Shown here: positions 1-64,000 of the stretch, one piece after another
How positions within the stretch are numbered: the first letter of the stretch is position 1
Layout of the letters: every line of letters begins with the position of its first letter
Source of the DNA: Gemmatimonadaceae bacterium
GTDB taxonomy: Bacteria; Gemmatimonadota; Gemmatimonadetes; Gemmatimonadales; Gemmatimonadaceae
Direction of reading: 5' to 3'
Assembly: GCA_020846935.1 (NCBI GenBank)
Contig: JADLCY010000008.1
Span: 124,001-188,000 of the forward strand
DNA: 64,000 nt
The notes under the pieces: generated by a model
The model's database searches: none
What the model saw: only the letters and a program-made list of their open reading frames with translations
Told to the model about the DNA's origin: nothing
Program-made: the position numbers and the translations under genes

Positions 1-66
1 GACCTTGCCCGCCCTCGACCAGCGTCCCAACTTCGCCGCTCCAATTCCTGCAGAACGGAGACGACC

Positions 67-1026
67 GTGCGCGCTCGATGGATGCTGTCGCTGTCTGTCA
101 TGGCTGTGCCTGGCGCCGCGGCGCTGGCGCAGGCAAAGCACCGGAACCCGATCGTGGACCTGCTCGATCAGCACAAGCCGGTCTTCGGGCTGTACGCACC
201 CTCCAACCCGCGCATGCGTCCGGGCCAGTCCCCGGCGGCCAACGCGCCGGCGCCACGGACTCAGGCTCAGCTTGCCCAGGATGCCCTCGCCTACACCAAC
301 GGCGACTACGTCTTCGACGGCAGCATGGAGGGCAACTTCGACGCAGGCCTTGTCACGTTCTCCGAGTTCGTGAAGGGCATGGCCGTGGGAGGTTCGCTCG
401 CGCGAACACATCCGCTCATGGTGAAGGTGCCGGAGATCGCGCCCAATCTCGCCCTCGCCCGGGAACGCATTGGCCGCCAGCTGAACCTTGGCGTGAGCGG
501 CATTGTCTTTGTTGACGTGGAAAGCGCCGAGGAAGTGCGGCAGGGACTGGCCATGATGCGTCCGCGGTCCAGCGGAGGAACGCGCCCTGACGACGTGGGG
601 CAGGCACCGTCGCTGTGGGGAATGACCGAGCGCGAGTATCGCGCCAAGGCGGATCTGTGGCCGCTCAACCCGGCGGGCGAGCTGGTGAACTGGACGATCG
701 TCGAGTCGAAGGAGGGTCTCGCGCGAGTCCGCGAGATCGCCGCGGTGCCCGGCATTGGCGTGCTCTTCCCCGGCGCGGGCACGCTCCGCGGCGTGTTCTC
801 GACGACCGACTCCACGGGGCGTCGCGTGGTGGACGAGGTGGCCTGGGAGGGCGCGATCCAGCAGGTGCTGGCGGCCTGCAAGGAGTTCAAGATCCCCTGC
901 GGGTACCCGGCAAACCTCAACGACATCGAACGGCGCATGAAGCAGGGCTTCAGCGTGTTCGTGATCGGCTGGGGCGAGCCGGGCATGAAGACGATCGAGC
1001 TCGGAAAGCGGGTCGGCGGTCGCTGA
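67..1026 (+). CDS. Exported HpcH/HpaI aldolase-like protein
   Basis: A 319-residue protein starting at GTG behind a CGGAG-like ribosome site. Residues 1-23 form a signal peptide (hydrophobic core, cleavage near ALAQA), so it should act in the periplasm. The body resembles the HpcH/HpaI (2,4-dihydroxyhept-2-enedioate aldolase/citrate lyase beta) TIM barrel: VFVDVESAEE near 165-175 resembles a metal- and substrate-binding strand, and a C-terminal FVIGWGEPG segment matches the barrel end. Known members are cytoplasmic class II aldolases acting on oxo-acids; the substrate here is unknown. An exported member is unusual. No operon partner is obvious, since the next gene starts about 110 bases on. 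The family call is fairly secure, the function is not. Confidence 0.7.
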   Translation: MRARWMLSLSVMAVPGAAALAQAKHRNPIVDLLDQHKPVFGLYAPSNPRMRPGQSPAANAPAPRTQAQLAQDALAYTNGDYVFDGSMEGNFDAGLVTFSEFVKGMAVGGSLARTHPLMVKVPEIAPNLALARERIGRQLNLGVSGIVFVDVESAEEVRQGLAMMRPRSSGGTRPDDVGQAPSLWGMTEREYRAKADLWPLNPAGELVNWTIVESKEGLARVREIAAVPGIGVLFPGAGTLRGVFSTTDSTGRRVVDEVAWEGAIQQVLAACKEFKIPCGYPANLNDIERRMKQGFSVFVIGWGEPGMKTIELGKRVGGR

Positions 1027-1134
1027 TCGCCGGGAACTCGGGGCGCACGAGGGCGCTTCGGGTCGTTGGCCCCCGGGGACTGCCCAAGCGATCCCGGGCG
1101 CTGCATCGTTCTGCGCTGAGCCCTCACCGGATCC

Positions 1135-2022
1135 GTGCCTGTGCGCTCCCTCCTCCTCGTAGCCGCCCTTGCCTGCGCGACGACCCTCCCCGCGCAGCAA
1201 AACTTCGACACCGTGCAGGTCCGAGCGACCGCCCTGGCCGGCAGCGTCCACATGCTCGTGGGATCGGGCGGCAACATTGCCGTGTCGGTCGGCGACGACG
1301 CGGTGTTCATCGTCGATGACCAGTTCGCTCCGCTCACGCCGAAGATCCAGGCCGCGATCGCGCGACTGACCCCGAAGCCGGTGCGGTTCGTCGTCAACAC
1401 GCACTGGCATTTCGACCACACGGGCGGCAACGAGAACTTCGGCAAGGCGGGGGCGCTCATCGTCGCGCACGACAACGTGCGCAAGCGCATGTCGACCGAG
1501 CAGTTCATGGCCGCGCTCAACCGGCGCGAGCCACCGTCCCCGCCGGCAGCGCTCCCGGTGGTGACCTTCTCCGACGGCGTCACGTTCCATCTCAACGGCG
1601 ACTCGGTGGTCGTCACGCACGTGCCGCCGGCCCACACCGACGGCGATGCGGTGATTCACTTCGTGAAGGCCAACGTCGTGCACATGGGCGACGCCTTCAA
1701 CAATGCGGGCTTGCCCTTCGTGGATCTCTCGAGTGGCGGCTCCATCAATGGCATCATCGGCGCCGCCGACAAGGTGTACGCGATGACCAATGACGCGACG
1801 AAGATCGTGCCGGGGCATGGTCCGCTGGCCAACCGGGCTCGCCTCAGGCAGTATCGCGACATGCTCTTTGCCCTGCGCGAGCGGGTGCAGCGCGAAGTGG
1901 CATCGGGCCGCTCGGTCGACCAGGTCCTCGCGCTGAGGATCACTGATCCATACGCGCGCGACTTCCCCGGTGGGCACGAGCGTTTCGTGCGGCTCCTGCA
2001 CGAGGAACTGAGCCGGCGCTGA
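1135..2022 (+). CDS. Exported metallo-beta-lactamase-fold hydrolase
   Basis: A 295-residue exported protein (signal peptide about 1-20, ending LPAQQ). The metallo-beta-lactamase zinc motif THWHFDHTGGN is at residues 89-99, giving H90, H92, D94 and H95. Further ligands are visible as H167 (AHTDGD), D186 (HMGD) and H228 (PGHG), so all positions for a binuclear zinc site are present. It resembles the class B-like periplasmic hydrolases that Gram-negative bacteria encode in several copies; the substrate cannot be read from sequence and beta-lactamase activity should not be assumed. GTG at 1135 is used, with a second in-frame GTG at 1141 also possible. Confidence 0.85.
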   Translation: MPVRSLLLVAALACATTLPAQQNFDTVQVRATALAGSVHMLVGSGGNIAVSVGDDAVFIVDDQFAPLTPKIQAAIARLTPKPVRFVVNTHWHFDHTGGNENFGKAGALIVAHDNVRKRMSTEQFMAALNRREPPSPPAALPVVTFSDGVTFHLNGDSVVVTHVPPAHTDGDAVIHFVKANVVHMGDAFNNAGLPFVDLSSGGSINGIIGAADKVYAMTNDATKIVPGHGPLANRARLRQYRDMLFALRERVQREVASGRSVDQVLALRITDPYARDFPGGHERFVRLLHEELSRR

Positions 2023-2204
2023 CGTCCTCGTCGAAACGCCTCGGTCCGCTCGACGATCGCCTCGCGGAGGCCGGCGACGATCGCCTGGCGCAGGCCGGGC
2101 CCCGACCCGACCCGGTGACGGTCGCGCTTCAGCCCGGGGATCCCCTGTTGTCGTTAGCTTGCGAGTGACCGGGCACGCGCCCGGCGGCGACGACATCAGG
2201 CGAC

Positions 2205-3395
2205 ATGACGGACAGCAAGGGCACCATTGGCATTCTCACCGGGGGCGGCGACGTCCCCGGACTCAATCCCGCGATCCGCGCGATCACGATCCGCGCTCTC
2301 CGCGAGGGATATCGCGTGATCGGCATCCGGCGAGGCTGGGCCGGGCTGGTGGACTACAGACGCGAAGCGGGCGCCGACAATAGCGACAACGTGCAGGTGC
2401 TGTCCGAAGCGATCGTCAATCGCGCGGGCCGCACCGGTGGCACGTTTCTCCACACGTCGCGCACACGACCCAGCCACCTGCCGCGTGAACGCGTGCCTGC
2501 GTGGCTCACCGGGTACGATCGCGACCTCAACGACGTCACCCCCGACGTGCTGCGCAACCTCGAGCACATGGGAATCGACACGCTCATTCCCATCGGCGGC
2601 GACGACACGTTGAGCTACGGCAAGCGCCTGCACGACGAAGGCGTGAACGTGGTCGCGATCCCAAAGACCATGGACAACGACGTCTATGGCACCGACTACT
2701 GCATCGGGTTCTCGACCTGCGTCACGCGCACGATCGAGCTGACCCACGCGCTGCGCACGTCGGCGGGGTCGCACGAGCGGTTCCTCGTGATCGAGGTCTT
2801 CGGTCGCTACGCCGGATTCACCGCCCTGCTGCCGACCATGGCCGGCGCCGCGGATCGCTGTGTCATTCCGGAGTACGCGGTCGACGTCGAGCGGCTCGCT
2901 GAACTCCTGACCGGCGATCGCAATCGACATCCGAGCCGATACGCGGTGGTGCTGGTCTCCGAAGGTGCGACGCTGGCGACCCAGGACGGCATGAGCTTCG
3001 AAGGTCATGAGACGGACATGTTCGGCCATCGCAAGCTTGGTGGCATCGGTGACAAGGTCGCCGCAGCCCTCAAGGAGTATTCGCCCCGGTTCAACAACGG
3101 TCGCCGGATCGATGTCGTGAACCAGCGGCTGGGCTACCTGGTACGCTCCGGCGACCCCGACGCGCTCGACTCGATCGTGCCGATGGCGTTCGGCAACCTC
3201 GCGCTGGACCTCATCCTGAAGAAGGAGTACGGACGGCTCGTGAGCATTCACCGCGGGTTCTACGACAGCGTTCCCATCTCGAGCGTCACGTCGGAGAAGA
3301 AGGTCGTGGACGTCGCCCGCTACTACAACACCGACCGGTGCCGCCCGATCTACGACTTCGATCGCGCACCGCTCTTCATCATGACGAGCGACTGA
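2205..3395 (+). CDS. pfp: 6-phosphofructokinase, pyrophosphate-type signature
   Basis: A 396-residue phosphofructokinase phosphorylating fructose 6-phosphate in glycolysis. The N-terminal GILTGGGDVPGLN motif (9-21) is the nucleotide/PPi loop. The donor-discriminating motif reads GGDDT (131-135) rather than GGDGT or GGDGS, and the catalytic segment reads PKTMDND (153-159) rather than PGTIDND. In characterised families the second Asp and the Lys mark enzymes that use pyrophosphate, so PPi dependence and a reversible reaction are inferred. Length suits the group III PPi/mixed enzymes. It stands alone, and the following lipoprotein gene begins 8 bases after its stop. Confidence 0.9.
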   Translation: MTDSKGTIGILTGGGDVPGLNPAIRAITIRALREGYRVIGIRRGWAGLVDYRREAGADNSDNVQVLSEAIVNRAGRTGGTFLHTSRTRPSHLPRERVPAWLTGYDRDLNDVTPDVLRNLEHMGIDTLIPIGGDDTLSYGKRLHDEGVNVVAIPKTMDNDVYGTDYCIGFSTCVTRTIELTHALRTSAGSHERFLVIEVFGRYAGFTALLPTMAGAADRCVIPEYAVDVERLAELLTGDRNRHPSRYAVVLVSEGATLATQDGMSFEGHETDMFGHRKLGGIGDKVAAALKEYSPRFNNGRRIDVVNQRLGYLVRSGDPDALDSIVPMAFGNLALDLILKKEYGRLVSIHRGFYDSVPISSVTSEKKVVDVARYYNTDRCRPIYDFDRAPLFIMTSD

Positions 3396-3403
3396 GGCGT
3401 CGC

Positions 3404-4345
3404 TTGCACCGTTCACGCCTCGTCCTGCTGGCCGCGCTGCTCATCGCGAGCGCTTGCCGACGGTCACCGGCCCCTGCCGTGGCGCCCGTCGTCGCACCGG
3501 CTCCCTCATCGCAGAACCCCTCGCCGATGGTCGAGCGCACTCGCGCACACGGCCGGCTGGCGCCCCGCGAACTCCCCGGCCGACGACATACGGTCAGCGG
3601 CATCCTCCCACGGCCGTTCGAGGTCTTCGTCCCGACCGCTGCCGATTCCGGACGCGTCCCGTTGCTCGTGCACTTCCTGGGCGCGGCGTACATCCCGATC
3701 GAAGCGGCACAGCACGCGGATCCGCGCATGGTCGTCGCCACGGTGAACCTTTCGGCCGGCAGCGGCGCGTACGAACAACCGTTCCGTGGCACCACGACCT
3801 GGGCGCGCCTCCTCGCTGCGGTGGATTCCGTGTTGCAGGCAGACTCCAACGGCCGACTGCGACGAAGCACGACGTGGCTCTCAGCGTTCAGTGCGGGCAA
3901 TGGAGCGGTGCGCGCCATCCTGGCGTCCGATGCCCAGGCCCGCGCCATCGACGGCGTCGTGATCCTCGATGGCATTCATACCGGGTACGACCCGCCGGGC
4001 CGCGTGGTCGCCGACAGCGGTCGACTCGACCCGGCGAACTTGCAGTCGCTGCTACGGTATGCCCGCCGAGCCGTGGCCGGAGAGGTTCGCATGCTGGTGA
4101 CCCATTCGGAGGTCTTCCCCGGCACCTTCGCCAGCACCACCGAGACCGCGAACTGGCTGATCGATCAGCTGCGGGTGCCGCGCAGCGCCGTGCTGCGCTG
4201 GGGCCCGCAGGGCATGCAGCAAACGTCGGTTGCCACGCTCGGCGCGTTCACGCTGCTTGGCTTCGCCGGCAACAGTGCGCCCGACCATCTCGATCACCTG
4301 CACGCGCTGCCGGAGCTGCTCGCCCTCGTCACACGCCAAGAGTAG
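3404..4345 (+). CDS. Lipoprotein with alpha/beta-hydrolase fold
   Basis: A 313-residue lipoprotein. The TTG start at 3404 is chosen because it gives a complete lipoprotein signal ending in LIASAC and lies just after the TGAGG at the end of the upstream gene; a longer reading frame from 3338 would overlap the phosphofructokinase. A proline-rich linker (about 22-45) follows the lipid anchor. The rest resembles an alpha/beta hydrolase: a nucleophile-elbow-like FSAGNG, an Asp in VILDGIH and a C-terminal His in DHLDHLHALP. It is probably an outer-membrane-tethered esterase-like protein. The substrate is unknown and the catalytic triad is inferred from order and spacing only. Confidence 0.65.
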   Translation: MHRSRLVLLAALLIASACRRSPAPAVAPVVAPAPSSQNPSPMVERTRAHGRLAPRELPGRRHTVSGILPRPFEVFVPTAADSGRVPLLVHFLGAAYIPIEAAQHADPRMVVATVNLSAGSGAYEQPFRGTTTWARLLAAVDSVLQADSNGRLRRSTTWLSAFSAGNGAVRAILASDAQARAIDGVVILDGIHTGYDPPGRVVADSGRLDPANLQSLLRYARRAVAGEVRMLVTHSEVFPGTFASTTETANWLIDQLRVPRSAVLRWGPQGMQQTSVATLGAFTLLGFAGNSAPDHLDHLHALPELLALVTRQE

Positions 4346-4493
4346 GCCCGGCGGCGCGCCGAGCGATCGGCGAGCGGCCTGCGGACCCCCACGCGGGATC
4401 GCCTGCGGTCGAGCCCGCCGTGGCGTGCACGCCTCAGGCTGGTCAGGTCGACACCGGCAGTCCTACGTTGGACCAGCACTTCGAGGAGGGGCG

Positions 4494-5258
4494 ATGTTCT
4501 GGCATCGAGCGGTGGCATGCGCAGTGCTCGTGATGACGACAGCGTGTACGAGCACGGCGATCGAATACGACCGGATGACGGGTACCGCGTTCCCGCAACC
4601 GCAGGCGCGCAACAACGCGACGCACACCATCCCCACGATCTATGCGGCAGAGGGGTACCTGGTGAGCGTGGGCGAAGACCAGACCAACATCGCGGCGCTG
4701 ACCGGACCACCGGACCCCAACGATCCGAATCAGTACGATTTCATTACGGAAGCCGAGCTTGACGCGCTGGAGACCGCCAACCGGTCGAGCCCGGTGGGGT
4801 CGACCCGGTTCCTCTGCTTCAACTGGGGGATCGTGCCATCGTACTGCACGAGGTATCACCTGTATGGCATCGTCGTGAACCACTTTTACGAAGATCCGAG
4901 CGGGGTACGGCGCCCCACGATTCTCGGCATCATGTGGACGGCGAACAACCGGCGTGCGTTTGCCGGGTTCTGGCGCAACACGACGGTATCCGGCGACAAC
5001 GGCAAGTACCTGCGATCGACGGCGCACGAAATCGGCCACGCGTTCAACCTGCACCACGAGGACGGCAACGGGTCGACCGACATCATGAACCAGACGGGCG
5101 TGGTGGGGAACAACTACGTGTACGACTTTGTCGCGACCGCGAGCACCGATCACCTGTCGCAACACGACAAGGGCTGCGTCTGGCCCGGCCTCAGCGCGTT
5201 CGCTGCGGCGCACACCAACCACGCCGATCACGGGTATAATTCGGGCACGTGCCCGTAG
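4494..5258 (+). CDS. Metzincin-like zinc protease, lipoprotein
   Basis: A 254-residue protein starting at ATG 4494 behind a strong GAGGAGGGG ribosome site. The N-terminus is a lipoprotein signal (MTTAC, Cys18). HEIGHAFNLHH at 178-188 matches the metzincin HExxHxxxxxH zinc site (H178, E179, H182, H188), followed by a Met-turn candidate in DIMN (M198). It is therefore predicted to be a surface or periplasmic metalloprotease tethered by lipid. Length is short for secreted metzincins, so it may be a minimal catalytic domain. The next gene starts 8 bases downstream and is probably co-transcribed. No named peptidase family is assigned. Confidence 0.75.
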   Translation: MFWHRAVACAVLVMTTACTSTAIEYDRMTGTAFPQPQARNNATHTIPTIYAAEGYLVSVGEDQTNIAALTGPPDPNDPNQYDFITEAELDALETANRSSPVGSTRFLCFNWGIVPSYCTRYHLYGIVVNHFYEDPSGVRRPTILGIMWTANNRRAFAGFWRNTTVSGDNGKYLRSTAHEIGHAFNLHHEDGNGSTDIMNQTGVVGNNYVYDFVATASTDHLSQHDKGCVWPGLSAFAAAHTNHADHGYNSGTCP

Positions 5259-5266
5259 GGGGTCCA

Positions 5267-6208
5267 ATGCGCGTTGCTCGAATGGCCGTTGCGTGCCTGC
5301 TTTCGCTCGCTGTCCCCTTTGACATGACTGCCCAGCAGGCGCCCGGTTTGCGGCTGGTGATCGAGACGGAGCGACCGAGTGTCGCCCTCGGCGAACCGGT
5401 CTACCTCACGGCGCGTGTCCGTAACGAAGGCTCGGCGGCGGCACGCCTCATTCCGCTGCTTCAACCATCGGATGGCCTGCTCGTCATCTCGATGTCGGGG
5501 CCGCGCGGTGAGCGCCTTGGCTTCGTGCCGCTCGGCGTCCGCGACAGCGAGACACCGCCGTCGGACCTGGCGCCCGGTGCACAGGTCGCCACGTCGTTCC
5601 CGGTGTTCTTTGGTGCGTCGGGCTGGACCATGCGAACTCCCGGGACGTACACCCTCCGAGCGCGCTTCACGGTGCATGACGGCCAGGGCGCGCCACGGGA
5701 GCTGCGTTCGGACTCGCTGACGATCCGCGTCGGTGACCAGCCGGCGGAGCTCGCAACGGCGCTGCTCACCACCAGTGCCGCGTCAGAACAGGCCGGCAAG
5801 TTTCTCACCTGGTCGGGTGGCGACCACCTCGGCGCCGGGCAGGAGTTGCTGGCCTCACTGGTGACGCGCTTCCCGGGCGCCGCGCTCATCGATCACTATC
5901 GGCTCGCGCTGGGCCGCAGCCTGGGTCGGCCCTTCAAGGACTACACACGGAGCGCGGTTCGACCGGCCGACCCCGCGCGATCGGTCGCCGCGCTCGAGCA
6001 GGTGCGGGACAGCGTGGTCCCGGCCGTCCTGCGCATCCAGAAGTACCTTGGCCTGGCCACCGGGTATCGCGCGCTCGGTCGATCACCCGATGCGACCCGC
6101 GCGCTGACCGCGGCGAGGGCGTTGGCGGGCGAACGCGCCGAGCTTGCCGAGTTCAGGGAAGCGATCGATCGCGCCGGACGACCGCAGGGCGGAGCGACGA
6201 CGCGTTAG
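5267..6208 (+). CDS. Exported protein with Ig-like N-terminal domain
   Basis: A 313-residue exported protein. ATG 5267 is preferred to an in-frame GTG at 5249 because GTAGGGGG lies seven bases upstream and the GTG overlaps the preceding gene. After the signal peptide (cleavage near DMTAQ), residues of about 25-160 look like a beta-sandwich of the type found in proteinase-inhibitor-like or carbohydrate-binding proteins (RPSVALGEPVYLTARVRNEG). The C-terminal half is helical and TPR-like (GQELLASLVTRFPGAALIDH). It directly follows the metzincin-like protease and could modulate it, but that is only a context inference. I do not recognise a named family. Confidence 0.6.
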   Translation: MRVARMAVACLLSLAVPFDMTAQQAPGLRLVIETERPSVALGEPVYLTARVRNEGSAAARLIPLLQPSDGLLVISMSGPRGERLGFVPLGVRDSETPPSDLAPGAQVATSFPVFFGASGWTMRTPGTYTLRARFTVHDGQGAPRELRSDSLTIRVGDQPAELATALLTTSAASEQAGKFLTWSGGDHLGAGQELLASLVTRFPGAALIDHYRLALGRSLGRPFKDYTRSAVRPADPARSVAALEQVRDSVVPAVLRIQKYLGLATGYRALGRSPDATRALTAARALAGERAELAEFREAIDRAGRPQGGATTR

Positions 6209-6250
6209 GCAGACCTTGCCCCGTGAGCGGGGCGACGGAGAGATTGTGTG

Positions 6251-7570
6251 ATGCGATTCTCTCCGTTGGTTGCCTTTGCCTGCGCCGCCCTGGCGTGCGA
6301 TGGCGCGCCGCCTCGCGCCGAGGGCGCGCCAAGAGCGCCGGCCACGGCGGAGAGCGCACGCCCGGTGCCGCCGACGCCACCGGAAACACCGACACCACCG
6401 GCGCGCACACCGCGACCCGACAGCGTGCGCGCGCTGTACGTGAATGCGTGGGCCGCGGGATCGCGGGGTCGGATGCAGGAACTCATCCGCCTCGCCGATG
6501 CCAGCGAGATCAACGCGTTCATCATCGACGTGAAGGAGTCGGATACCTATCTCGCCTACACCGGGACGAAGATTGCCCTTGCCCGGGAGATCGGCGCCGA
6601 CCGGCGACCCGCGACCACGTGGCTCCCGTCGCTCATCGATACGCTGCGCGCGCACGGCATCTACTCCGTCGCCCGCATCGTGGTGTTCAAGGATCGGATG
6701 CTCGCCGAGCGCAAGCCGGAGCTGGCCATCCGCCACGAGAACGGCTCCGTGTGGCGAGACAACAAGGGCGGAGCGTGGGTCAACCCGTACGACCGACGGG
6801 TCTGGGACTACAACATCGCCATCGCCCGCGAAGCGCTCGCCATGGGCTTCAGCGAGCTGCAGTGGGACTATGTCCGCTTTCCCGACGTGACTGATCGCAT
6901 GCGGGCCGTCATGCGCTTCCCGGGCAGCAACGACGTGAGTCGCGCAGACAACATTGGCGCCTTCATCACCTACTCCAAACAGCAGCTGCGGGAGTTCGAC
7001 GTGCCGGTCACCGCCGACGTGTTTGGCCTCGTCACGCACGTCGAGGACGACGTGGGGATCGGCCAGAACTGGGAGAAGGTGATCGCCGCCGCCGACGTCG
7101 TCCTGCCGATGGTGTACCCGTCGCACTACTACGCCGGGCTGTATGGCTTCAAGCGACCCATCGCGAACCCGTACGAGATCGTGCGACTCGCCTCGACGGA
7201 TGCCGTCGAACGCTCGGCGTTCGTGCGCGACTCGATGAAGCAACCGGTGGGCGAGGTGATGCCCTGGCTCGAGGCGATGAGCATCCGTGGCGCCAGTTTT
7301 GGGCCCGCGGAGGTCCGCGCCCAGATCCAGGCCGTGTACGACGCCGGCCTGAGGAGCTGGGCCCTGTGGAATCCGGGATCGAAGTACGGCGTCTACGCCG
7401 ACGCTCTGCGTCCGGCTTTGGGCGGACCGTCGCCCGTCGAGCGACGTGGGTGGACCGCACCACGCTGGGACGTGCCGCGCGAACGACTCAGCCGAGTCAT
7501 CGTGAGGCGTGACCGCGCGGCCCGCGCCGCGGCCCCCGCAGACAGCAGCACCCGATCGCGAGCGCCGTAA
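6251..7570 (+). CDS. Putative glycoside hydrolase, DUF4015 family
   Basis: A 439-residue lipoprotein or exported protein (FACAALAC near the N-terminus, then a proline/threonine-rich linker to about residue 55). The barrel matches the DUF4015 putative glycoside-hydrolase family: INAFIIDVKESD, RIVVFKDRMLAERKPELAI, a WVNPYDRRVWDYN segment and ELQWDYVRFPD. These segments contain the acidic strand-end residues typical of GH13/GH-like TIM barrels. Polysaccharide processing at the cell surface is inferred. ATG 6251 is chosen over the adjacent GTG 6248, with GGAGAG upstream. The last 40 or so residues are Arg/Ala-rich and not part of the barrel. Confidence 0.75.
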   Translation: MRFSPLVAFACAALACDGAPPRAEGAPRAPATAESARPVPPTPPETPTPPARTPRPDSVRALYVNAWAAGSRGRMQELIRLADASEINAFIIDVKESDTYLAYTGTKIALAREIGADRRPATTWLPSLIDTLRAHGIYSVARIVVFKDRMLAERKPELAIRHENGSVWRDNKGGAWVNPYDRRVWDYNIAIAREALAMGFSELQWDYVRFPDVTDRMRAVMRFPGSNDVSRADNIGAFITYSKQQLREFDVPVTADVFGLVTHVEDDVGIGQNWEKVIAAADVVLPMVYPSHYYAGLYGFKRPIANPYEIVRLASTDAVERSAFVRDSMKQPVGEVMPWLEAMSIRGASFGPAEVRAQIQAVYDAGLRSWALWNPGSKYGVYADALRPALGGPSPVERRGWTAPRWDVPRERLSRVIVRRDRAARAAAPADSSTRSRAP

Positions 7571-7732
7571 CGCCGTCGCGCGTGCGTGTTGGAGTCCAGC
7601 GCGATCGCCAAGGGGAGCTCCGCGCGCACGCGGCTCACGCGAACGCGGAGATGGTGCGACGGCGGTCGCGGGCGGGAGTTCCTCGCACACTCGGCTCACG
7701 CCCCAACCCGGTTCCGCGCCCGTGCTACGCGC

Positions 7733-7960
7733 TCAGAACCGGCCGCACCCGCACGAGCCAGGTCCGCATCCTGGTCCCGGCTCGGGCATCGACTTCTCCT
7801 GGCCGTTCATGAGGCCGAACCCGCCAGAGATGAGCCGGCGCACCGGAACCCCCGTCACTGGATGTCGCTCGAGCGGTGGGTCCGACATCGACTGCCGGAC
7901 CTCGAACCGTTCGGCGGCCGCATCAGGTGCGGGAATGGTTTCGTACAGGTAGGTGGGCAT
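7733..7960 (-). CDS. FmdB-family small protein lacking zinc cysteines
   Basis: A 75-residue protein starting at ATG 7960. The MPTYLYE start, the QSMSDPPL segment and the VRRLISGGFGLM segment match the FmdB/CxxC_CxxC_SSSS zinc-ribbon family. The two CxxC pairs that normally bind zinc are absent: the residues between the conserved blocks read through Ala, Asp, Glu and a HPVTGVPVRR stretch. A Cys/Gly cluster (CGPGSCGCGRF) sits at the extreme C-terminus and could bind metal instead. The function of the family is poorly known (regulatory in older literature). It is divergent from the DUF2207 gene, sharing a 150-base upstream region. Confidence 0.75.
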   Translation of the reverse strand: MPTYLYETIPAPDAAAERFEVRQSMSDPPLERHPVTGVPVRRLISGGFGLMNGQEKSMPEPGPGCGPGSCGCGRF

Positions 7961-8112
7961 GGCTCTGGCGCGCAGTCGGTGGGGATATGCTCCCGCTGGA
8001 GAATGACGGATCGGCGCGCTCACCTCAAGCCGCACGCCTGGTCGCGGGGCGATGTCTTGCTGCGCACGCCCGGGTTTCGTAGCGTGGCGGCGTCTCTTCC
8101 GGCCCTCGCATC

Positions 8113-10041
8113 ATGATCGAATCCCGGCATGGCGTGACGCTCGCCTGCTGTCTGTTGCTGTTCGCCACCGTCGCGCGCGCGCAGGAGCGGCTGCTGTACT
8201 GGCCAGCCATCGACGTGACGGCGCACCTCGACAGCGCGGGCCGACTCCACGTCACCGAGCGACAGGACATGAGCTTTACCGGTGACTGGAACGGCGGACA
8301 ACGAGCGTTCACGGTCGCCTTTGGGCAGGACTTCTCGCTGCATCGGATCGCCCGCGTGGACGCCGCGGGTCAGCGTCGCGACCTCGTGGAGGGCGACATC
8401 GACCAGGTGGACCATTACGAGTGGGGCTCGGGCAAGACTCTTCGGTGGAGAAGCCGCCTTCCGACCGACCCGCCATTCGGCCAAACGATTCTGAGCTACG
8501 TCCTGGACTTCACGTACGGCGAGATCCTCGTACCCGAGGGCACGGGCTTCCGGCTCGACCATGGATTCGCGTTCGCCGATCGCAGCGGCCCGATCCAGCG
8601 CTACACGCTTCGCATCACGCTCGACCCGGCGTGGCAGGCTCCTCCAGGGTTCACTGGCGAGTTCGGGCCCCTGCCCCTGCCTCCCGGCGAAGACTTCGTG
8701 GTGAATATCCCGCTCCAGTATGTGGGCGTTGGCCGGCCCGGCGGAGTTTCCCTGGGCGCTACACAACAGGAACGACAGACGCTGGCGAGCATGCTCGTCG
8801 CTGGCCTGCTCGTGCTCCTCATCTTGCTCCTGCGCCGCGAGCATTCGCTTGGCCGGTTCGCGCCGCTCGTCCCCGTGTCGAACATCGACGAAGCCTGGCT
8901 GCGTGAACACGTACTCCATCTGCGTCCCGAGGTAGTGGGCGCGGCGTGGGACGACAGCACCGCCGGGCCGGAAGTTGCGGCCGTGCTGGCTCGGCTCGTC
9001 GCCGAGGGAAAGCTCAAGAGCCGAGTGCAATCGAGCGGGAGCGGCTGGTTCCGTCGCGACGTACTGCACCTGGAGCTGATGGTCAGGCGCAGCACACTCG
9101 AAGGGTACGAGCGCGAACTCATCGATGCGCTGTTCTCACCGGGGAGTCGGGCCACGAGCACTGATCAGGTCAAAGCGCGCTACCGGAAGTCGGGCTTCGA
9201 TCCAGCCTCGAAGATCAAGGACGGGATCGAGGCGGTGCTCCGCGGTGAAGGACGGAGCAGTGATGCTTCGCTCAAGCCAACGGCGTGGGTGACGCGAGTG
9301 CTCCTGCTCGCCGGTGTCGCGTTGCTCGCCTACGCGGTCACGCGGCATCCGCGAGATCTCATGGTGGTGCCGATGGCGATCGGACTCGTGGTGGCGACGA
9401 TGATCCTCTCCTCACCGGGCGCCGTGTTGTGGCGGGTGCGCGTCGCGCGGCTCTGGCGTCACATGTTCTGGTTCCTCGTGCCTGTGCTGGCGGGGCTCGT
9501 CGGCGTCCTCGCGGTGCTGCAGCGACAGGACCTGCGCGTCAGCGCGCTCGCGCTGGCTGGACTCGGCGTCATCGCACTCGGCGTGTGGAACAGTGTCTTC
9601 AACCTGGCCAAGGCACGCCAGCCAGTCGACTACATCGCCAAGCGCAAGCGCCTGGGCGCGGCACGCGAGTACTTCCGGACGGAGCTCAAACGACCGGCGC
9701 CGCGGCTGCGCGACGAATGGTTCCCCTGGTTCATCGGGTTTGGCCTCGGCGGCCAGATGGACAAGTGGTTCAAGGCCTTTGGCGGCGAACGGGGCAGCAT
9801 CGCTCGCACGACATCGTTTGGGTCCGGCCGTGACGGCACGTCGTCAACCACGGGGAGTCCGTCGTGGACGGGACTTGGAGGTGGCGGCGGCTTTGCTGGT
9901 GGTGGGTCGAGCGGCGCGTGGGTTGCTGCGGCCGGTGTCATGGCGGCGGGCGTCTCGGCGCCGTCGAGCAGCGGCTCGAGCGGTGGCAGCAGCAGCTCGG
10001 GCGGCAGTTCGTCGGGCGGCGGTGGCGGGGGAGGGTGGTAG
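8113..10041 (+). CDS. DUF2207 predicted membrane protein
   Basis: A 642-residue membrane protein. A signal peptide (1-23, ending ARA) leads into an extracytoplasmic beta-rich DUF2207 domain to about residue 215, then a transmembrane helix (MLVAGLLVLLILLL), a cytoplasmic helical domain containing SNIDEAWLREHVLHLRPEVV, three more hydrophobic helices at about 395-500, and a low-complexity Gly/Ser tail ending in a run of Gly and Trp. That architecture, with the Gly-rich terminus, is typical of DUF2207 proteins of unknown function. It stands alone after the divergent FmdB-like gene. Confidence 0.85.
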   Translation: MIESRHGVTLACCLLLFATVARAQERLLYWPAIDVTAHLDSAGRLHVTERQDMSFTGDWNGGQRAFTVAFGQDFSLHRIARVDAAGQRRDLVEGDIDQVDHYEWGSGKTLRWRSRLPTDPPFGQTILSYVLDFTYGEILVPEGTGFRLDHGFAFADRSGPIQRYTLRITLDPAWQAPPGFTGEFGPLPLPPGEDFVVNIPLQYVGVGRPGGVSLGATQQERQTLASMLVAGLLVLLILLLRREHSLGRFAPLVPVSNIDEAWLREHVLHLRPEVVGAAWDDSTAGPEVAAVLARLVAEGKLKSRVQSSGSGWFRRDVLHLELMVRRSTLEGYERELIDALFSPGSRATSTDQVKARYRKSGFDPASKIKDGIEAVLRGEGRSSDASLKPTAWVTRVLLLAGVALLAYAVTRHPRDLMVVPMAIGLVVATMILSSPGAVLWRVRVARLWRHMFWFLVPVLAGLVGVLAVLQRQDLRVSALALAGLGVIALGVWNSVFNLAKARQPVDYIAKRKRLGAAREYFRTELKRPAPRLRDEWFPWFIGFGLGGQMDKWFKAFGGERGSIARTTSFGSGRDGTSSTTGSPSWTGLGGGGGFAGGGSSGAWVAAAGVMAAGVSAPSSSGSSGGSSSSGGSSSGGGGGGGW

Positions 10042-10138
10042 GGGGGACGGGTGACCTGCGGACGACGGGCGAACGGGCGGGGGACGGATGGGGGTTCGGA
10101 GGGATGCGATGGTGTCCGGCCCGGCGGATCGTCGGGCG

Positions 10139-10627
10139 TCAGCGCTCGGCGAGCAGGGCCGGGAGGTCGAGTGCGGCCGTCACCATCTGCAGCGAGCCGT
10201 CCGCGCCGCGTGGCCACTCGGACTGCGGCCGGTCGCGGTATAGCTCAACACCATTCTCATCGGGGTCGCGCAAGTAGAGCGCTTCACTCACGCCGTGATC
10301 GCTCGCGCCGTCGAGGGTGATGCCGGCGTCGATCAGGCGCTGCAGTGCGTCGGCCAGCGATGCCCGCGTGGGGTATCGGATGGCCACGTGATACAAGCCG
10401 GTGGTCCCGCGCGGTGGCGGCGAGCCACCGCGGCTCTCCCAGGTGTTGAGCCCGATGTGGTGATGATAGCCGCCCGCTGAGATGAAGGCGGCCTGGGTGC
10501 CGTAGCGCTGTTGGACCTCGAACCCGAGGACACCGCAGTAGAAGGCCAGCGACCGTTCGATGTCGCTGACCTTGAGGTGCACGTGCCCAATGTCGACGCC
10601 GGGGTCGATCGGGCGCGGTGTCGTCAT
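10139..10627 (-). CDS. VOC-family (glyoxalase/dioxygenase-like) protein
   Basis: A 162-residue vicinal-oxygen-chelate protein with the two beta-alpha-beta-beta-beta modules. Metal ligands are recognisable: His in GHVHLKVSD, His in GLYHVAIRY and Glu in GVELYRDRP, the pattern of extradiol dioxygenase and glyoxalase-like enzymes. The substrate is unknown; the nearest resemblance is to catechol 2,3-dioxygenase-like proteins. Its ATG overlaps the stop of the upstream M28 peptidase gene by four bases (ATGA), so the two are translationally coupled in one minus-strand operon. Confidence 0.85.
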   Translation of the reverse strand: MTTPRPIDPGVDIGHVHLKVSDIERSLAFYCGVLGFEVQQRYGTQAAFISAGGYHHHIGLNTWESRGGSPPPRGTTGLYHVAIRYPTRASLADALQRLIDAGITLDGASDHGVSEALYLRDPDENGVELYRDRPQSEWPRGADGSLQMVTAALDLPALLAER

Positions 10628-12225
10628 TGCGCGACGCGGGTGGTGGGTGCGGCCTTGCGCGGCAACTTCTCGTCGCGCATTGCCGTGTTATATGCAAACC
10701 ACGCCACGACCGTCGCCATCTGCTTCATGTCGGCTGCCTGGACGTGGTCCACGGTGTCCATGTTCGAGTGGTGAGTGCGTGAGTTGTACTCGAGCCGCTC
10801 CTGGATGAACTGGAAACCGGGAATGCCGACCGCATCGAAGGCCGCGTGGTCGGTGCTTCCCACGCTGCGGGGCCCGAGCGTGTTGACGTCGAGGTCCTTG
10901 AGCGGTTCGATCCACTGACGGAAGATGGGTGACACTCCGTAGTTGGACTGCATCCAGATCCCGCGGATCTTGCCGGTCCCGTTGTCGATGTTGTAGTAGG
11001 CCGAGATCTTGGCGTGGTCGGGCCTGAGCTGCATGGTGGCCGGGTCGGCAAAGTGCTGCTTGACGTATTCGCGCGCGCCCATGAGGCCCATTTCTTCGCC
11101 GCCCCAGAGCGCAATGCGGATCGTGCGACGCGGGCGCACGCCCAGCGTCTTGAGGATGCGCATGGCCTCCATCATCGCCGCGCTGCCGGCCGCGTTGTCC
11201 GTGGCGCCCGTGCCGGCGTGCCAGGAGTCGAAGTGGGCGCCAATCATCACGACCTCGTCCTTGAGTACCGGGTCCGTGCCAGGAATCTCGGCGACGATGT
11301 TGAACGCCTGTGGCGTCATCTCCTCGTGGAACTTCACGCGCACATCGAGCTCCACCTTCACCGGCACGCCCTTCTCGAGGATACGCACCATGCGATTGTA
11401 GTGCTCCACGGCGAGCGTGACCTGGACCGGGACCGCCGGAGCATTGGGCTCCCGGCTGCCGCCGGAACCTACAAACACAGTGCCGCCGTCGACGCGCTGC
11501 GTCTGCCACGACATGTCGGATCCACCGGCTGACATGTCGCTGTCAGACCCGCGATCGAGGACGGCGATCACACCCTCGTCGACCCAGAACTTGTTGAGCT
11601 GTGCCGGCGACACCGCACCGCCACCGGCGCCGCCCGGCCCGCGCCCCGGTCCCGCGGTCGTCGGCACCGGCGTCGACTCGGCCTCGGCCTTCTCCTTTTC
11701 GCCCATGCGCAGCACGATCGGTCCGTCGAGCAACCGGACGTCTCGGGCGCGTTGCGGCAGCACGATCTTGCCGCGCAGCGTGCCCTTCACCTTCTCCATG
11801 TCGGCCTGTGTGTTGATGATCACCTGCACCACGTCGCCGGTGACGACGCCGTTGGTGCCCGGCGTCCAGGCTTTGGGGTAGCCGATCAACGGCTGGATCT
11901 GCGGTTCGATCATGTGGCCGCTGAACCGCTCCAACGACCAGGAGCGCCCCATGGCCCATGGCTCGTACTTCACGTTGGCGAGCCCCCACTTCGTCATGCG
12001 GTCGACGGCGAAGGCTCCGGCGCCCTTGAAGCCGGGGCTACCGGTGAGGCGTGGGCCGTGCACGTCCGCCAGCCAGGACAGCGTCTCCATCACCTGCGAG
12101 CGCTGCAGCCCCTCCTCGCGGATGCGGCCCAGCATGGTGTAGTCGAGTTTCTCGGGCGCCTGACCAGGCAGGGCCGACCCGAGGACGAGGAACGCGAGGA
12201 CAGCGAAGACGGAACGGCGATACAT
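10624..12225 (-). CDS. Exported M28 family aminopeptidase
   Basis: A 533-residue exported peptidase, ATG at 12225 chosen because it gives a clean signal peptide (VFAVLAFLVLGSALPGQA). A PA-like insert precedes the catalytic domain. Zinc ligands of family M28 are visible: MIGAHFDSW, GATDNAAGS, LWGGEEMGLMG, a metal-binding Asp in YYNIDNGTG, and DHAAFDAVGIPG near the C-terminus. It should release N-terminal residues from peptides in the periplasm or outside. Gly/Pro-rich stretch PGRGPGGAGGG lies in a loop. It is the first gene of a coupled pair with the VOC protein. Family confidence is high, specificity unknown. Confidence 0.9.
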   Translation of the reverse strand: MYRRSVFAVLAFLVLGSALPGQAPEKLDYTMLGRIREEGLQRSQVMETLSWLADVHGPRLTGSPGFKGAGAFAVDRMTKWGLANVKYEPWAMGRSWSLERFSGHMIEPQIQPLIGYPKAWTPGTNGVVTGDVVQVIINTQADMEKVKGTLRGKIVLPQRARDVRLLDGPIVLRMGEKEKAEAESTPVPTTAGPGRGPGGAGGGAVSPAQLNKFWVDEGVIAVLDRGSDSDMSAGGSDMSWQTQRVDGGTVFVGSGGSREPNAPAVPVQVTLAVEHYNRMVRILEKGVPVKVELDVRVKFHEEMTPQAFNIVAEIPGTDPVLKDEVVMIGAHFDSWHAGTGATDNAAGSAAMMEAMRILKTLGVRPRRTIRIALWGGEEMGLMGAREYVKQHFADPATMQLRPDHAKISAYYNIDNGTGKIRGIWMQSNYGVSPIFRQWIEPLKDLDVNTLGPRSVGSTDHAAFDAVGIPGFQFIQERLEYNSRTHHSNMDTVDHVQAADMKQMATVVAWFAYNTAMRDEKLPRKAAPTTRVAQ

Positions 12226-12543
12226 GGGAACTCCGCGAGCGGGGACGCACCGAATGTAGGCGCGGGACGAACGGTCGGGAGGCGGTCGAGGCCGGCGCGA
12301 GCTCCGGTACAGGTGCCGCCACGTGGCGCCCTGGGGCGGCGCCGCCTGCCGATCCCAACGGAGGACCCGAGCACGGACTTTGCCCTCCTGGGCGACCCTC
12401 CCCCCGGATGCCGCGGGCGTGTCGGGAATGCCGACCTGCCTACGCATTGCTTGCCGGACCGCCCAGGCGTCGCCACGTTCTTGCGCCTGCGGTGTTCCCC
12501 TCTCCCAACCACGCGGCAACAGGCCGCCCCGGAGGAACCACCA
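12226..12543. other. Divergent intergenic region, 318 bases
   Basis: This stretch separates the minus-strand M28 peptidase from the plus-strand Tat-exported protein and must hold both promoters. It is GC-rich throughout. I see no clear -35/-10 pair, no hairpin with a T run and no convincing small gene. The only clear signal is the CCGGAGGAA ribosome site at its right edge. Confidence 0.5.
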
Positions 12544-13206
12544 GTGTCAAACCTGCCAAACCCGTCCGAACATCATGACCGCCGCGCCTTCCTTGGGCGC
12601 GCCGCCACCGCCGCGTTGGGCATTGGCGCCTCGGCCACTGCGCTGCGCGAGGCCCTTGCCGCCCCCGTCGACGCCCAGGGCGCCGATCGATGGCTGAGCG
12701 GCCTCAAGGGGAAGTACCGCCAGCTCACCGACATCTTCGAGCCGAACGATGGCTTTGGCTTCGCGTACGCACACATCTTCCTCGCGACCCAAGGCCCGCA
12801 GCCCGACGCCAGCGCCGTCGTCGTCCTGCGTCATGGCGGCTTTCCCTTTGCGCTCAGCGACGCCATCTGGGAGCGCTACAAGATCGGCCAGGCCATGAAG
12901 ATCAACGACCCGGCCACCAAGGCGCCGGCGGTGAAGAATCCGTTCTTCCGGCAGAAGCCGGGCGCGCTGCTGGTGGACGACATGGCCATCGATCGTCTGT
13001 TGGGACGCGGCGTGATCTTCGGCGCGTGCAACATCGCGCTGCAGGTGCAGAGCGGCATGCTGGCCAGTCAGGCCGGGGTGACCGCCGAGGTCGCGCTCAA
13101 GGAGTGGACGGCCGGAATCATTCCGGGCATCACCGTCATCCCGAGCGGTGTGTGGGGCGTCAATCGGGCACAGATGGCCGGCTGCACGTACTGCTCCGGC
13201 GGCTAG
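12544..13206 (+). CDS. Tat-exported DsrE-like protein
   Basis: A 220-residue protein starting at GTG 12544 behind CCGGAGGAA. The N-terminus carries a twin-arginine signal (HDRRAFLGRAATAALG), so a folded, possibly cofactor-containing protein is exported. The mature part resembles DsrE/DsrF-like small sulfur-relay proteins (VVVLRHGGFPFALSD, GRGVIFGACNIALQVQ, IIPGITVIPSGVWGVNRAQ). The C-terminus has a CTYC pair that could be redox-active or bind metal. The family assignment is tentative. It is convergent with the fpg-like gene. Confidence 0.6.
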   Translation: MSNLPNPSEHHDRRAFLGRAATAALGIGASATALREALAAPVDAQGADRWLSGLKGKYRQLTDIFEPNDGFGFAYAHIFLATQGPQPDASAVVVLRHGGFPFALSDAIWERYKIGQAMKINDPATKAPAVKNPFFRQKPGALLVDDMAIDRLLGRGVIFGACNIALQVQSGMLASQAGVTAEVALKEWTAGIIPGITVIPSGVWGVNRAQMAGCTYCSGG

Positions 13207-13285
13207 CGGCGAACAGACAATGGACCGCTCTCGTTGCCCTTCGGGGCGACGGGATCGGGCTCCGATTGCCCGCCGTTGCCCCGCC

Positions 13286-14173
13286 CTACTCACCGCTCTC
13301 GTCGATCGACTTCGGCCAGTCGCTCTTGAGCAGGCGCGAGAGCGATCGATCGGCGAGCAGGCGGCCTTCGGTCTGGCAGCGCGCGCAGTAGTTGGTTTCG
13401 TTGTCGGCGTATCGAATGCGTTGCACCGGCGCGTTGCACACCGGGCAGGGCTGGCCGTAGCGACCATGCACGGCCATGCCCTCCCGGAACGCCGTCACGG
13501 TTTCGGGAAACCCGGTGCCGGTCTCGTTACGCAGACGCGTGATCCACTCGGTCAGCACGCGCTGAGTCGCGTCATGGAGTGCATCGATCTGCAGGTCGGT
13601 GAGGCGCGCCGTCGTGAGCAGGGGCGAGAGCCTCGCGCGATGCAGAATCTCGTCGGAGTACGCGTTGCCGATTCCGCTGAAGAGCCGCGGATCGGTGAGC
13701 GCACGCTTGAGCGTGTGGTTCTCCCTGCGCAGCGGCTCGGCGAACTGGTCGCGTGAGCTGCCGAGCACCTCGATGCCTCCGCGATCGATCGCGCGCAGGG
13801 CCTCGCGACCGCGAACGCACGTGAGTGAGGCCCGCCGCTTGGTACCGGCCTCGGTGAACACGAGCCAGCCGCGGTCGAACTCGAAGGTCGCCAGCGCCGC
13901 ACGTCCCGGCGCCTTGCCGCCCGGCGGTCGCCACCGCAATCGCCCCGCAATCATCAGGTGAATCACGAGGTGCAAGTCGTCTTCGAAGACCAGCACGATG
14001 CGCTTGCCGATTCGTTCGACGCCCACCACGTCACGCCCAACGAGCGCACTCACCGGCGGATCCACCGAACGCACGAGAAAGGGGCTCGTGAGCCTGAGCC
14101 CCTGCAGCTCGCGTCCCACGACGTGGCGCTGCAGGCCTTCGACGTAGCAGACGATGTCGGGGAGTTCGGGCAT
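13286..14173 (-). CDS. mutM: DNA-formamidopyrimidine glycosylase family protein (Fpg/Nei)
   Basis: A 295-residue base-excision glycosylase removing oxidised purines from DNA. After Met removal the catalytic Pro1 and Glu2 are present in MPELPDIV, a variant of the usual MPELPEVE. The helix-two-turn-helix core is recognisable as LFSGIGNAYSDEIL, and the C-terminal zinc finger is intact (CPVC and YCARC). The Lys in RIGKRIVL fits the lesion-binding Lys57. Start at ATG 14173 is fixed by the need for an N-terminal Pro. The variant N-terminal motif occurs in a subfamily whose lesion preference is less well defined, so the symbol is provisional. Confidence 0.85.
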   Translation of the reverse strand: MPELPDIVCYVEGLQRHVVGRELQGLRLTSPFLVRSVDPPVSALVGRDVVGVERIGKRIVLVFEDDLHLVIHLMIAGRLRWRPPGGKAPGRAALATFEFDRGWLVFTEAGTKRRASLTCVRGREALRAIDRGGIEVLGSSRDQFAEPLRRENHTLKRALTDPRLFSGIGNAYSDEILHRARLSPLLTTARLTDLQIDALHDATQRVLTEWITRLRNETGTGFPETVTAFREGMAVHGRYGQPCPVCNAPVQRIRYADNETNYCARCQTEGRLLADRSLSRLLKSDWPKSIDESGE

Positions 14174-14348
14174 GCCTGGGACGCGGGAACCTTTGGCCTG
14201 TCGAGACGACACGCGCACGGCGGTCCGCGAGAACGACTCATGGTCGCGTGCGCCGCGCGATGACGATCTCGCAACTTACGCCGCGCCCGAACCGCACGCA
14301 TTGCGCGCATCGAACCGCTAACATGCGTGCGACCTCGTTCCCGTCGCC

Positions 14349-16865
14349 GTGACCGAGCTACCCGTTCGTCAGGTCATCCCCGAGTTGCAGCGCGCGCTGG
14401 CGCTCGGGCGCAATGCGGTCCTGCAGGCCCCGCCGGGGGCGGGCAAGACCACACTCGTCCCGCTCGCGCTGCTCGGCGCTCCATGGCTGGGCACGGGCCG
14501 CATCGTGATGCTCGAGCCGCGGCGGCTCGCCGCCCGTGCGGCGGCGCGCCGCATGGCGAGCCAACTCGGCGAGTCGGTGGGTGAAACCATCGGGTACCGG
14601 GTGCGCCGCGACACGCGGGTCTCGTCACGCACGCGCATCGAAGTGGTGACGGAGGGCGTGCTCACCCGCATGCTCGCCAGCGACCCCGCGCTCGACGGTG
14701 TTGGCGTCGTGATCTTCGACGAGTTCCACGAGCGATCACTGCATGCCGACCTCGGGCTCGCCCTCACGCGCCACGCGCAGCAGCTCGTACGCGATGACCT
14801 GCGCATCGTGGTGATGTCGGCCACGCTCGACGGCGAGCCCGTGGCGCGACTGCTCGGCGACGCCGCGGTGATCACCAGCGAGGGACGACGTCATCCCGTG
14901 CACGTGACGTGGGTCGGCCGCCGTCCAGATCAACGCATCGAGCCCGCGATGGCCGCGGCGATCCAGCGGGCGCTGCGCGAGACCGAAGGTGATGTCCTCG
15001 CGTTCCTCCCCGGGCAGGGCGAAATCGCGCGCACTCTCGAATTGCTGGAATCCGCAGCGGTCCCCGCCGAACTGCATGCTCTCTACGGCAACCTCACGTT
15101 CGATCAACAGGACCGCGCGCTCGCACCATCGCCTAACGGGCGTCGCAAGGTGGTGCTGTCCACGTCGATCGCCGAATCGAGCCTGACGATCGAAGGTGTG
15201 CGTGTGGTGGTGGATGGTGGTTTGTCGCGTGTTCCGCGCTTTTCGCCACGCACGGGCATGACGCGCCTCGAAACGGTGCGCGTCTCGCGCGCATCGGCGG
15301 AGCAGCGGGCCGGGCGCGCCGGACGACTTGCGCCCGGCGCGTGCTATCGCCTGTGGGCGGCCGGAGAACACGCACATCTCCTGGCCCATGCCACGCCGGA
15401 GATTCTCGAGGCCGACCTTGCCCCGCTGGCTCTCGAACTCGCCAATGCAGGCGTCACGCACGTGGCCGATCTGCCGTGGCTCGACCTGCCTCCTGCCGGC
15501 GCGCTGGCGCGGGCACGTGCGCTCCTGCGCGAGCTCGACGCGCTCGATGCCGACCATCGCGTGACGGCGCATGGACGCAGGATGGCGTCTCTTGGCACGC
15601 ACCCGCGGCTGGCCCACATGCTGGTGCGCTCGAATGATCGAGGTGAGGCGGCCCTCGCATGCGACCTTGCCGGACTGCTGGAGGAGCGTGACGTGCTGCG
15701 CCAGGACGCCGGGGCGCATGATGCCGACTTGCGCCCTCGCGTGGAGCTGGTGCGGCACGCCCGTCGGCGCGAGCGCGTGGCGCAGGACGTGGCGGGGATG
15801 CGCGTCAACCACGATGCCCTGGCTCGCGCGGCCGAAGGGGCGCTCGCCTGGCGACGTGAACTTGCCGTGCCGCGTGCGGTGGACTGGACGGACGATGACG
15901 CGCTCGGCCGGATCGTGGCGCTCGCGTATCCCGACCGCGTCGCCCAGCGCCGGCCTGGTGATGCGTCGCGCTTTCTCATGCGGAGCGGCGCGGGCGCGAC
16001 CTTCCGCGATTCGCCCGCTCTCGCCCGCGAGCCCTGGATCGTGGCCGTGGAGACCGATGGTCGATCGCCGGAGAGCGCGGTGTACACGGCCGCTGCCATC
16101 TCGCTCGACGACGTCCTCGCCGACTTCGCCGGACACGTCGCCGCGCGCGACGACGTGCGCTGGGATGAGGGCGAAGGTGTGGTTCGCGCCACGCGCCGGG
16201 AAACACTCGGCGCGATCGTGCTTCGGGAGCGGACTATTGCACGACCCGACGATGCGCTGGTGCTGCAGGCCTGGCGCGACGCGTTAGGGTCGCGAGGCCT
16301 CGGTATTCTTGACTGGAGTGACGCTGCCGTCGCGCTACGTGCCCGCCTCGCCTGCGTTCACGTGCACATGCCCGACTGGCCCGACGTGAGCGACGCTGCG
16401 CTGGTCCAGTCGGCGGAGGCGTGGCTCCTGCCGCACCTCACGACCGTGCGCACCAGACAGCAACGTGCCGAGCTGGATGTGGGTGGCCTGCTGCTGTCGC
16501 GGCTGGATTGGGCACAGCGCGCGCGGCTGGACGTGCTGGCGCCAACGCACTTCACGGCGCCAACCGGGTCACGGCTCCCGATCGACTACGGCGATGCGCA
16601 TGCACCCGTGGTGCGCGTACGCCTGCAGGAGATGTTTGGTGTGCGCGACACGCCTCGCGTGCTCGACGGGCGTGTCCCCGTCACGCTGCACCTCCTGTCG
16701 CCGGCGCATCGTCCGTTGCAGGTGACGCAGGACCTCGCCGGGTTCTGGCGCACGTCGTATTTCGACGTGCGCAAGGACATGCGGGGCCGGTATCCGCGGC
16801 ATCCCTGGCCCGACGATCCCCTGGCCGCCGAACCTACGCGTCGCGTGAAGCCACGCGGGACCTGA
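14349..16865 (+). CDS. hrpB: ATP-dependent RNA helicase HrpB
   Basis: An 838-residue DEAH-type helicase starting at GTG 14349. Motif I is PPGAGKTT (about 28-35), motif II is DEFHERS (124-130), motif III is SAT, and motif VI is EQRAGRAGR. A helicase-associated domain and the HrpB-specific C-terminal domain follow (FGVRDTPRVLDGRVPVTL, VTQDLAGFWRTSYFDVRKDM, RYPRHPWPDDP), giving the full family length. Its cellular role is not settled. The final residues KPRGT follow a typical HrpB end. It is monocistronic and divergent from mutM. Confidence 0.95.
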   Translation: MTELPVRQVIPELQRALALGRNAVLQAPPGAGKTTLVPLALLGAPWLGTGRIVMLEPRRLAARAAARRMASQLGESVGETIGYRVRRDTRVSSRTRIEVVTEGVLTRMLASDPALDGVGVVIFDEFHERSLHADLGLALTRHAQQLVRDDLRIVVMSATLDGEPVARLLGDAAVITSEGRRHPVHVTWVGRRPDQRIEPAMAAAIQRALRETEGDVLAFLPGQGEIARTLELLESAAVPAELHALYGNLTFDQQDRALAPSPNGRRKVVLSTSIAESSLTIEGVRVVVDGGLSRVPRFSPRTGMTRLETVRVSRASAEQRAGRAGRLAPGACYRLWAAGEHAHLLAHATPEILEADLAPLALELANAGVTHVADLPWLDLPPAGALARARALLRELDALDADHRVTAHGRRMASLGTHPRLAHMLVRSNDRGEAALACDLAGLLEERDVLRQDAGAHDADLRPRVELVRHARRRERVAQDVAGMRVNHDALARAAEGALAWRRELAVPRAVDWTDDDALGRIVALAYPDRVAQRRPGDASRFLMRSGAGATFRDSPALAREPWIVAVETDGRSPESAVYTAAAISLDDVLADFAGHVAARDDVRWDEGEGVVRATRRETLGAIVLRERTIARPDDALVLQAWRDALGSRGLGILDWSDAAVALRARLACVHVHMPDWPDVSDAALVQSAEAWLLPHLTTVRTRQQRAELDVGGLLLSRLDWAQRARLDVLAPTHFTAPTGSRLPIDYGDAHAPVVRVRLQEMFGVRDTPRVLDGRVPVTLHLLSPAHRPLQVTQDLAGFWRTSYFDVRKDMRGRYPRHPWPDDPLAAEPTRRVKPRGT

Positions 16866-16940
16866 GGTCGTCGTGTCCTTGTGTTCCGCTCGTCAGCCGC
16901 CTCGGCGCCCGGGGGCGGCCGAGCCAGACTCCGGGCCTCG

Positions 16941-17342
16941 TTAGGCCTGCGGGAGCAGCCGCGTCGCCTGCCAGTGAACGCATTTCCAGGCGCCGTCTTC
17001 GTGCACCAGCACGTGCACGTTGCGGTAGGCGCCGTCGGGTACACCCGGGGCGCTGCGTCGCTCCGTGGTGACGAGGCTCCTTACCACGGCCAGGCCGGCG
17101 TCTTCGTCGCTCCACACGTGGTCGACGGTGAGTGTTCGCACCAGGTCCGGATTCTTTGGTGCAGCGATCGTCTGGAGGATCTGCGGGCGTGACTCTTCGA
17201 ACCCGGCGGAGCGCGTGATGCCGGAGAATCCAGCGGCAAGGTGTCGATCGGCGAGTGCTCGATCCTGCTCGTTCTCGGCGCGAATGAGATCCGCGACCAC
17301 CTGCGCCGGTGTGGCTGTTGGCGGCGTGCGTCGGGTTCGCAT
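16941..17342 (-). CDS. NTF2-like (SnoaL/DUF4440-type) protein
   Basis: A 133-residue protein with a cone-shaped NTF2-like fold signature: an N-terminal helix (PAQVVADLIRAENEQDRALA), central strands with VDHVWSDEDAGLAVVRSL and a closing strand pattern (YRNVHVLVHEDGAWKCVHWQ). Such proteins serve as small-molecule enzymes or binding domains; no catalytic residues are identifiable here. It is the last ordinary chromosomal gene before the broken integrase. Its stop codon lies in a GCCTAAC sequence that looks like an attC core but has no partner box. Confidence 0.6.
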   Translation of the reverse strand: MRTRRTPPTATPAQVVADLIRAENEQDRALADRHLAAGFSGITRSAGFEESRPQILQTIAAPKNPDLVRTLTVDHVWSDEDAGLAVVRSLVTTERRSAPGVPDGAYRNVHVLVHEDGAWKCVHWQATRLLPQA

Positions 17343-17531
17343 GACGAGAAGCTAGCCGCTTCGCGGCGGTGGCGGCGGCGTGCGTGAGGGTGCCGGGGAT
17401 GTCTCAGCTCCGTGGGGTGTGCGGCATGGCCCAGCCGAGTCTTCGGCGAGGGGGTGATTCGAACTGGGCCGATTCGATCCCGCACTGAGGCGAGGGTGGG
17501 GTGAGATTGTGAAGTTGTCCGTTCCCGGGAG

Positions 17532-18503
17532 ACCGTTCCGCGTCGCCGGTTGCTCGACGACGTTCGCGCCGCCTTGCGGGCACGGCACATAAGTCTCCGA
17601 ACGGAGTCCGCGTACACGTGCAGTGGGTCAAGCGTTACGTGCGCCATCATGGGCTGCGCCACCCCGCTGAGCTTGGTGAGGAACACATGGTGGCGTTCCT
17701 CACATACCTCGCGGCCGAAGGGAAGCTTGCGCGACCCATTCAGATGCAGGCGTGAGCGCGCTCAACTTCCTGTATCGGGTCGTGCTGCGACGCGAGGTGG
17801 CTGACCTGCGCAGAGTGTTGCGCTCGACCGGCCCTCCGCGACTCCCGGCGGTGTTGTCACGCGAAGACGTCCGGCGCCTGCTCGGCGTGATGGAGGGAGA
17901 GCGGCGACTGGTGGCGTCGCTGCTGTACGGGGGCGGTTTGCGCCTGATGGAGTGCCTTCAGCTGTGGGTGAAGGATGTGGAGCTCGAGCGCAGAGAGATC
18001 CGAGTGCGCCGCGGGAAGGGTGGCAGGGACCGAGTGACCATGCTGCCCGACGCCGCGCACGCTGCTGGAGGCACAGCTTGCGCGTCTGCGAGCCCTGCAC
18101 TCTGCGGACCTGGCGCGCGGGGCGGCGCCGCGCCTTTGCCCGGCGCCTCTGTCTCGTAAGGCACCCGGTTGGGCTACGGACCTTGCCTGGCAATGGCTGT
18201 TCCCGGCCCGCCGTACCTGGCTCGACTCGATTACGGGGAAGGCGCACCGCCATCACTGGCACGAGAGTGCCGTTCAGCGGCAGATGCGGGGCGCGGTGCT
18301 GCGGTCCGGCATCGCGAAGCGCGCGACCTGTCACACGCTGCGGCACTCCTTCGCGACCCACCCTGTTGGAGGATGGTTACGACATCCGAACGGCACAGGA
18401 GTTCCTGGGTCACACGGACGTGAGCACGACGATGATCCACACACACGTGCTGAACCGGGGCAGCCTGGGAGTTCGGAGCCCTGCGGACCGGGCATCGGGT
18501 TGA
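17532..18503 (+). pseudogene. Integron integrase (IntI-type tyrosine recombinase), frameshifted
   Basis: Three reading frames joined in order give a nearly full IntI-like recombinase. Near 17532-17620 LLDDVRAALRARHISLRTES resembles the integrase N-terminus. A second frame gives WVKRYVRHHGLRHPAELGE. A third, 17755-18050, gives [17 protein letters not shown] and [15 protein letters not shown] with the catalytic Arg and Lys. A later frame gives [20 protein letters not shown], the additional helix patch specific to integron integrases, then [11 protein letters not shown] with His and Arg. After one more shift near 18360 come [20 protein letters not shown] and the end. The nucleophile segment reads TTMIHTHVL where active enzymes have TTMIYTHVL, so Tyr is replaced by His (codon 18438-18440). 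At least four frameshifts and a lost nucleophile make it inactive. Confidence 0.88.
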
Positions 18504-19021
18504 CCGCGGTGAGGAGTCCAGGCCAAGCGCGCCTGGATTGTTGTGCACGGGCAATCCGCCGATTCCCTGAGTATTGCCGCGAGGAGTGGTTGCCTGATAC
18601 GCACCGCCGCGAAGCGGATATCACGGCACCGCAAGCGTCCATATCCGGATAGCGGCGGAAGCTGAATCCGGACATGTGGTGGGCCTCTATGGTGTTGCGG
18701 CGCCTGGGGGCCCCTGATCTTCGAGTGCTGGATGATGGGCTACCGGCGGGCCTCGTCCAGGTTCTGCCGCTCGCGGAGTCGGTGTCCCCATCGCATCATT
18801 CCGCCCGAGCGCGGGGGAAGGGATTGGTCGACGCGTGCTATCGTGGCTGGGAGGCAGACTCCCTCCGCAGCCCACTAGAGAGTCAGGTCGTCACGAGCGA
18901 GGCGAGCGCTTCCAACCCCGGGCGAGCCGTCTCCACTCCGTCCGTAAGTCCTTGCGTACTCAGGCGATGAGTCAGATATTTCGGCCTCTGTTCGGCCAGC
19001 CAGTCTTCCAGCCTGTCTGCC
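18504..19021. other. Intergenic region between dead integrase and R-M genes
   Basis: A 518-base stretch of mixed composition. It starts with a short inverted repeat, TCCAGGC and GCCTGGA around 18520-18540, that could be a weak terminator for the integrase. I see no attI-type GTTRRRY core, no ribosome site before the methyltransferase and no convincing gene. A minus-strand frame of 46 codons beginning at 19023, exactly opposite the methyltransferase ATG, was considered and not accepted. Confidence 0.4.
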
Positions 19022-20404
19022 ATGAAAGGATTCGTACCAACACCGGCAGGCATTGTCGACCGGCTGGTCGAGAAGCTCATGGCCGGAGTTTCCGATCCCC
19101 GAGACCTGCGCGTCCTGGACCCAGGCTGCGGCGAAGGCGAATTCATCGAGGGTCTGCTGCGCTATTGTGAGCGCCATCGACTCTCAAGACCTCGAATCGT
19201 TGGCATTGAATTGGATCCGGGCCGCGCGAGCGTCGCTCGGCAGCGATTCTCGAACGTGAGCGAAGTTGAGATTCGGGAAGCGGATTTCCTAGTTCCGTCG
19301 ACGGAGAGGTTCGAACTAATAGTTGGCAATCCGCCCTACGTCTCGATTCTCGAGTTGAGTCAAGTCGAGCGCTCGCATTTTCGTCACGCCTACGAATCGG
19401 CCCGCGGACGATTCGACCTATACGTCCTCTTTTTCGAGCAGGCGATGCGGATGCTCGCGACTGGTGGACGACTCGTCTTCATTACGCCTGAGAAGTATCT
19501 CTACGTCGAGAGCGCTCGCGGACTGCGCAAACTCCTTCTGTCCCGCCACGTGAGCGAGCTCCACTTCGCGGACGAAAGCACCTTTGGCGCGCTCGTGACC
19601 TATCCGCTAGTTACGACCGTCAGCGCCGAAGGCAGCCTCGCTCCAACGCGAGTCATAGATCGCGACGGAACAGAGCGGGACGTGCGCCTCGAGTCAGCCG
19701 ATTCCTGGTTGCCTACGGTCAGAGGCCACACCTCAAGCGACCATCGAGGCCTCGTTCTCGGCGACGTAGCACTGCGCGTTAGTTGCGGCGTAGCCACCGG
19801 CGCGGACCAGGTCTTTGTCGTGCGCGCAACTGCGCTTAGCCCCGCGCTCACTCGTTTTGCGCATCCAACTCTTTCTGGGCGACAGATTGCGCTGGACCGT
19901 GGGATCGCTAGTGATCACGTGATGCTTGCGCCCTACGATGACACCGGTCGGCTGCTTCCAGAATCATCTCTTGGAGTGTTGGGGGCATATCTCAACGAGC
20001 CCAGTCGACGTGCTCAACTTGAGCGACGCACCTGTACGGCTAGGAAGAAGTGGTTCGCCTTTCACGACAATCTTCCTTTGGATGTGATCTTGCGGCCGAA
20101 GTTGCTTTGTAAGGATATCACGGAGACTCCGTTCTTTGTCGTTGACGAGGCCGGCTTAGTCGTTCCGAGGCATTCAGTTTACTATGTCGTTCCCGTCGAC
20201 CCGAGCGATCTGGGGCCGCTAGCCTCATACCTGAATTCTGCGGAGGCACGGGACTGGATGCGCTCTCACTGCCAGCGCGCCGCCAAGGGATTCTTGAGGA
20301 TGCAGAGCCATACGCTGAAGCAGCTTCCGCTTCCACCGTCCTTCGCTGCGAAGCTCAGGGGGCTGCCTTCACTCTCGACTCAACTTGAGGCACGGCTGGC
20401 TTGA
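19022..20404 (+). CDS. Adenine-specific DNA methyltransferase (Eco57I/TaqI-like)
   Basis: A 460-residue N6-adenine methyltransferase. SAM motif I is DPGCGEGEF (33-41), the acidic motif II is GIELDP, and catalytic motif IV is NPPYVS (103-108), the gamma-class order seen in M.TaqI. The C-terminal half (about 230-460) resembles a target-recognition domain, with KKWFAFHDN, LLCKDITETPFFV and LKQLPLPP near the end. It protects host DNA from the endonuclease encoded next. The stop overlaps the restriction gene by four bases (TTGA). Codon use is visibly less GC-biased than the surrounding chromosome, suggesting acquisition. The recognition sequence cannot be read from sequence. Confidence 0.9.
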   Translation: MKGFVPTPAGIVDRLVEKLMAGVSDPRDLRVLDPGCGEGEFIEGLLRYCERHRLSRPRIVGIELDPGRASVARQRFSNVSEVEIREADFLVPSTERFELIVGNPPYVSILELSQVERSHFRHAYESARGRFDLYVLFFEQAMRMLATGGRLVFITPEKYLYVESARGLRKLLLSRHVSELHFADESTFGALVTYPLVTTVSAEGSLAPTRVIDRDGTERDVRLESADSWLPTVRGHTSSDHRGLVLGDVALRVSCGVATGADQVFVVRATALSPALTRFAHPTLSGRQIALDRGIASDHVMLAPYDDTGRLLPESSLGVLGAYLNEPSRRAQLERRTCTARKKWFAFHDNLPLDVILRPKLLCKDITETPFFVVDEAGLVVPRHSVYYVVPVDPSDLGPLASYLNSAEARDWMRSHCQRAAKGFLRMQSHTLKQLPLPPSFAAKLRGLPSLSTQLEARLA

Positions 20405-21180
20405 CCACTCCGTTTGACGCTGCCATCGAGGCGATTCAGAAAGCTGGCTATCACAACCATCGCCTCGAAGGTCACTCCGACATCGTCAGCCAGGGCATAT
20501 TCTCCGACCTTGTCGCGTCATGCCCAGCGTTCCGTGCCGACGTCGAGTCGGGAAAGGTTCAGGTCTGGAAGAACGTATCGTCACCCGGCGACCGAGAGCG
20601 CCGCGTCGACCTTTTCGTTGGCGAGCCGGGCGCCGAGGGACAACCCAACATGGCCAAGTGCCGGCTTGCCGTTGAGAACAAGTCCGTCATTACAGCGCAC
20701 CGGAACCGGACAAACAGGTTTGACGATCTCAAGAAAGTCGTCGCTGCGATACAGGGCGAGCGCCCGGAGGCGCTGCTGATCGCAACTGTTCTCATCGGAC
20801 TCTCGGGCCGCGTCTTGAACATCCCCGACCAGGTTCACAAGTTCTATCGTGATCGCGAGGACGAGTTCGACCGAGATGTTCTGCCTCGGCTTTCAACGGG
20901 AGACGAGAGCCTGTTTGACGAGTTCAACTGGGCCATCAGCAGCAACCGCTCGTCGGAGCCGAAGAAGACACTTGAGCTTTTTCAGACGCTGCCGACGCGA
21001 GGGTCGGCGCAGACCCATTTGACCGCTTACGACTCGGTACTGCTTGTTCCAGTCCGGATCGATAATGTTCATCCACCGGAGCTGCCGCGGCCAAACGCAC
21101 TCGGTATCGATGTTGATGCTGAGTACGCTGCCTTCATCGACAGAACATGCAAGGCGTACACAGCGCGATGGCACATGTAG
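20401..21180 (+). CDS. Probable type II restriction endonuclease partner
   Basis: A 259-residue protein, TTG start at 20401 overlapping the methyltransferase stop. A PD-(D/E)xK nuclease core is likely: D70 in RRVDLFVGEP and E92-N-K94 in LAVENKS. The flanking YHNHRLEGHSDIVSQG and RTNRFDDLKKVV have no named family I can give with confidence. The position, coupling and nuclease motif support a restriction endonuclease that cuts unmodified DNA at the site protected by the upstream enzyme. Composition is as low in GC3 as its partner. An IS3 element begins about 65 bases after its stop. Confidence 0.7.
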   Translation: MTTPFDAAIEAIQKAGYHNHRLEGHSDIVSQGIFSDLVASCPAFRADVESGKVQVWKNVSSPGDRERRVDLFVGEPGAEGQPNMAKCRLAVENKSVITAHRNRTNRFDDLKKVVAAIQGERPEALLIATVLIGLSGRVLNIPDQVHKFYRDREDEFDRDVLPRLSTGDESLFDEFNWAISSNRSSEPKKTLELFQTLPTRGSAQTHLTAYDSVLLVPVRIDNVHPPELPRPNALGIDVDAEYAAFIDRTCKAYTARWHM

Positions 21181-21244
21181 GGCGCGCGTAGCGGCCGTTC
21201 TAGGGTGCGACCTAGCAGTGGGTTGCTGCTGCCGCCGCACTGGG

Positions 21245-21271
21245 GAGAAGTGGTCCCGGATTTCTGAACAG
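21245..21271 (+). repeat. IS3 left inverted repeat
   Basis: Starts GAGAAGTGG and ends CTGAACAG. It matches the reverse complement of the right end at 22 of 27 positions. Confidence 0.85.
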
Positions 21272-21336
21272 GTGAGATAGCTGGACCGGCGGGCTCCACG
21301 AGCGAGATTACGCTCCTTGAGTCAGGAGACCGCATC

Positions 21337-21642
21337 ATGGCCAGACGTACCCGCCGCAATCACGCCCCAGCCTTCAAGGCCAAGGTCGCCCTCGCGGCGA
21401 TCCGCCACGAAGGCACCATCGCCGAGTTGGCGAAACGATTCGATGTCCACCCCGCCCAGGTGACGGCCTGGAAAGAGCAATTGCTCAGCGGTGCCGTCGA
21501 CGTCTTTGGTGGCGGCGGCCGTTCAACCGAGCCGCCCATCGACGTGACCACGCTCCACGCCAAGATTGGCGAACTGGCGCTGGAGAATGATTTTTTAGAA
21601 CGCGCGCTCGGCAAGGCCGGCCTGCTGAGCGCCAAGCGATGA
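21337..21642 (+). CDS. IS3-family transposase OrfA
   Basis: A 101-residue DNA-binding subunit. The N-terminal helix-turn-helix is clear ([39 protein letters not shown]), followed by a [10 protein letters not shown] turn and a leucine-zipper-like segment ([19 protein letters not shown]) that mediates oligomerisation. OrfA and OrfB overlap by ATGA in the -1 frame. IS3 elements often make an OrfAB fusion by -1 frameshifting, but no A-rich slippery site is seen here, so reinitiation is equally likely. Confidence 0.93.
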
Positions 21643-22466
21643 TCGACCGGACTCACCCGCTGCCGATTGCCCGGCAGGCCGCGGCGTTGGGGATCAGTCG
21701 AGGCGCGGTGTACTACAAGCCGCGACCACCGTCGGCGTTCGATCTCGCCCTGATGCGTCGGATCGATGCGGTCCACCTGGAGATGCCGTGGTTCGGGGCG
21801 CGCGGGATCAGGCGCGTTCTCAGGAAAGAGTACCCTGGTTTGGGCCGCCGCCGGATCGGGACCCTGATGCGCACCATGGGGCTCAGCGCGATCGCGCCGC
21901 AGCCGGGCACCAGCCGTCGTCATCGGGCGCATCCGGTGTATCCGTACCTGCTCAGGCAGCGCGTGATCACGCGACCGAACGAAGTCTGGGCGATGGACAT
22001 CACCTACATCCCGATGGCGCGGGGCTTCGTGTATCTCGCGGCGGTCATGGACTGGGCCAGCCGACGGGTGCTCAGCTGGCGGCTCTCGCTCACGCTCGAC
22101 AGCGCGTTCTGCGTCGAGGCCGTGCAAGAAGCGATCACGCGCTACGGCCGGCCGGAGATCTTCAACACCGACCAGGGCGTGCAGTTCACCAGTGCCGCGT
22201 TCACCGGTCTCCTGCTCAACCACAACATCCGGATCAGCATGGATGGGCGCGGGTGCTGGCGCGACAACATCTTCGTCGAGCGCCTCTGGCGGACTCTCAA
22301 GTACGAGGAGGTCTATCTGCACGCGTACGACTCGGTCTCTGCGGCACAAGCCGGGATCGCGCGCTATCTCACCCTCTACAACTCCCGTCGTCCCCATTCC
22401 AGCCTCGCCGACCACACCCCGGACGAAGCATACTTCCTCCCGCTGTCACTCCCCGTGGCAGCTTAA
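21639..22466 (+). CDS. IS3-family transposase OrfB (DDE integrase core)
   Basis: A 275-residue catalytic subunit with an N-terminal HTH_21 region ([10 protein letters not shown]-like [11 protein letters not shown], then [14 protein letters not shown]) and an rve integrase domain. The DDE triad is intact: Asp in WAMDITYIP, Asp in FNTDQGVQF and Glu in [13 protein letters not shown]. It catalyses transposition of this element. The gene is full length. Confidence 0.95.
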
Positions 22467-22502
22467 CCCCGCTCGCCGATCCCGTTAACTCACGCCCTTA
22501 GG

Positions 22503-22529
22503 CTGTACAGAAAAGCGGAGCCACTTCTC
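22503..22529 (-). repeat. IS3 right inverted repeat
   Basis: Reads CTGTACAG inward to CCACTTCTC outward on the plus strand; its reverse complement is the partner of the left repeat. Confidence 0.85.
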
Positions 22530-22667
22530 TACGTCCATGCCGCGAGGCTTCTGGACACATGGGAAGGCGCAGTCGACGCTCTTGCCCGTTTGAAGGCGTT
22601 GTCTCAACTAGACGCCTTTGTGCTAGGGAAGCCAACCAGCCAAGAGATTGTCGCGCTCTTTGCGTGA
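22530..22667 (+). pseudogene. 3' remnant of an ORF cut by the IS3 element
   Basis: A 45-codon open segment starting directly at the IS3 end: LLDTWEGAVDALARLKALSQ is followed by LDAFVLGKPTSQEIVALFA and a TGA at 22665. Regular helix-like composition and the same modest GC3 as the R-M genes suggest a real C-terminus. The 5' part is missing and is not found on the other side of the IS. It ends 49 bases before the attC site, as a cassette gene would. The family is not recognised. Confidence 0.4.
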
Positions 22668-22716
22668 GCATGCCTCCAGGAGACTGCTTCACGGCGATGT
22701 ACTGGCATGTGCTGCT

Positions 22717-22801
22717 ACCTAACAGTCGACTGCACCTGACAGTCGTTCGGGGCGGGCCGGCTTTCATCCCCTCGGCTGCAGGTGAGCCGGCGCCGTTGGG
22801 C
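22717..22801 (+). other. Integron attC recombination site
   Basis: An 85-base imperfect palindrome with all attC parts. R'' is ACCTAAC (22717-22723, consensus RYYYAAC) and R' is GTTGGGC (22795-22801, consensus GTTRRRY). L'' GACTGCACC (22728-22736) pairs with L' GGTGAGCC (22781-22788) leaving G22732 unpaired, the extrahelical base that sets attC strand polarity; the stem extends through CTGCACCTG against CAGGTGAG. Orientation places its cassette gene on the left, on the plus strand, moving away from the integrase remnant. Confidence 0.75.
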
Positions 22802-22976
22802 GCTCATCGTGGAGACGAGGTGTGGAACTTACTCCTGGCTATTGCTATTCTCGCCGGCGTGAAGGGCTGGCACCGGCGTGACTTCCGCCCGCTGCCCTTG
22901 TCCACGAGAAGCAGCGCCGAGTTGAGGTATCGCTTGGCCTGGAGGCGCGCCGGCGGAATCGCGGCGTCGGTCTTGA

Positions 22977-23135
22977 GCGCATGCAGCAGATCATGCGCCA
23001 GAAGTGGTTGCCACAGAGTTCTGGCGTGGGTACCTGCGAGAGCAACCGCTGGTCAAGCTCGGGAAGGCCAAAGCTGCAACCGTGATGGCTCGGTGGGCTC
23101 CCAGCCTCGCCGAGAGAATCGTGAAGCGTGGGTGA
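22977..23135 (+). pseudogene. 3' remnant of a possible cassette ORF
   Basis: A 52-codon open segment whose second half reads like a genuine protein end (EFWRGYLREQPLVKLGKAKA, then TVMARWAPSLAERIVKRG and TGA). The tail is reminiscent of some short-chain dehydrogenase C-termini, but that is a guess. An in-frame stop at 22974 cuts off anything upstream, and other frames do not clearly continue it, so the gene is decayed. Its stop lies six bases before the attC-like repeat at 23142. Confidence 0.35.
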
Positions 23136-23141
23136 CATGCC

Positions 23142-23219
23142 GCCCAATACCTCCATCGAGTGGACGGCTTCCGGCTGGCTCCGCATGCCTCCGGTCGCCG
23201 TTGATATCGAGCGTTCGGC
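23142..23219 (+). other. Decayed attC-like site
   Basis: A 78-base segment with degenerate ends: GCCCAAT at the left (one off RYYYAAC) and GTTCGGC at the right (one off GTTRRRY). Between them TCGA, ACGGC and CCGG blocks of the left arm find complements in the right arm (CCGG, GCCGT, TCGA), giving a bulged stem. It lies 418 bases beyond the first attC core, a normal cassette spacing, and in the same orientation. Both core boxes are one base off consensus, so it is probably inactive. Confidence 0.45.
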
Positions 23220-23534
23220 CTGTCACCGGGTAGGGAGATCAAGTCGCAGGCGTGTAGTGAACGCGCGCACCAGTGGGGTGAGCTTGACGCCCTACACCTC
23301 CGACGCCAGGCGCGGCGGGAGGTTGACGTTGAGCCTTGGGAGGTGCGGCATCCCGTTCCGCACGCGTCCATCCTCGTCGTTCCCGTGCGACTGCCCACAG
23401 TTGTTCGACGAAGGTGTCTCGCCAGCCTCCGCGCCGGGCCAGGGCGACGCCGCCCAGGACCAACGCAACGAGGCTCAAGCGACGCTGCTTCCCGCAAACG
23501 CCGCGACTAGCTTGCATCATCGCGGAGCGCCGTC
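23220..23534. other. Intergenic region, right edge of the island
   Basis: A 315-base stretch in which I find no gene that reads convincingly on either strand. Minus-strand frames starting near 23520 are Arg-rich. A GTTGAGC near 23328 fits the attC core consensus but has no partner R'' box. Confidence 0.4.
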
Positions 23535-24011
23535 ATGTCCCTGTACCAGCGCGACTTCATCCTTCGACTCATCGAGGCCGTTGGCGCCACGCTCCGCCGC
23601 GCCCTCAAACGCCGCGAAGAGAACGACCTCGCCGGCGCGCGGCAGGAGATTGCCCTGACCATCGGTGAAGTCCTTGGCCCGGGCGCCGCGATGGTGCCGA
23701 TGGTCGATGCCACCACGGCGGCGAACCTGGTGTCCGACCCACAACGGCTCGCACTCTACTGCCAGCTCCTGGAGGCAGACGCCGAGTTGCTGTCCGCGAT
23801 GGGTCAGACCGATCGCGCCGCGGCCGTCGCGCGCCGGGCAACGGAGCTGCTGCTGGAACTGGTGCTCAGGCGCGTCGAGCTGCCTGACGACACCATTGCG
23901 CGCATACAAACGCTGGTGCAACGCACCGACGTGGCATCGCTCGGCCCGCGCTACCGTGACGCGGCCGCGGCCGCGATGCGCCTCACCTCGGCGCCGACGC
24001 GCACGAACTGA
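23535..24011 (+). CDS. DUF6483-like hypothetical protein
   Basis: A 158-residue, nearly all-helical soluble protein. The opening MSLYQRDFILRLIEAVGATL resembles the start of DUF6483 proteins of Firmicutes and Gemmatimonadota, which are of unknown function. No signal peptide, membrane helix or catalytic motif is visible. It is the first gene right of the island with chromosome-like codon use, and its stop abuts the stop of the convergent cyclase gene. Confidence 0.55.
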   Translation: MSLYQRDFILRLIEAVGATLRRALKRREENDLAGARQEIALTIGEVLGPGAAMVPMVDATTAANLVSDPQRLALYCQLLEADAELLSAMGQTDRAAAVARRATELLLELVLRRVELPDDTIARIQTLVQRTDVASLGPRYRDAAAAAMRLTSAPTRTN

Positions 24012-24812
24012 TCAGCGGCGCGGGATGAGGGCGATCGCGCGCAGCGGCCCGCCGGAACCGCCCTCGATCTTCATTGGCAGCGCGATCACCGTCGCACCGG
24101 TTGCGGGCAGCAGGTTGACGTTGGCGAGGTTCTCCAGCCCGATCACCCCGGCGCTCGCCGCCACCTGGTGCACGATGAAGTCCCTGGACGCCCCATAGTC
24201 GATGGAGGCCACGTCCGCACCTAACGCGGACACCCTGCGCTCGTGCACGAGCAATCGGGCCGCGTCTTCACCATAGCTGGGAAAGTGAAGCCGCGACGCG
24301 TCGCCGCGGGTGTCGTCCCCGAGATAGCGCCGAGCGTCGGGCCACCGCGCCGACCACCCGGTGCGAAGCACCACGATCGCTCCCACCGGCACTCGGCCGT
24401 TTGTGCGCTCCCAGGCCAGAACGTCGGCCCGGGTGAGCCGATAGTCCGCGTCGCGCGCTGCCCTCGCGCCGACATCGATCACCACCGCGGGCCCCAGAAA
24501 GCGCTCGATCGGAATCCGATCGCTGGTGAGTCCATCCTTCGCGAAATGGATCGGCGCATCGAGATGCGTACCGCCGTGCTCCGGCGCGGAGAACCCGTTG
24601 GCCGAATAGAACCATCCACCGGGCGTGGGGCCGAACGCGAAGGATTCGAGACGAAAGCCCGACGGCGAGGTGGGCCAGTACAGGGTGCGGTTGTTGAACG
24701 CATGCGTGAGGTCGACGATGCGGAAACGCGAGAGGTCGAGCCCCTGGGCCTCGACGCGGCCGGAGACGAGCAGGCACACGGCGCCGGCGATCATCGTGGT
24801 TCGGCAGTTCAC
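24012..24812 (-). CDS. Exported cyclase-family (kynurenine formamidase-like) hydrolase
   Basis: A 266-residue exported metal-dependent hydrolase. Start at GTG 24812 is supported by GGAGGT five bases upstream and overlaps the NhaC stop (GTGA); ATG 24794 is the alternative. Signal peptide MIAGAVCLLVSGRVEAQ. The cyclase/formamidase motif HGGTHLDAPIHF is present with its His and Asp ligands, along with VDLTHAF and SIDYGASRDFIVHQ. Known members hydrolyse N-formylkynurenine, isatin or cyclic amides. Coupling to an Na+/H+ antiporter suggests co-expression but no shared pathway can be inferred. Confidence 0.85.
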   Translation of the reverse strand: MNCRTTMIAGAVCLLVSGRVEAQGLDLSRFRIVDLTHAFNNRTLYWPTSPSGFRLESFAFGPTPGGWFYSANGFSAPEHGGTHLDAPIHFAKDGLTSDRIPIERFLGPAVVIDVGARAARDADYRLTRADVLAWERTNGRVPVGAIVVLRTGWSARWPDARRYLGDDTRGDASRLHFPSYGEDAARLLVHERRVSALGADVASIDYGASRDFIVHQVAASAGVIGLENLANVNLLPATGATVIALPMKIEGGSGGPLRAIALIPRR

Positions 24813-26209
24813 GGGCGACCTCCAGAGGGTGAGAGCCGTGTCTCGCCGCGCCCCCAGCCCGTGGCAACGACCAACGGCACCGTCACGGCGAGAACCCAGG
24901 CGTATGTGTTGAACATACCGGCGGCGAGCGGCGAGACCCGCGGCATCCCCTGCGCCGCCGCGCCGCCGCTCGCGTTGGACGCAATGATCGTGGGCAGGAA
25001 CCACGGCAGGAGGAAGGGCCAGGTGCACACGGTCATGTCGAGCAGGTTCGTCCGACGATAAGCACTGAGTCCAGCGCTCTGGCCGATTTCGCGAACCAGG
25101 GCGCCCACGCTCAGCATCGCGACCACGCTGTGGGTGGTAAGCAGCACCGCGGCCGACACGAGTCCGACGGTCCACCATTCCGCGCGACGCGGGTCCGCGG
25201 TGCCGTGCTGCAGCGCGCGCGTGAGCCGCTCGAGCACACCCGAAGCCTGAACACCTCCCACCAGCCCCATGAGCAGGATCGTGAAGATGGAGATGCCAAC
25301 GCCGCGCCCCAGGCCATCGATCACGAGCCCGCGCGCGCCGAACGCCGTTCGATCGACATACATCACGCGCTCCAGCGGCACGAGACCAAGCGACACGGCC
25401 AGCACGAGCGCGAGGACGATGCCGGCGAGCAATCCCTCCAGCAGGTGTCGGCGACGTGCCAACAGCACGATCACCGCCACCGGCACCGCGAGCAGCGGCA
25501 GTGCGCGCGAGGAACCCGTGGCCACACCGCTGCCAACCGCCACCGCGCCCGATGGCGCCGAGAGCGCCGCCAGCAGGATGCTCACCCCCAGCGCCACGAG
25601 GCCCGCCGGCACGACGTATTTGAGGCGACTGCGCACGGATCCGGGCACGTCGGTGTGCTGCGAACCTGCGCTGGCGATGCTGGTGTCGGACACCGGCGAG
25701 ATGGAGTCGCCCCACGTGGAACCGGCCAGAATCGCTCCCATCAATACGGCGGGCGCTGCACCGAGCGGCCCTCCTGCCTGATAGAGCAGCGGTCCGGCGA
25801 CGAGCAGCGTGCCGAACGAGGTACCGGTCGCCGTGGAGACCACGGCACACGCAACGAAGGCGAGCCCCACGTACGCGGCCGCACCCAGGCCAGCTCCACT
25901 CGCGAGCCACACGATGGATTGCACCACGCCGGACTCGGTGAGCACCAGGCCAAGCACGCCCGAGAGCAGCCACGCCACCACCATCAGGGCAACGATCGGT
26001 TGCCCCATGCCGGCAAGGACAGCGTCGGCGTAGGCATCCGGGCGCCGCGCCATCACCAGGCCCACGGCAAGCGCGGCGAGGATCACCGGCCAGAATCCGC
26101 GCTCGTCAGGCGCCCCGAGCACGGCGAGGGTGAGCACGCCGGCGAGGAATACGCCAAACGGCGCAAGGGCGCCGAGCAGGCCGCCGCGAAACTCGATGGG
26201 GGTCGTCAC
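24809..26209 (-). CDS. NhaC-family Na+/H+ antiporter
   Basis: A 466-residue inner-membrane protein with about 11-12 hydrophobic helices. GTG 26209 is chosen because residues upstream are not membrane-like and overlap the divergent gene. Family landmarks include STATGTSFGTLLVAGPLLYQ and GAILAGSTWGDSISPVSDTS, the region holding conserved Asp and Ser residues in NhaC transporters, and TTHSVVAMLSVGALVRE. It would exchange Na+ (or another substrate such as malate in MleN-type relatives) for protons. Coupled by a GTGA overlap to the cyclase gene. Confidence 0.88.
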   Translation of the reverse strand: MTTPIEFRGGLLGALAPFGVFLAGVLTLAVLGAPDERGFWPVILAALAVGLVMARRPDAYADAVLAGMGQPIVALMVVAWLLSGVLGLVLTESGVVQSIVWLASGAGLGAAAYVGLAFVACAVVSTATGTSFGTLLVAGPLLYQAGGPLGAAPAVLMGAILAGSTWGDSISPVSDTSIASAGSQHTDVPGSVRSRLKYVVPAGLVALGVSILLAALSAPSGAVAVGSGVATGSSRALPLLAVPVAVIVLLARRRHLLEGLLAGIVLALVLAVSLGLVPLERVMYVDRTAFGARGLVIDGLGRGVGISIFTILLMGLVGGVQASGVLERLTRALQHGTADPRRAEWWTVGLVSAAVLLTTHSVVAMLSVGALVREIGQSAGLSAYRRTNLLDMTVCTWPFLLPWFLPTIIASNASGGAAAQGMPRVSPLAAGMFNTYAWVLAVTVPLVVATGWGRGETRLSPSGGRP

Positions 26210-26254
26210 CGCGTTATCATACGCGCAAGCCGTTCCCGTGGAAGGAGAGTCGAC

Positions 26255-26596
26255 ATGCCTGACGACACGTTCACGCTCTACGACCTGCGGATCGAGGTGA
26301 TCGCCACGGAGCGCGCGATGGTGTGCAACCATCGGCCCGGCGACTGGTTTGCGCTCTCGGGCGAGAGCCTTCGCTTTCCCGATGGCCAGACGTTTCCGCT
26401 CTATCCGCTCGCCGCGCTGCTCCCGCTGCTTCCGGCCAAGCAGCGAATGACGCACGCGGCGGACTGGATGACGACCGACACCGACGTCGCGTGCCCCGAC
26501 CCAAACTGCGGCGCGCGGTTCCGCATCACCCGCACCGGCGTGCGCACGTTCCGACACGGCGACGTGACCGTGGTGCCGATGCCCGACGCGACCTGA
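26255..26596 (+). CDS. TIGR04076-like small protein with CxxxxC
   Basis: A 113-residue protein, ATG 26255 with GGAGAG upstream. The CNHRPGDWFALSGESLRFP segment and YPLAALLPLLPAKQR match the TIGR04076 family of small cytoplasmic proteins of unknown function. ACPDPNCGARFRITRTG adds two Cys that, with the first CNH motif, could bind a metal. Divergent from the antiporter gene with a short shared promoter region. Confidence 0.7.
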   Translation: MPDDTFTLYDLRIEVIATERAMVCNHRPGDWFALSGESLRFPDGQTFPLYPLAALLPLLPAKQRMTHAADWMTTDTDVACPDPNCGARFRITRTGVRTFRHGDVTVVPMPDAT

Positions 26597-26721
26597 GCCC
26601 GGGCACCGTCACGCGTGAACGGCGACCCGTCCCCACTCGCGCCGCCTTGCTCCCACGCACCGATGGCATCGCCCACCTGGCGGGCTAGATTTTCACGCTT
26701 GGCCCCAACAAGGACTCGACC

Positions 26722-27279
26722 ATGACGCTTCGCCGCTCTCTCGCGCTGGCCTTTGCCGCCGTCGCTCTGACCAGCGCCGCCGCCGGCGCCCAGAACACCA
26801 CGCTCATTCCCGACCTGCTGCGCGACCTGGCCGAGGTCGAGGAAAAGCTCACCGGGCTCGCCAAGGCGATTCCGGCGGACAAGTACGGCTGGCGCCCCAG
26901 CGCAGGCACCCGCTCGGTCGGCGAAGTCGTGATGCACGTCGCAAGCGACAACTACTTCATTCCCGCCGCGGGTGCGGGCATGCCCGCCCCCGCCGCAACG
27001 GGCATCAAGGTCGACGACTACAAGACCGTCTCGGCGTACGAGTCACGAAAGGTGACGCCCGCGCAGGCGCTGAAGGAAATGGAAGCCTCGTTTGCGTTCC
27101 TCAAGAAGGCGATGCAGGGCGCATCACCGGCGAGCCTCAACACGAAGCAGAAGGTCTTTGGCATGGAGATGACCGGGCAACAGCTGTGGATCCTCACCGC
27201 GACGCATCTGCACGAGCATCTGGGTCAGCTGATCGCGTACGCTCGCAGCAACAACGTGGTCCCGCCCTGGAGCAAGTGA
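26722..27279 (+). CDS. Exported DinB-family protein
   Basis: A 185-residue protein with a signal peptide (cleavage at AAAGAQ) followed by a four-helix DinB/DUF664 domain. Metal-binding His candidates are VVMHVASDNY and the HLHEHLGQLIAY pair near the C-terminus, the triad typical of the DinB-like metalloenzyme fold; GWRPSAGTRSVGEVV is the usual segment before the first His. DinB-like enzymes include thiol transferases and maleylpyruvate isomerase relatives. Exported versions are common in Gemmatimonadota and Acidobacteria. The function is unknown. Confidence 0.85.
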   Translation: MTLRRSLALAFAAVALTSAAAGAQNTTLIPDLLRDLAEVEEKLTGLAKAIPADKYGWRPSAGTRSVGEVVMHVASDNYFIPAAGAGMPAPAATGIKVDDYKTVSAYESRKVTPAQALKEMEASFAFLKKAMQGASPASLNTKQKVFGMEMTGQQLWILTATHLHEHLGQLIAYARSNNVVPPWSK

Positions 27280-27322
27280 TCGTCAACCGATCGCCGGCGT
27301 CACGAACTCGCCGGCGATCACC

Positions 27323-28345
27323 GTGAGTGTTCCGCGGGTCTCCCTGGCCCCCGGCTATGCGATCTCCCGCCTGCTCAAGGGCGGGTGGCAGCTGGCCGGG
27401 GGCCATGGCGTCGTGGACCCGGAGGCCGCGTGGCGTGACATGGACGCGTTCGTCGAGGCGGGGATCACCACGTTCGACTGCGCCGACATCTACTCCGGCG
27501 TCGAGTCGCTGCTCGGTGGCTACCTGCGCCGGACAACGCACGACGTGCAGGTGCATACCAAGTGCGTGCCCGACCTCGACCGGCTCACCACGCTGACACC
27601 GGCCGACCTGCGCCGCACCGTCGAGCGCTCGCGCGAGCGCCTGGGTGTCGACGTCCTGGATCTGGTCCAGTTCCACTGGTGGGACCTCACGGTCGGCGAC
27701 CCGATCGCCGCCCTGCGCGCGTTAGGCGCGTTGCGCGACGAGGGACTCGTGCGGCACATAGGCCTCACCAACTTTGCCAGCGCGCCGCTCCGGGCGATCC
27801 TGGACGCGGGCATCGGCGTCGTCTCGCACCAGGTGCAGTACTCCCTGCTCGATCGCCGGCCGGCGCGCGCCGTGGCGCCGCTCTGCGCCGAGCACGGCAT
27901 CGGGCTGCTGTGTTACGGCGCGCTCGCCGGCGGCTTCATGCACGAACGCTGGCTCGGCGCGCCGGACCCGACCCTTCCCCTCGAAAACCGCTCGCTGGTG
28001 AAGTACCGCCTCATCATCGAGGAGTGCGGCGGATGGGCCGCGTTCCAGGCGCTGCTCGCCGTGCTCGCCGACGTCGCCGCAGCGCACGGTACCGGCATTG
28101 GCGCGGTTGCCATTCGATGGGTGCTCGACCAACCGGGCGTCGCGGGCGTCATCGTCGGCGCAAGGCACGCCGGGCACCTCCAGGATTCCCTCGCCGCGCT
28201 GCACCTCGTGCTCGATGATGGCCAGCGGCAACGCGTGGCCGATGCACTCGCCCAACTACGGCACCCTCCGGGCGACGTCTACGAACTCGAACGCGACCGC
28301 GAGGGACCGCACGGACGCATCATGCGCTACAACCTGAACGGCTAA
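27323..28345 (+). CDS. Aldo/keto reductase family oxidoreductase
   Basis: A 340-residue NAD(P)H-dependent TIM-barrel oxidoreductase, GTG start. The catalytic tetrad is complete: Asp and Tyr in DCADIYSG, Lys in VHTKCVPD, His in VQFHWWD. The cofactor-binding C-terminal segment (GVAGVIVGARHAGHLQDSLA) is intact. The substrate is unknown; the sequence resembles the L-fucose/L-galactose dehydrogenase-like branch. It is not clearly linked to its neighbours. Confidence 0.9.
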   Translation: MSVPRVSLAPGYAISRLLKGGWQLAGGHGVVDPEAAWRDMDAFVEAGITTFDCADIYSGVESLLGGYLRRTTHDVQVHTKCVPDLDRLTTLTPADLRRTVERSRERLGVDVLDLVQFHWWDLTVGDPIAALRALGALRDEGLVRHIGLTNFASAPLRAILDAGIGVVSHQVQYSLLDRRPARAVAPLCAEHGIGLLCYGALAGGFMHERWLGAPDPTLPLENRSLVKYRLIIEECGGWAAFQALLAVLADVAAAHGTGIGAVAIRWVLDQPGVAGVIVGARHAGHLQDSLAALHLVLDDGQRQRVADALAQLRHPPGDVYELERDREGPHGRIMRYNLNG

Positions 28346-28530
28346 GGCGCATCGCGGGGCCACACTGGCGCCGGCACGTCAGGGAGCGGTCATCAGCTCA
28401 CCGCCTTCCGGTTGCGACGTTTGCGGAAACCTGACCGGGAGCGGTCGATCTCCACGTCGCAGGCCTTCCGTGGCGTTGCGTGGGCGTTGCGCGCTTGCTC
28501 CACGGGCCCGAGGCGCATATCGTCCCTGCC

Positions 28531-28668
28531 ATGCTCCACACCGTCGAGACCTGGCGACCGGGAACTTCCGGAGACAGCAGACGCCACTGGCGTCGCTGAC
28601 CCGACCCGTCTGACCGCGCGATCACCGCGCGGAACGCCTTCTCGACCACGAAGTCCACCACGGACTTC
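28531..28668 (+). promoter_or_regulatory. Candidate trp leader peptide and attenuator
   Basis: A short ORF (28531-28599, 22 codons) holds two Trp codons, at 28552 and 28588, the second only two codons before its stop. Two hairpins follow before trpE: CCGCGCG/CGCGCGG (28614-28632, loop ATCAC) and GAAGTCC/GGACTTC (28650-28668, loop ACCAC). The layout matches ribosome-stalling attenuation of trp operons. No U tract follows either hairpin and the leader ribosome site is weak, so termination might instead be Rho-linked or the second hairpin could control translation. Confidence 0.5.
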
Positions 28669-28689
28669 AGCACCCCGGAGCATCCCGAA

Positions 28690-30171
28690 ATGCACGACGC
28701 GGAGTTCGCGCGCCTTGCCGCCCTCGGCTACAACCGCATCCCACTCGTCCTCGAGACCTTTGCCGATCTCGAGACACCGCTTTCGATCTATCTCAAGCTC
28801 GCCGCGGGGCCCTACTCGTACCTGCTCGAGTCGGTCCAGGGCGGTGAACGATTCGCGCGCTACTCGTTCATCGGTCTCCCGGCGTCGAGTCGCCTGGTGG
28901 TCCGAGGTCATGATGTGCAGGTGCTGCACGGCGAGAACGTGACGGAACGCGCCACGGTCGAGGATCCACTCGGGTTCGTGCGAGACTATCTCGCACGGTT
29001 CTCCGTGGCTCCCGTGCCGCACCTACCGCGCTTCTGCGGTGGGCTCGTGGGCTACATCGGCTACGAGGCGGTGAAGTGGGTGGAGCGCAAGCTCGCCGCC
29101 CGACCGACCAAGCCCGATCCGATCGACGCGCCCGATGCCGTGCTGCTCCTGTCGGAGGAAGTCGCGATCGTCGACAACCTGGCGGGAACGTTGACCCTCG
29201 TGGTGTTCGTCGACCCGCGCAACCCGATGGCGCTGCGGCACGGACGTGAGCGGCTGGAGCACTTGCGGGACCGGCTGCGACGCCCGCTGGAAGCGCCCGC
29301 GCACCTCGCCGTGGCCGATGCCGAAGCCGTCTCCAACACGAGCCGCGATGCGTACCTGCACGCGGTCGACGTGGCCAAGCGCTACATCGTCGACGGCGAC
29401 GCGATGCAGGTGCAGGTGTCGCAACGGTTCTCGCGCCCGTTTGCCGCCGAGCCGCTGGCGCTCTACCGCTGCCTGCGCACGCTCAATCCGTCGCCCTACA
29501 TGATGTACTTCGATCTCCGCGATCTGCACATCGTCAGCGCGTCACCGGAGATCCTCGTGCGCAAGGAAGGTGACCGCATCACCGTGCGACCGATTGCAGG
29601 CACGCGTCGACGCGGCACGACGGCTGACGAAGACGCCGCACTCGCCGCCGATCTCCTCGCCGATCCCAAGGAGCGGGCAGAGCACGTCATGCTCATCGAC
29701 CTCGGTCGCAACGATGTCGGTCGCATCGCCGAGACGGGCTCGGTGCGGGTGACGGAGCAGATGGTCATCGAGCGCTACTCGCACGTGATGCACAGCGTAT
29801 CGAACGTCGACGGCCGCCTCCCCGCCGCACGCGATGCCGTGGACGTCCTCCGCGCCACGTTCCCGGCCGGCACGGTGACCGGCGCGCCCAAGGTGCGGGC
29901 GATGGAGATCATCGACGAGCTCGAACCGGTCGCACGCGGCGTGTATGCCGGCGCCGCGGGTTACCTCGGGTTCCACGGCGACATGGACATGGCCATCGCC
30001 ATTCGAACCGGGGTCGTGAAGGACGGCGTCCTCCACGTGCAGGCCGCGGCCGGCGTCGTGGCCGACTCGGTGCCCGAGCGCGAGTGGGAGGAGACGAACA
30101 TCAAGGCCCGCGCGCTGCTGCGCGCCGCGGAAATGGCGTCCCGTGGACTCGAAGCGCGCAGGGAGGCCTGA
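28690..30171 (+). CDS. trpE: Anthranilate synthase component I
   Basis: A 493-residue enzyme converting chorismate and ammonia (from the TrpG partner) to anthranilate, the first committed step of tryptophan synthesis. The N-terminal Trp-feedback site has LLESVQGGERFARYSFIG. The chorismate-binding domain shows NPSPYMMYF, IAGTRRRGTT, LIDLGRNDVGRIAETG, YSHVMHSVSNV and FPAGTVTGAPKVRAMEII. Length is typical. The TrpG gene follows after three bases. Regulation by the upstream leader is likely. Confidence 0.96.
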   Translation: MHDAEFARLAALGYNRIPLVLETFADLETPLSIYLKLAAGPYSYLLESVQGGERFARYSFIGLPASSRLVVRGHDVQVLHGENVTERATVEDPLGFVRDYLARFSVAPVPHLPRFCGGLVGYIGYEAVKWVERKLAARPTKPDPIDAPDAVLLLSEEVAIVDNLAGTLTLVVFVDPRNPMALRHGRERLEHLRDRLRRPLEAPAHLAVADAEAVSNTSRDAYLHAVDVAKRYIVDGDAMQVQVSQRFSRPFAAEPLALYRCLRTLNPSPYMMYFDLRDLHIVSASPEILVRKEGDRITVRPIAGTRRRGTTADEDAALAADLLADPKERAEHVMLIDLGRNDVGRIAETGSVRVTEQMVIERYSHVMHSVSNVDGRLPAARDAVDVLRATFPAGTVTGAPKVRAMEIIDELEPVARGVYAGAAGYLGFHGDMDMAIAIRTGVVKDGVLHVQAAAGVVADSVPEREWEETNIKARALLRAAEMASRGLEARREA

Positions 30172-30174
30172 GCC

Positions 30175-30756
30175 ATGATCCTCATGATCGACAACTACGA
30201 CTCGTTCACCTTCAACATCGTCCAGTACCTCGGCGAACTCGGGGCGAACGTGCGCGTGGTGCGCAACGACGAAATGCCGGTGGACGATCTGCTGGCCCTC
30301 GGCCCTGAGCGGGTCGTCGTCTCTCCGGGTCCATGTGCGCCCGATCAGGCGGGCGTCTCGCTCGAGGTCATCACGCGCTTCGCCGGGCGGGTGCCCGTGC
30401 TCGGCGTGTGCCTGGGTCATCAGGCGATTGGTCAGGCGTTCGGCGGCCAGGTGGTCCACGCGCAGGAACTCATGCACGGCAAGGTCTCGCCCGTCGAGCA
30501 CCTTGGCGTCGGCGTCTTTGCCGGACTGCCCACGCCGTTCATCGCCACCCGGTATCACTCACTCGCTGTCGCGCGTTCGACGCTCCCCGCGCAACTCGAG
30601 GTCACGGCCTGGACCGCCGATGGTGAGATCATGGGACTGCGTCACCGCACGCTCGACGTCGAAGGCGTCCAGTTCCATCCCGAGTCGATCCTCACCGAAC
30701 ACGGACACGCGCTGCTGCGAAACTTTCTTACCCGGCCGGCAACACCGTCAGCGTGA
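30175..30756 (+). CDS. trpG: Anthranilate/aminodeoxychorismate synthase glutaminase subunit
   Basis: A 193-residue class I glutamine amidotransferase that supplies ammonia to TrpE (and possibly to PabB, as in amphibolic TrpG/PabA). Catalytic triad: C79 in LGVCLGHQ, H168 and E170 in VQFHPES. The [15 protein letters not shown] start and [11 protein letters not shown] oxyanion segment are canonical. GGAGGC within the trpE end is the ribosome site. No other trp genes follow: the 3' end overlaps a convergent lipoprotein gene by 29 bases, so the operon stops here. Confidence 0.95.
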
Positions 30757-32104
30757 ACGTTACGTCCACCGGCGCCACGCCAGCGGCTGCGAGACGGATG
30801 GTGACGAGATAGGTACCTGGCACCGCGCTCGCGCTCGCGGTGAACCCGACGGAAACCGTGTCGCCGGTCGTCGGATTCTCCCCGAACGTGACGCTCACCT
30901 CGGCAGGTGCCGAGAGCACGGAGAGCGTGACCGGGGCAGTGAGGTTGGTGCGCGTGAGGCGCAGGGACCCGGTCCCGCTCCCGCTCCCTGCCTGCACGGT
31001 CACGGACTCCGGCACGGCGATGGCCGCGAGTGATGGCGCACCGGCCACGACGAGGTCGAGGTTGGTGCTGAAGCTGGGTACGCCGTCCGCCGACGCCGTG
31101 ACCGTGAGCGGATGGAAGCCGGGTGGCGTCGACGGACTCACGAAGAGCGTAAGCATCGCCGACGCGGACGTCGTCACCATGGGTGCGAAGACTGCCACCA
31201 CACCTTCAGGCAACCCGGCTGCGCTCAGCGTCACGTCGCCCGTGAAGTTGCGCCGTTGAATGGTGACGACGGCCGTTCCGGGTGCATCGGGGCGCGCGGT
31301 GACTCGCGCCGGCGTCAGCACGATCCCGAGACTCGCCACCGACGGCGAGAGCACGCGCAGGCGCAACGCCGCGCTGGCTTCAGGGATGCCCTGCCCGATC
31401 GCGAGCAGCTGCAATACATAGACGCCCGGCAGCACGTCGGGCCCCGCCGAGATGACGGCAGTAGCGAGGCTCCCGGTGGCCGGTGCATCCGGGAAGGTGA
31501 TGCGCACACCGGGCGGCGCGCCGTCCGTGTCAAACACGACCGGGCCGGTAAAGCTGAACCGCGCGATGTCCAACGTGATCGTGCCGGATCCTCCGGCGAT
31601 CACCGAAATGGAGTCCGGCTTGGGCGTGAGCACGATCTCGGGGGCACGCGTGATCGTGATCGTGACCGGAAGTGCCTGCGCATTCACGCGGCTCGACGAC
31701 GCGGTGATGACCGCCGTGTAGGCGCCGGGTCGCGCGGTCCGGTCCACCGCGAGCACGAGGGTGCTCGCGAGTGACGTCGCCGGCAGGACGGACATGGTGA
31801 AGGCACCGGTGACTCCGGTGGGCAGATCACTGACCGTGAGGCGGACGTCGTCCGGTAGGTTGGTGCGTGTGAGGACGACCTGCACCAGCGCTTCCTGTCC
31901 GGCGTGCAGCGTGACCGCCGATGACGAGAGCGTCAGCGCAAGCGCTGGTACTGGCGGTGGCGGTGTAGGGGTGGAGTCCGTGCTCCCGCAGGCGATCAGC
32001 GCGGCGTTCGCGAGGAGCGACAGCCAGCGGCGCGCGCGCAGCGAGAGGGGCGTGCCGGAAGGTTCAGGTGCCGAGGAGTGCGTCCGCGATCGTGGCGATC
32101 TCAT
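30728..32104 (-). CDS. Lipoprotein with tandem Ig-like repeats
   Basis: A 458-residue surface protein. The lipobox is ALIACGS; start ATG 32104 overlaps the upstream gene by 41 bases and is the nearest start codon. After a Pro-rich linker, four or more units of about 90 residues repeat an R-x-N-F/L-T-x-x-V-x-L pattern ([54 protein letters not shown]), alternating with P-G-x-Y/H strands. This is a bacterial Ig-like/BACON-type stack extending from the outer membrane. No enzymatic domain is visible; adhesion or structural use is inferred. Confidence 0.8.
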
Positions 32105-33182
32105 CTGCTTCGCGCCACGCCTGGGCGAGGTCGGCCAATTCACCTTCCATGGCACGACGCTCACTTTCTTCATGGGCGGCGATTTCGAGCGCAACACGAT
32201 CTACCAATGGTACGTCGAGCAACGTCGTAGCGGGATCGCTGCCGATCCCTCCGCGCCCCCAGAACGTGCGTCCCGTGAGCCGCCACGCCAGGCGTTCGGT
32301 TTCGCTGGTGGCCAGCTCGAGCATTTCCACGTTTGTGACGGGCGACACATCGGCGTCTTCGCGCCCCCATGAGGAGCGAAGCGCGATGGTGAGCACCCGA
32401 TTGAAGTAGCTGTCGGGCCGCGCCGACTCCTCGACCTTCGCGACCGCCGCGGTGAGCAGGTCGTGCGAGAAGCCGCGCCCGCGTTCGGTACCATTGATGA
32501 CGGCAAGCATGCGCGCGACGGTACGCACGCCGGCTTCACCCTCGAGCGTAAGCACTCCCTGGTCATGCGGTACGGCGAGCGACCAGGGTCTCCCGGGTTC
32601 GGGGCGCATGAGGCTGGCCCCGACGAGGTGTCGGAGCCTGATGATCGCCACCGGAAGGTCCGTGGATGGAGCGTTCGCCGCTGGCAGATGCACGACATCC
32701 GCGACCCGGTGGCCGTACACGCCGAGGACGACGTCGGCGAGGGCGCGGCGTGCTCCGGTGCGATGCGGTCCGGTGGCCGCGAGGAGGCGTCGCAGGCCGC
32801 GCACGGCGAGGCCGGCCATGCCGCCTAACGCGCGCGCGTCGCGGGGCCGACGCCTGGTGAGCATGCGCCCGTAGCGCCACGCCGCGACTTCGGGACGCAG
32901 GGCCGGCCCGATACGGATGAGGTCGAGGTCGCCCTGGAGCCACGCGAGACCAACGTTCCCCGATGAGTAGCGCAGGCTCGTCGCGCGGAATCTCCGCTCG
33001 CATTCGTCCAGCGTTTCCCAGCGTTCCTCGATCGGGGCGAGGTTCCAGCGGGCGCACAGGGGGCACACGGCCCAGAGGCATCCGCGGCCGGGGTCAAAGG
33101 CGACCCGCCGCGCGATACGAAACGTCTCGAGCACGGTGTTCGTGCCGAGCGGTCCGTAGCAGAACGTGCAGGTGGTGTACAT
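32064..33182 (-). CDS. Hypothetical protein with N-terminal zinc-ribbon-like cysteines
   Basis: A 372-residue soluble protein starting at ATG 33182. The N-terminus has two Cys pairs, CTFC (residues 5-8) and CPLC in AVCPLCARW, consistent with a zinc ribbon. A long helical and beta region follows, ending in a charged helix (HEESERRAMEGELADLAQAW). No signal peptide. I recognise no named family. It overlaps the downstream lipoprotein gene and is probably co-transcribed with it. Confidence 0.65.
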   Translation of the reverse strand: MYTTCTFCYGPLGTNTVLETFRIARRVAFDPGRGCLWAVCPLCARWNLAPIEERWETLDECERRFRATSLRYSSGNVGLAWLQGDLDLIRIGPALRPEVAAWRYGRMLTRRRPRDARALGGMAGLAVRGLRRLLAATGPHRTGARRALADVVLGVYGHRVADVVHLPAANAPSTDLPVAIIRLRHLVGASLMRPEPGRPWSLAVPHDQGVLTLEGEAGVRTVARMLAVINGTERGRGFSHDLLTAAVAKVEESARPDSYFNRVLTIALRSSWGREDADVSPVTNVEMLELATSETERLAWRLTGRTFWGRGGIGSDPATTLLDVPLVDRVALEIAAHEESERRAMEGELADLAQAWREADEIATIADALLGT

Positions 33183-33472
33183 CGTCGCCGGCTGCTCGGG
33201 TCGCAGGTGCCGCCGAGGAGAGGCTACCGAGCGGGTGTCGTCGCCACCAGTCCGGCGGGATGGGCCGAGCCCGACGCCCGACCGGAGGCCGGAGCCCGGG
33301 GCGCACCGACCGGCGCCGTGGACCGTGAATTGGAGTTCACGAATGGTCGGGCGGCGTGCGCGGGGGCCACCGACGGCTCCGGAGCGCGGTTGCAGGTGAT
33401 CGTTAGGTGGGCGCCGGCACGCCCTGCCCCATTGCCCTGCGTTCCCAGCTGCGCTATTGGTAAGGCACACAC

Positions 33473-33850
33473 ATGAACGTTCACCCTTCCACGCCCCACA
33501 TCATGGCCTCCCGCAAGCGCAGACCAGGATCCGATGCGACGAGGAGCCGCCGCAGGCGGCCCGCCACGACGAAGCGCCGGGCGCCAAAGCGCGGAGCGTC
33601 GCCCGGCTTCCCCAAGGGCAGCAAGCATCCCTCCGCACAGCTCACGCTGGCGCAGGTGAAGGCCCTGCGGGCCGGAAAGCACGATCACCAGCCGTATGCG
33701 CGGCTCGCGGCCAAATGGGGCGTGAGTCCCGCGGCCATTTCGCTCGCTCGCACTGGCCGCACGTGGTCGTGGGTACCCGGGGCCCGCAAGCCCATCAAGC
33801 CTACCGACCCAAAGCGGCATCGCAAACGGGCGACCGGTCGCGCCCGATAG
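33473..33850 (+). CDS. Small basic helix-turn-helix protein
   Basis: A 125-residue, very basic protein. ATG 33473 is chosen for the TAAGG six or seven bases upstream; ATG 33503 lacks a ribosome site. Residues of about 15-45 are Arg/Lys-rich and disordered, like a histone tail. The rest holds a helix-turn-helix: LTLAQVKALRAGKHDHQPYA then RLAAKWGVSPAAISLARTGR and TWSWVPG. This module is like those in phage and homing-endonuclease DNA-binding proteins. A nucleoid-associated or regulatory role is inferred. A Lys/Arg-rich tail ends the protein. Confidence 0.55.
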   Translation: MNVHPSTPHIMASRKRRPGSDATRSRRRRPATTKRRAPKRGASPGFPKGSKHPSAQLTLAQVKALRAGKHDHQPYARLAAKWGVSPAAISLARTGRTWSWVPGARKPIKPTDPKRHRKRATGRAR

Positions 33851-33854
33851 CGTT

Positions 33855-33879
33855 CCCCGGCGACCGGCCGGTCTCGGGG
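33855..33879 (+). terminator. GC-rich hairpin after the basic HTH gene
   Basis: CCCCG and CGGGG arms enclose the palindrome GACCGGCCGGTC four bases after the stop codon. There is no T run, so it may stabilise the 3' end rather than terminate on its own. Confidence 0.35.
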
Positions 33880-33974
33880 GCGACGAGGGCGTGGGAGCCC
33901 TCGCCAGGGGCGGCTACCTCACGGCTCGTCCCGTGCCGTTACCGACGCGCCATGGCCCCGATAGTTTGCGGGCC

Positions 33975-34445
33975 ATGCGCGCTCGCCTCCTTTCACCACT
34001 CGCCGCCGCCTCGCTCGCCTGTCATCAGGAACCCACGGTGGCCAAGCTGGGCACCGATCCGGTGTCGATCTCGCTGTCCGTCTCGACGCAGGTACTCCGG
34101 GCCGGCCAGGCGGACACGCTGCGCGTCGTAGTCACGAACAACGTCGATGGCGCGGTTCGGCTGAACTTCCCGACGCCCTGCCAGGTGTACTTCACCATTC
34201 GGTCGCAGGCCGGAGAGATCGTCACGCCACGCGACGGGCGACCGGGCTGCCTCCCGGTGGGGTCAAGACTCAACCTGCCGCTCGGCGGATCGCAGACCTT
34301 TACGGCGATCTGGACCGGAGGCTACGACTTCAACCCACCCGGGACACCGGCGCGAGTACCGCCCGGCTCCTACTTCGTGTCGGCCGCACTGATCGCGACC
34401 GGCTATTCCACCGTGGCGCCGGCGTTCAAGGTCGAGGTGGAATAG
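33975..34445 (+). CDS. Lipoprotein with BsuPI-like domain
   Basis: A 156-residue lipoprotein, ATG 33975 giving the signal LLSPLAAASLAC. The mature part is a beta-sandwich of the BsuPI (intracellular proteinase inhibitor) type: LRAGQADTLRVVVTNNVDGA, CQVYFTIRSQAGEIV, PLGGSQTFTAIWTGGYDF. In Bacillus the domain inhibits serine proteases; many exported homologues have unknown roles. It precedes the exported dipeptidase by 70 bases and could share its promoter. Confidence 0.65.
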   Translation: MRARLLSPLAAASLACHQEPTVAKLGTDPVSISLSVSTQVLRAGQADTLRVVVTNNVDGAVRLNFPTPCQVYFTIRSQAGEIVTPRDGRPGCLPVGSRLNLPLGGSQTFTAIWTGGYDFNPPGTPARVPPGSYFVSAALIATGYSTVAPAFKVEVE

Positions 34446-34515
34446 TCCGTTGCTTCGGGAGTAGGATACGGAGCGGTTCCGCTCCCTCCCCGCTCCGACC
34501 TCAGACGCCACCATC

Positions 34516-35778
34516 ATGCACATGCCCCGCCTGCTCGTTGCCGCATGCCTCGTTCTGCTGGCCCTGCCGGCGGAGGCACAGGATCCCCACCTGGCCAAGG
34601 CCATGCGCGTGTTGCGCACCACGCCGCTCATCGATGGGCACAACGACCTCCCATGGGCCATCCGCACCGCGCCGGGAGCCCCCCGCGACGTGGACGCCTA
34701 CGACCTCACCAAACGCACGGCCGGCCATACCGATATCCCGCGACTCAAGCAGGGCATGCTCGGCGGACAGTTCTGGTCGGTCTACATCCCCGGCGACGTG
34801 AAGGACTCCGGGTACGCGAAGATCCAGCTGGAACAGATCGACATCGCACAGCGCGTGTTCCGGAAGTATCCGACCGTGTTCCAGCCGGCGCTCACCGCCG
34901 CCGACGTGCGACGTGCGTTCGCCAACCGGCGCCTCGGGTCGCTCCTGGGCATGGAGGGCGGCCATGCCATCGAGAACTCCCTCGGCGCACTGCGTGCGTA
35001 CTACGCCATGGGCGTGCGCTACATGACGCTCACGCACAACGTGACGCTCGACTGGGCAGACGCAGCCAACGGTGAGCAGTTGCGCGGCGGCCTCACGCGC
35101 TTTGGCGAAGAAGTCGTCCACGAGATGAATCGACTCGGCATGCTGGTCGACCTCGCGCATACCTCACCGTCGACCATGAGCGACGCGCTCACCACGAGCG
35201 AGGCGCCGGTCATCTGGTCGCATGCGTGTGCGCGCGGCATTACCGACGTTCCCCGCAACGTGCCGGACTCGATCCTGCGTCGCGTGCCGAAGAATGGTGG
35301 CGTCGTGATGATCACCTTCGTGCCGTCCTTCCTCTCGCAGAAGGTCGTGGACCACGCGGCCGCGCGCCGCGCGCGGCAGACGCAGCTCCAGACGCAGTTC
35401 CGCAGCGATTCCACGGCCCTGCGCCGTGAGTTGGACGCCTGGGACCGCGAGCATCCGGCGCCACGGGCCACCATTGCCGACGTGGCCGACCACATCGAAC
35501 ACGTGCGCAAGCTCGCCGGAGTGAATCACGTGGGCATCGGCTCTGACTTCGACGGTGTCGAGGACCTGCCGGAGGGACTGGAAGACGTCTCGAAGTACCC
35601 GGCCCTATTCGCCGAGCTGTCGCGTCGCGGCTGGAGCGAAGCCGACTTGCGCAAGCTCGCCGGCGAAAACGTGCTGCGCGTGCTCACCGAGGCGGAGCGG
35701 GTCGCCGCACGCCTGCAGCGCTCGCGCCGCCCCTCGACAAAGACCATCCAGCAGCTCGACGGCCGCGTCGGCGCGTAG
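34516..35778 (+). CDS. Exported membrane dipeptidase (M19)
   Basis: A 420-residue exported dipeptidase. Signal peptide to LPAEAQ. Binuclear zinc site and family motifs are visible: LIDGHNDLPWAI (His and Asp), the bridging Glu in GMEGGHAIE, His in LVDLAHTSPSTM, His in IWSHACARG and Asp in GIGSDFDGVEDLP. It hydrolyses dipeptides, including D-amino-acid ones, in the periplasm; with the two M28 peptidases it suggests peptide-based growth. Confidence 0.93.
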   Translation: MHMPRLLVAACLVLLALPAEAQDPHLAKAMRVLRTTPLIDGHNDLPWAIRTAPGAPRDVDAYDLTKRTAGHTDIPRLKQGMLGGQFWSVYIPGDVKDSGYAKIQLEQIDIAQRVFRKYPTVFQPALTAADVRRAFANRRLGSLLGMEGGHAIENSLGALRAYYAMGVRYMTLTHNVTLDWADAANGEQLRGGLTRFGEEVVHEMNRLGMLVDLAHTSPSTMSDALTTSEAPVIWSHACARGITDVPRNVPDSILRRVPKNGGVVMITFVPSFLSQKVVDHAAARRARQTQLQTQFRSDSTALRRELDAWDREHPAPRATIADVADHIEHVRKLAGVNHVGIGSDFDGVEDLPEGLEDVSKYPALFAELSRRGWSEADLRKLAGENVLRVLTEAERVAARLQRSRRPSTKTIQQLDGRVGA

Positions 35779-35873
35779 GACGCCGCAGCGGCGCCCAGAC
35801 CACCCTCCCACGGCTCCCGATCGGAGACGCGAGAGGGCGCGCGGGCGCCGCGCGGTGCCGCGTTAGGCGCCGA

Positions 35874-37034
35874 TCAACGACCGAACCGGACCTCAAAGCG
35901 ACCCAGGCGCGTTCGGCCCTCGCCCTCCAGCGAACGCAGCCGGTTGCCATCGCGACGCAGCTCCACCACGCCAGTCGCCCGCAGCTCGTTCACATCGGTG
36001 AGATCCACGCGCAGCGTGTTCCCGTACCCCGAGACCCGCCCGCGCAGCCGGATGGTCGTGCCGCGTCCGTCGAGCGCGATCTCCGCGTCGCGGTCGCTAC
36101 CCAGGATCACGCGCACGCGGTCGAATTGAAGCGCGGGCCCGAGATCCTGGCGCAGCCAGCCCGTGCCGCGCATGCTGAGGTCCGCACGGTCGCCCCAGTC
36201 GCGGTCGTTGCCCCATCCACCGTTCCAGTCATCGCTCCGCCGGTTGCGCGCGTCAAAGTCGAGCTGCCAGCTACCGCCGTCGCTGCCGCCCGAGCCGTTG
36301 ATGCGGTCGACCTGCTCACGGTCTCGCATCATGACCACCAGCTCGCCGTTCGCCCGGCGACCGAACACCTCGCGCACCCGCAGCGTGATCCGGCGATCAC
36401 GAATGTCGGTGATTTCGGCGCGCACCTCGCCCCGCGTCGGCTCGCCGAACTCGAGCCGCGCCTCACGATCACGCTCCAGCCGCAGACGCAGCGTGCCCAG
36501 GCGGCCGTCCCTGATGCCCGACAGGCGCAGCGTCCCGGTGCCGTCCACCGTGGTGGCGATCGTGCGCCTCAGGCGCGTTCCGTTCCCGAGGTCGAAGTCG
36601 AATCGGTCGTCATCGTCCTCGTCGCGACGTGCATCGAGCGCCGCAATGGACGCGCGAAAGTCGCCGTCGCCCGTGCGCCCTTCGAGTTCGAGCCGCACCG
36701 GCTGGTCGCGCCAACCGCTGTACACGAGCGACCCGGTGCCGCTCGCGCGCCGGCCGAACGCATCGCTGATGTCGATGCGCTGGAGGCCCGGCCGGCCGCG
36801 CCGATCCCAGCGTCCACGCACGAGGTACCGTTCGTTGCGCACGAACAGCGTCACGGCAAACGCACCATCGTCCCGGAGCGTCAGTCGCGCTTCACGCATC
36901 GGGAGTCGACCGAATCGCTCTGATCGCGCGTCAAACCATCCGTCGCCGCGGATGGTGTAGTTTCGTTCCGCGGCCTCCGACCGCGCGCTGAGCGCGGCGA
37001 CCGCGATGAGTGCAGCAGACCAATGACGGCGCAT
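35874..37034 (-). CDS. Exported Arg/Asp-rich beta-repeat protein
   Basis: A 386-residue exported protein of unknown function, ATG 37034 with a strong GGAAGGAGGG ribosome site and signal peptide ending ARSEAAE. The rest is a long series of short, charged beta strands (RGDGWFDARSERFGRL, RLRLERDREARLEFG, IRLRGRVSGYGNTLRVDLTD) with a Gly/Ser/Asp/Asn-rich segment near 270-300. The alternating Arg and Asp pattern and repeated G-x-G turns resemble a beta-barrel or repeat adhesin, but no family is recognised. It is convergent with the dipeptidase. Confidence 0.7.
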   Translation of the reverse strand: MRRHWSAALIAVAALSARSEAAERNYTIRGDGWFDARSERFGRLPMREARLTLRDDGAFAVTLFVRNERYLVRGRWDRRGRPGLQRIDISDAFGRRASGTGSLVYSGWRDQPVRLELEGRTGDGDFRASIAALDARRDEDDDDRFDFDLGNGTRLRRTIATTVDGTGTLRLSGIRDGRLGTLRLRLERDREARLEFGEPTRGEVRAEITDIRDRRITLRVREVFGRRANGELVVMMRDREQVDRINGSGGSDGGSWQLDFDARNRRSDDWNGGWGNDRDWGDRADLSMRGTGWLRQDLGPALQFDRVRVILGSDRDAEIALDGRGTTIRLRGRVSGYGNTLRVDLTDVNELRATGVVELRRDGNRLRSLEGEGRTRLGRFEVRFGR

Positions 37035-37208
37035 GGACCCTCCTTCCGGTTCCGGTTCCACCCGGCAGCACCGGGCGTTCCCTGACCCTATTGGAAGGAA
37101 GCGTGCCACGATAAATCCCCGGAGTCGGCGCGCTTTCGTCCTCTCCCGTGGGCAAGTCACCCATCTCCGGGAGGACAGTTCCGCGCCAGAACCCTGTCCA
37201 CACCACTG

Positions 37209-38315
37209 GTGCCAATCACCCCTTGCAGGGCCCGTCGTGCCACCGCCGTGGTGCTCGTCATCGCCGGCGGACTCGTGCCCGGCTGCGCGACCGATCGCCC
37301 ACCCGTGCCACCCCTGATGACGTTCGTGGACTCGCTCTTCACCGACTTCGATCGCCCCGGTATGCCCGGCGCCAGCGTGCTGGTGATGCGCGGAGACTCG
37401 GTCATCCTGCGCGCCGCGTATGGCCTCGCCGATGTCGACTCCGCGGTGCGCGCCACACCGGAGACGAACTATCGCCTGGCCAGCGTGTCGAAGCAGTTCA
37501 CCGCCATGGCGATCCTCCAGCTCGTTGCTGACGGCCGACTCACGCTCGATGATTCCGTCTCGACGCGCCTGACCGGCTTCCCTGCGTATGCCCGCGGCGT
37601 GACGATCCGGCACCTGCTCACCCACACCTCAGGTCTCCACGACTACGAGGACTTCGTACCGGATAGCCAGGTGCGTCAGGTGTCCGACGCCGATGCGTAC
37701 GACCTCGTGCGCACCCGAGCCGAGAGCCTCTACTTCGCCCCGGGTTCGGCATGGCGCTACTCCAACACGGGGTACGCGCTGCTCGCGCTGCTCGTCGAGC
37801 GCGCGACCGGCCAACGGTATGCCGACGTACAGCGGGAGCGCATCTTTGCCCCGCTGGGCATGGCGAACACCGTCGCCTACGAAGCGGGCCGCAGCACGGT
37901 GGCGCACCGGGCGTATGGCCATCAGGTGCGCGGTGACACGGTGCGACGCACCGACCAGAGCAACACGAGTGCGGTGCTCGGAGACGGTGGCATCTACTCC
38001 TCGATCGACGATCTCACCCGCTGGTATCGCGCACTCGATGCGGGCAGGCTCATCCCCGACACCCTGTGGCGCGAGGCCACGACGCCGTTCGTGCTCTCCG
38101 ATGGAACGCCCACCACCTACGGCTTCGGCTGGTTCATCGAGCCGTTCGAGGGTACCACGCGCTGGCGACATCACGGGGAAACGCGCGGCTTCACCAACAT
38201 CGTGTATCGGTTTCCCGCTCAGCAGCTGACGATCGTGGTGCTCACCAATCGCAGCGAGGCGGCGCCGTGGGACCGCGCCGACCGCATCGCATCGCAGTTG
38301 CTGGCCACCCGATGA
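37209..38315 (+). CDS. Beta-lactamase-related serine hydrolase lipoprotein
   Basis: A 368-residue class C beta-lactamase/DD-peptidase-like lipoprotein (lipobox GLVPGCATD). Catalytic motifs are complete: SxxK in ASVSKQF (S92, K95), YxN in WRYSNTGYALL and HxG in RHHGETRGF. TTYGFGWFIEPFEG and the ending VVLTNRSEAAPW are typical. Relatives act as esterases, D-aminopeptidases or penicillin-binding proteins; the substrate is unknown. GTG 37209 has no clear ribosome site, and a shorter start at a GTG near 37248 would shorten the signal. Confidence 0.85.
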   Translation: MPITPCRARRATAVVLVIAGGLVPGCATDRPPVPPLMTFVDSLFTDFDRPGMPGASVLVMRGDSVILRAAYGLADVDSAVRATPETNYRLASVSKQFTAMAILQLVADGRLTLDDSVSTRLTGFPAYARGVTIRHLLTHTSGLHDYEDFVPDSQVRQVSDADAYDLVRTRAESLYFAPGSAWRYSNTGYALLALLVERATGQRYADVQRERIFAPLGMANTVAYEAGRSTVAHRAYGHQVRGDTVRRTDQSNTSAVLGDGGIYSSIDDLTRWYRALDAGRLIPDTLWREATTPFVLSDGTPTTYGFGWFIEPFEGTTRWRHHGETRGFTNIVYRFPAQQLTIVVLTNRSEAAPWDRADRIASQLLATR

Positions 38316-38403
38316 GTGCATGTCCGGGTCCGTCCGACGCGCGCTGATTTCGTCGGCGAGTGCGACTTTCTACTTTCGCAAACGACGGTGCGTATGTACT
38401 ATT

Positions 38404-38484
38404 GCTGCCGGCGAGCGGAATACGCTCGCTGATGTTCGATGCGGCGCCAGGATCTCCGGGGATCCTGGTGCCGCATCGCTTTTA
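38404..38484 (+). ncRNA. Candidate small RNA with intrinsic terminator
   Basis: A gene-free 240-base stretch holds a -10-like TACTAT (38397-38402) followed by about 80 bases with two hairpins: GCGAGCG/CGCTCGC (38411-38429, loop GAATA) and a 17-base terminator stem. No ORF or ribosome site lies inside. The -35 region is weak. It could equally be the 3' end of the upstream hydrolase transcript. Confidence 0.35.
38438..38484 (+). terminator. Strong intrinsic terminator
   Basis: A 17-base stem (38438-38454 with 38461-38477) containing a single G-T wobble and a 6-base loop, followed by GCTTTTA. It serves either the serine hydrolase transcript or the candidate small RNA. Confidence 0.7.
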
Positions 38485-38555
38485 GGGCTGAGGAGCCTGA
38501 GGCTTGAGGCGAGGGCGCGGCGGCCAGGCGCGCGCATGACCTAACAGCCTGCTGC

Positions 38556-39776
38556 TCAGGGCTCGACGACGCGGCGGGGCGGCAGGACCGCCGGCCCTTC
38601 GGCGACCGGCGAACCGCCAGCGTGACGCGGCGCGCGGCTCATCAGTGTCTGGACGATGCGCACCGAGGCGAGGCCGTCACCGTAGGGCGGATCCCCCTCG
38701 GCCATGCGATCGAGTTCGCGCTGGTCGTCCAGCAAGCGCGTTGCCGCGTTCACCACGCGTTGCGTCTCCGTACCCACGAGCTTTCCAAAGCCGGACGCCA
38801 CCACCTCCGGGCGATCGCAGGACCGCCGCAGGATAAGCACCGGACGGCCGAGCGCGGCGCACTCTTCCTGCACGGTACCCGCGTCCGTCATCACGAACTC
38901 CGAACGACGCAGCAGTTCGAGCATGTCGGCGTATCCCACGGGCTCCACCAACGTGACCCGAGGGACACCGTCGAGCGTACCGACTACCACGTCACGCACG
39001 CGGGGATCGAGATGCACGGGTACGACGATCTGCAGATCGCCGTGCATGGCGGTCAGGTCCGCGAGGGCATGGCACACGTGCGTGAGCGGTTCGCCCAGGC
39101 TCTCGCGACGGTGCATCGTGACCGTCACCACTCGGCGCTTCCCCCATGGCAGCACGTTGAGGTCGGGTTCGTCGAACACTGCACGTCTCGGCATGAGCCG
39201 GATCGCGTCGAGCACGGTGTTGCCGGTGACCACGATGTGATCGGGGGATACCGCCTCGCGCAGCAGGTTGTCGCGCGCGTAGGTCGTCGGCGCGAAATGC
39301 AGATCGGCCACCACGGCCGCGAGCCGTCTGTTCAGTTCCTCGGGAAACGGGGTGCGCAGGCTCGAGGATCGCAGCCCGGCATCGACGTGACCCACCGGAA
39401 TGCCGAGATAGTGCGCCGCCAGCGAAGCCGCCAGCACCGTCGAGTTATCGCCCTGCACGAGCACCAGGTCCGGTCGCAGCTCCACGAAACAACTCGTCAT
39501 CGCGAGCAGTGCCCGCGACGTGAAGTCGGCGAGCTGCGCGCGCGTCGTGAGAAGGCCAAGGTCCACCTGAGGCAGGATGCCGAACGCCTCGAGAGCCTGC
39601 GCCAGCATCTCGCGGTGCTGCGCCGTGGTCACGACGATGGCCTGCACGGTCCGCCGGTGGCGTTCGAGCTCACGGATCACCGGCGCAAGCTTGATCGCCT
39701 CGGCGCGCGTGCCGATCATCACGCACACCCGATAGCGCCCACCGCCCAGGGCGGCGACGTGACCTGGCGTGAACAT
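38556..39776 (-). CDS. wecB: UDP-N-acetylglucosamine 2-epimerase
   Basis: A 406-residue enzyme converting UDP-GlcNAc to UDP-ManNAc for surface polysaccharide. Motifs: MIGTRAEAIKLAPVI, VTTAQHREML, LVLVQGDNSTVLA, GHVDAGLRSSS, PFPEELNRRLAAVVADLHFA, TVTMHRRESLGEPL, VPVHLDPRVRD, VMTDAGTVQEECAALGRP. These give the UDP-binding and catalytic Asp, Glu and His residues of the family. ATG 39776 is the likely start. No other polysaccharide genes are adjacent, so it may serve a distant cluster. Confidence 0.93.
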   Translation of the reverse strand: MFTPGHVAALGGGRYRVCVMIGTRAEAIKLAPVIRELERHRRTVQAIVVTTAQHREMLAQALEAFGILPQVDLGLLTTRAQLADFTSRALLAMTSCFVELRPDLVLVQGDNSTVLAASLAAHYLGIPVGHVDAGLRSSSLRTPFPEELNRRLAAVVADLHFAPTTYARDNLLREAVSPDHIVVTGNTVLDAIRLMPRRAVFDEPDLNVLPWGKRRVVTVTMHRRESLGEPLTHVCHALADLTAMHGDLQIVVPVHLDPRVRDVVVGTLDGVPRVTLVEPVGYADMLELLRRSEFVMTDAGTVQEECAALGRPVLILRRSCDRPEVVASGFGKLVGTETQRVVNAATRLLDDQRELDRMAEGDPPYGDGLASVRIVQTLMSRAPRHAGGSPVAEGPAVLPPRRVVEP

Positions 39777-40030
39777 GTGACGCTCGAGTCCCCCGTCCGC
39801 GCCGGACGCCTGCGACGAATCTGTCAGACAACCGCTCCTGTGGGCCCGTGAACTTCCGCCTGCAGGACGGTCCGCGAGGGTGTGGCGCAACACGCGCAGC
39901 GAGCCGAGCCGGCCGAGTGAATGCGCCCTCATCACACATGGTGGTACGGCTCGCGCGGCGAGCGCCGCTTGCGAGCTGCTTCGCGACTTGGCTGGACCAC
40001 GATCTCGGCCATTGCGAAGCCCCCGCTCGA

Positions 40031-41845
40031 CTACGGCGTGCGCACCGCCTTGAGCTCGGCCTGTCGTCGACCGACGTCGTATGCCCACCACTCGAGATAG
40101 CTCGCCATGACGGGCAATGGCACCGGCCCGAGCGCGAGCACGGCCGCGTGCCAACTCGGCTCGTCGAAGGCGGGGCCGAGCGTTCCCCGGATCCACGCGC
40201 GTTGCGCCGCGATCTCGCGCGCGCCGATTGCGCTCGCACCTGCTCGCCCCGGCGCCAGGATCACCTGATCGACGAGACGCGCCCGGAGGGTCGAGTCGTC
40301 GGCAAATGAAAAGGGCCGCAGCACCGCCAGCGCCTGCTCCGGTGTCCACCCGAGGTAGTGAATGCCGGTGTCCGCGATGAGCAGCGCCGCATTCCATCCC
40401 TCGTGCATCAGTCGGCCGTACGCGTCGAGCGGGTTCACGTACGCGCCCAGTTCGCCGGCGAGCGACGCCGCGTATTCCGCCCATCCCTCCTGCGTGGCAC
40501 GCGAAGGATGCAGCAGCAGCATCGGGTTGAGCGTGTCGTGCGCGTAGCTCTGCGTCATCGCCAGGGCGGCGCCGGGCCATACCCACCGCATCACACGACT
40601 CGGGCCTTCGAGCTGCGACTCGACGCTCAGCCATGCTGGCGTGATGGTGACTCGCGCCGATTCGCCAACGTTGCGCGGCGGGCGCACCAGTCCCTCGGGA
40701 TCGAGGAGCTGTTCGAGCGGCGTCGCCATGCGAATGTCGGGGGTCTGGCTCAGCGGAGCATCGATCCGTGTGACGATGGAATCGCGCATCGCGGCGAGTG
40801 TGGCGTGTAGGTGCGCCATCGCGCTCTCGGCGGACACGGGAGCAAACGCCGGCAGCTGCCGGAGTGAATCATGGAACGCGGCCACCGAGCCGTTCCACCC
40901 GAGTCGCCGCCGCACAGCGATGAGCAGCGAGTCGATGCGTCTGGCCTCGGCGAGACCGACGCGGTGGGCATCCTCCGGCTCGATCTCCACGCCCAGGTGC
41001 CGCCGCAGGAGGTGTCGATAGAACTCCTTGCCACCCGGATATTGCCACAGCCCGGGCCTGAGCATGCTGCGTGCTTCGTATTGCCCGAGATACGCGGTGA
41101 GCGAATCGATGGCTGGGCCGATCTGCTCCGTGATTGCCCGCGCTTCTTCTCCCCGGAACTGCGCCACGTGCGCGGGGGCGATGGCCGTCAGCCGGTCGTC
41201 GCCAATACGGAGCTCGCCGCGTCGAACCACGGCTCGTAGCGAGTCGAGAAGACCCCGAAAGGCCCGCACGGCGTCGCGTGAAGCAAAGGCCTGATCGCGC
41301 GCACGCAGCTCGAGGGCGTTGCGCGCGTCAAGGAGCCAGAACGCGATGCCATCCAGCAGGAACAGGTAGCGGTCGAGGTCCATCGTGCTCGCGAATTCGA
41401 GGCGCGTCGAGACCTCCAGCGGAACGCGCAAGGCGCTCCGTGCCGGTGAGAGCAGCGAGAAGTCGATCGACGCAAACGCCTGCGCTTCTGCCGCCGACTC
41501 GACCTCCCAGCGCAACGTCTGCATCGTGGCATAGTCGGTGGGAGAGAGAGCGCGCGCGTCGACGGTTTCGAGCTGATCGATCACGCGGATCGCGGTCCGA
41601 CTGGCCGAGTGGTCATCGGCGCTCAGCACCGGCGACACGAGCGCTTCGATGGGCCGGCCCACGGTCGCGGCAAGGTCAGGGCGCGACGGCAGCACGAGGC
41701 GCCAGTACGTCTGCGTCGCCTCCTGAAGACGCTGTCGCGCCACCAGGGAATCGGCTGGCGTAGGGGCGGGTTCTGGGCGTGGCGTCAGCGCGCATGCCTG
41801 GGCACAGCACCAGACACCCGTCAGCAGAACAGCCCGGGCCGGCAT
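40031..41845 (-). CDS. DUF885-like lipoprotein lacking the zinc motif
   Basis: A 604-residue lipoprotein (lipobox CAQAC, ATG 41845) with DUF885-like organisation: YPGGKEFYRHLLRRHLG, an EDAHRVGLAEARRIDSLL helix and a C-terminal RATQEGWAEYAASLAGELG. In normal members an HEAYPGHH motif provides the metal site about 20 residues before the EGWA motif. Here that region reads ALAMTQSYAHDTLNPMLLLH, with no HExxxH. The protein may be a pseudo-enzyme or an altered active site. Known or proposed relatives are metallopeptidases. It is convergent with nothing and divergent from the sugar dehydrogenase gene. Confidence 0.75.
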   Translation of the reverse strand: MPARAVLLTGVWCCAQACALTPRPEPAPTPADSLVARQRLQEATQTYWRLVLPSRPDLAATVGRPIEALVSPVLSADDHSASRTAIRVIDQLETVDARALSPTDYATMQTLRWEVESAAEAQAFASIDFSLLSPARSALRVPLEVSTRLEFASTMDLDRYLFLLDGIAFWLLDARNALELRARDQAFASRDAVRAFRGLLDSLRAVVRRGELRIGDDRLTAIAPAHVAQFRGEEARAITEQIGPAIDSLTAYLGQYEARSMLRPGLWQYPGGKEFYRHLLRRHLGVEIEPEDAHRVGLAEARRIDSLLIAVRRRLGWNGSVAAFHDSLRQLPAFAPVSAESAMAHLHATLAAMRDSIVTRIDAPLSQTPDIRMATPLEQLLDPEGLVRPPRNVGESARVTITPAWLSVESQLEGPSRVMRWVWPGAALAMTQSYAHDTLNPMLLLHPSRATQEGWAEYAASLAGELGAYVNPLDAYGRLMHEGWNAALLIADTGIHYLGWTPEQALAVLRPFSFADDSTLRARLVDQVILAPGRAGASAIGAREIAAQRAWIRGTLGPAFDEPSWHAAVLALGPVPLPVMASYLEWWAYDVGRRQAELKAVRTP

Positions 41846-42006
41846 CCAATCGACGCCGGGCGGCCCCCTCGTCGCGCCCGCCTCACCCTCCGGCTTGCCC
41901 CTCCTCGTGTGCACCGTCACGGCGCGGCAAGGTACATATGGGACGTACTATGGCAATTCCCGCCGACGTGACCACCATGACTCTCGCTTTCGCCTCCTGC
42001 TTCGCG

Positions 42007-43140
42007 ATGCGCCGCGCCATCCTGCCGACCCTGGTCGGCATGGCGCTCCTTGGAAGTTGCGGCGGCAATGACGCCCCGGCGTCGCCCGGCCCCACGCAAC
42101 CATCCGACCTCGACGTCACGACACTCGTCGGCGGGTTCGACACCATCTGGGATCTGGCGTGGGCCCCCGACAACACGATCTGGGTGACGGAGCGCGGCGG
42201 ACAGATCTCGCGCGTGAACCCAGCCTCGGGCGCGGTCACACGTATGGGCAGTGTGGCGGTCAGCGAAATCGGCGAGGGCGGGCTCATGGGCCTGGCATTC
42301 CATCCCGACTTTGCCAATGGGCAGCCGTGGATCTACGTCGCCCACACCTACACATCCAACGCCGGCGTGCGGAATCGCGTCGTGCGTCTCGCCGCGTCGT
42401 CGACCGCCCTCGGAGCGCCTGAGGTGCTGCTCGACAATCTCCCCGGCAGCTCGATTCACAACGGTGCGCGCCTGGCCATCGGGCCCGACCGGTTGCTGTA
42501 CGTGACGCTCGGCGACGCCTCCAACACGTCGCTGCCACAGGATCGTGCCTCCCTGGGCGGCAAGATCCTGCGGTTGATCCTCACTGGCGCGCCGGCACCT
42601 GGCAATCCGTTCGGCAACGCCGTGTTCAGCTACGGACACCGGAACCCGCAGGGCCTCGTCTTCCTTCCCGGTGGAGCACTCTACGCGACCGAACACGGGC
42701 CCTCTGACAACGATGAGGTCAACCGGATCGAGGTGGGCCGCAACTACGGCTGGCCGAACGTGCGCGGCGCGTGCGATGGCGACGCCGGGCCGGCCGAGGT
42801 GCCGTTCTGCCAGGCCAACAACGTGGCCACGCCCCTGGCGATGTGGACACCGACCATCGCGCCCGCGGGCATCGACTACTACGGCAGCACCCGCATCCCG
42901 CAGTGGACCGGTAGCCTGCTCTTCACCACGCTCAAGGGTGAGGCGCTGTACCGGCTCACCCTGTCGGCCGACGGACGCAGCGTGACCGGACGCGAGACGC
43001 TCTTCGCCGGAACGCATGGCCGCCTCCGTGACGTGCTCGTGGCACCGGACGGCACGGTGTACCTCGGCACCAGCAATCGCGACGGCCGCGGCAGCCCTCG
43101 CGGTGAAGACGACCGTATCGTGCGCATCCGAGCGCGCTGA
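42007..43140 (+). CDS. PQQ-type sugar dehydrogenase lipoprotein
   Basis: A 377-residue glucose/sorbosone dehydrogenase-like beta propeller. ATG 42007 gives an ideal lipoprotein signal (RRAILPTLVGMALLGSCGG); earlier in-frame ATGs at 41977, 41956 and 41944 add an unneeded extension. Propeller motifs: GLMGLAFHPDF, IHNGARLAIGPDRLLYVTLG, GKILRLILTG, YGHRNPQGLVF, ATEHGPSDNDEVNRI, GRNYGWPNVRG. His in GHRNPQG corresponds to the catalytic His region of soluble PQQ dehydrogenase. Oxidation of sugars in the periplasm is inferred; PQQ use depends on residues I cannot fully verify. Confidence 0.88.
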   Translation: MRRAILPTLVGMALLGSCGGNDAPASPGPTQPSDLDVTTLVGGFDTIWDLAWAPDNTIWVTERGGQISRVNPASGAVTRMGSVAVSEIGEGGLMGLAFHPDFANGQPWIYVAHTYTSNAGVRNRVVRLAASSTALGAPEVLLDNLPGSSIHNGARLAIGPDRLLYVTLGDASNTSLPQDRASLGGKILRLILTGAPAPGNPFGNAVFSYGHRNPQGLVFLPGGALYATEHGPSDNDEVNRIEVGRNYGWPNVRGACDGDAGPAEVPFCQANNVATPLAMWTPTIAPAGIDYYGSTRIPQWTGSLLFTTLKGEALYRLTLSADGRSVTGRETLFAGTHGRLRDVLVAPDGTVYLGTSNRDGRGSPRGEDDRIVRIRAR

Positions 43141-43191
43141 TCGGCCTCCCGCCGGCAGGACGGTTTGCCCGAGGCCTGCTAGCTTGAGTCC

Positions 43192-43767
43192 GTGTCTCCC
43201 CTCGAAGCCTTCGCCGCCGCCTTCGGCGTCATTGCGGTCTACCTTGGTGCGCGCGAGAACATCCTCAGCTGGCCGACGGCACTGGTGAACGTCGGCCTCT
43301 ATGCCGTCGTGTTCTTCGAGGCACGGCTCTACGCCGACATGGGGCTGCAGGTCATCTACTTCGTGTTGTCGGGCTACGGCTGGTACCAGTGGAAGTTCGG
43401 CGGTGCCCGGCGCACCACGCTGCGTGTCTCGCGGGCGAGCGCCCGGATGTGGATCGCGCTCCTGGCGGTGAACGCGATCGCGTGGGTAGCGCTGGCGGCG
43501 ATGCTCGCGCGACACACCAATGCCGTGCTCCCCTGGCTCGACTCGCTGCTCTCTACGACCTCGCTCTGCGCGCAATGGCTGATGACGCGCAAGGTGCTGG
43601 AGAACTGGGCCATCTGGATCGCGGTCGACCTCGTGTACGTCCCGACGTTCCTGTCGCGCGGCCTGTATCTCACGGCCGCGCTCTATGCCGTCTTTCTTGT
43701 GCTCGCCGTCGTCGGGTGGCGCACGTGGAAGCGTGGCATGACCACCGAGGCTCTGGTGACCGCGTGA
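43192..43767 (+). CDS. pnuC: Nicotinamide riboside/mononucleotide transporter PnuC
   Basis: A 191-residue membrane protein of about seven helices, GTG start. ENILSWPTALVNVGLYAVVF and LSGYGWYQWKFGG are PnuC hallmarks, the latter containing the Trp/Tyr residues near the substrate site. PnuC imports nicotinamide riboside by facilitated diffusion, trapped by phosphorylation. The kinase gene follows after 46 bases, which strongly supports the assignment. Confidence 0.93.
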   Translation: MSPLEAFAAAFGVIAVYLGARENILSWPTALVNVGLYAVVFFEARLYADMGLQVIYFVLSGYGWYQWKFGGARRTTLRVSRASARMWIALLAVNAIAWVALAAMLARHTNAVLPWLDSLLSTTSLCAQWLMTRKVLENWAIWIAVDLVYVPTFLSRGLYLTAALYAVFLVLAVVGWRTWKRGMTTEALVTA

Positions 43768-43813
43768 GCTCGCGCGGTGCGCCTCGCGGCGTTGGCCCAT
43801 TCGGGCCCGTGCG

Positions 43814-44416
43814 ATGACCCGCCGCATCGTCGTCACCGGGCCCGAGAGCACCGGCAAGACGACGCTCGCGCGCGACCTCGCCAGGTCGCTCCACACGATC
43901 TGGGTCCCTGAATACGCGCGTGACTACGCGGCCTCGCGTTCCGAACTCACCGCAGCCGATGTCGAACCGATCGGCCGTGGACAGGCCGCACGAGAGGACG
44001 CGATCCTTTCGGAGCAACCCTCCCTCGCCGACGTGGTTCTCGACACTGACCTGCTCAGCACGACGGTGTACGCCGAGCACTACTACGGGAGCTGCCCCCG
44101 ATGGGTGTGGACCGAAGCGCAGCGGCGCCTGGGCGCGCTCTATCTGCTGTGTGATGTCGACCTGGCGTGGGTGGCGGACGGGGTGCGAGACCAGCCCGAG
44201 GCACGCACCGAGCTCCACCAGTGTTTTGGCCGGCGGCTCCAGGAATTTGGGGCGCGTGTCCTGCCCGTGGCGGGGGTCGGGCCGGTTCGGCTCCAGGTAG
44301 CACTTGCCGCGGTTCGCGGCTGGCGCGCCGCTCAGCCTCGGCTCCATGGCTCAGACGGCGGGGATCCGCAGGGTCGCTTGGCTGCGGTGATCAGCCCGAA
44401 ACGTTTTGTTCCGTAA
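43814..44416 (+). CDS. NadR-like ribosylnicotinamide kinase (kinase domain only)
   Basis: A 200-residue P-loop kinase. Walker A is GPESTGKTTLA (residues 9-19); WVPEYARDYAA and DTDLLSTTVYAEHYYG match the NadR C-terminal ribosylnicotinamide kinase domain. Classic NadR has an N-terminal regulator and NMN adenylyltransferase; both are absent, so this enzyme should only convert nicotinamide riboside to NMN, with adenylylation done elsewhere. It pairs with PnuC for NAD salvage. The last 25 residues are low-complexity and probably not functional. Confidence 0.88.
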   Translation: MTRRIVVTGPESTGKTTLARDLARSLHTIWVPEYARDYAASRSELTAADVEPIGRGQAAREDAILSEQPSLADVVLDTDLLSTTVYAEHYYGSCPRWVWTEAQRRLGALYLLCDVDLAWVADGVRDQPEARTELHQCFGRRLQEFGARVLPVAGVGPVRLQVALAAVRGWRAAQPRLHGSDGGDPQGRLAAVISPKRFVP

Positions 44417-44552
44417 GTGACTGTGACTTGGATGTTTGGAGACGCCTCCACCTACCGTTGCACGGCGGAACCGGCTGCCGACTTCTACGGCAGAGTCACA
44501 GTTCGGACCAGAATCCGCTAGGTTTAGGGGTCCAGTTTCAAGGAACCTTCCA

Positions 44553-44894
44553 GTGGCCGCTCCAAAGATTTCGTCGATGTTCGAGTTCGAGGAGGGTGGC
44601 GTCACGTACACCTGCTGCCTCGAAAGCCCGACCGGCAAAGACCAGTCTGATGCCTGGTGGTGGTTCAGCGTCTCATCCGCTGCCGACCGCCAGCGCTACG
44701 CCCCGTTCCGCGCCCAATCCGGCGACACGCCGGCCAAGGTTCGCCCGAAGATCGTGGCGTGGTACGCGGATCTGCTGGTCAAGCGCGCCCAGCCCAGTGT
44801 TCCTGCGTACCGTCGCGGGCGTCCGCCAGCGGCCGTCGCAGCCGCCAAGTCAGCGGCTGCTGACGCCGCCGAGGAGTCGGACGGAGAAGAGTAG
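44553..44894 (+). CDS. Hypothetical protein with acidic tail
   Basis: A 113-residue soluble protein, GTG 44553 with AAGGA upstream. It has a short beta strand start (MFEFEEGGVTYTCCLESP), a DAWWWFSVSS core and a helical RPKIVAWYADLLVKRAQP segment, then an Ala-rich, acidic C-terminal tail (AAEESDGEE). No family is recognised. A strong intrinsic terminator follows 28 bases after the stop, which supports it as an expressed gene. Confidence 0.6.
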   Translation: MAAPKISSMFEFEEGGVTYTCCLESPTGKDQSDAWWWFSVSSAADRQRYAPFRAQSGDTPAKVRPKIVAWYADLLVKRAQPSVPAYRRGRPPAAVAAAKSAAADAAEESDGEE

Positions 44895-44921
44895 TCTCCG
44901 GTCGGCGACTGGAATGAAGAT

Positions 44922-44954
44922 GGGGAGCGCGTCGATGACGCGCTCCCCGTTTTT
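44922..44954 (+). terminator. Intrinsic terminator
   Basis: GGGGAGCGCGTC and GACGCGCTCCCC form a perfect 12-base stem with a GAT loop, followed by GTTTTTC. It ends transcription from the hypothetical gene before the convergent ahcY. Confidence 0.92.
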
Positions 44955-44987
44955 CTTCGTCTGTGCCTACCTGCCCGCTGCAGGCCT

Positions 44988-46469
44988 CTAGTAGCGGTAG
45001 TGGTCGGGCTTGTAGGGACCCGCCACCGGCACGCCAATGTATGCGGACTGCTCAGCCGTCAGCGTGGTGAGCTTTACGCCAAGCTTGGCGAGGTGAAGCC
45101 GAGCGACCTTTTCGTCCAGGTGCTTGGGCAGCACGTACACCTTCTTTTCGTATGCGCTCGTGTTGCCATACAGCTCGATCTGCGCAATCACCTGGTTCGA
45201 GAACGACGATGACATCACAAAGCTCGGGTGGCCCGTAGCGCAACCCAGGTTGAGCAGGCGACCCTCGGCGAGGATCAGCACCGAGTGCCCGTCGGGAAAG
45301 ACGTATTCGTCGAACTGCGGCTTGATGTTGATGCGGGTCACGCCCTGCGTCTTGAGTCCGGCCATGTCGATCTCGTTGTCGAAGTGGCCGATGTTCCCGA
45401 CGATGGCGTTGTGCTTCATGCGCTTCATGTGCTCGACGGTGATGATCTTCATGTTGCCCGTCGCGGTGACAAAGATGTCCGCGGTGGCCAGCACATCGTC
45501 GAGCGTGGTGACCTGGTAGCCCTCCATGGCCGCCTGCAGCGCGCAGATCGGATCGATCTCCGTGACGATGACACGCGCTCCCTGGCCGCGGAGGGCCTGC
45601 GCGCATCCCTTGCCCACATCGCCGTAGCCGCAGATCACGGCCACCTTGCCGGCCAGCATCACGTCACTCGCGCGCAGGATGCCGTCGGTGAGCGAGTGCC
45701 GGCAGCCATAGAGGTTGTCGAACTTCGACTTGGTCACCGAATCGTTGACGTTGATCGCCGGGAAGAGGAGCGTGCCGGCTTTCATCATCTCGTACAGGCG
45801 ATGCACGCCCGTAGTCGTCTCTTCGGTCACGCCCTTGATGGCGGCGGCCACCTTGGTCCAGCGGCCCGGGTTGGCGGTGAGCTCTGCGCCGAGGAGCTGA
45901 AGGATCACGCCCCACTCCTCCGAGTCAACTGAGGCATTGAACGCCGGCACGGCGCCCGCCTTTTCGTATTCGACACCCTTGTGGATCAGCAGGGTGGCGT
46001 CACCACCGTCATCGAGCAGCATGTTCGGACCCGCACCATCGGGCCACATAAGCGCCTGTTCCGTGCACCACCAGTACTCCTCGAGCGTTTCACCCTTCCA
46101 CGCGTACACCGGCACGCCGGTCGGATGCTCGAGTGAGCCCTTCGGTCCCACGACCACGGCGGCCGCCGCGTGATCCTGCGTGGAGAAGATGTTGCACGAC
46201 ACCCAGCGCACGTCGGCGCCCAGCTCAACGAGCGTCTCGATGAGCACCGCCGTCTGAATGGTCATGTGCAGCGAGCCCATGATGCGCGCGCCGGCGAGGG
46301 GCTTCTTAGCGCCAAACTCGGCGCGCAGCGCCATCAGGCCCGGCATCTCGACTTCCGCCAGCCGGATCTCCTTCCGGCCCCATTCGGCAAGCGAGAGATC
46401 CTTCACCTTGAAGGCGGCACGATCGAGCGGGGACGTGGAACCGGGTTGGGGACGCAGGGTCGAGGTCAT
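44988..46469 (-). CDS. ahcY: Adenosylhomocysteinase
   Basis: A 493-residue NAD-dependent enzyme hydrolysing S-adenosylhomocysteine to adenosine and homocysteine, relieving product inhibition of methyltransferases. Motifs: [46 protein letters not shown], the NAD loop [25 protein letters not shown] and [12 protein letters not shown], and the C-terminal PDHYRY with the conserved Lys and Tyr. Length suits the bacterial/eukaryotic long form. It lies 55 bases downstream of an ArsR-methyltransferase fusion on the same strand and is probably co-transcribed and regulated with it. Confidence 0.97.
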
Positions 46470-46524
46470 TGGTGTGTGACGGGTGAGCGTGCGGAGCGAG
46501 TGCGACAGGTTTGAACGAGTGTGT

Positions 46525-47454
46525 CTACGGCTTGACCGCAGTGAGCAGGAACAGCGCGGGCCCCATGGCGTCTGCGTCGCTCGGCAGCGTGCGCAGCTGA
46601 ACGTTCGAGAAGCCGGCTTCGCCCGTCCAGGCACGGAGTTGCTGCTCCGAAAAGCCCGTCCAGGCGTGGCCCATCGTGTGCCGCAGTTCATCGCGGTCGT
46701 GCGGAGTCATGTCTACGATGAGCAGACGCCCGCCCGGTCGAAGTGCGCGCCATGCTTCGGCGAGCACACGACCGGGTTCGGCGACGTAGTGCAGCACCAG
46801 CGAACAGATCGCGGTGTCGAGCGTGCCGGCCTCGATGGGGAGTCGCTCGAGGTCTGACTGTCGGACATCGACATTGGGAAACGCCGCCAGGCGACCGCGG
46901 GCCGCGGCCAGCATCTCCACCGATGCGTCGACGGCGATCACGCGCGCTACGTGCGGCGCGAGACGTTCCGCAAACTGACCCTCGCCGCACCCGAGGTCGC
47001 CCACGGTGCTTGTCGGGTCCAGCAGCGCGAGTGCGACGTGCAGGTCGACCTGCGAGCCGAACAACGCTCGGCGCACCTCTGACCATTGGCCGGCGACCGT
47101 GGAGAAGTACTCGCGGGAGCGGCGGCGGCGATCGGCGACAACGGTCGTTTCGCGTGCGCGATCCTGCGCGGCGGCTGAGGAACGTTCAACGTCGTCTCGG
47201 ACGACCTCCCAGAGCCTGCGCGTCCACTCTCCCGTCGGGTCGGTCATCCTATAGAAACGGCTGGTGCCGTCCGCACGCGAACTGACCCATCCGTCGTCTC
47301 CCAGGACCTTGAGGTGCCGGGAGATGGTCGACTGCGGAAGTTGAAGAATGACACAGAGTTCCCCCACCGTGAGCTCGTGCCTCTCGAGCACGAGCAGCAG
47401 TCGACTCCGGGTCGGGTCGGCGAGCGTGCTGAGGTGGGTAGACGCCGTGGTCAT
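46525..47454 (-). CDS. ArsR-family regulator fused to SAM methyltransferase domain
   Basis: A 309-residue two-domain protein. Residues 1-95 are an ArsR winged helix ([40 protein letters not shown]) without the metal-binding Cys of the arsenic sensors. Residues of about 130-309 are a class I methyltransferase fold: [19 protein letters not shown] (SAM motif I), [31 protein letters not shown]. Such fusions sit beside methionine-cycle genes, and SahR-type ArsR regulators respond to S-adenosylhomocysteine; sensing SAM or SAH is therefore inferred, with control of ahcY and itself. Confidence 0.88.
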
Positions 47455-47456
47455 AT

Positions 47457-47472
47457 ATCCGTGTATGCGGAT
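47457..47472. promoter_or_regulatory. Candidate ArsR-type operator
   Basis: The palindrome ATCCG-TGTATG-CGGAT lies two bases upstream of the regulator start codon (ATG at 47454, minus strand). The length and dyad symmetry suit an ArsR dimer. Being so near the ATG it would overlap the -10 or start region, so a bound repressor would block transcription, and the mRNA may be leaderless because no ribosome site is present. Confidence 0.6.
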
Positions 47473-47680
47473 TGAGAGATACAACCCCTGGGAGGCTTTG
47501 GTCAAGCCACGGCCGCTCGCGCACGCGGACCCGCGTTCGGAACTCGGCAACCCGACCGGGTTACTTGGGCCGTCAGCGTGCGACCGTCTCACTGGATTCC
47601 CGGTGCAAAGCGGACGAGTTTCCCGCGGTCGCGACCGAACTCTCCCCCGATCTGTCGCCATCCAACCCCATGGAGGTCTC

Positions 47681-48352
47681 ATGCGCAGGTTCTCTGTTGC
47701 CCTTCTCCTCATCGCGGTGGCCGCGCCCGCGGCGTTGGCGCAGGACGCCGATCGCAGCGTCGCTGGCGGCGGCATTTCGGCCCCGGGCTGGAAGGGCAAG
47801 GTCGACGCGCGCGCGGCGCGTCAGGGCAAGACAGTGAATGACTCGAAGTTCGCGTTGAGCGGCGGCAAGTTGCACCTCACCATCGGGCCCGCGGCTACGT
47901 ACTGGAACGACGCAAACAAGGCGAGCGGCAACTACGAGGTGAAGGCGTCGTTCACGGAGAACAAGCACGACCCCGGCCATCCGCATTCGTACGGCATCTT
48001 CATCGGTGGAGCCGATCTCGATACCGACAACCAGACGTACGCCTACTGCATCGTGTACGCGGATGGGAAGTATTCGGTGAAGTTCTTCCACGGTGCCAAC
48101 GTGGTTACCCTGACCAAGCCGACTGAAAACGCGGCGATCCGCAAGGCCGTGAACGGCGTGGCCACCAACGAAATCGGTTGGCGTGTCCGCGGGGGCAAGG
48201 CGAGCTGCTTGGTGAACGGCACGGAAGTGGAGAGCTTCGATGCGGCCGCTCTCGTCAGCGCCGACAAGCTCAAGTCACTCGATGGCCTCTACGGCATTCG
48301 AGTGACCCACAACGTCGACCTCACGGTCACCCCGCTCGCGCTCAGCAAGTAG
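47681..48352 (+). CDS. Exported concanavalin-like beta-sandwich protein
   Basis: A 223-residue exported protein, ATG 47681 with TGGAGGTCTC upstream and signal peptide ending AALAQD. The mature part is a beta-jelly roll resembling the DUF1080/3-keto-disaccharide hydrolase or LamG-like sheets: LHLTIGPAATYWNDANKASG, HSYGIFIGGADLDTDNQTYA, GKYSVKFFHGANVVTLT, LYGIRVTHNVDLTVTPLALS. No catalytic residues can be named. A strong terminator follows 10 bases after the stop. Confidence 0.75.
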   Translation: MRRFSVALLLIAVAAPAALAQDADRSVAGGGISAPGWKGKVDARAARQGKTVNDSKFALSGGKLHLTIGPAATYWNDANKASGNYEVKASFTENKHDPGHPHSYGIFIGGADLDTDNQTYAYCIVYADGKYSVKFFHGANVVTLTKPTENAAIRKAVNGVATNEIGWRVRGGKASCLVNGTEVESFDAAALVSADKLKSLDGLYGIRVTHNVDLTVTPLALSK

Positions 48353-48361
48353 TCCTGAGAC

Positions 48362-48400
48362 ACAGAGCCCGGCCCCTCGCACGGGCCGGGCTCTGTTGTA
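48362..48400 (+). terminator. Intrinsic terminator
   Basis: CAGAGCCCGGCCC and GGGCCGGGCTCTG form a 13-base stem, extended by an A-T pair, with a 7-base loop, followed by TTGTTG. It closes the preceding exported-protein gene. Confidence 0.85.
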
Positions 48401-48629
48401 TCCGGGCACGGCGCCGGCCACGCGGATCTCGCCACATCCGTGTCCGCACGGCAACTTTGGAGCGCACGCACGGTTCCGGTTTCCACAGCGGTCGCCCGCT
48501 GTAGCCATCGGGTCACACGTGAGTCACTGCTGGCGATGCGTGCGATGAGATCATCGCGGAATCGCTGAAGCGTTCCGCCGCCATCGTTCCACAACGCGCC
48601 TTTCGTTTCAGCGCGATACCAACTCATTG

Positions 48630-49097
48630 ATGATACTCGACGCCATCCGATCACTCCTTCAGGGGCGCACCGCCGAAACGCGCGCCGACCCTGCCTCCAC
48701 CGCGCCGATCGATCCGGTACACGTGGCCGCGTGTGCCCTCTTGCTCGACATCGCGCACGCCGACCGTGAGTTCAGTGCATCGGAGCGCGCGCACCTCGAG
48801 GACGTCCTTGCCCGGCACTTTTCGCTGAACCCCGAGGCCGGCAAGGCCCTCATCGACATCTGCCAGCAGGAACGCGCACACGCGGTCGACCACTTCCAGT
48901 TCACGCGCGTGCTCCGCGAGAACTATGACGTCGGCCAGAAGATGGTGCTGGCCGAGATCATGTGGGGGCTCGTACTCGCCGACGGACAGATCGCCGAACA
49001 CGAGCACTACCTCACGCGCAAGATCGCCAACCTGCTCGAGCTCGAACCGGGCTACCTCTCAACGGCGAAGACGCGCGCCGAGCACCGGTCGGGGTAG
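48630..49097 (+). CDS. TerB-family protein
   Basis: A 155-residue helical protein with the TerB tellurite-resistance-like fold: AACALLLDIAHADREFSASE, the VLARHFSLNPEAGK turn and VLAEIMWGLVLADGQIAEHE. The two acidic D-x-E/D-x-x-x-E clusters are metal-binding in characterised TerB. ATG 48630 is used; the adjacent TTG 48627 is also possible. Role in metal or membrane stress is inferred from the family only. Confidence 0.85.
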   Translation: MILDAIRSLLQGRTAETRADPASTAPIDPVHVAACALLLDIAHADREFSASERAHLEDVLARHFSLNPEAGKALIDICQQERAHAVDHFQFTRVLRENYDVGQKMVLAEIMWGLVLADGQIAEHEHYLTRKIANLLELEPGYLSTAKTRAEHRSG

Positions 49098-49450
49098 GTT
49101 GGCGCGGCGCGTGAAGGCGCCGTCCCGCGTCGCTGCGTTGCGACGTAGCTCCCGCGCGACGGTCGACGGAGCGCGTATCAGCCGGCGGGCGCCATCGCGC
49201 GCGCCAAGGCCTTCGGCACGCCACAAGGCCAGCCGCTCCCGCTCAGCGAACGAGAGAACGCGCCCGGAGCGCGGCGCCGCGGAGGGCCCGAGGTGGGCGG
49301 GTGGCATCCTCCACCTTGGCGAAACCAGCGCGTTCCGACCGCCCGGGACACGCGCGGCGCGGTGACAGCCGCCCGGGCACAGGCCACGCGCGATCGCCGC
49401 CCAGAACACGACGCGGCCCTCGACCTTCGTACTCCAGTCCGTCCCATCGC
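49085..49450 (-). pseudogene. IS30-family transposase fragment, frameshifted
   Basis: Only the N-terminal part survives, split between two frames. VVFWAAIARGLCPG, then in the other frame VSRAVGTRWFRQGGG, then back in the first frame MPPAHLGPSAAP, SGRVLSFAERERLALWRAEG and RAPSTVARELRRNAATRDG, which is the IS30 helix-turn-helix and linker. The DDE catalytic domain is missing and the left edge runs into the end of the terB gene region. It is inactive. Confidence 0.78.
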
Positions 49451-49462
49451 ACACCTTCCTCG

Positions 49463-49651
49463 TTAGGTGTAGCGACGACCGATTGAGTTCACCGCCACTT
49501 TTTTTGCGAAGGCCTGCTCCTGCCGCAGCACCGCCACCTCGCGGCGCAAGCGCTGCAGCAGATCGGCCCGCACATCGAGTTCCCGCGCCACCTGCGCCAG
49601 ACTCGCTCCCGACTGCCGGCGCTCGTGCACCAACCGCACTGCTTCCTGCTA
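49463..49651 (-). pseudogene. IS3-type OrfA fragment, C-terminal part
   Basis: A 62-codon segment reads QEAVRLVHERRQSGASLAQV, ARELDVRADLLQRLRREVAV, LRQEQAFAKKVAVNSIGRRY and T, then stop. It resembles the HTH and zipper of IS3-family OrfA. It continues on the far side of the IS630 element at 50771-50838 and is interrupted by that insertion. No OrfB remains. Confidence 0.75.
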
Positions 49652-50770
49652 GTGGACTGTAACTCAAGTTGCGTGGCTACGAATCCGGTGTGTGGGATCG
49701 GAGTAGCTCCAGACAAACGGATGGCAGTGCTTGTTGTGCGTGCGGATGTACTGCATCAGCTTGCGCCGCAGATCCGCGGTGGAGGTGAAGATGCCGCGGG
49801 CGATGCACTCGCGTTCGATCTTGGCAAACCACAGTTCCACCTGGTTGAGCCAGGAGCTGTAGGTGGGCGTGAAGTGTAGATGGACCCGCGGATGGTCGGC
49901 GAGCCACGCGGTGACCGCCTTGGTCTTGTGGGCGGAGAGGTTGTCGGCGATCAGATGAATCTCGCGCCGCGGCGACTGGGTGGCGATCACGCGATCGAGG
50001 AAGGCGACGAAGTCGGCGCTGGTGTGCCGGGTCGCCGTCATGCCTTCCACCACGCCGGTGCCCACGTTGAGCGCGGCGTACAAGGAGAGCGTCCCATGCC
50101 GGACATACTCGAAGCCGTGGCGTTCCGCGCGACCGGGCGAGAGGGGCAGGATGGGCTCGCGCCGATCGAGGGCCTGGATCGCGGTCTTCTCGTCGACGCA
50201 AAACACCACCGCATGCGCCGGGGGATTCAGGTAGAGCCCAATCACATCTGCCGCCTTCTGTTCGAAGTCCGGGTCGGGACTGGCCACGTAGCGCTCGAGG
50301 CGATGGGGCTGCAGCCCGGCGCGTCGCCACACCCGCTGCACCGTCATGTGACTCACGCGCAACCGCGCGCCCAAGGTCCGGGTGGTCCAGTGCGTGAGCG
50401 GGGCGGGCGGGGGCTGCTGGGTGAGGGCCAGGACCTTCGCCTCCAGCGCGACGCTCAGCCGATCGCCCCGCCCACTCCGCGCCGCATCGTGCAGGCCGGC
50501 AATCCGCTGTTGTTCAAAGCGCTTCCGCCAGCGGGTGAGCGTGGTCGTACTCACGTCCAAGCGGGCGCACAGCACGGGATAGGACTCGCCCTCGGCCAAG
50601 GCGAGAATCACGCGGGCCCGCTGCGCCAGCCCGCCGCGATCGTGCGCGAGCGGCGCATGGCCTCGAGCTCCTCGCGCTCGACCGCGGACAGCGCGAGCGG
50701 ATAGGGCGACGTGAACATGGCCCGTAATACCACCTACGTCCCCATCAGCGCAACTTCAGTTACAGTCCAC
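49652..50770 (-). mobile_element. IS630-family insertion sequence
   Basis: A 1.12-kb element with near-perfect terminal inverted repeats: the outer 25 bases on each side (including the CTAG) match at 24 of 25 positions, differing only at the base after GTAACT. It is flanked by TA at 49650-49651 and 50771-50772, the target duplication typical of IS630/Tc1-mariner elements. It carries one transposase gene with a shifted 5' end, and it interrupts an older IS3 orfA. Confidence 0.9.
49664..50718 (-). pseudogene. IS630-family transposase, one frameshift
   Basis: The main frame (49664-50611, 315 codons) holds the HTH (DVSTTTLTRWRKRFEQQR) and DDE domain: VVFCVDEKTAIQALDR, LIADNLSAHKTKA and PTYSSWLNQVELWFAKIE, so the triad is intact. 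The first 26 or so residues expected for the family (SPYPLALSAVEREELEAM) are in another frame starting at ATG 50718. The two join near 50640 with a one-base shift and no slippery site is seen, so this is either a real inactivation or a GTG-started shorter protein. Confidence 0.8.
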
Positions 50771-50838
50771 TAGTACTCCGGGCTAAACGCGCGGCGTGCG
50801 TGCCGCTCCTTGCGACTGCCGTGGCCTGTTTTCGTCAT
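50771..50838 (-). pseudogene. IS3-type OrfA fragment, N-terminal part
   Basis: ATG 50838 opens MTKTGHGSRKERHARRAFSP, EY and then reaches the IS630 end. Removing the IS630 and one TA copy joins it in frame to the 49463-49651 fragment across an in-frame TAG, so the gene was probably already dead or was damaged at insertion. TGAGGTGTCC near 50869, just upstream, resembles an IS3 terminus. Confidence 0.65.
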
Positions 50839-51216
50839 CGAACACCTCCACCCCGAAGCTAGGGTGCGTGAGGTGTCCACGAAATCGGGGAGGGCTCAAC
50901 CCCCGGTACAGCTCAGTGCGCTATTGCAACGCTCCCGGGTAACGGAGTCTCTGGGCTGCGAGAACACCAGCGCCCTTGCCAGGACTTCCCTAGCGAATAA
51001 ATGTAGGACGGTGACGCTGGTACGGAGGAGATGTCCTACCGCTGGAGCACCCCATGCGAGAGTGGTCGACTTCGCTCACGTTCAACCCGCTGTTCCCCCG
51101 ATCCCGCAGCCGCTCGCCAGGGCTGCCTAACCTGCCCGCCGATCCACTTATCTCGCCCCAATCCTTATCAGAGAGCCGGCCACTTCTCAGCCTACGCTAA
51201 CCGCGATTGTGTTCTC
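50839..51216. other. Intergenic region, IS3 end remnant
   Basis: A 378-base stretch. Its left part (around 50865-50895) resembles the terminus of the fossil IS3 (TGAGGTGTCCACGAAATC). The rest is lower in GC and contains no convincing gene; it leads into the foreign lipoprotein. Confidence 0.4.
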
Positions 51217-52320
51217 ATGGCGACCTCTACCTGCAGTGTAGTTGCTTTGGTCACGCCTATCTGGCTACTGGTAGGTTGTACGCGAGACGCACCCGTCTCG
51301 AGCCTTCAGAAGGCTGAGTCCGCCGACATCGTTTCAGGCGGCGGCGGTCAGTACACAGTTAAGCCACTAGGGTACGTTGTCACGCCAAACGGTCTCTACC
51401 ACGAGTCCTGCGTATATGCCGTTGAAGCAACTGAATTTGTAGGGAATGGGGAGCGCATAGTTCAACACGACGGGCTCGTGAGGACGATACCTCCCTGTCC
51501 GCACCCTGTTCTGCCTCTTCGCGGCGGAGGGGCTACGGCCCGTGAGACGTTCGGCCGCGAGGGTCGTGTGGAGGCGGATAGGTTCCGCAAGGGTGCTCGA
51601 CTAACGATCAACGGCTACTTCGCATTCTTGGCTGACAATCCTGACGGTGACACTCTGTTCAGCTACGTCGAAGCGTATCTGAGAGTGCCTCCCGCACCTT
51701 CGTCCTCGTATTCTACTCCGAACAAGACCTATTACACATTCCCTGCGTTACAGTCTGGCGGAGCAAGCTCTGTAATCCTTCAACCTGTGCTTCAGTACGG
51801 CAATAACAGCGCATTCGGTGGCGCTTACTGGACGGTGGCAGGTTGGTCGTGTGATTTTGGCTCAAACTGCTTCCATAGTACCCCACGCACCGTACATGCG
51901 AATGATTCTCTTTATGTCGTCGTTGTTGGGTACAGCGACTATCCCTGTGCGTACTCACCAAGTAACAACTGTTGGACTGTGTCGATTCAGAACATTACGC
52001 ATAGCAGCGAAAGCACTACCTATCAGTACTACGATAACCGCTCATACGTCACATTGATCGGCGGCGCGGTCGAGGTCTACGGCCTTACGACATGCTCTCA
52101 GTTTCCATACGACCGCGTAACATTTCAGAACGTTTTCGCGAAGTCATACGACGCTGGAGGCGCTTGGTCGCTTATCCCGCTGTACGGCCAGGTGTTTGCA
52201 GTGCCCTCGTATACGGAGTGGATCCAGTCCGGCATGAGCCCGTCGTGCAATGCTAGCACTTCAGTGACCGGCCATCCGCCCTACTACTGGACCAGTTCGA
52301 TGTACATTCGACACTACTAG
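51217..52320 (+). CDS. Foreign-looking exported lipoprotein
   Basis: A 367-residue lipoprotein (lipobox LLVGC, ATG 51217). Codon use is clearly poorer in GC3 than the chromosome (many TAT, AAT, GTA), which with flanking IS fossils indicates recent transfer. The mature part is beta-rich with many Tyr, Ser and Asn and several Cys (HESCVYAVEA, WSCDFGSNCFHS, YPCAYSPSNNCW). ILQPVLQYG, YWTVAGWS and AVEVYGLTTCSQFPYDRVTF loosely recall eqolisin-like (G1) or lectin-like beta-sandwiches, not enough to assign a family. Confidence 0.6.
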   Translation: MATSTCSVVALVTPIWLLVGCTRDAPVSSLQKAESADIVSGGGGQYTVKPLGYVVTPNGLYHESCVYAVEATEFVGNGERIVQHDGLVRTIPPCPHPVLPLRGGGATARETFGREGRVEADRFRKGARLTINGYFAFLADNPDGDTLFSYVEAYLRVPPAPSSSYSTPNKTYYTFPALQSGGASSVILQPVLQYGNNSAFGGAYWTVAGWSCDFGSNCFHSTPRTVHANDSLYVVVVGYSDYPCAYSPSNNCWTVSIQNITHSSESTTYQYYDNRSYVTLIGGAVEVYGLTTCSQFPYDRVTFQNVFAKSYDAGGAWSLIPLYGQVFAVPSYTEWIQSGMSPSCNASTSVTGHPPYYWTSSMYIRHY

Positions 52321-52469
52321 GCGGATCGGTCTTCCCTTTAGGTAGAGCGCTGCCGTAGTGACGCAGCTCGCCAATGGACGCGGATTCTGATGTACGACCC
52401 TGCCTGGCCTACTCGATGCGCCACGCTCGTCTCGCAGGGGGAGGGGCACCACTGTTCCGGAGGTGAAAC

Positions 52470-52847
52470 GTGCGACCGTCTTGCTGTTTGCTGGCACTTT
52501 GCCTTGGCGCGTGCTCTCGTTCTCCTCAGAACACTGAGGTAACGGGCAACGCAACCATTGCCCTCAGCGTTAGAAGCCGCACTGGCACTCTTGTGCCAAA
52601 CATCAACGTCATGGTTATCTGTCCCGCCGCGGCGATCAGGATCAGCGTAGCAGTCGCGGCGACAGGTCGAGCGTCAGTGTCATTGTATCTGCCCTCCGAG
52701 CTGATGAACGCTACTGGGGGAATGGTTGAGTGTTCTTTCCGCGCGCCAAGTGATACAGCAGCAACCTACCGCGCCGATACAACCATAGCGTTCACACCGG
52801 CCGGTAGGCTTCATCCAGTACATTTTGTTGACCTTGGCGAAACTTGA
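52470..52847 (+). CDS. Foreign-looking small lipoprotein
   Basis: A 125-residue lipoprotein (LLALCLGAC), GTG 52470 with CGGAGGTG six bases upstream. The mature part (about 105 residues) is beta-rich (ATIALSVRSRTGTLVPNINV, GRASVSLYLPSELM) with two further Cys, perhaps a single Ig-like domain. Base composition matches the preceding lipoprotein, so the two were probably acquired together. No family is recognised. Confidence 0.6.
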   Translation: MRPSCCLLALCLGACSRSPQNTEVTGNATIALSVRSRTGTLVPNINVMVICPAAAIRISVAVAATGRASVSLYLPSELMNATGGMVECSFRAPSDTAATYRADTTIAFTPAGRLHPVHFVDLGET

Positions 52848-52949
52848 GCTGTACTGACGTGACCCCCGAAACCTGATCCTGAATCGCCCCGGCTTTTCGG
52901 GTGCGTCCCCAAGTCAGTTGCAATTCAGGTGAGTGCCTCGTGATGCCGC

Positions 52950-53683
52950 TCATGCTGCGGCGTGGGTGTCGGGAAGGCTGGCGCGCAAGGCGCGCAGCAG
53001 CAAGGGCAGATGCTTTACGCCTTTCACACAGCGGAACTGCGCCTCCAGCTGCAGGAGACTGGCCGCACACCAGCGCCGCCGCTGATCACTCGAGCGCCAG
53101 CTCGAGACGCGACGTGTCCGCGCTTCGACGCGGGCCATCACACTTTCGATCAGGTTCGTCGTCTTGAAGCGCGTCCCGAGCTCCGGAAACACACCGAGGC
53201 GATGCAAGGTCAGCGACTCTTCCAGGCCCTCCAACAAGCTCTCCGCGGCGGAGGCGTTCCGCAGGCGCAGCTCACGCTCCAGCCGCTGCGCGCGCGTTGG
53301 GCGTCCGCATAGCGCGGGTGCCCGTATGCCGCCTGTATCTTCCGGCGCCACCCCACCTGCTGAGGCTTCGGGAGATAGCTCACCACATTCTCTCGCTTGT
53401 GCCACTGACACCGCTGGACGGGCACGTCCCCGAACACCTCGCGCACGGCCGCGCGGAGCCCCTTCGCGCCATCCAGCACGACCAGCAACCCGTGCGGCGT
53501 GCGAAAGCCGCGCTCCACAAGTTCCTGCAGAAACGCGGCACACTCCCGCTTGTTCTCCGTCGCCGTCTGCACCAGGCCCAGAATCCGTTTCTCCCCGGTG
53601 GTGGTGACGCCTAACGCGATCACCATCTGGTCCCCAGCGAAGTGCTGTGCAAGTACACCCAAATTCCCGCAGGTTGTGATCAC
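52950..53683 (-). pseudogene. IS256-family (mutator-type) transposase, truncated and frameshifted
   Basis: Two overlapping frames together give the C-terminal two thirds of an IS256 transposase. The 53210-53683 frame has ALGVTTTGEKRILGLVQTAT, GLLVVLDGAKGLRAAVREVF and VQRCQWHKRENVVSYLPKPQ. The 52950 frame continues with RLERELRLRNASAAESLLEG and FKTTNLIESVMARVEARTRR. The N-terminal third, including the first catalytic Asp region, is absent at 53683. A frameshift lies near 53300. No inverted repeats are found. Confidence 0.85.
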
Positions 53684-53689
53684 CTAGTT

Positions 53690-54349
53690 TCCCGCACTGG
53701 GCCCTGCGTCTTTGGGGGTGCGTGGCCCTCCGGGTTGGGGTGCGGGGCCGGGGCTCTCCGGCGTCCCGAGCAGGGCGCCGAGTTCTCTGAGTCGGTAGCT
53801 CCGTCCGTCGATGGAAATGATGTGCACGTGATGCAGCAGGCGGTCCTGGGGTCGCGAAACACGGCGTTTACTACGATGCGATCACCGCGCAGGACGAGTC
53901 CGCTGAAATACTCGGCCGGAGGCACGAGGAGCGGCCGCATCCCTCCCAGTGAGTCAATGACGATCGCACGCCCATTTCCTCGGTCGACCAACAAAAGCTC
54001 CACCACGCAACCCGCCGATGAGCGGGCCCAATGAGCGCGACCACTCACCAGGGCCGGATCCTGCCCGCCCGACCGACCGTTTGAACCGACCGTTCGCCGC
54101 GTAGATCGCGACATCGCTGCCACTCGAAAGCGGTGCGACAATGTAGGATCCGCTGGACAAACGAACAGCGCGTGAGGCAGGCGTGACAAGGACCGGATCG
54201 CCTGGAGCTCCGATTCGAGCGATGAAGCGAGCGACGATCCTGCAGTCTCGACACCCTTTCTCGGTTCGCAGAGCTGTCTCCACGACGTCCGTCGGCTGCG
54301 ACTGCAAGTGCGCGAAAGCCTTCAGCACCACAAGAAGGCCCGTCACCAC
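53690..54349 (-). pseudogene. Six-bladed beta-propeller protein fragment, frameshifted
   Basis: The upstream frame (GTG 54349) gives SGSYIVAPLSSGSDVAIYAA, NGRFKRSVGRAGSGPGEWSR, a blade motif (F-x-x-x-x-G-x-x-G-x-G-P-G-E) common in exported propeller proteins of this phylum. After a shift near 54040 another frame continues ELLLVDRGNGRAIVIDSLGG then LVLRGDRIVVNAVFRDPRTA. The 3' part is lost against the IS256 fossil. The remaining blades are missing, so it is nonfunctional. Confidence 0.6.
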
Positions 54350-54677
54350 GCCCTCCGCTCAATGTTCAGCCACGAAGGCTCGGTTCGATCGTTCTGTCAA
54401 GAGCCGAGGGTTGCATCGAGCGGGGACCGACAAGGGCATCGGCCCTGCATCAACTGATCCTTTCGCACGCGCTCGCCTGAGGCTGCTGCCGACACAAGGG
54501 GCGATCCAGCGTCCCCGGCCCGCACCCGGCGATCGTGAGCGAGTGGGCTTCCTCGCGGGATCGTCGAGCGCGCCGTGCACTCAGTCAACGAAGACGCTGG
54601 CTCCTGTGAAGACCCGGCATCAGCACCGACTCGCCCAATCCCTCCTCACGATAGCGGACGACGACCCGGTGTATGAC
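54350..54677. other. Intergenic region, right edge of the IS graveyard
   Basis: A 328-base stretch between the broken propeller gene and the M28 peptidase stop. No gene, repeat or terminator stands out on either strand. Confidence 0.4.
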
Positions 54678-56447
54678 TCAGGGCACAACAGACCGCGGCG
54701 GACGCGCCGGGCGCGTGCCGTTCATGCGCGGGCGCGGACCGTTGCCGACCTCGCGTACGATCCCGTCGATGTAGTTCGTGATCCGGGCGTAGTGCGGGTA
54801 GTCGATCCACTCCGCCTCGTCCGTGCGCTGGTGATAGTCGCCGTGCAGGCCGGTGAAGAAGAACGCGATCGGCACGCCCTGCAGCGCATAGTTGTAGTGA
54901 TCCGAACGGCCGTAGATGTTGTTGTATCCGCTCCACGTGAGCGTGGTGTCGTACTTGTAGTCCAGCTCCAGCGGACGCGCCTGCTTTCGATTGACCTCGG
55001 CAACGGTCTCGCCAAGATCCTTTGAGTCGAAGAACGACCCCACCACGCCGAGGTAGTTGGAGCTGCCGCCCGGCAGGTCGCCTTCACGCCCGCGGCCGAT
55101 CATGTCGATGTTGATCTGCGCCACGATCGAATCCATCGGCACGGTCGGGTTGCGCGTGTAGAACGCCGAACCGACGAGCCCGGCCTCCTCACCGGTGTGC
55201 CACACGAACAGCACGCTCCGCCTGGGCTTGACCGGCATGGCCTGGATCGCTTCGGCGATCTCCAGCACCGCCATCGAACCCGAGCCATCGTCGTCCGCGC
55301 CGTTGTTGATCGAGTCGATCCGGGCCACCGGATGCACGCGACGGATGCTGTCCATGTTCACGCGGATCGTCGCCAGCTGTTCGGGCCGCAGCTGCAGCAT
55401 GTTGTTGGCGAGGAGCATCGCGTTCCGGGCGTTGTTGAACGCCTTGAGCGAGTCCTTGTCCACCGGCGTGTTGAAGCCCACGTGATCGTTGTGCGCGCCG
55501 ATGGCCACGTACTGGTGGCGCAGCACGGGGTCGCTGCCGGGAATGATCGCGACCACGTTGCGGGCGTATTGGCTCGGCAGCTCAACGTAGTCGAGCGACG
55601 CGTTCACGGTCCCGCCGGTCGTGCCCCGCGCCATGGCCGCCACCGGCTGACCGCCAAAGAGCTGCGCTGCGGCGGCACTCGTCAGGCGAATCACGGCCTG
55701 CGGTGCAAGCTGGTCGAGCTGCGCGCGCAACAGCGCGAGCGAGTCCACGGCCTGACCCGGCTGCGTCGGGCGGCCACGACCCGCCGTGCTCTGCGTCGCC
55801 ACGGTCGGCGTGTTGATCGCCGCGCGCTGCGCGGCGGACAGTCCGTCGAGGTCGACCGTCGCCACCGCGACCGCCCCGCCAAAGCGCGTCGGTGCCGGGG
55901 GCCCAAAGCCGGGCCGACCGCCGCCAGCCGCGGGTGCGCCGGGGAGCAGCACCACGAACTTTCCGTTGGCCTGAGCGGCCGTGATCTGCCGCGTGGTATC
56001 ACCTGCCACACCGCCGAAGACGACCTCGACGCCGCTTACGGGTCGTGGCGCGCGCGTGCCCGGGACGGCCAGCCAGTCCGCGCCCCAGGTCAGCGGGTTG
56101 CCGTTCACCGTCAGGCGCGAGTGATCGGTGAAGTGCTTGAGATGATAGGGAAGGACCTGGAAGTACGAGCCGTTGTCGCCCGCAGGGACGAGCTTGAGGC
56201 GCTTGAGTTCCGCGGCGATGTAGTCGGTCCCCTTCATGTTGCCGACCCTCCCGACCTGACGACCCTGCATTGAGTCGTCGGCGAACTGGTAGAGACGGAT
56301 CTGGAGGTCACGGACCGTGATCTGCGGCGTCGTGGGCGCCGGCTTCATGCGTGCCGGGTTGCCAAAGACGTTCAGCGCGGGGGACTGCGCGGCAACCGGC
56401 GCCACCGCGACGAGCGCGACGGTCGCTGCAGCAAGGAATCGGGACAT
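54678..56447 (-). CDS. Exported M28 family peptidase
   Basis: A 589-residue exported peptidase, ATG 56447 (signal peptide to VAPVAAQ). A PA-like domain with a Gly/Pro-rich loop (AAGGGRPGFGPPAPTRFGG) interrupts the front. Catalytic zinc ligands are visible: GAHNDHVGF, GADDDGSGSMAVLE, TGEEAGLVGSAFY, NIDMIGRGREGD and YGRSDHYNYALQG. This is a second M28 paralogue and is only loosely related to the one at 10624-12225. It probably cleaves peptides outside the inner membrane. Confidence 0.9.
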   Translation of the reverse strand: MSRFLAAATVALVAVAPVAAQSPALNVFGNPARMKPAPTTPQITVRDLQIRLYQFADDSMQGRQVGRVGNMKGTDYIAAELKRLKLVPAGDNGSYFQVLPYHLKHFTDHSRLTVNGNPLTWGADWLAVPGTRAPRPVSGVEVVFGGVAGDTTRQITAAQANGKFVVLLPGAPAAGGGRPGFGPPAPTRFGGAVAVATVDLDGLSAAQRAAINTPTVATQSTAGRGRPTQPGQAVDSLALLRAQLDQLAPQAVIRLTSAAAAQLFGGQPVAAMARGTTGGTVNASLDYVELPSQYARNVVAIIPGSDPVLRHQYVAIGAHNDHVGFNTPVDKDSLKAFNNARNAMLLANNMLQLRPEQLATIRVNMDSIRRVHPVARIDSINNGADDDGSGSMAVLEIAEAIQAMPVKPRRSVLFVWHTGEEAGLVGSAFYTRNPTVPMDSIVAQINIDMIGRGREGDLPGGSSNYLGVVGSFFDSKDLGETVAEVNRKQARPLELDYKYDTTLTWSGYNNIYGRSDHYNYALQGVPIAFFFTGLHGDYHQRTDEAEWIDYPHYARITNYIDGIVREVGNGPRPRMNGTRPARPPRSVVP

Positions 56448-57008
56448 GGGTGCGAGACGTGGTGGATGGTACGCCGAAAGCTGACGGCGCCGTTTACCAG
56501 TGCGCCAGTACGGACCGTGGCTGCGCCCGCATCCACTCAACGTGCGACGGGTCGGTCACGCTGGCCGTCGGGCATTGCCGGACGAAGCGGACTTCGGTCG
56601 CTGGCCCCGCGGCCAGCCGCGCTGGCGAGGCGCCGTGGCGAAGGAACGCCGGCATTTCGGCAAGAGTCGCAGCCGAGCGCTCACCTCCCGGGCGGCAAAC
56701 TGCGGTGTCTGGTCTCCACCGGGCCTGGCGACGTACGTGCATGCCCGGCGTTCCTGCCGCAGTGCCCGGACGAGTGGGGGGTGGTCGTGGATGGTGCTGT
56801 TCGTTAGTGTCTCGCTGCACCCGCCTTACCGGGGCATGCGAGACTCTGACGCACGTCGTTCGGCGCCTCCGTTTCGAGCGCGTGTGGGTGGTTCGATGAG
56901 TGGCGCGTGTCGCCCGCTGGCGCGGTCGTCCGCATTATCCAGCGATTGATCCCTTCTCTGTCAAATGACCCGCCTTCCCGCCTACGCCTTCGCACCGGAG
57001 TCCCGCTG
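56448..57008. other. Intergenic region between M28 and ridA
   Basis: A 561-base divergent gap. A minus-strand frame (56494-56820) shows moderately biased third positions and ends TEVRFVRQCPTASVTDPSHV, EWMRAQPRSVLAHW, but has no start context or family resemblance. I treat the stretch as non-coding, possibly holding a small unrecognised gene. Confidence 0.35.
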
Positions 57009-57392
57009 ATGCCGCGCCGTGCCGTCGAGAGCCCTCGCGGGCCAGCCGCCATTGGACCGTACTCACACGCCGTGTGGGCCGGGGATCTGCTCTACCTGTC
57101 GGGCCAGACACCCATCGACCCGACAACGGGTCGTCTCGTCGATGGTGACGTGGAGACGCAGACGCAGCGTGTGTTCGACAACCTGGAGTTCGTGCTGCTC
57201 GACAGCGGCCTCTCCATGCACGACGTCATCAAGTGCAACGTCTACCTCACGACGATGGCGGACTTTCCGGCGATGAATGCAGCCTATCAGCGGCGCTTTG
57301 CCGCACCGTTCCCCGCGCGCACCACGGTGGCCGTCGCCGGACTCCCACTCGGTGCCAAGGTCGAGATCGAACTCGTCGCCCGCAGGCCGTAG
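57009..57392 (+). CDS. ridA: RidA family enamine/imine deaminase
   Basis: A 127-residue member of the YjgF/YER057c/UK114 family, ATG 57009. It hydrolyses reactive enamine/imine intermediates (such as 2-aminoacrylate) formed by PLP enzymes. The substrate-binding Arg lies in ARTTVAVAGLP and the catalytic-site Glu in VEIELVARRP; GPYSHAVWAGDLLYLSGQTP is the usual start. Trimeric in known structures. The gene stands alone with chromosome-like codons. Confidence 0.92.
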   Translation: MPRRAVESPRGPAAIGPYSHAVWAGDLLYLSGQTPIDPTTGRLVDGDVETQTQRVFDNLEFVLLDSGLSMHDVIKCNVYLTTMADFPAMNAAYQRRFAAPFPARTTVAVAGLPLGAKVEIELVARRP

Positions 57393-57564
57393 CAAAGGCG
57401 GCGAGCTCGACGCCGCGCAGCGGCGGCGGACACATCGGATCGTGCGATTCGCCAGCGACAGGGCGTCCGAGTCGCGCAATTCGTCAGCGGCGGAGCGCCC
57501 CGGCGCGTCATATTGATGAGGCATCGGCTGGAGCCTCCTGTCGTCGCATCCGCCGCCACTCTTC

Positions 57565-57918
57565 GTGACCCAGGCTCGTCGCGCCCTCATCCCCTGGCTT
57601 TGGCTTTCGGTAGGCCTGCTCCGCGCCGTACTCGGCACGGCGGTGCCGGTCGCAGAGGCACGCCAGGCCGCGCGCGCGGTGACCACCGAGAGCGTCGCGG
57701 CGCACATCGAGGAGACCTCGCGGCCCGAGTGCACGCCACCCACGCACGAGGACTGCGCCCTTTGCGCCTACCTCGGTCTCGCGGTCGAAGTCAGTGACCT
57801 GGCGTCCATTGCCGCCGATGACGCAGGGATCGCACAGCGGCCGGCGGGTGCGGTGGCGCTGGGCTCCCGCGCCGTCGAGGCACTCCCGCATCCCCGTGGC
57901 CCACCCGTGGTGAGCTGA
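57565..57918 (+). CDS. Small exported DUF2946-like Cys protein
   Basis: A 117-residue protein, GTG start. A hydrophobic N-terminus (WLWLSVGLLRAVLGTA) suggests export or a membrane anchor. The middle HEDCALCAYLGLAVE resembles the CxxC of DUF2946 proteins, which lie next to TonB receptors or copper genes. The TonB receptor starts 101 bases downstream, so the two are probably linked in metal or metallophore uptake. Confidence 0.5.
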   Translation: MTQARRALIPWLWLSVGLLRAVLGTAVPVAEARQAARAVTTESVAAHIEETSRPECTPPTHEDCALCAYLGLAVEVSDLASIAADDAGIAQRPAGAVALGSRAVEALPHPRGPPVVS

Positions 57919-58019
57919 TCGCTCCAACCACGCGGGATCGGCCTCGGCGCCGGCCCGCGGCGTCGGCTCGCCTGTGCGTCCCGGCGCAGGCTTTCCACAT
58001 TCGCCACGGGACTTCTCCC

Positions 58020-60314
58020 ATGCCATTCGTGCCAGCGCGGCGTTTTGCCGCGCGTCTCGCCGTTTCAATCGGCGCGGTCACCGCACTTGCCGCGATCGCC
58101 CATGCGACTCCCGCGCGCGTGCCCGACACGCCGCCGATCGTTGGAGTCGTCCGCGATAGCGCCGGAACGCCCCTCCCCAACGTACAGGTCGTGGTCACCG
58201 GGCTCGATCGAAGCACATCGACCAACCACCAGGGGATGTTTCTCTTTCGGGGCCTTCCTCCCGGCCGCTATCACCTCACCACGTTGTTCCTCGGCTTTGC
58301 GCCGGGGCACGCCGACGTCGTCGTGCCGGCCGCGGGCGACACCGTGCGCGTCACGATCGTCGTGCACCCCACCGTGCTCACGTTGGGCGGCATCCAGGTC
58401 ACGGCGACGCCCGTGGGCACCGATCCGCGCAACGTGACGCAATCGGCGACGGAGGTCTCGGGCCAGGCGCTGGCCCGGGCGATGGCGCCGACGATCGCGC
58501 AGACGCTCGCGCGCGAACCGGGTGTGTCGATGCGCTTCAACGGCCCGGCCGCCACTGCGCCGGTCATTCGCGGGCTGCAGGGCGAGCGCATTCTCGTGCT
58601 GCAGGACGGCAACCGGGCGGGCGATCTCTCGTCGTCCGCGCCGGATCACGGCGTATCGGTCGATCCGCTCACCGCGCAGCGTATCGAGGTCGTGCGCGGC
58701 CCCGCTTCACTGCTCTATGGCAACAGCGCGTTGGGGGGCGTGGTGAACGTGATCTCCAATGACATCCCGTCCACCATTCCGTTGCACGTCGACGGATATG
58801 TCGGCACGCAGCTCGAATCGGTGACGCCGGGCGGCGGGGTGTCCGGGGGCGTTCAGGTGCCGATCACGAGTGGGCTCGCGCTGGTGGGCCGCGGCGGCAT
58901 TCGACGCGCCGAAGACCTTCGCCAGGGCGGACGTGAGCGACTGGGGAACTCGTACTACCGCAATGCGTACGGCACGGGCGGGCTCGCGCTCGCGGGCTCG
59001 AAGGCGAACGGCGGTGTGGTGTATCGCCGCTACGGCTTCGACTACGGATTGCCGTCGGCCGATGGAGACGGCGCGCACATCGAAGGCACGCGCCACGAGC
59101 TGGTGGGTCGCGCGGAGTTGGCCGCACCGGCGGGGGTCGTGCAATCGCTGCGGGCGAGCGGCACGGCGCAGTGGTACTCGCATGACGAGGTGGCGCGCAC
59201 GGGAACGGTGAACACACGCTTCAACCTTCGCACACAGACGGGAGATGTCCTGGTGCGGACGCTCGTTGGCGCGGTCAACGGCGCGCTGGGTGTGTCCGGA
59301 CTGTTCAGGCAGTATGAGCCCACGGGCGATGAAGCACTGACACCGCCGGTCAACAGCACCGGCGTGGGAGCGTTCTTCTACGAGGAAGTCCCCCTCGCAT
59401 CGCTCACCCACCCCGACGATCGGGTTGCGCGCCTGCAGTTCGGCGGGCGCTATGACAGCTACCGCATCACCTCGAGCGGCTCCGGCAGTCCCAAGTTCGG
59501 GCCAGGGGTGCATCGTGACTTTCGCGCGGCCTCGGGGTCGGTCGGTCTCAGCGTACCGGTGACGGAGCGCATGAGCCTTGCCGTGAGTGCTGCACGTGCG
59601 TTTCGCGCACCGTCGGTGGAGGAGTTGTTCTCCAATGCGTTCCACGAGGCCGCGGGAACCTTCGACCGTGGCAACGTGGCGCTGGAAGAGGAGGTCAACA
59701 CCGGCGTGGAAGGGATCCTGCGGTTCCACACGCGGCGCATCAACGGGCAGCTCTCTGCGTTTGGCAGCCGCATTGCGAACTACATCTCGCCCAACATCGT
59801 GAAGGACACGCTGATCTCGGGCGAGGCAGGGCCCGAACGTGTTCCACTCAATCGCTTCTCGCAGGGCGACGCCGTGCTGCGCGGGCTCGAGGGGCAGATC
59901 GAGATGGAGGTGGTGAGGCACCTGGTCGTTGGCGCGATGGGGGATCTCGTGCGCGGCGAGCTCAGGGCGGCACGTGAGCCGCTGCCGTTCATGCCGCCGG
60001 CCCGGCTCGGCGGCACCGCGCGATGGGACAACGGGCGGTGGGCGTTTGGCGGCGACCTGCGGCACGGCTTCTCGCAGCGACGCGTGCCCGTGTCGGCGAG
60101 CGACTCGGATCCGTCGGGCCGCACGACCGACGCGTTCACGCTCGTGAACGTGAGCGCAGGGCTCACGCTGCCCCTTGGGCATCGGGTGCATGCGTTCACG
60201 GTGCGCGTCGACAACGTGGGCGACGTGCGCTACCGCGATGCCACGAGTCGCATCAAGACCTTTGCGCTCAATCCCGGTCGCAACGTCTCACTGGGGTATC
60301 GCGTGCTGTTCTGA
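58020..60314 (+). CDS. TonB-dependent receptor with carboxypeptidase-regulatory domain
   Basis: A 764-residue outer-membrane receptor. A signal peptide (to AHATPAR) is followed by a carboxypeptidase-regulatory-like domain (SAGTPLPNVQVVVTGLDRST, FRGLPPGRYHLTTLFLGFAP), a plug with PVIRGLQGERILVLQDGNRA and EVVRGPASLLYGNSALGGVV, and a 22-strand barrel ending in the terminal aromatic LGYRVLF. It imports a siderophore, metal or saccharide using TonB energy; the ligand cannot be read. The small Cys protein upstream hints at a metal. Confidence 0.93.
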   Translation: MPFVPARRFAARLAVSIGAVTALAAIAHATPARVPDTPPIVGVVRDSAGTPLPNVQVVVTGLDRSTSTNHQGMFLFRGLPPGRYHLTTLFLGFAPGHADVVVPAAGDTVRVTIVVHPTVLTLGGIQVTATPVGTDPRNVTQSATEVSGQALARAMAPTIAQTLAREPGVSMRFNGPAATAPVIRGLQGERILVLQDGNRAGDLSSSAPDHGVSVDPLTAQRIEVVRGPASLLYGNSALGGVVNVISNDIPSTIPLHVDGYVGTQLESVTPGGGVSGGVQVPITSGLALVGRGGIRRAEDLRQGGRERLGNSYYRNAYGTGGLALAGSKANGGVVYRRYGFDYGLPSADGDGAHIEGTRHELVGRAELAAPAGVVQSLRASGTAQWYSHDEVARTGTVNTRFNLRTQTGDVLVRTLVGAVNGALGVSGLFRQYEPTGDEALTPPVNSTGVGAFFYEEVPLASLTHPDDRVARLQFGGRYDSYRITSSGSGSPKFGPGVHRDFRAASGSVGLSVPVTERMSLAVSAARAFRAPSVEELFSNAFHEAAGTFDRGNVALEEEVNTGVEGILRFHTRRINGQLSAFGSRIANYISPNIVKDTLISGEAGPERVPLNRFSQGDAVLRGLEGQIEMEVVRHLVVGAMGDLVRGELRAAREPLPFMPPARLGGTARWDNGRWAFGGDLRHGFSQRRVPVSASDSDPSGRTTDAFTLVNVSAGLTLPLGHRVHAFTVRVDNVGDVRYRDATSRIKTFALNPGRNVSLGYRVLF

Positions 60315-60377
60315 GGCGCGCGGCCGCTTGCGCGTACACGCAGCGAGCGATCGGCTACGTGCGGTTCGCCCTACCGC

Positions 60378-61847
60378 TCAGCCGCCGGTCGCTGGCGGGT
60401 CGGCGGCAGTGCCAGGTGCGGCTCGACTCGTCAGGCGCTTGACCTGTGCCGTGGCCACCTCGTCGTCAAAGGCGTCGGCCGCCTGGTTGGTGGGCTCCAG
60501 GCTGTCGCCGCTTCCGCGCACGCCGGCCTGCCGAGTCGCATCGAGTTGCGCGAGAACGAGGGACTGCACGTCACCGAGCGTGGCGTCCAACCCGACTGTT
60601 CCGAGTCGGTAGGCGTCGGGATCTGATTCGAAGGCAATACGGGCCGCACTGACCAGAACCCGCACGTCCGCCGATGGCAAGGGGAACCGCGAGCGCAGCG
60701 CATCCTTGCTCACGGTGGCGGCGTCCTTCCAGGCATTCGGCGTTCCGGCGGCGACGGCAGCAAGGGTCTGACCGCCAAAGGCATCGAACGCTGTCGAGAG
60801 CCAGGCGGCGGCGACCCGGCCGCAGTCATCGGTGAAGGACGCCATCGGTGTCGCCCCTGCCAGAAGTGTGTCGCGCCGACCGCGCATCTCCTTTGCGCCT
60901 TCCGTGTCGCCGAGCTGGTGCAGCGTCGCGGCGACGAGCTCGGCACGTAGTGCGGTGCCAGGGTAGCCGCCGGTGGCACCCACACCCGGCGACTCGCGGC
61001 GTACCCTTTCGACATCGAGGGTCACGAAATCGAGCAGCGCGTACCCGAACGCACGGCCACCGCTCAGCGCGCCGTAGACATCGGCGAACGCCTCACCGAG
61101 CCAGCCCTGCCAGGCCAGCGCGCGATCGCCCGGAATGCCATGGAGATCAATCACCTGCTCGAGGGACTCCTGCAGCGCAGATGTGAGGTCGAGATCGTCC
61201 TCGACGACGTGCCCGGCCTCATGAGCGAGTATCAACACATCCGGCAGGTGCGAGAGCTGGGACCACGGCAACCCGAGGACGGCGATCGGCAGGGTCTTCA
61301 TCTCTCGCACGAACGCCTGTCGTTCGGTCTCGCCCGACGACACGGATTCCGCCATGAGATCCGCGCCGCGCGTTGCGGCAAATGGCGACCAGTCGCTGTT
61401 GAGGTAGCAGAGCGGCGGTTCCCGCACCGACGCTGCGGTCCGGTGCTTCGCCTCAACGGCCGCGCGCAGCGCTGGTGCGATGCACGCCCACGCGTAGTCA
61501 TCGGCCGCATCCAGAAAGCGTTTCATGCCGGGCTGCAGGCGCTGCGCGAGCTTGCTGCGATGAAACTCCCACATCGCATGCAGCAGCAACACGTCACGCT
61601 CCAGCGCGTGACCGAGGGCCATGTTCTTCTCGCTCCGTGTGCTCATGGCCGTCACCTCCTCGGCCAGCGCGGTGCGAAGCCGATCCAGCCGCCTGACGAG
61701 TCGGCGCACCTGCGTGTGATGCTTCTCGAACGCCTGGCCCGCCCTGCTCAGCGCCGTCCATTGTGCGAAGTCGAGTGTGAGCGCATCGAGCTTGTCGACA
61801 AGGGCCGCGCGGCGGCGCGCCACCATGCCATCCAGCGCGCTGGTCAT
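60378..61847 (-). CDS. HExxH zinc metalloprotease
   Basis: A 489-residue soluble protein, ATG 61847, no signal peptide. A helical front (about 1-130, REM/coiled-coil-like with KKHHTQVRRL-type charge) precedes the active site HEAGH (209-213) in LILAHEAGHVVEDDLD. Thirty-nine residues later, WLGEAFADVYGALSGG gives a Glu ligand (E252), the gluzincin-type arrangement HExxH...E. C-terminal helices follow. It is coupled by an ATGA overlap to the CHAT-like gene upstream, implying a joint function, probably proteolysis triggered by that partner. The family is not named. Confidence 0.75.
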   Translation of the reverse strand: MTSALDGMVARRRAALVDKLDALTLDFAQWTALSRAGQAFEKHHTQVRRLVRRLDRLRTALAEEVTAMSTRSEKNMALGHALERDVLLLHAMWEFHRSKLAQRLQPGMKRFLDAADDYAWACIAPALRAAVEAKHRTAASVREPPLCYLNSDWSPFAATRGADLMAESVSSGETERQAFVREMKTLPIAVLGLPWSQLSHLPDVLILAHEAGHVVEDDLDLTSALQESLEQVIDLHGIPGDRALAWQGWLGEAFADVYGALSGGRAFGYALLDFVTLDVERVRRESPGVGATGGYPGTALRAELVAATLHQLGDTEGAKEMRGRRDTLLAGATPMASFTDDCGRVAAAWLSTAFDAFGGQTLAAVAAGTPNAWKDAATVSKDALRSRFPLPSADVRVLVSAARIAFESDPDAYRLGTVGLDATLGDVQSLVLAQLDATRQAGVRGSGDSLEPTNQAADAFDDEVATAQVKRLTSRAAPGTAADPPATGG

Positions 61848-64000
61848 GACGCGGTCGGTACCCGGGGGCGCACGAAGAGCGTGTGCGCCGGCATCGTCGC
61901 ATACACCACGCAGACATCCGACGGCGAGGTACGGAGCAGCTTCACGAGGTCGGTCGACTGTCGGCGTTCGCGCCCGGCCGCGGAGCGCAGACGCCGAAGC
62001 AGGTCGAGCACCGAGAGTCGGTCCTTCCACGCCTCGGCCATCGCGGCATAGGCTGCCGGCACGCGATCGGTGGTCGGTACTTCGAAGCCCACGGCAATGA
62101 TGGCGGCGCACGCGCCAATGCGGAACAGTTCGTGCGCGAACACGTTGCGCAGCAGCAACTGGCGCGCGACTTCGGTGTGCGATGTCGCAGGCATCGGGTC
62201 GAGCACGACGATGGGCCGATAAACGGGCGGCAACAGCTTGAGCGCCGAGCCCAGGGTGGAGGGAGACTCACCGGGTCCGTCGGGTCCGTCCTTCTCACCG
62301 CCGCCGGAGAAGCGCATCACGACGCCGCCCAGCGATGTCGACTCGTCGAAGGTTCCGCACAGGTGGAGTACGACGGGTCGACGGGCCTGCAGCGACGCGA
62401 CCAGGTTGCGCCCCGGGGACTCCAGGCGCAGCCCGGCGGCGCGATACAGCGCCGTGACGTCAAAGTGCTCCTTGAAGGACGTGCCGGCACGCATGCCTCG
62501 ACGAGCCCCCTCCTGCGCACCGGCCACCAGAGCCACGGCGTCGCGACGATCGCGCACGAGCCCTTCGCTCAACAGCTGCACCGTGCGGCGATCGAGGAGG
62601 CTCGTTGGCGGCAGGCCCCTGGCAGTCTGGAACGCTGCCAGCGCGCGTTGTCCCTGTGGTCCCCAGATGCCGTCGGCCACAACGCGAATGCCATTTTCGA
62701 CCAGCGACTCCTGGATCCATCGGACCAGCTCACGGGGATTGAGCGCACCGCGGTAGACAGCGCGGGTCTCCTGCGCCGCCTGCAGTGGTATGTCGCCGTT
62801 GCCGCCGGCGGGAAGCAGCTCGACCGGCAGCGCGGCCACGGTCGGCGGATCGAGTACCAGCCTGAGCTCCGGCGCCTCCAGGTGCTGCAGATGGTGTCCG
62901 AGCTCGGGGCGCGACATCAGGGCACCGGCCAACTCGGCCGCGAACGCGGGCCAGTCGTCGGCCACGCGCCTGACGAGAGCGAACGGAACCACTTCATCAT
63001 CACGGCCAAGCCCGAGCAGCTCGGTCGCCGGCCCGATGAGGGGCGCGGTGGGCGGCACGATCGTCACCCCGTCCCGTTGCACCTCGACGACGAGTCCGTC
63101 GCGCCAATACGTAAGCAGGGTCAGTTGCGGGCTCGCGGCATCGGGCCCTGGCGTCGCTGTCGGCCGGCCAGCCGGAACAGGCGTCGAAGCCGGAGGCGTG
63201 GAGGGTTTCGGCGGTTTGCCGTGGGCGGGCGGTGGCCCCACGGGTACCGTCAGGCGCGAGGCGGCGTCGTTGAGCCGCGGCTGACCTAACGACTCGAGCG
63301 TGCGATCGGCACGGGCGAGGTGTTCCTGCCATCCGGCGGTGTCGCCGCGGGCGCGAGCCGCCGCGGCCGCTATGGTGTGTGCGATCGCGGCCCAGCGCGT
63401 CATGGGATAGGCGTCACCCCCGAGGTCGGCCACCGCCTCATCGGCGCGTTCGGTCGCCGTCGTCAGATCGCCAACACGCAGGGCCAGCTCGGCGAGGGCC
63501 AGCGCCACACGGCCGTTCGCCGTATTCGTGGCGTCCTCGCGGCGACGGAAGCGATCGCCCCAGGGCGCGCCGTTCATCGATTGGCCGGCGCCGACGAGCC
63601 GACGCGCCAGCTCCAGGGCTGGCGCGGCCAGTGGCTGCACGGTGAGTCGCGGGAGCAATTGCTCCAGGTGGCCGGCGGCCTTCGACGGTCGACCCAGGAG
63701 CCACTCGACCGTCGCCATGGCGAGGCGGGTGTGCTCCGCGTCGCCGGCATCGTCGGGCAGTACCGGTTCATCGAGTCCCACCACGGACGCGATCTCGTGC
63801 GCGGCATCGCCGGAGAGCCGAAGCGGACGATCCAACAGATGCGCCAGCGTGGCGAGTACGTCGAGCCGAGCCGCCAGCGGTGTGACCGCTGCGAGATCCC
63901 GCGAGAATTGCATGACCGTCGCTGGGTCGGGCTGCTCGGTCGCATCGAGCAGCGCGCCAAGGACATGCAGCCGGAGCACCCGCCACCGTCGTACGGCGAC
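61844..64000 (-). CDS. CHAT-like protein with peptidoglycan-binding-like insert, 5' partial
   Basis: At least 718 codons; the frame is open to the window edge, so the start is outside. Visible order (counting from the GTG at 63979): a TPR-like helical region to about 245, a Pro-rich linker, then a CHAT/caspase-like segment from about 285 (ELRLVLDPPTVAALPVELLP) interrupted by a PG_binding_1-like domain at about 415-472 (LVRWIQESLVENGIRVVADG, IWGPQGQRALAAFQTARGLP). CHAT resumes with AVALVAGAQEGARRG and RPVVLHLCGTFDES and ends LFRIGACAAIIAVGFEVP. In active CHAT the motif is H-x-x-G-H-G and the Cys follows a LVVLNAC strand; here LHLCGTF and VVLDPMPA replace them, so the dyad seems lost. It is coupled to the HExxH protease. 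Confidence 0.6.
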   Translation of the reverse strand, partial: VAVRRWRVLRLHVLGALLDATEQPDPATVMQFSRDLAAVTPLAARLDVLATLAHLLDRPLRLSGDAAHEIASVVGLDEPVLPDDAGDAEHTRLAMATVEWLLGRPSKAAGHLEQLLPRLTVQPLAAPALELARRLVGAGQSMNGAPWGDRFRRREDATNTANGRVALALAELALRVGDLTTATERADEAVADLGGDAYPMTRWAAIAHTIAAAAARARGDTAGWQEHLARADRTLESLGQPRLNDAASRLTVPVGPPPAHGKPPKPSTPPASTPVPAGRPTATPGPDAASPQLTLLTYWRDGLVVEVQRDGVTIVPPTAPLIGPATELLGLGRDDEVVPFALVRRVADDWPAFAAELAGALMSRPELGHHLQHLEAPELRLVLDPPTVAALPVELLPAGGNGDIPLQAAQETRAVYRGALNPRELVRWIQESLVENGIRVVADGIWGPQGQRALAAFQTARGLPPTSLLDRRTVQLLSEGLVRDRRDAVALVAGAQEGARRGMRAGTSFKEHFDVTALYRAAGLRLESPGRNLVASLQARRPVVLHLCGTFDESTSLGGVVMRFSGGGEKDGPDGPGESPSTLGSALKLLPPVYRPIVVLDPMPATSHTEVARQLLLRNVFAHELFRIGACAAIIAVGFEVPTTDRVPAAYAAMAEAWKDRLSVLDLLRRLRSAAGRERRQSTDLVKLLRTSPSDVCVVYATMPAHTLFVRPRVPTAS

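Follow-up and report, generated by a model that had tools for sequence, protein, structure and literature searches.

A probable remnant attC site in a decayed inverted-type chromosomal integron of a Gemmatimonadaceae bacterium

The 64 kb stretch of Gemmatimonadaceae DNA analysed here (the window) contains, at positions 22717–22801 of the + strand, what is very probably an attC site that persists in a sedentary chromosomal integron, now decayed. The locus is a decayed inverted-type chromosomal integron, at which gene cassettes once moved. The boxes and arms of the site, a pair of extrahelical bases that keep the register used in this genome, the strand polarity and a neighbouring pseudogene of the integron integrase (IntI) were observed directly, and recombination at the site is proposed from published work.

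Structure and detection of the attC site

The consensus boxes of attC sites are RYYYAAC (R'') and GTTRRRY (R'), in inverted orientation. Both were found at the ends of the site, which is organised as follows:

22717–22801, + strand: attC site (R1 and R2 covariance models, template score)
22717–22723, + strand: R'' box, ACCTAAC (read directly)
22733–22738 and 22779–22784, + strand: L'' core CACCTG, pairing with L' core CAGGTG
22795–22801, + strand: R' box, GTTGGGC (read directly)

The R'' box is followed by two nucleotides, six stem positions, the extrahelical G22732, six base pairs and a second extrahelical base, A22739. The outer stem runs T22726·G22790, C-G, G-C, the mismatch A22729×C22787, C-G and T-A up to G22732, and the inner stem beyond A22739 is formed by CAGTCG and CGGCTG with one T·G pair. 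The same register is seen in unambiguous attC sites from this genome and from a relative (L012:9629–9688, L049:1501–1562 and L049:2881–2940). An earlier note on this DNA, made from the sequence alone, had placed both boxes and the pairable arms correctly, but had taken G22732 for the only unpaired base, whereas A22739 is also extrahelical and A22729 and C22787 are mismatched. Far from counting against the site, the second bulge makes it a more typical attC, since two to three extrahelical bases are usual in the L stem of attC sites, as described in PMC2727003.

Scanning the + strand of the window for RYYYAAC..GTTRRRY, with a total length of 45–150 nt and an arm score of at least 5, identified this place alone. 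A stricter template composed of boxes, outer stem, bulge, 5–7 bp, bulge and inner stem, applied to both strands of the window, again selected only 22717–22801, with a score of 12.6. Both strands of 60 windows generated by an order-1 Markov model contained six places scoring at least 9, one scoring at least 11 and none scoring at least 12. Three further places in the window scored 11.2 to 13.6, one of them above the candidate, when the boxes of the template were relaxed; none of the three has attC boxes, and they receive no support from the covariance models. The box pattern by itself is uninformative, because 36 of 60 genomes contain GCCYAAC..GTTRGGC, and in the genome studied here its backward control is equally frequent (6 and 6).

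A comparison of the window with Rfam gave nothing at gathering scores, and therefore attC models had to be made in this analysis. Model R1 was built from ten attC sites, four from the same genome and three from each of the genomes G036 and G042. Model R2 was built from 74 R1 matches at 35 loci (8 matches from the same genome and 66 from relatives), and the window was excluded from both models. R1 matched exactly 22717–22801 with 33.6 bits (E = 1.9e-6), the runner-up among seven window matches reaching 15.8 bits, and R2 matched the same positions with 45.8 bits (E = 8e-10), the runner-up among three window matches reaching 12.9 bits; the E-values are rough because the calibrations were short. 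The covariance-model match predicted from the raw sequence was thus obtained to the base with the models made here, and the exact matches of two models that excluded the window uphold the identification as attC and the past presence of cassettes. With filters off, R1 assigned 5.6 bits to the minus strand of the site against 33.6 bits to the plus strand, so the polarity is + and the array points to the + direction, as had been proposed. Genome-wide, R1 produced 13 matches, twelve of at least 28.5 bits and one of 16.7 bits, among which the candidate ranks eighth.

Folding of the site

The free minimum-energy fold leaves the attC arms unpaired on both strands, and is little better than the folds of shuffled sequences (z-scores of −0.60 and −1.55). 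A fold with unpaired arms is what the earlier note had named as evidence against the site, and its description of the site as well-formed goes too far. The expected number of pairs between the arms of the bottom strand was 0.45, compared with 6.6 to 23.8 in eight other, hand-picked sites of the genome. The constrained folding probability (pfold) of the bottom strand was 2.8e-5, compared with 0.18–0.92 in seven other sites of the genome, also hand-picked, which comprise six of the eleven other sites of at least 28.5 bits and C4:2423–2522. The constraint applied here, with the L core and three pairs of the R boxes (AAC/GTT) enforced, comes close to the published pfold, which requires the L pairs plus four pairs of the R boxes (PMC5371416). 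The recombinogenic bottom-strand hairpin is therefore possible but disfavoured. Sites with low pfold are described as less efficiently excised, and also as occurring in chromosomal integrons (PMC5371416). From the low pfold and the lower excision published for such sites, the attC site looks inherited but decayed, and is recognisable by descent.

The integrase pseudogene and neighbouring genes

The surroundings of the attC site contain the following features:

17514–18491, + strand: integron integrase pseudogene with frameshifts and stops (TIGR02249 pieces, tblastn, domain matches)
19022–20404, + strand: adenine-specific DNA methyltransferase, a relative of M.TaqI (Pfam Eco57I 3.2e-21; PADLOC MTase_II 7.6e-44; M.TaqI chains 7.3e-17)
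20401–21180, + strand: frame overlapping the methyltransferase, putative restriction endonuclease (pairing with the methyltransferase)
21210–21239, + strand: probable 5' half (R''–L'') of a second attC site (weight matrix 13.4 bits, position)
21245–22529, + strand: IS3-family element with imperfect 27-nt terminal repeats (orfB, NCBIfam IS3, 5.2e-72)
21245–21271 and 22503–22529: inverted repeats of the IS3-family element
21337–21642, + strand: orfA of the IS3-family element
21639–22466, + strand: orfB of the IS3-family element
22530–22667, + strand: putative 3' end of a cassette-like gene (open frame)
23142–23219, + strand: doubtful degraded attC-like stretch (R2 12.9 bits, E = 0.37; R1 11.8 bits)

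The integrase pseudogene is located 4.2 kb upstream of the attC site on the same strand. Its matches to TIGR02249 follow one another in changing frames (17582–17755, 17728–18054, 18065–18364 and 18360–18491), and in tblastn the pieces align to the intact IntI of contig C15 of the same genome, with stops between them and 86% identity in the last piece. No functional intI is present beside the array, the local gene spanning several frames with stops. The attC site, on the + strand from 22717, lies past the 3' end of the + strand intI pseudogene, which is the arrangement that defines the inverted type. A blastn search with the C15 sequence 3' of intI found no attI in the window; the same sequence recurs at the end of contig C1. 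Elsewhere in the genome, two IntI genes with open frames score above the TIGR02249 cut-off, one on C15 and one on C1, and there are several partial matches. At L012:8650–9050 (G000 C1:933649–934049), intI is cut after its N-terminal part and joins the sequence found 3' of the C15 intI (91 nt, 92% identity), and an attC array follows the truncated gene. The sequence suggests an internal deletion of intI that spared a probable attI.

The frame at 20401–21180 likely encodes the restriction endonuclease that belongs to the methyltransferase, a function assigned from the pairing of the two genes. Its product has no match in Pfam, NCBIfam or PADLOC, nor among solved structures at E < 0.25, and may represent an endonuclease family without a model. 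No relatives of the endonuclease were present in the plasmid collection, and none were confirmed in viral contigs. The methyltransferase and endonuclease genes occur together in three of 98 relatives. The possibility that the pair forms a cassette there too found no support, as the three carriers have no convincing attC near it; the sole match in its vicinity (16.5 bits, L240) and the pair itself occupy opposite strands.

The probable half site is located between the stop of the endonuclease frame (21180) and the IS3-family element. Its weight-matrix score is the second best for a 5' half in the window, after that of the candidate's own half (19.6 bits). Since 16 of 200 order-2 null windows reach 13.4 bits (2 of 200 reach 19.6), it is the location that makes this half site probable. 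It was not recovered by the full covariance model. A second copy of the IS3-family element on contig C10 (81%) matches 21243–22282 (query 63–1102 of 21181–22810), and this match does not include the attC. No target duplication flanks the element in the window, as would be expected if neighbouring sequence had been deleted. On the right-hand side of the element, the cassette-like frame ends with a stop at 22665–22667, 49 nt ahead of the attC site, as cassette genes do. This gene end has no relative in the 98 other genomes.

Integrons of the same order

Matches to R1 (E 0.001) were found in 65 of 99 genomes and IntI matches (1e-30) in 64 of 99, the genome studied here being counted in both. The surroundings of 31 IntI loci, two from this genome and 29 from relatives, were searched for attC sites within approximately 1.5 kb. 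Such sites were found near twelve of the loci (L124, L128, L129, L130, L131, L137, L138, L139, L142, L143, L144 and L147), and in all twelve they are on the intI strand, past the 3' end of intI. At L124, two matches on the + strand were discarded, the same places scoring 43 and 48 bits higher on the − strand. Because every testable locus is inverted, this arrangement of intI and attC is likely general in the order. Inverted IntIs are described as a sub-clade of soil and freshwater IntIs in PMC8352920, and Gemmatimonadota are listed among the phyla with integrons in PMC8618304.

Within the G000 assembly, attC matches occur within a few kilobases of five contig ends, namely the ends of C1, C6 and C15 and the starts of C4 and C14. 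Cassette arrays probably broke the assembly there, so that cassettes are likely undercounted. Genome G002, of the same genus, carries hrpB and a homologue of the gene at 23535 in the same order, with approximately 14 kb of other content between them (L234:2870–17140, G002 C1), and no attC match was found in these 14 kb. The spot is therefore variable between two conserved genes. HrpB had no near relative in genome_contigs, where records of this or a very near genome may be absent; by this protein, Gemmatimonadota is indicated by two records of 57% and 54% identity, with other phyla reaching 55%.

Proposed mechanism and alternative explanations

Based on published work, the function of the intact site can be proposed. 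In the active state, R'' would pair with R' and L'' with L', so that the bottom strand forms a hairpin. The features recognised by IntI would be the spacer and the extrahelical bases, which are G22732 and A22739 in the top strand and thus C and T in the bottom strand. Cleavage by IntI in the R' box would enable the preceding cassette to be excised, or to be joined at attI in one orientation. Little or no activity is probably left at the site today, given the broken local intI, the interruption of the array by an IS3-family element and the other folds that the bottom strand is predicted to favour. The intact IntI genes of C15 and C1 might act on it in trans. We speculate that the methyltransferase and endonuclease pair became frozen in the inverted-type integron when the integrase decayed and the IS3-family element removed the inner half of the attC site of the pair along with the beginning of the cassette that followed, which would have turned a mobile defence cassette into a fixed operon. 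This scenario is tentative, possible though doubtful.

The identification of 22717–22801 as an attC site of a decayed integron has to accommodate the presence of a single secure attC in the window, beside the half site and the doubtful stretch, as well as the three relatives that carry the gene pair away from any convincing attC and the free fold without an attC hairpin on either strand. That fold, no better than shuffles, and the frequency with which R'' and R' boxes by themselves arise by chance speak for a fortuitous palindrome resembling attC. Such a coincidence is very unlikely given that R2 places the site over 30 bits ahead of the next window match, that template scores of 12 were absent from the null windows, and that the site stands in an integron context. 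It is extremely unlikely that the palindrome, which begins 188 nt from the end of the IS3-family element, is a structured end of that element or a transcription terminator instead of an attC: the terminal repeats stop at 22529, the second copy of the element comes without the attC, no T run follows R', and the attC models match the palindrome exactly.

A different question is whether the attC still works, with the intact IntI of C15 or C1 recombining it in trans and the low pfold overcome on single-stranded DNA, for example at the replication fork. The two open-frame IntI genes above the TIGR02249 cut-off, the retention of the boxes, both extrahelical bases and polarity, and the low-pfold sites reported from chromosomal integrons are in agreement with this. 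Nevertheless, continued activity is unlikely, considering the gap in pfold to the seven compared sites, the A22729×C22787 mismatch and the poorer excision described for low-pfold sites (PMC5371416).

Comparison with known systems

The site belongs to a known kind of element, of which it is an ordinary representative, and changes no established view. It shares the R'' and R' boxes, the L'' and L' arms and the + polarity with the chromosomal-integron attC sites of the same genome and order, and likewise has an extrahelical G and then an A six base pairs apart. Unlike them, it has a mismatch in the outer stem and an A·C outer R-box pair, and its pfold is far below that of the seven sites compared in the same genome. 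The site bears out, to the base, what had been predicted from the raw sequence, and is one of several integron remnants in the genome. The more useful by-product of the analysis is the inverted arrangement of intI and attC in all twelve testable IntI loci of the order.

CALINs (clusters of attC sites lacking an integrase) comprise two or more neighbouring attC sites in the absence of intI. The locus resembles them in having an attC without a working adjacent intI, and differs from them in its still recognisable intI pseudogene and its count of one secure attC, one probable half and one doubtful site in the window. Mutational loss of intI has been described as one way in which CALINs arise (PMC8618304). 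The inverted arrangement, in which intI is transcribed towards attI, was described for Treponema (PMC3607928). In contrast to the Treponema integrons, the locus studied here has a broken intI and an IS3-family element in its array, and its host belongs to a different phylum, Gemmatimonadota. Like the inverted-type integrons described there, it has its intI, here a pseudogene, on the attC strand and upstream of the attC.

What the first reader, a model, noticed from the sequence alone, without database searches (positions are those of the whole stretch)
60378..64000. CHAT-like pseudo-protease with peptidoglycan-binding insert coupled to an HExxH protease
TPR-like, CHAT-like and PG_binding_1-like modules occur in one protein whose CHAT catalytic His and Cys positions look replaced (LHLCGTF, VVLDPMPA), and an ATGA overlap joins it to a gluzincin-type zinc protease. 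An inactive CHAT sensor partnered with an active protease would be a new arrangement, resembling bacterial conflict or regulated-proteolysis systems.
Basis: partly seen in the sequence, partly recalled or inferred. Interest (0 to 1): 0.75.

Follow-up and report, generated by a model that had tools for sequence, protein, structure and literature searches.

The report
NLR-like protease operon with dead CHAT
The two genes are the tail of a bacterial operon, probably for controlled cell death or defence, in which a sensor protein carries a dead copy of a caspase-like protease beside a living copy and a new family of zinc protease; a sister operon starts with a gasdermin, the pore-forming protein of pyroptosis.

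Summary
The window's last gene carries a divergent CHAT domain that has lost both catalytic residues and holds a PG_binding_1 insert. It overlaps by ATGA a gluzincin-type (HExxH...ExxxD) protease. Fetching the missing 5' end shows an 1,818-aa STAND ATPase-TPR-pseudoCHAT protein. It is coupled by a second ATGA overlap to an intact CHAT protease with its own C-terminal ATPase; a second intact CHAT gene lies upstream. The core order (CHAT-ATPase, STAND-TPR-pseudoCHAT, metalloprotease) recurs in another genus of the same family and on a Sinorhizobium plasmid. In the former the operon begins with a bacterial gasdermin (PADLOC bGSDM, E = 2.6e-40). The metalloprotease family has no Pfam or NCBIfam model. 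In all five loci found beside CHAT genes it accompanies one intact and one degenerate CHAT, and the lost residues differ. The PG insert is absent from the Sinorhizobium protein, so it is dispensable. Best reading: a NLR/gasdermin-like proteolytic cell-death operon, analogous gene by gene to CARD-NLR/LypABC systems. The pseudoCHAT probably acts as a docking or allosteric partner of the live CHAT. Defence function, pairing and targets are inferred; both AlphaFold runs failed. New variant of a known kind.

The parts
60378..61847 (-). Gluzincin-type zinc metalloprotease gene (489 aa), last gene of the operon; no Pfam or NCBIfam family
   Evidence: ATG 61847 in an ATGA overlap, TGA at 60378; homologues in 4 other CHAT loci; no convincing Pfam/NCBIfam match
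61209..61223 (-). HEAGH zinc-binding motif
   Evidence: invariant H, E, H in 8 divergent homologues; position checked
61080..61094 (-). ExxxD helix with the third zinc ligand Glu (E252) and D256
   Evidence: invariant E and D in 8 homologues, with flanking invariant W, W and a later P...R; positions
61844..61847 (-). ATGA stop/start overlap between the STAND-pseudoCHAT gene and the metalloprotease gene
   Evidence: the same kind of overlap in Sinorhizobium (13992/13995), 3-base gap in G118
61844..64000 (-). 3' part of the STAND-TPR-pseudoCHAT gene; the full gene runs to about window position 67300 (G000:C8:185844-191300), 1818 aa
   Evidence: L002 1844-7300; ATGA overlap with the upstream CHAT-ATPase gene at L002 7297-7300
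61847..62956 (-). pseudoCHAT domain (PG insert included)
   Evidence: hhalign to intact CHATs, score 40.7 versus null maximum 17.9; LPVELL strand at 62813-62830
62348..62365 (-). HLCGTF: first motif His kept, catalytic His replaced by Thr
   Evidence: alignments; position
62186..62203 (-). LDPMPA: catalytic Cys position replaced by Met
   Evidence: alignments; position
62123..62164 (-). RQLLLRNVFAHELF, the most conserved stretch of the pseudoCHAT (candidate interaction surface)
   Evidence: R..LLRN.FA..LF invariant in three genomes of two phyla; position
62570..62734 (-). PG_binding_1 insert inside the pseudoCHAT
   Evidence: Pfam E = 3.6e-8; present in G118, absent in Sinorhizobium

Best explanation
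The two genes are the 3' half of an inflammasome-like proteolytic switch. The STAND ATPase-TPR-pseudoCHAT protein is the NLR-like sensor and switch. Its TPR stretch probably recognises a trigger (phage or damage) and its ATPase allows assembly. Its catalytically dead CHAT docks on, and holds or activates, the live CHAT of the neighbouring CHAT-ATPase protein, as cFLIP does with caspase-8. The live CHAT, together with the zinc metalloprotease as second protease, then cleaves and fires an effector: a gasdermin in the sister operon, probably the upstream second CHAT protease or an unlinked protein in the window genome. The outcome is cell death or arrest. Shown: operon anatomy, its conservation, loss of both catalytic residues, intact dyads in the partners, the gasdermin in the sister operon. 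Inferred: sensing, docking, order of cleavage, target, defence role.
For: Operon with two ATGA overlaps. The same three-gene order is found in G118 and on a Sinorhizobium plasmid. In G118 the first gene is a bGSDM (258 aa, E = 2.6e-40, 7 bases before the CHAT-ATPase gene). All five CHAT-linked metalloprotease loci pair one intact with one degenerate CHAT, with different residues at His/Cys: T/M, P/P, A/T, Q/C, H/G. Among about 32 other CHATs of the family none lost Cys and 3 of one subclade lost His. Walker A is intact in CHAT-ATPase and STAND proteins. No signal peptide or membrane segment in the window-genome proteins by hydropathy. Patchy distribution: 2 of 179 genomes of the family, none of the 4 congeners; plasmid-borne in rhizobia. 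Effector-like neighbours in other loci: alpha/beta hydrolase, patatin, phospholipase D. Analogous three-gene core in LypABC/CARD-NLR systems (protease with C-terminal ATPase; ATPase-TPR NLR-like protein; second protease), where the gasdermin may be replaced (PMC13236601).
Against: No gasdermin in the window genome, so its effector is unknown. No defence island was seen around the window locus; the neighbours are a lantibiotic cluster, a kinase and a TonB-receptor-like gene. No PADLOC model matches the window metalloprotease or STAND protein. AlphaFold models were useless (pLDDT 36-38), so neither the pseudoCHAT fold nor a heterodimer is shown. Only three genomes carry the full core. The Verrucomicrobia and Bradyrhizobium loci differ in architecture.
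Confidence: 0.6

Rival explanations
1. Same machinery, but not defence: a developmental or programmed-lysis switch, such as release of gene transfer agents or self-lysis, as LypABC does in Caulobacter.
For: LypABC has the same three-part logic, lacks a gasdermin, lies outside defence islands and controls lysis (PMC13236601). The window locus likewise lacks a gasdermin and defence neighbours.
Against: Patchy presence (2 of 179 family genomes) and plasmid carriage fit accessory defence better than development; the sister operon has its own gasdermin.
Confidence: 0.2
2. A cell-wall damage sensor: the PG_binding_1 insert binds muropeptides or murein precursors and gates the proteases.
For: Significant PG_binding_1 insert in both the window and the G118 protein. 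A different gasdermin of the phylum sits beside an amidase with PG_binding_1.
Against: The insert is missing in the Sinorhizobium homologue. No export signal or membrane segment in the window proteins. Small PG_binding_1 folds can also serve as protein-binding modules (general knowledge).
Confidence: 0.1
3. The zinc protease is the terminal effector that degrades a host or phage protein, as Lit does with EF-Tu, and the CHATs only activate it.
For: Conserved gene with intact gluzincin motif in every locus. bGSDM operons are reported to contain a Peptidase U49-type gene (PMC9612521). The Sinorhizobium member matches PADLOC peptidase_U41, E = 4.4e-11.
Against: G118 already has a gasdermin effector. 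No Pfam match to U49/Lit. The peptidase_U41 model also gives weak short hits in many other genomes.
Confidence: 0.2
4. The C-terminal domain is not CHAT-derived; the likeness is chance.
For: No single-sequence hit to Pfam CHAT; single-sequence scores against a CHAT profile are only marginal (10-19 of about 800 shuffles reach them).
Against: Profile-profile score 40.7 against a null maximum of 17.9; collinear motifs including the PWEL-like strand and the first His.
Confidence: 0.05

Closest known systems
CARD-NLR anti-phage systems (Lysobacter gasdermin operon; Caulobacter LypABC)
   Same: Protease with C-terminal ATPase, NLR-like ATPase-TPR protein, second protease; gasdermin optional; rare and patchy (PMC13236601)
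   Different: CHAT instead of trypsin; zinc protease instead of the second trypsin; no CARD recognised; the NLR-like protein ends in a dead CHAT; Walker A intact in the protease-linked ATPase, lost in LypA
Bacterial gasdermin operons with caspase-like/CHAT proteases
   Same: G118 operon starts with a bGSDM next to an intact CHAT; another genome of the family has a TPR-CHAT followed by a bGSDM
   Different: Window operon has no gasdermin; a dead CHAT on a STAND ATPase is not described in the papers I could read
Craspase TPR-CHAT (Csx29)
   Same: TPR and CHAT in one chain, allosterically controlled protease (PMC9729208)
   Different: Csx29 is catalytically active and RNA-guided; here the TPR-linked CHAT is dead and fused to a STAND ATPase
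iSTAND/VMAP ternary conflict systems
   Same: NTPase-gated proteolytic systems with inactive enzyme domains, including inactive caspases (PMC7159879)
   Different: No MoxR-vWA couple; STAND here has an intact P-loop; the inactive domain is CHAT on the NTPase itself
cFLIP with caspase-8 (animals)
   Same: Dead protease homologue beside a live one, proposed regulator (general knowledge)
   Different: No common descent of the arrangement implied; heterodimer here untested

Membership tests
CHAT protease (PF12770) | sequence match to the family | tested here: inconclusive
   no Pfam hit for the window domain, but profile-profile homology far above null
CHAT protease (PF12770) | His-Cys catalytic dyad | tested here: not met
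   T/M in the window, P/P in G118, A/T in Sinorhizobium; so a pseudoprotease, not an active CHAT protease
Gluzincin metallopeptidase | HExxH plus downstream Glu ligand (ExxxD) | tested here: met
   invariant in 8 divergent homologues
Gluzincin metallopeptidase | thermolysin-like fold, bound zinc, activity | not testable with these tools
   AlphaFold pLDDT 38; no PDB relative by sequence
Peptidase U49 (Lit) / PADLOC peptidase_U41 | match to the family model | tested here: inconclusive
   Sinorhizobium member matches PADLOC peptidase_U41 at 4.4e-11, the other 7 members not; no Pfam U49 hit
STAND NTPase | P-loop, Walker B, GxP-type motif, C-terminal repeats | tested here: met
   GGxGK[ST]MF, hhhD-T-E and P-x-x-L-A motifs conserved in three proteins; weak AAA_16/NPHP3_N Pfam hits below cut-off
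Bacterial gasdermin system | bGSDM gene in the operon | tested here: not met
   none in the window genome; met in the G118 sister operon
CARD-NLR system | CARD on the protease and NLR-like partner | not tested
   CARDs need structure comparison; the N-terminus of the window CHAT-ATPase looks basic then beta-rich by eye
CARD-NLR system | anti-phage or lysis function | not testable with these tools
   needs experiment

The most novel reading that the evidence does not exclude
A recurrent bacterial counterpart of the cFLIP/caspase-8 principle: a NLR-like STAND ATPase carries a catalytically dead CHAT whose job is to pair with the live CHAT-ATPase, and an undescribed gluzincin family acts as obligate third protease, together forming a CHAT-based inflammasome that fires gasdermins or other membrane-attacking effectors. 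The dead/live pairing has arisen more than once.
Probability: 0.35. Interest if true: 0.85.

Novelty: new variant of a known kind. Interest (0 to 1): 0.62.

Why it matters
Bacterial gasdermin and NLR-like operons are models for the origin of pyroptosis. Dead protease homologues that control live ones are well known in animals, but I found no described bacterial case on a NLR-like ATPase. The loci here give a small, ordered set of genes in which that idea, and the role of a zinc protease as second protease, can be tested directly by point mutants and pull-downs. They also give profile seeds for an unmodelled protease family and an unmodelled pseudoCHAT family, which current defence-finding libraries (PADLOC 2.0.0, NCBIfam 20) miss for the window proteins.

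Tried and rejected
CATASP Pfam match of the window part (E = 0.0042, below cut-off) vanished with the full protein: rejected. Literature search for CATRA with CHAT and TPR found nothing. First genome-contig scan with the single protease found nothing; the alignment found the Verrucomicrobia locus. Viral contigs: no relatives; the wide alignment could not be scanned. Phages: none. A first CHAT profile contained three wrong-strand sequences and is superseded. An automatic motif read-out misread some CHATs and was corrected by hand. Full text of Johnson 2022 and Wein 2025 was not held. The meaning of the NCBIfam name 'anti-phage protein ProA', matched by part of the Verrucomicrobia protein (E = 3.2e-49), could not be traced.
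Full report
What is there. The finding covers the end of one gene and all of another, both on the minus strand. The second gene begins inside the stop codon of the first (ATGA at 61844-61847) and ends at 60378. The window is G000:C8:124001-188000 of a 4.5-Mb genome, and the missing 5' end could be fetched (L002 position x equals window position 60000 + x). The first gene is 1,818 aa and itself begins in an ATGA overlap (L002 7297-7300) with an upstream gene for a 705-aa protein. That upstream protein has an intact CHAT domain (Pfam E = 5.9e-23) and a C-terminal AAA_16 ATPase (E = 4.6e-9). About 105 bases further upstream a second protein with an intact CHAT ends (Pfam CHAT E = 1.9e-17, Peptidase_C25 E = 1.2e-6). 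A gene for a trypsin-like protease runs divergently (E = 1.1e-24). The window genome has five CHAT regions in all.

The long protein. The order is: an uncharacterised N-terminus, a STAND-type ATPase (GGxGK[ST]MF, hhhD-T-E and P-x-x-L-A motifs conserved in three homologues), a long repeat-like region with only weak TPR matches, and a C-terminal domain that Pfam does not recognise except for a PG_binding_1 insert (E = 1e-7; 2.3e-11 in the relative). Is the C-terminus a CHAT? With the insert removed, a three-sequence profile aligned with a profile of ten intact CHATs scores 40.7 in hhalign over 159 columns, P = 4.4e-5. Two hundred column-shuffled versions reach at most 17.9, and a TPR-region control gives P = 0.61. 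Single sequences score only marginally, so this is a strongly diverged CHAT. At the dyad positions the window protein has T and M, the G118 protein P and P, and the Sinorhizobium protein A and T. The only invariant His in the domain is the non-catalytic first one, and no Cys is invariant. A block R..LLRN.FA..LF is invariant instead. The PG insert is absent in Sinorhizobium, so it is not essential to the design; and hydropathy shows no signal peptide or membrane segment in the window proteins.

The protease. The 489-aa product has no Pfam, NCBIfam or PDB relative of any significance. Eight divergent homologues keep HExxH, then W, W, E-x-x-x-D, and later P...R, the gluzincin signature. I did not manage to model the fold.

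Who else has it. Homologues were found in G118 (another genus of the same family), a Verrucomicrobia metagenome genome, and plasmids of Sinorhizobium terangae and Bradyrhizobium quebecense, all beside CHAT genes. More distant ones in Paraburkholderia, G406 and G500 are not seen beside CHAT genes. The full three-gene core (CHAT-ATPase, STAND-TPR-pseudoCHAT, metalloprotease) is present in G000, G118 and Sinorhizobium in the same order, mostly with ATGA overlaps or gaps of a few bases. In Verrucomicrobia the neighbours are an intact CHAT-STAND protein and a second protein with a CHAT in which His is replaced by Gln. In Bradyrhizobium there is one intact CHAT and one with Cys replaced by Gly. So each of the five loci has one live and one dead CHAT, and the lost residues differ from locus to locus. 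As a base rate, among about 32 other CHATs of the same bacterial family none lacked the Cys, and three, from one subclade, had His replaced by Tyr. Five loci are few, and they were found by the protease, not sampled at random.

The gasdermin. In G118 the operon starts with a 258-aa protein that matches PADLOC's bacterial gasdermin model over its length (E = 2.6e-40). It ends 7 bases before the CHAT-ATPase start. Only four of 395 genomes of the phylum have a gasdermin; another, G158, has one directly after a TPR-CHAT gene. The window genome has none, and there the second CHAT gene stands upstream instead. The other loci have alpha/beta hydrolase, patatin or phospholipase D genes nearby. These neighbours suggest, but do not prove, membrane-attacking effectors.

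How it probably works. In CARD-NLR systems the three-part core is a protease with a C-terminal ATPase, a NLR-like ATPase-TPR protein, and a second protease; the gasdermin can be absent or replaced; in Caulobacter the core (LypABC) controls lysis (PMC13236601). Bacterial gasdermins are activated by neighbouring caspase-like proteases, and some operons contain CHAT or a 'Peptidase U49' gene (PMC9612521; PMC9729208). The operon here matches part by part with CHAT and a zinc protease in the protease seats. I infer that the STAND protein is the sensor and switch, that its dead CHAT docks on the live CHAT, and that the metalloprotease is the second protease. The docking step is the least secure: it rests on recurrence of dead/live pairs and on the conserved block.

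Distribution. Two of 179 genomes of the family and none of four congeners carry the protease. Five Sinorhizobium meliloti megaplasmids keep only the first 191 residues of the CHAT-ATPase, as expected for an accessory system that is gained and lost.

Verdict. It is a new variant of a known kind of system (NLR/gasdermin-like proteolytic operons), with two features I did not find described: a dead CHAT on a NLR-like ATPase beside a live CHAT, and an unmodelled gluzincin as the recurring third protein. I could not read the two founding gasdermin papers in full, so prior mention of such operons in their supplements is possible.

Noticed in passing
L006 9032-9808 (G118:C15): Bacterial gasdermin heading the sister operon, PADLOC bGSDM E = 2.6e-40.
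   Followed up: yes
L039 2699-6058 and about 6054-6725 (G158): TPR-CHAT gene with intact dyad directly followed by a gasdermin, in the same bacterial family.
   Followed up: partly
L038 6187-6969 and 7377-8318 (G197): Gasdermin followed by an Amidase_2 protein with a PG_binding_1 domain, a holin-endolysin-like pairing.
   Followed up: partly
L042, L044, L050: A TPR-CHAT subclade in which the catalytic His is Tyr (H-x-A-T-Y-G) while Cys is kept.
   Followed up: no
H12-H16, Sinorhizobium meliloti megaplasmids: Only the first 191 residues of the CHAT-ATPase remain at 71% identity, apparently a decayed copy of the system.
   Followed up: no
L009 231-995 and 1000-2316; L014 11577-15038: Distant homologues of the metalloprotease follow acidic repeat proteins (EYEYE, HELHE) in two unrelated bacteria, a second conserved setting.
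   Followed up: no
L010 2631-4775: Verrucomicrobia protein with degenerate CHAT at the N-terminus and a region matching NCBIfam 'anti-phage protein ProA' (E = 3.2e-49).
   Followed up: partly
L003 1-16900 (G000:C8:203001-219900): Lantibiotic-type cluster (LanM-like synthetase, C39-peptidase ABC exporters) near the operon.
   Followed up: no
L002 15622-16857: Protein kinase with a C-terminal BRCT-like domain (BRCT match just below Pfam's cut-off), an unusual fusion.
   Followed up: no
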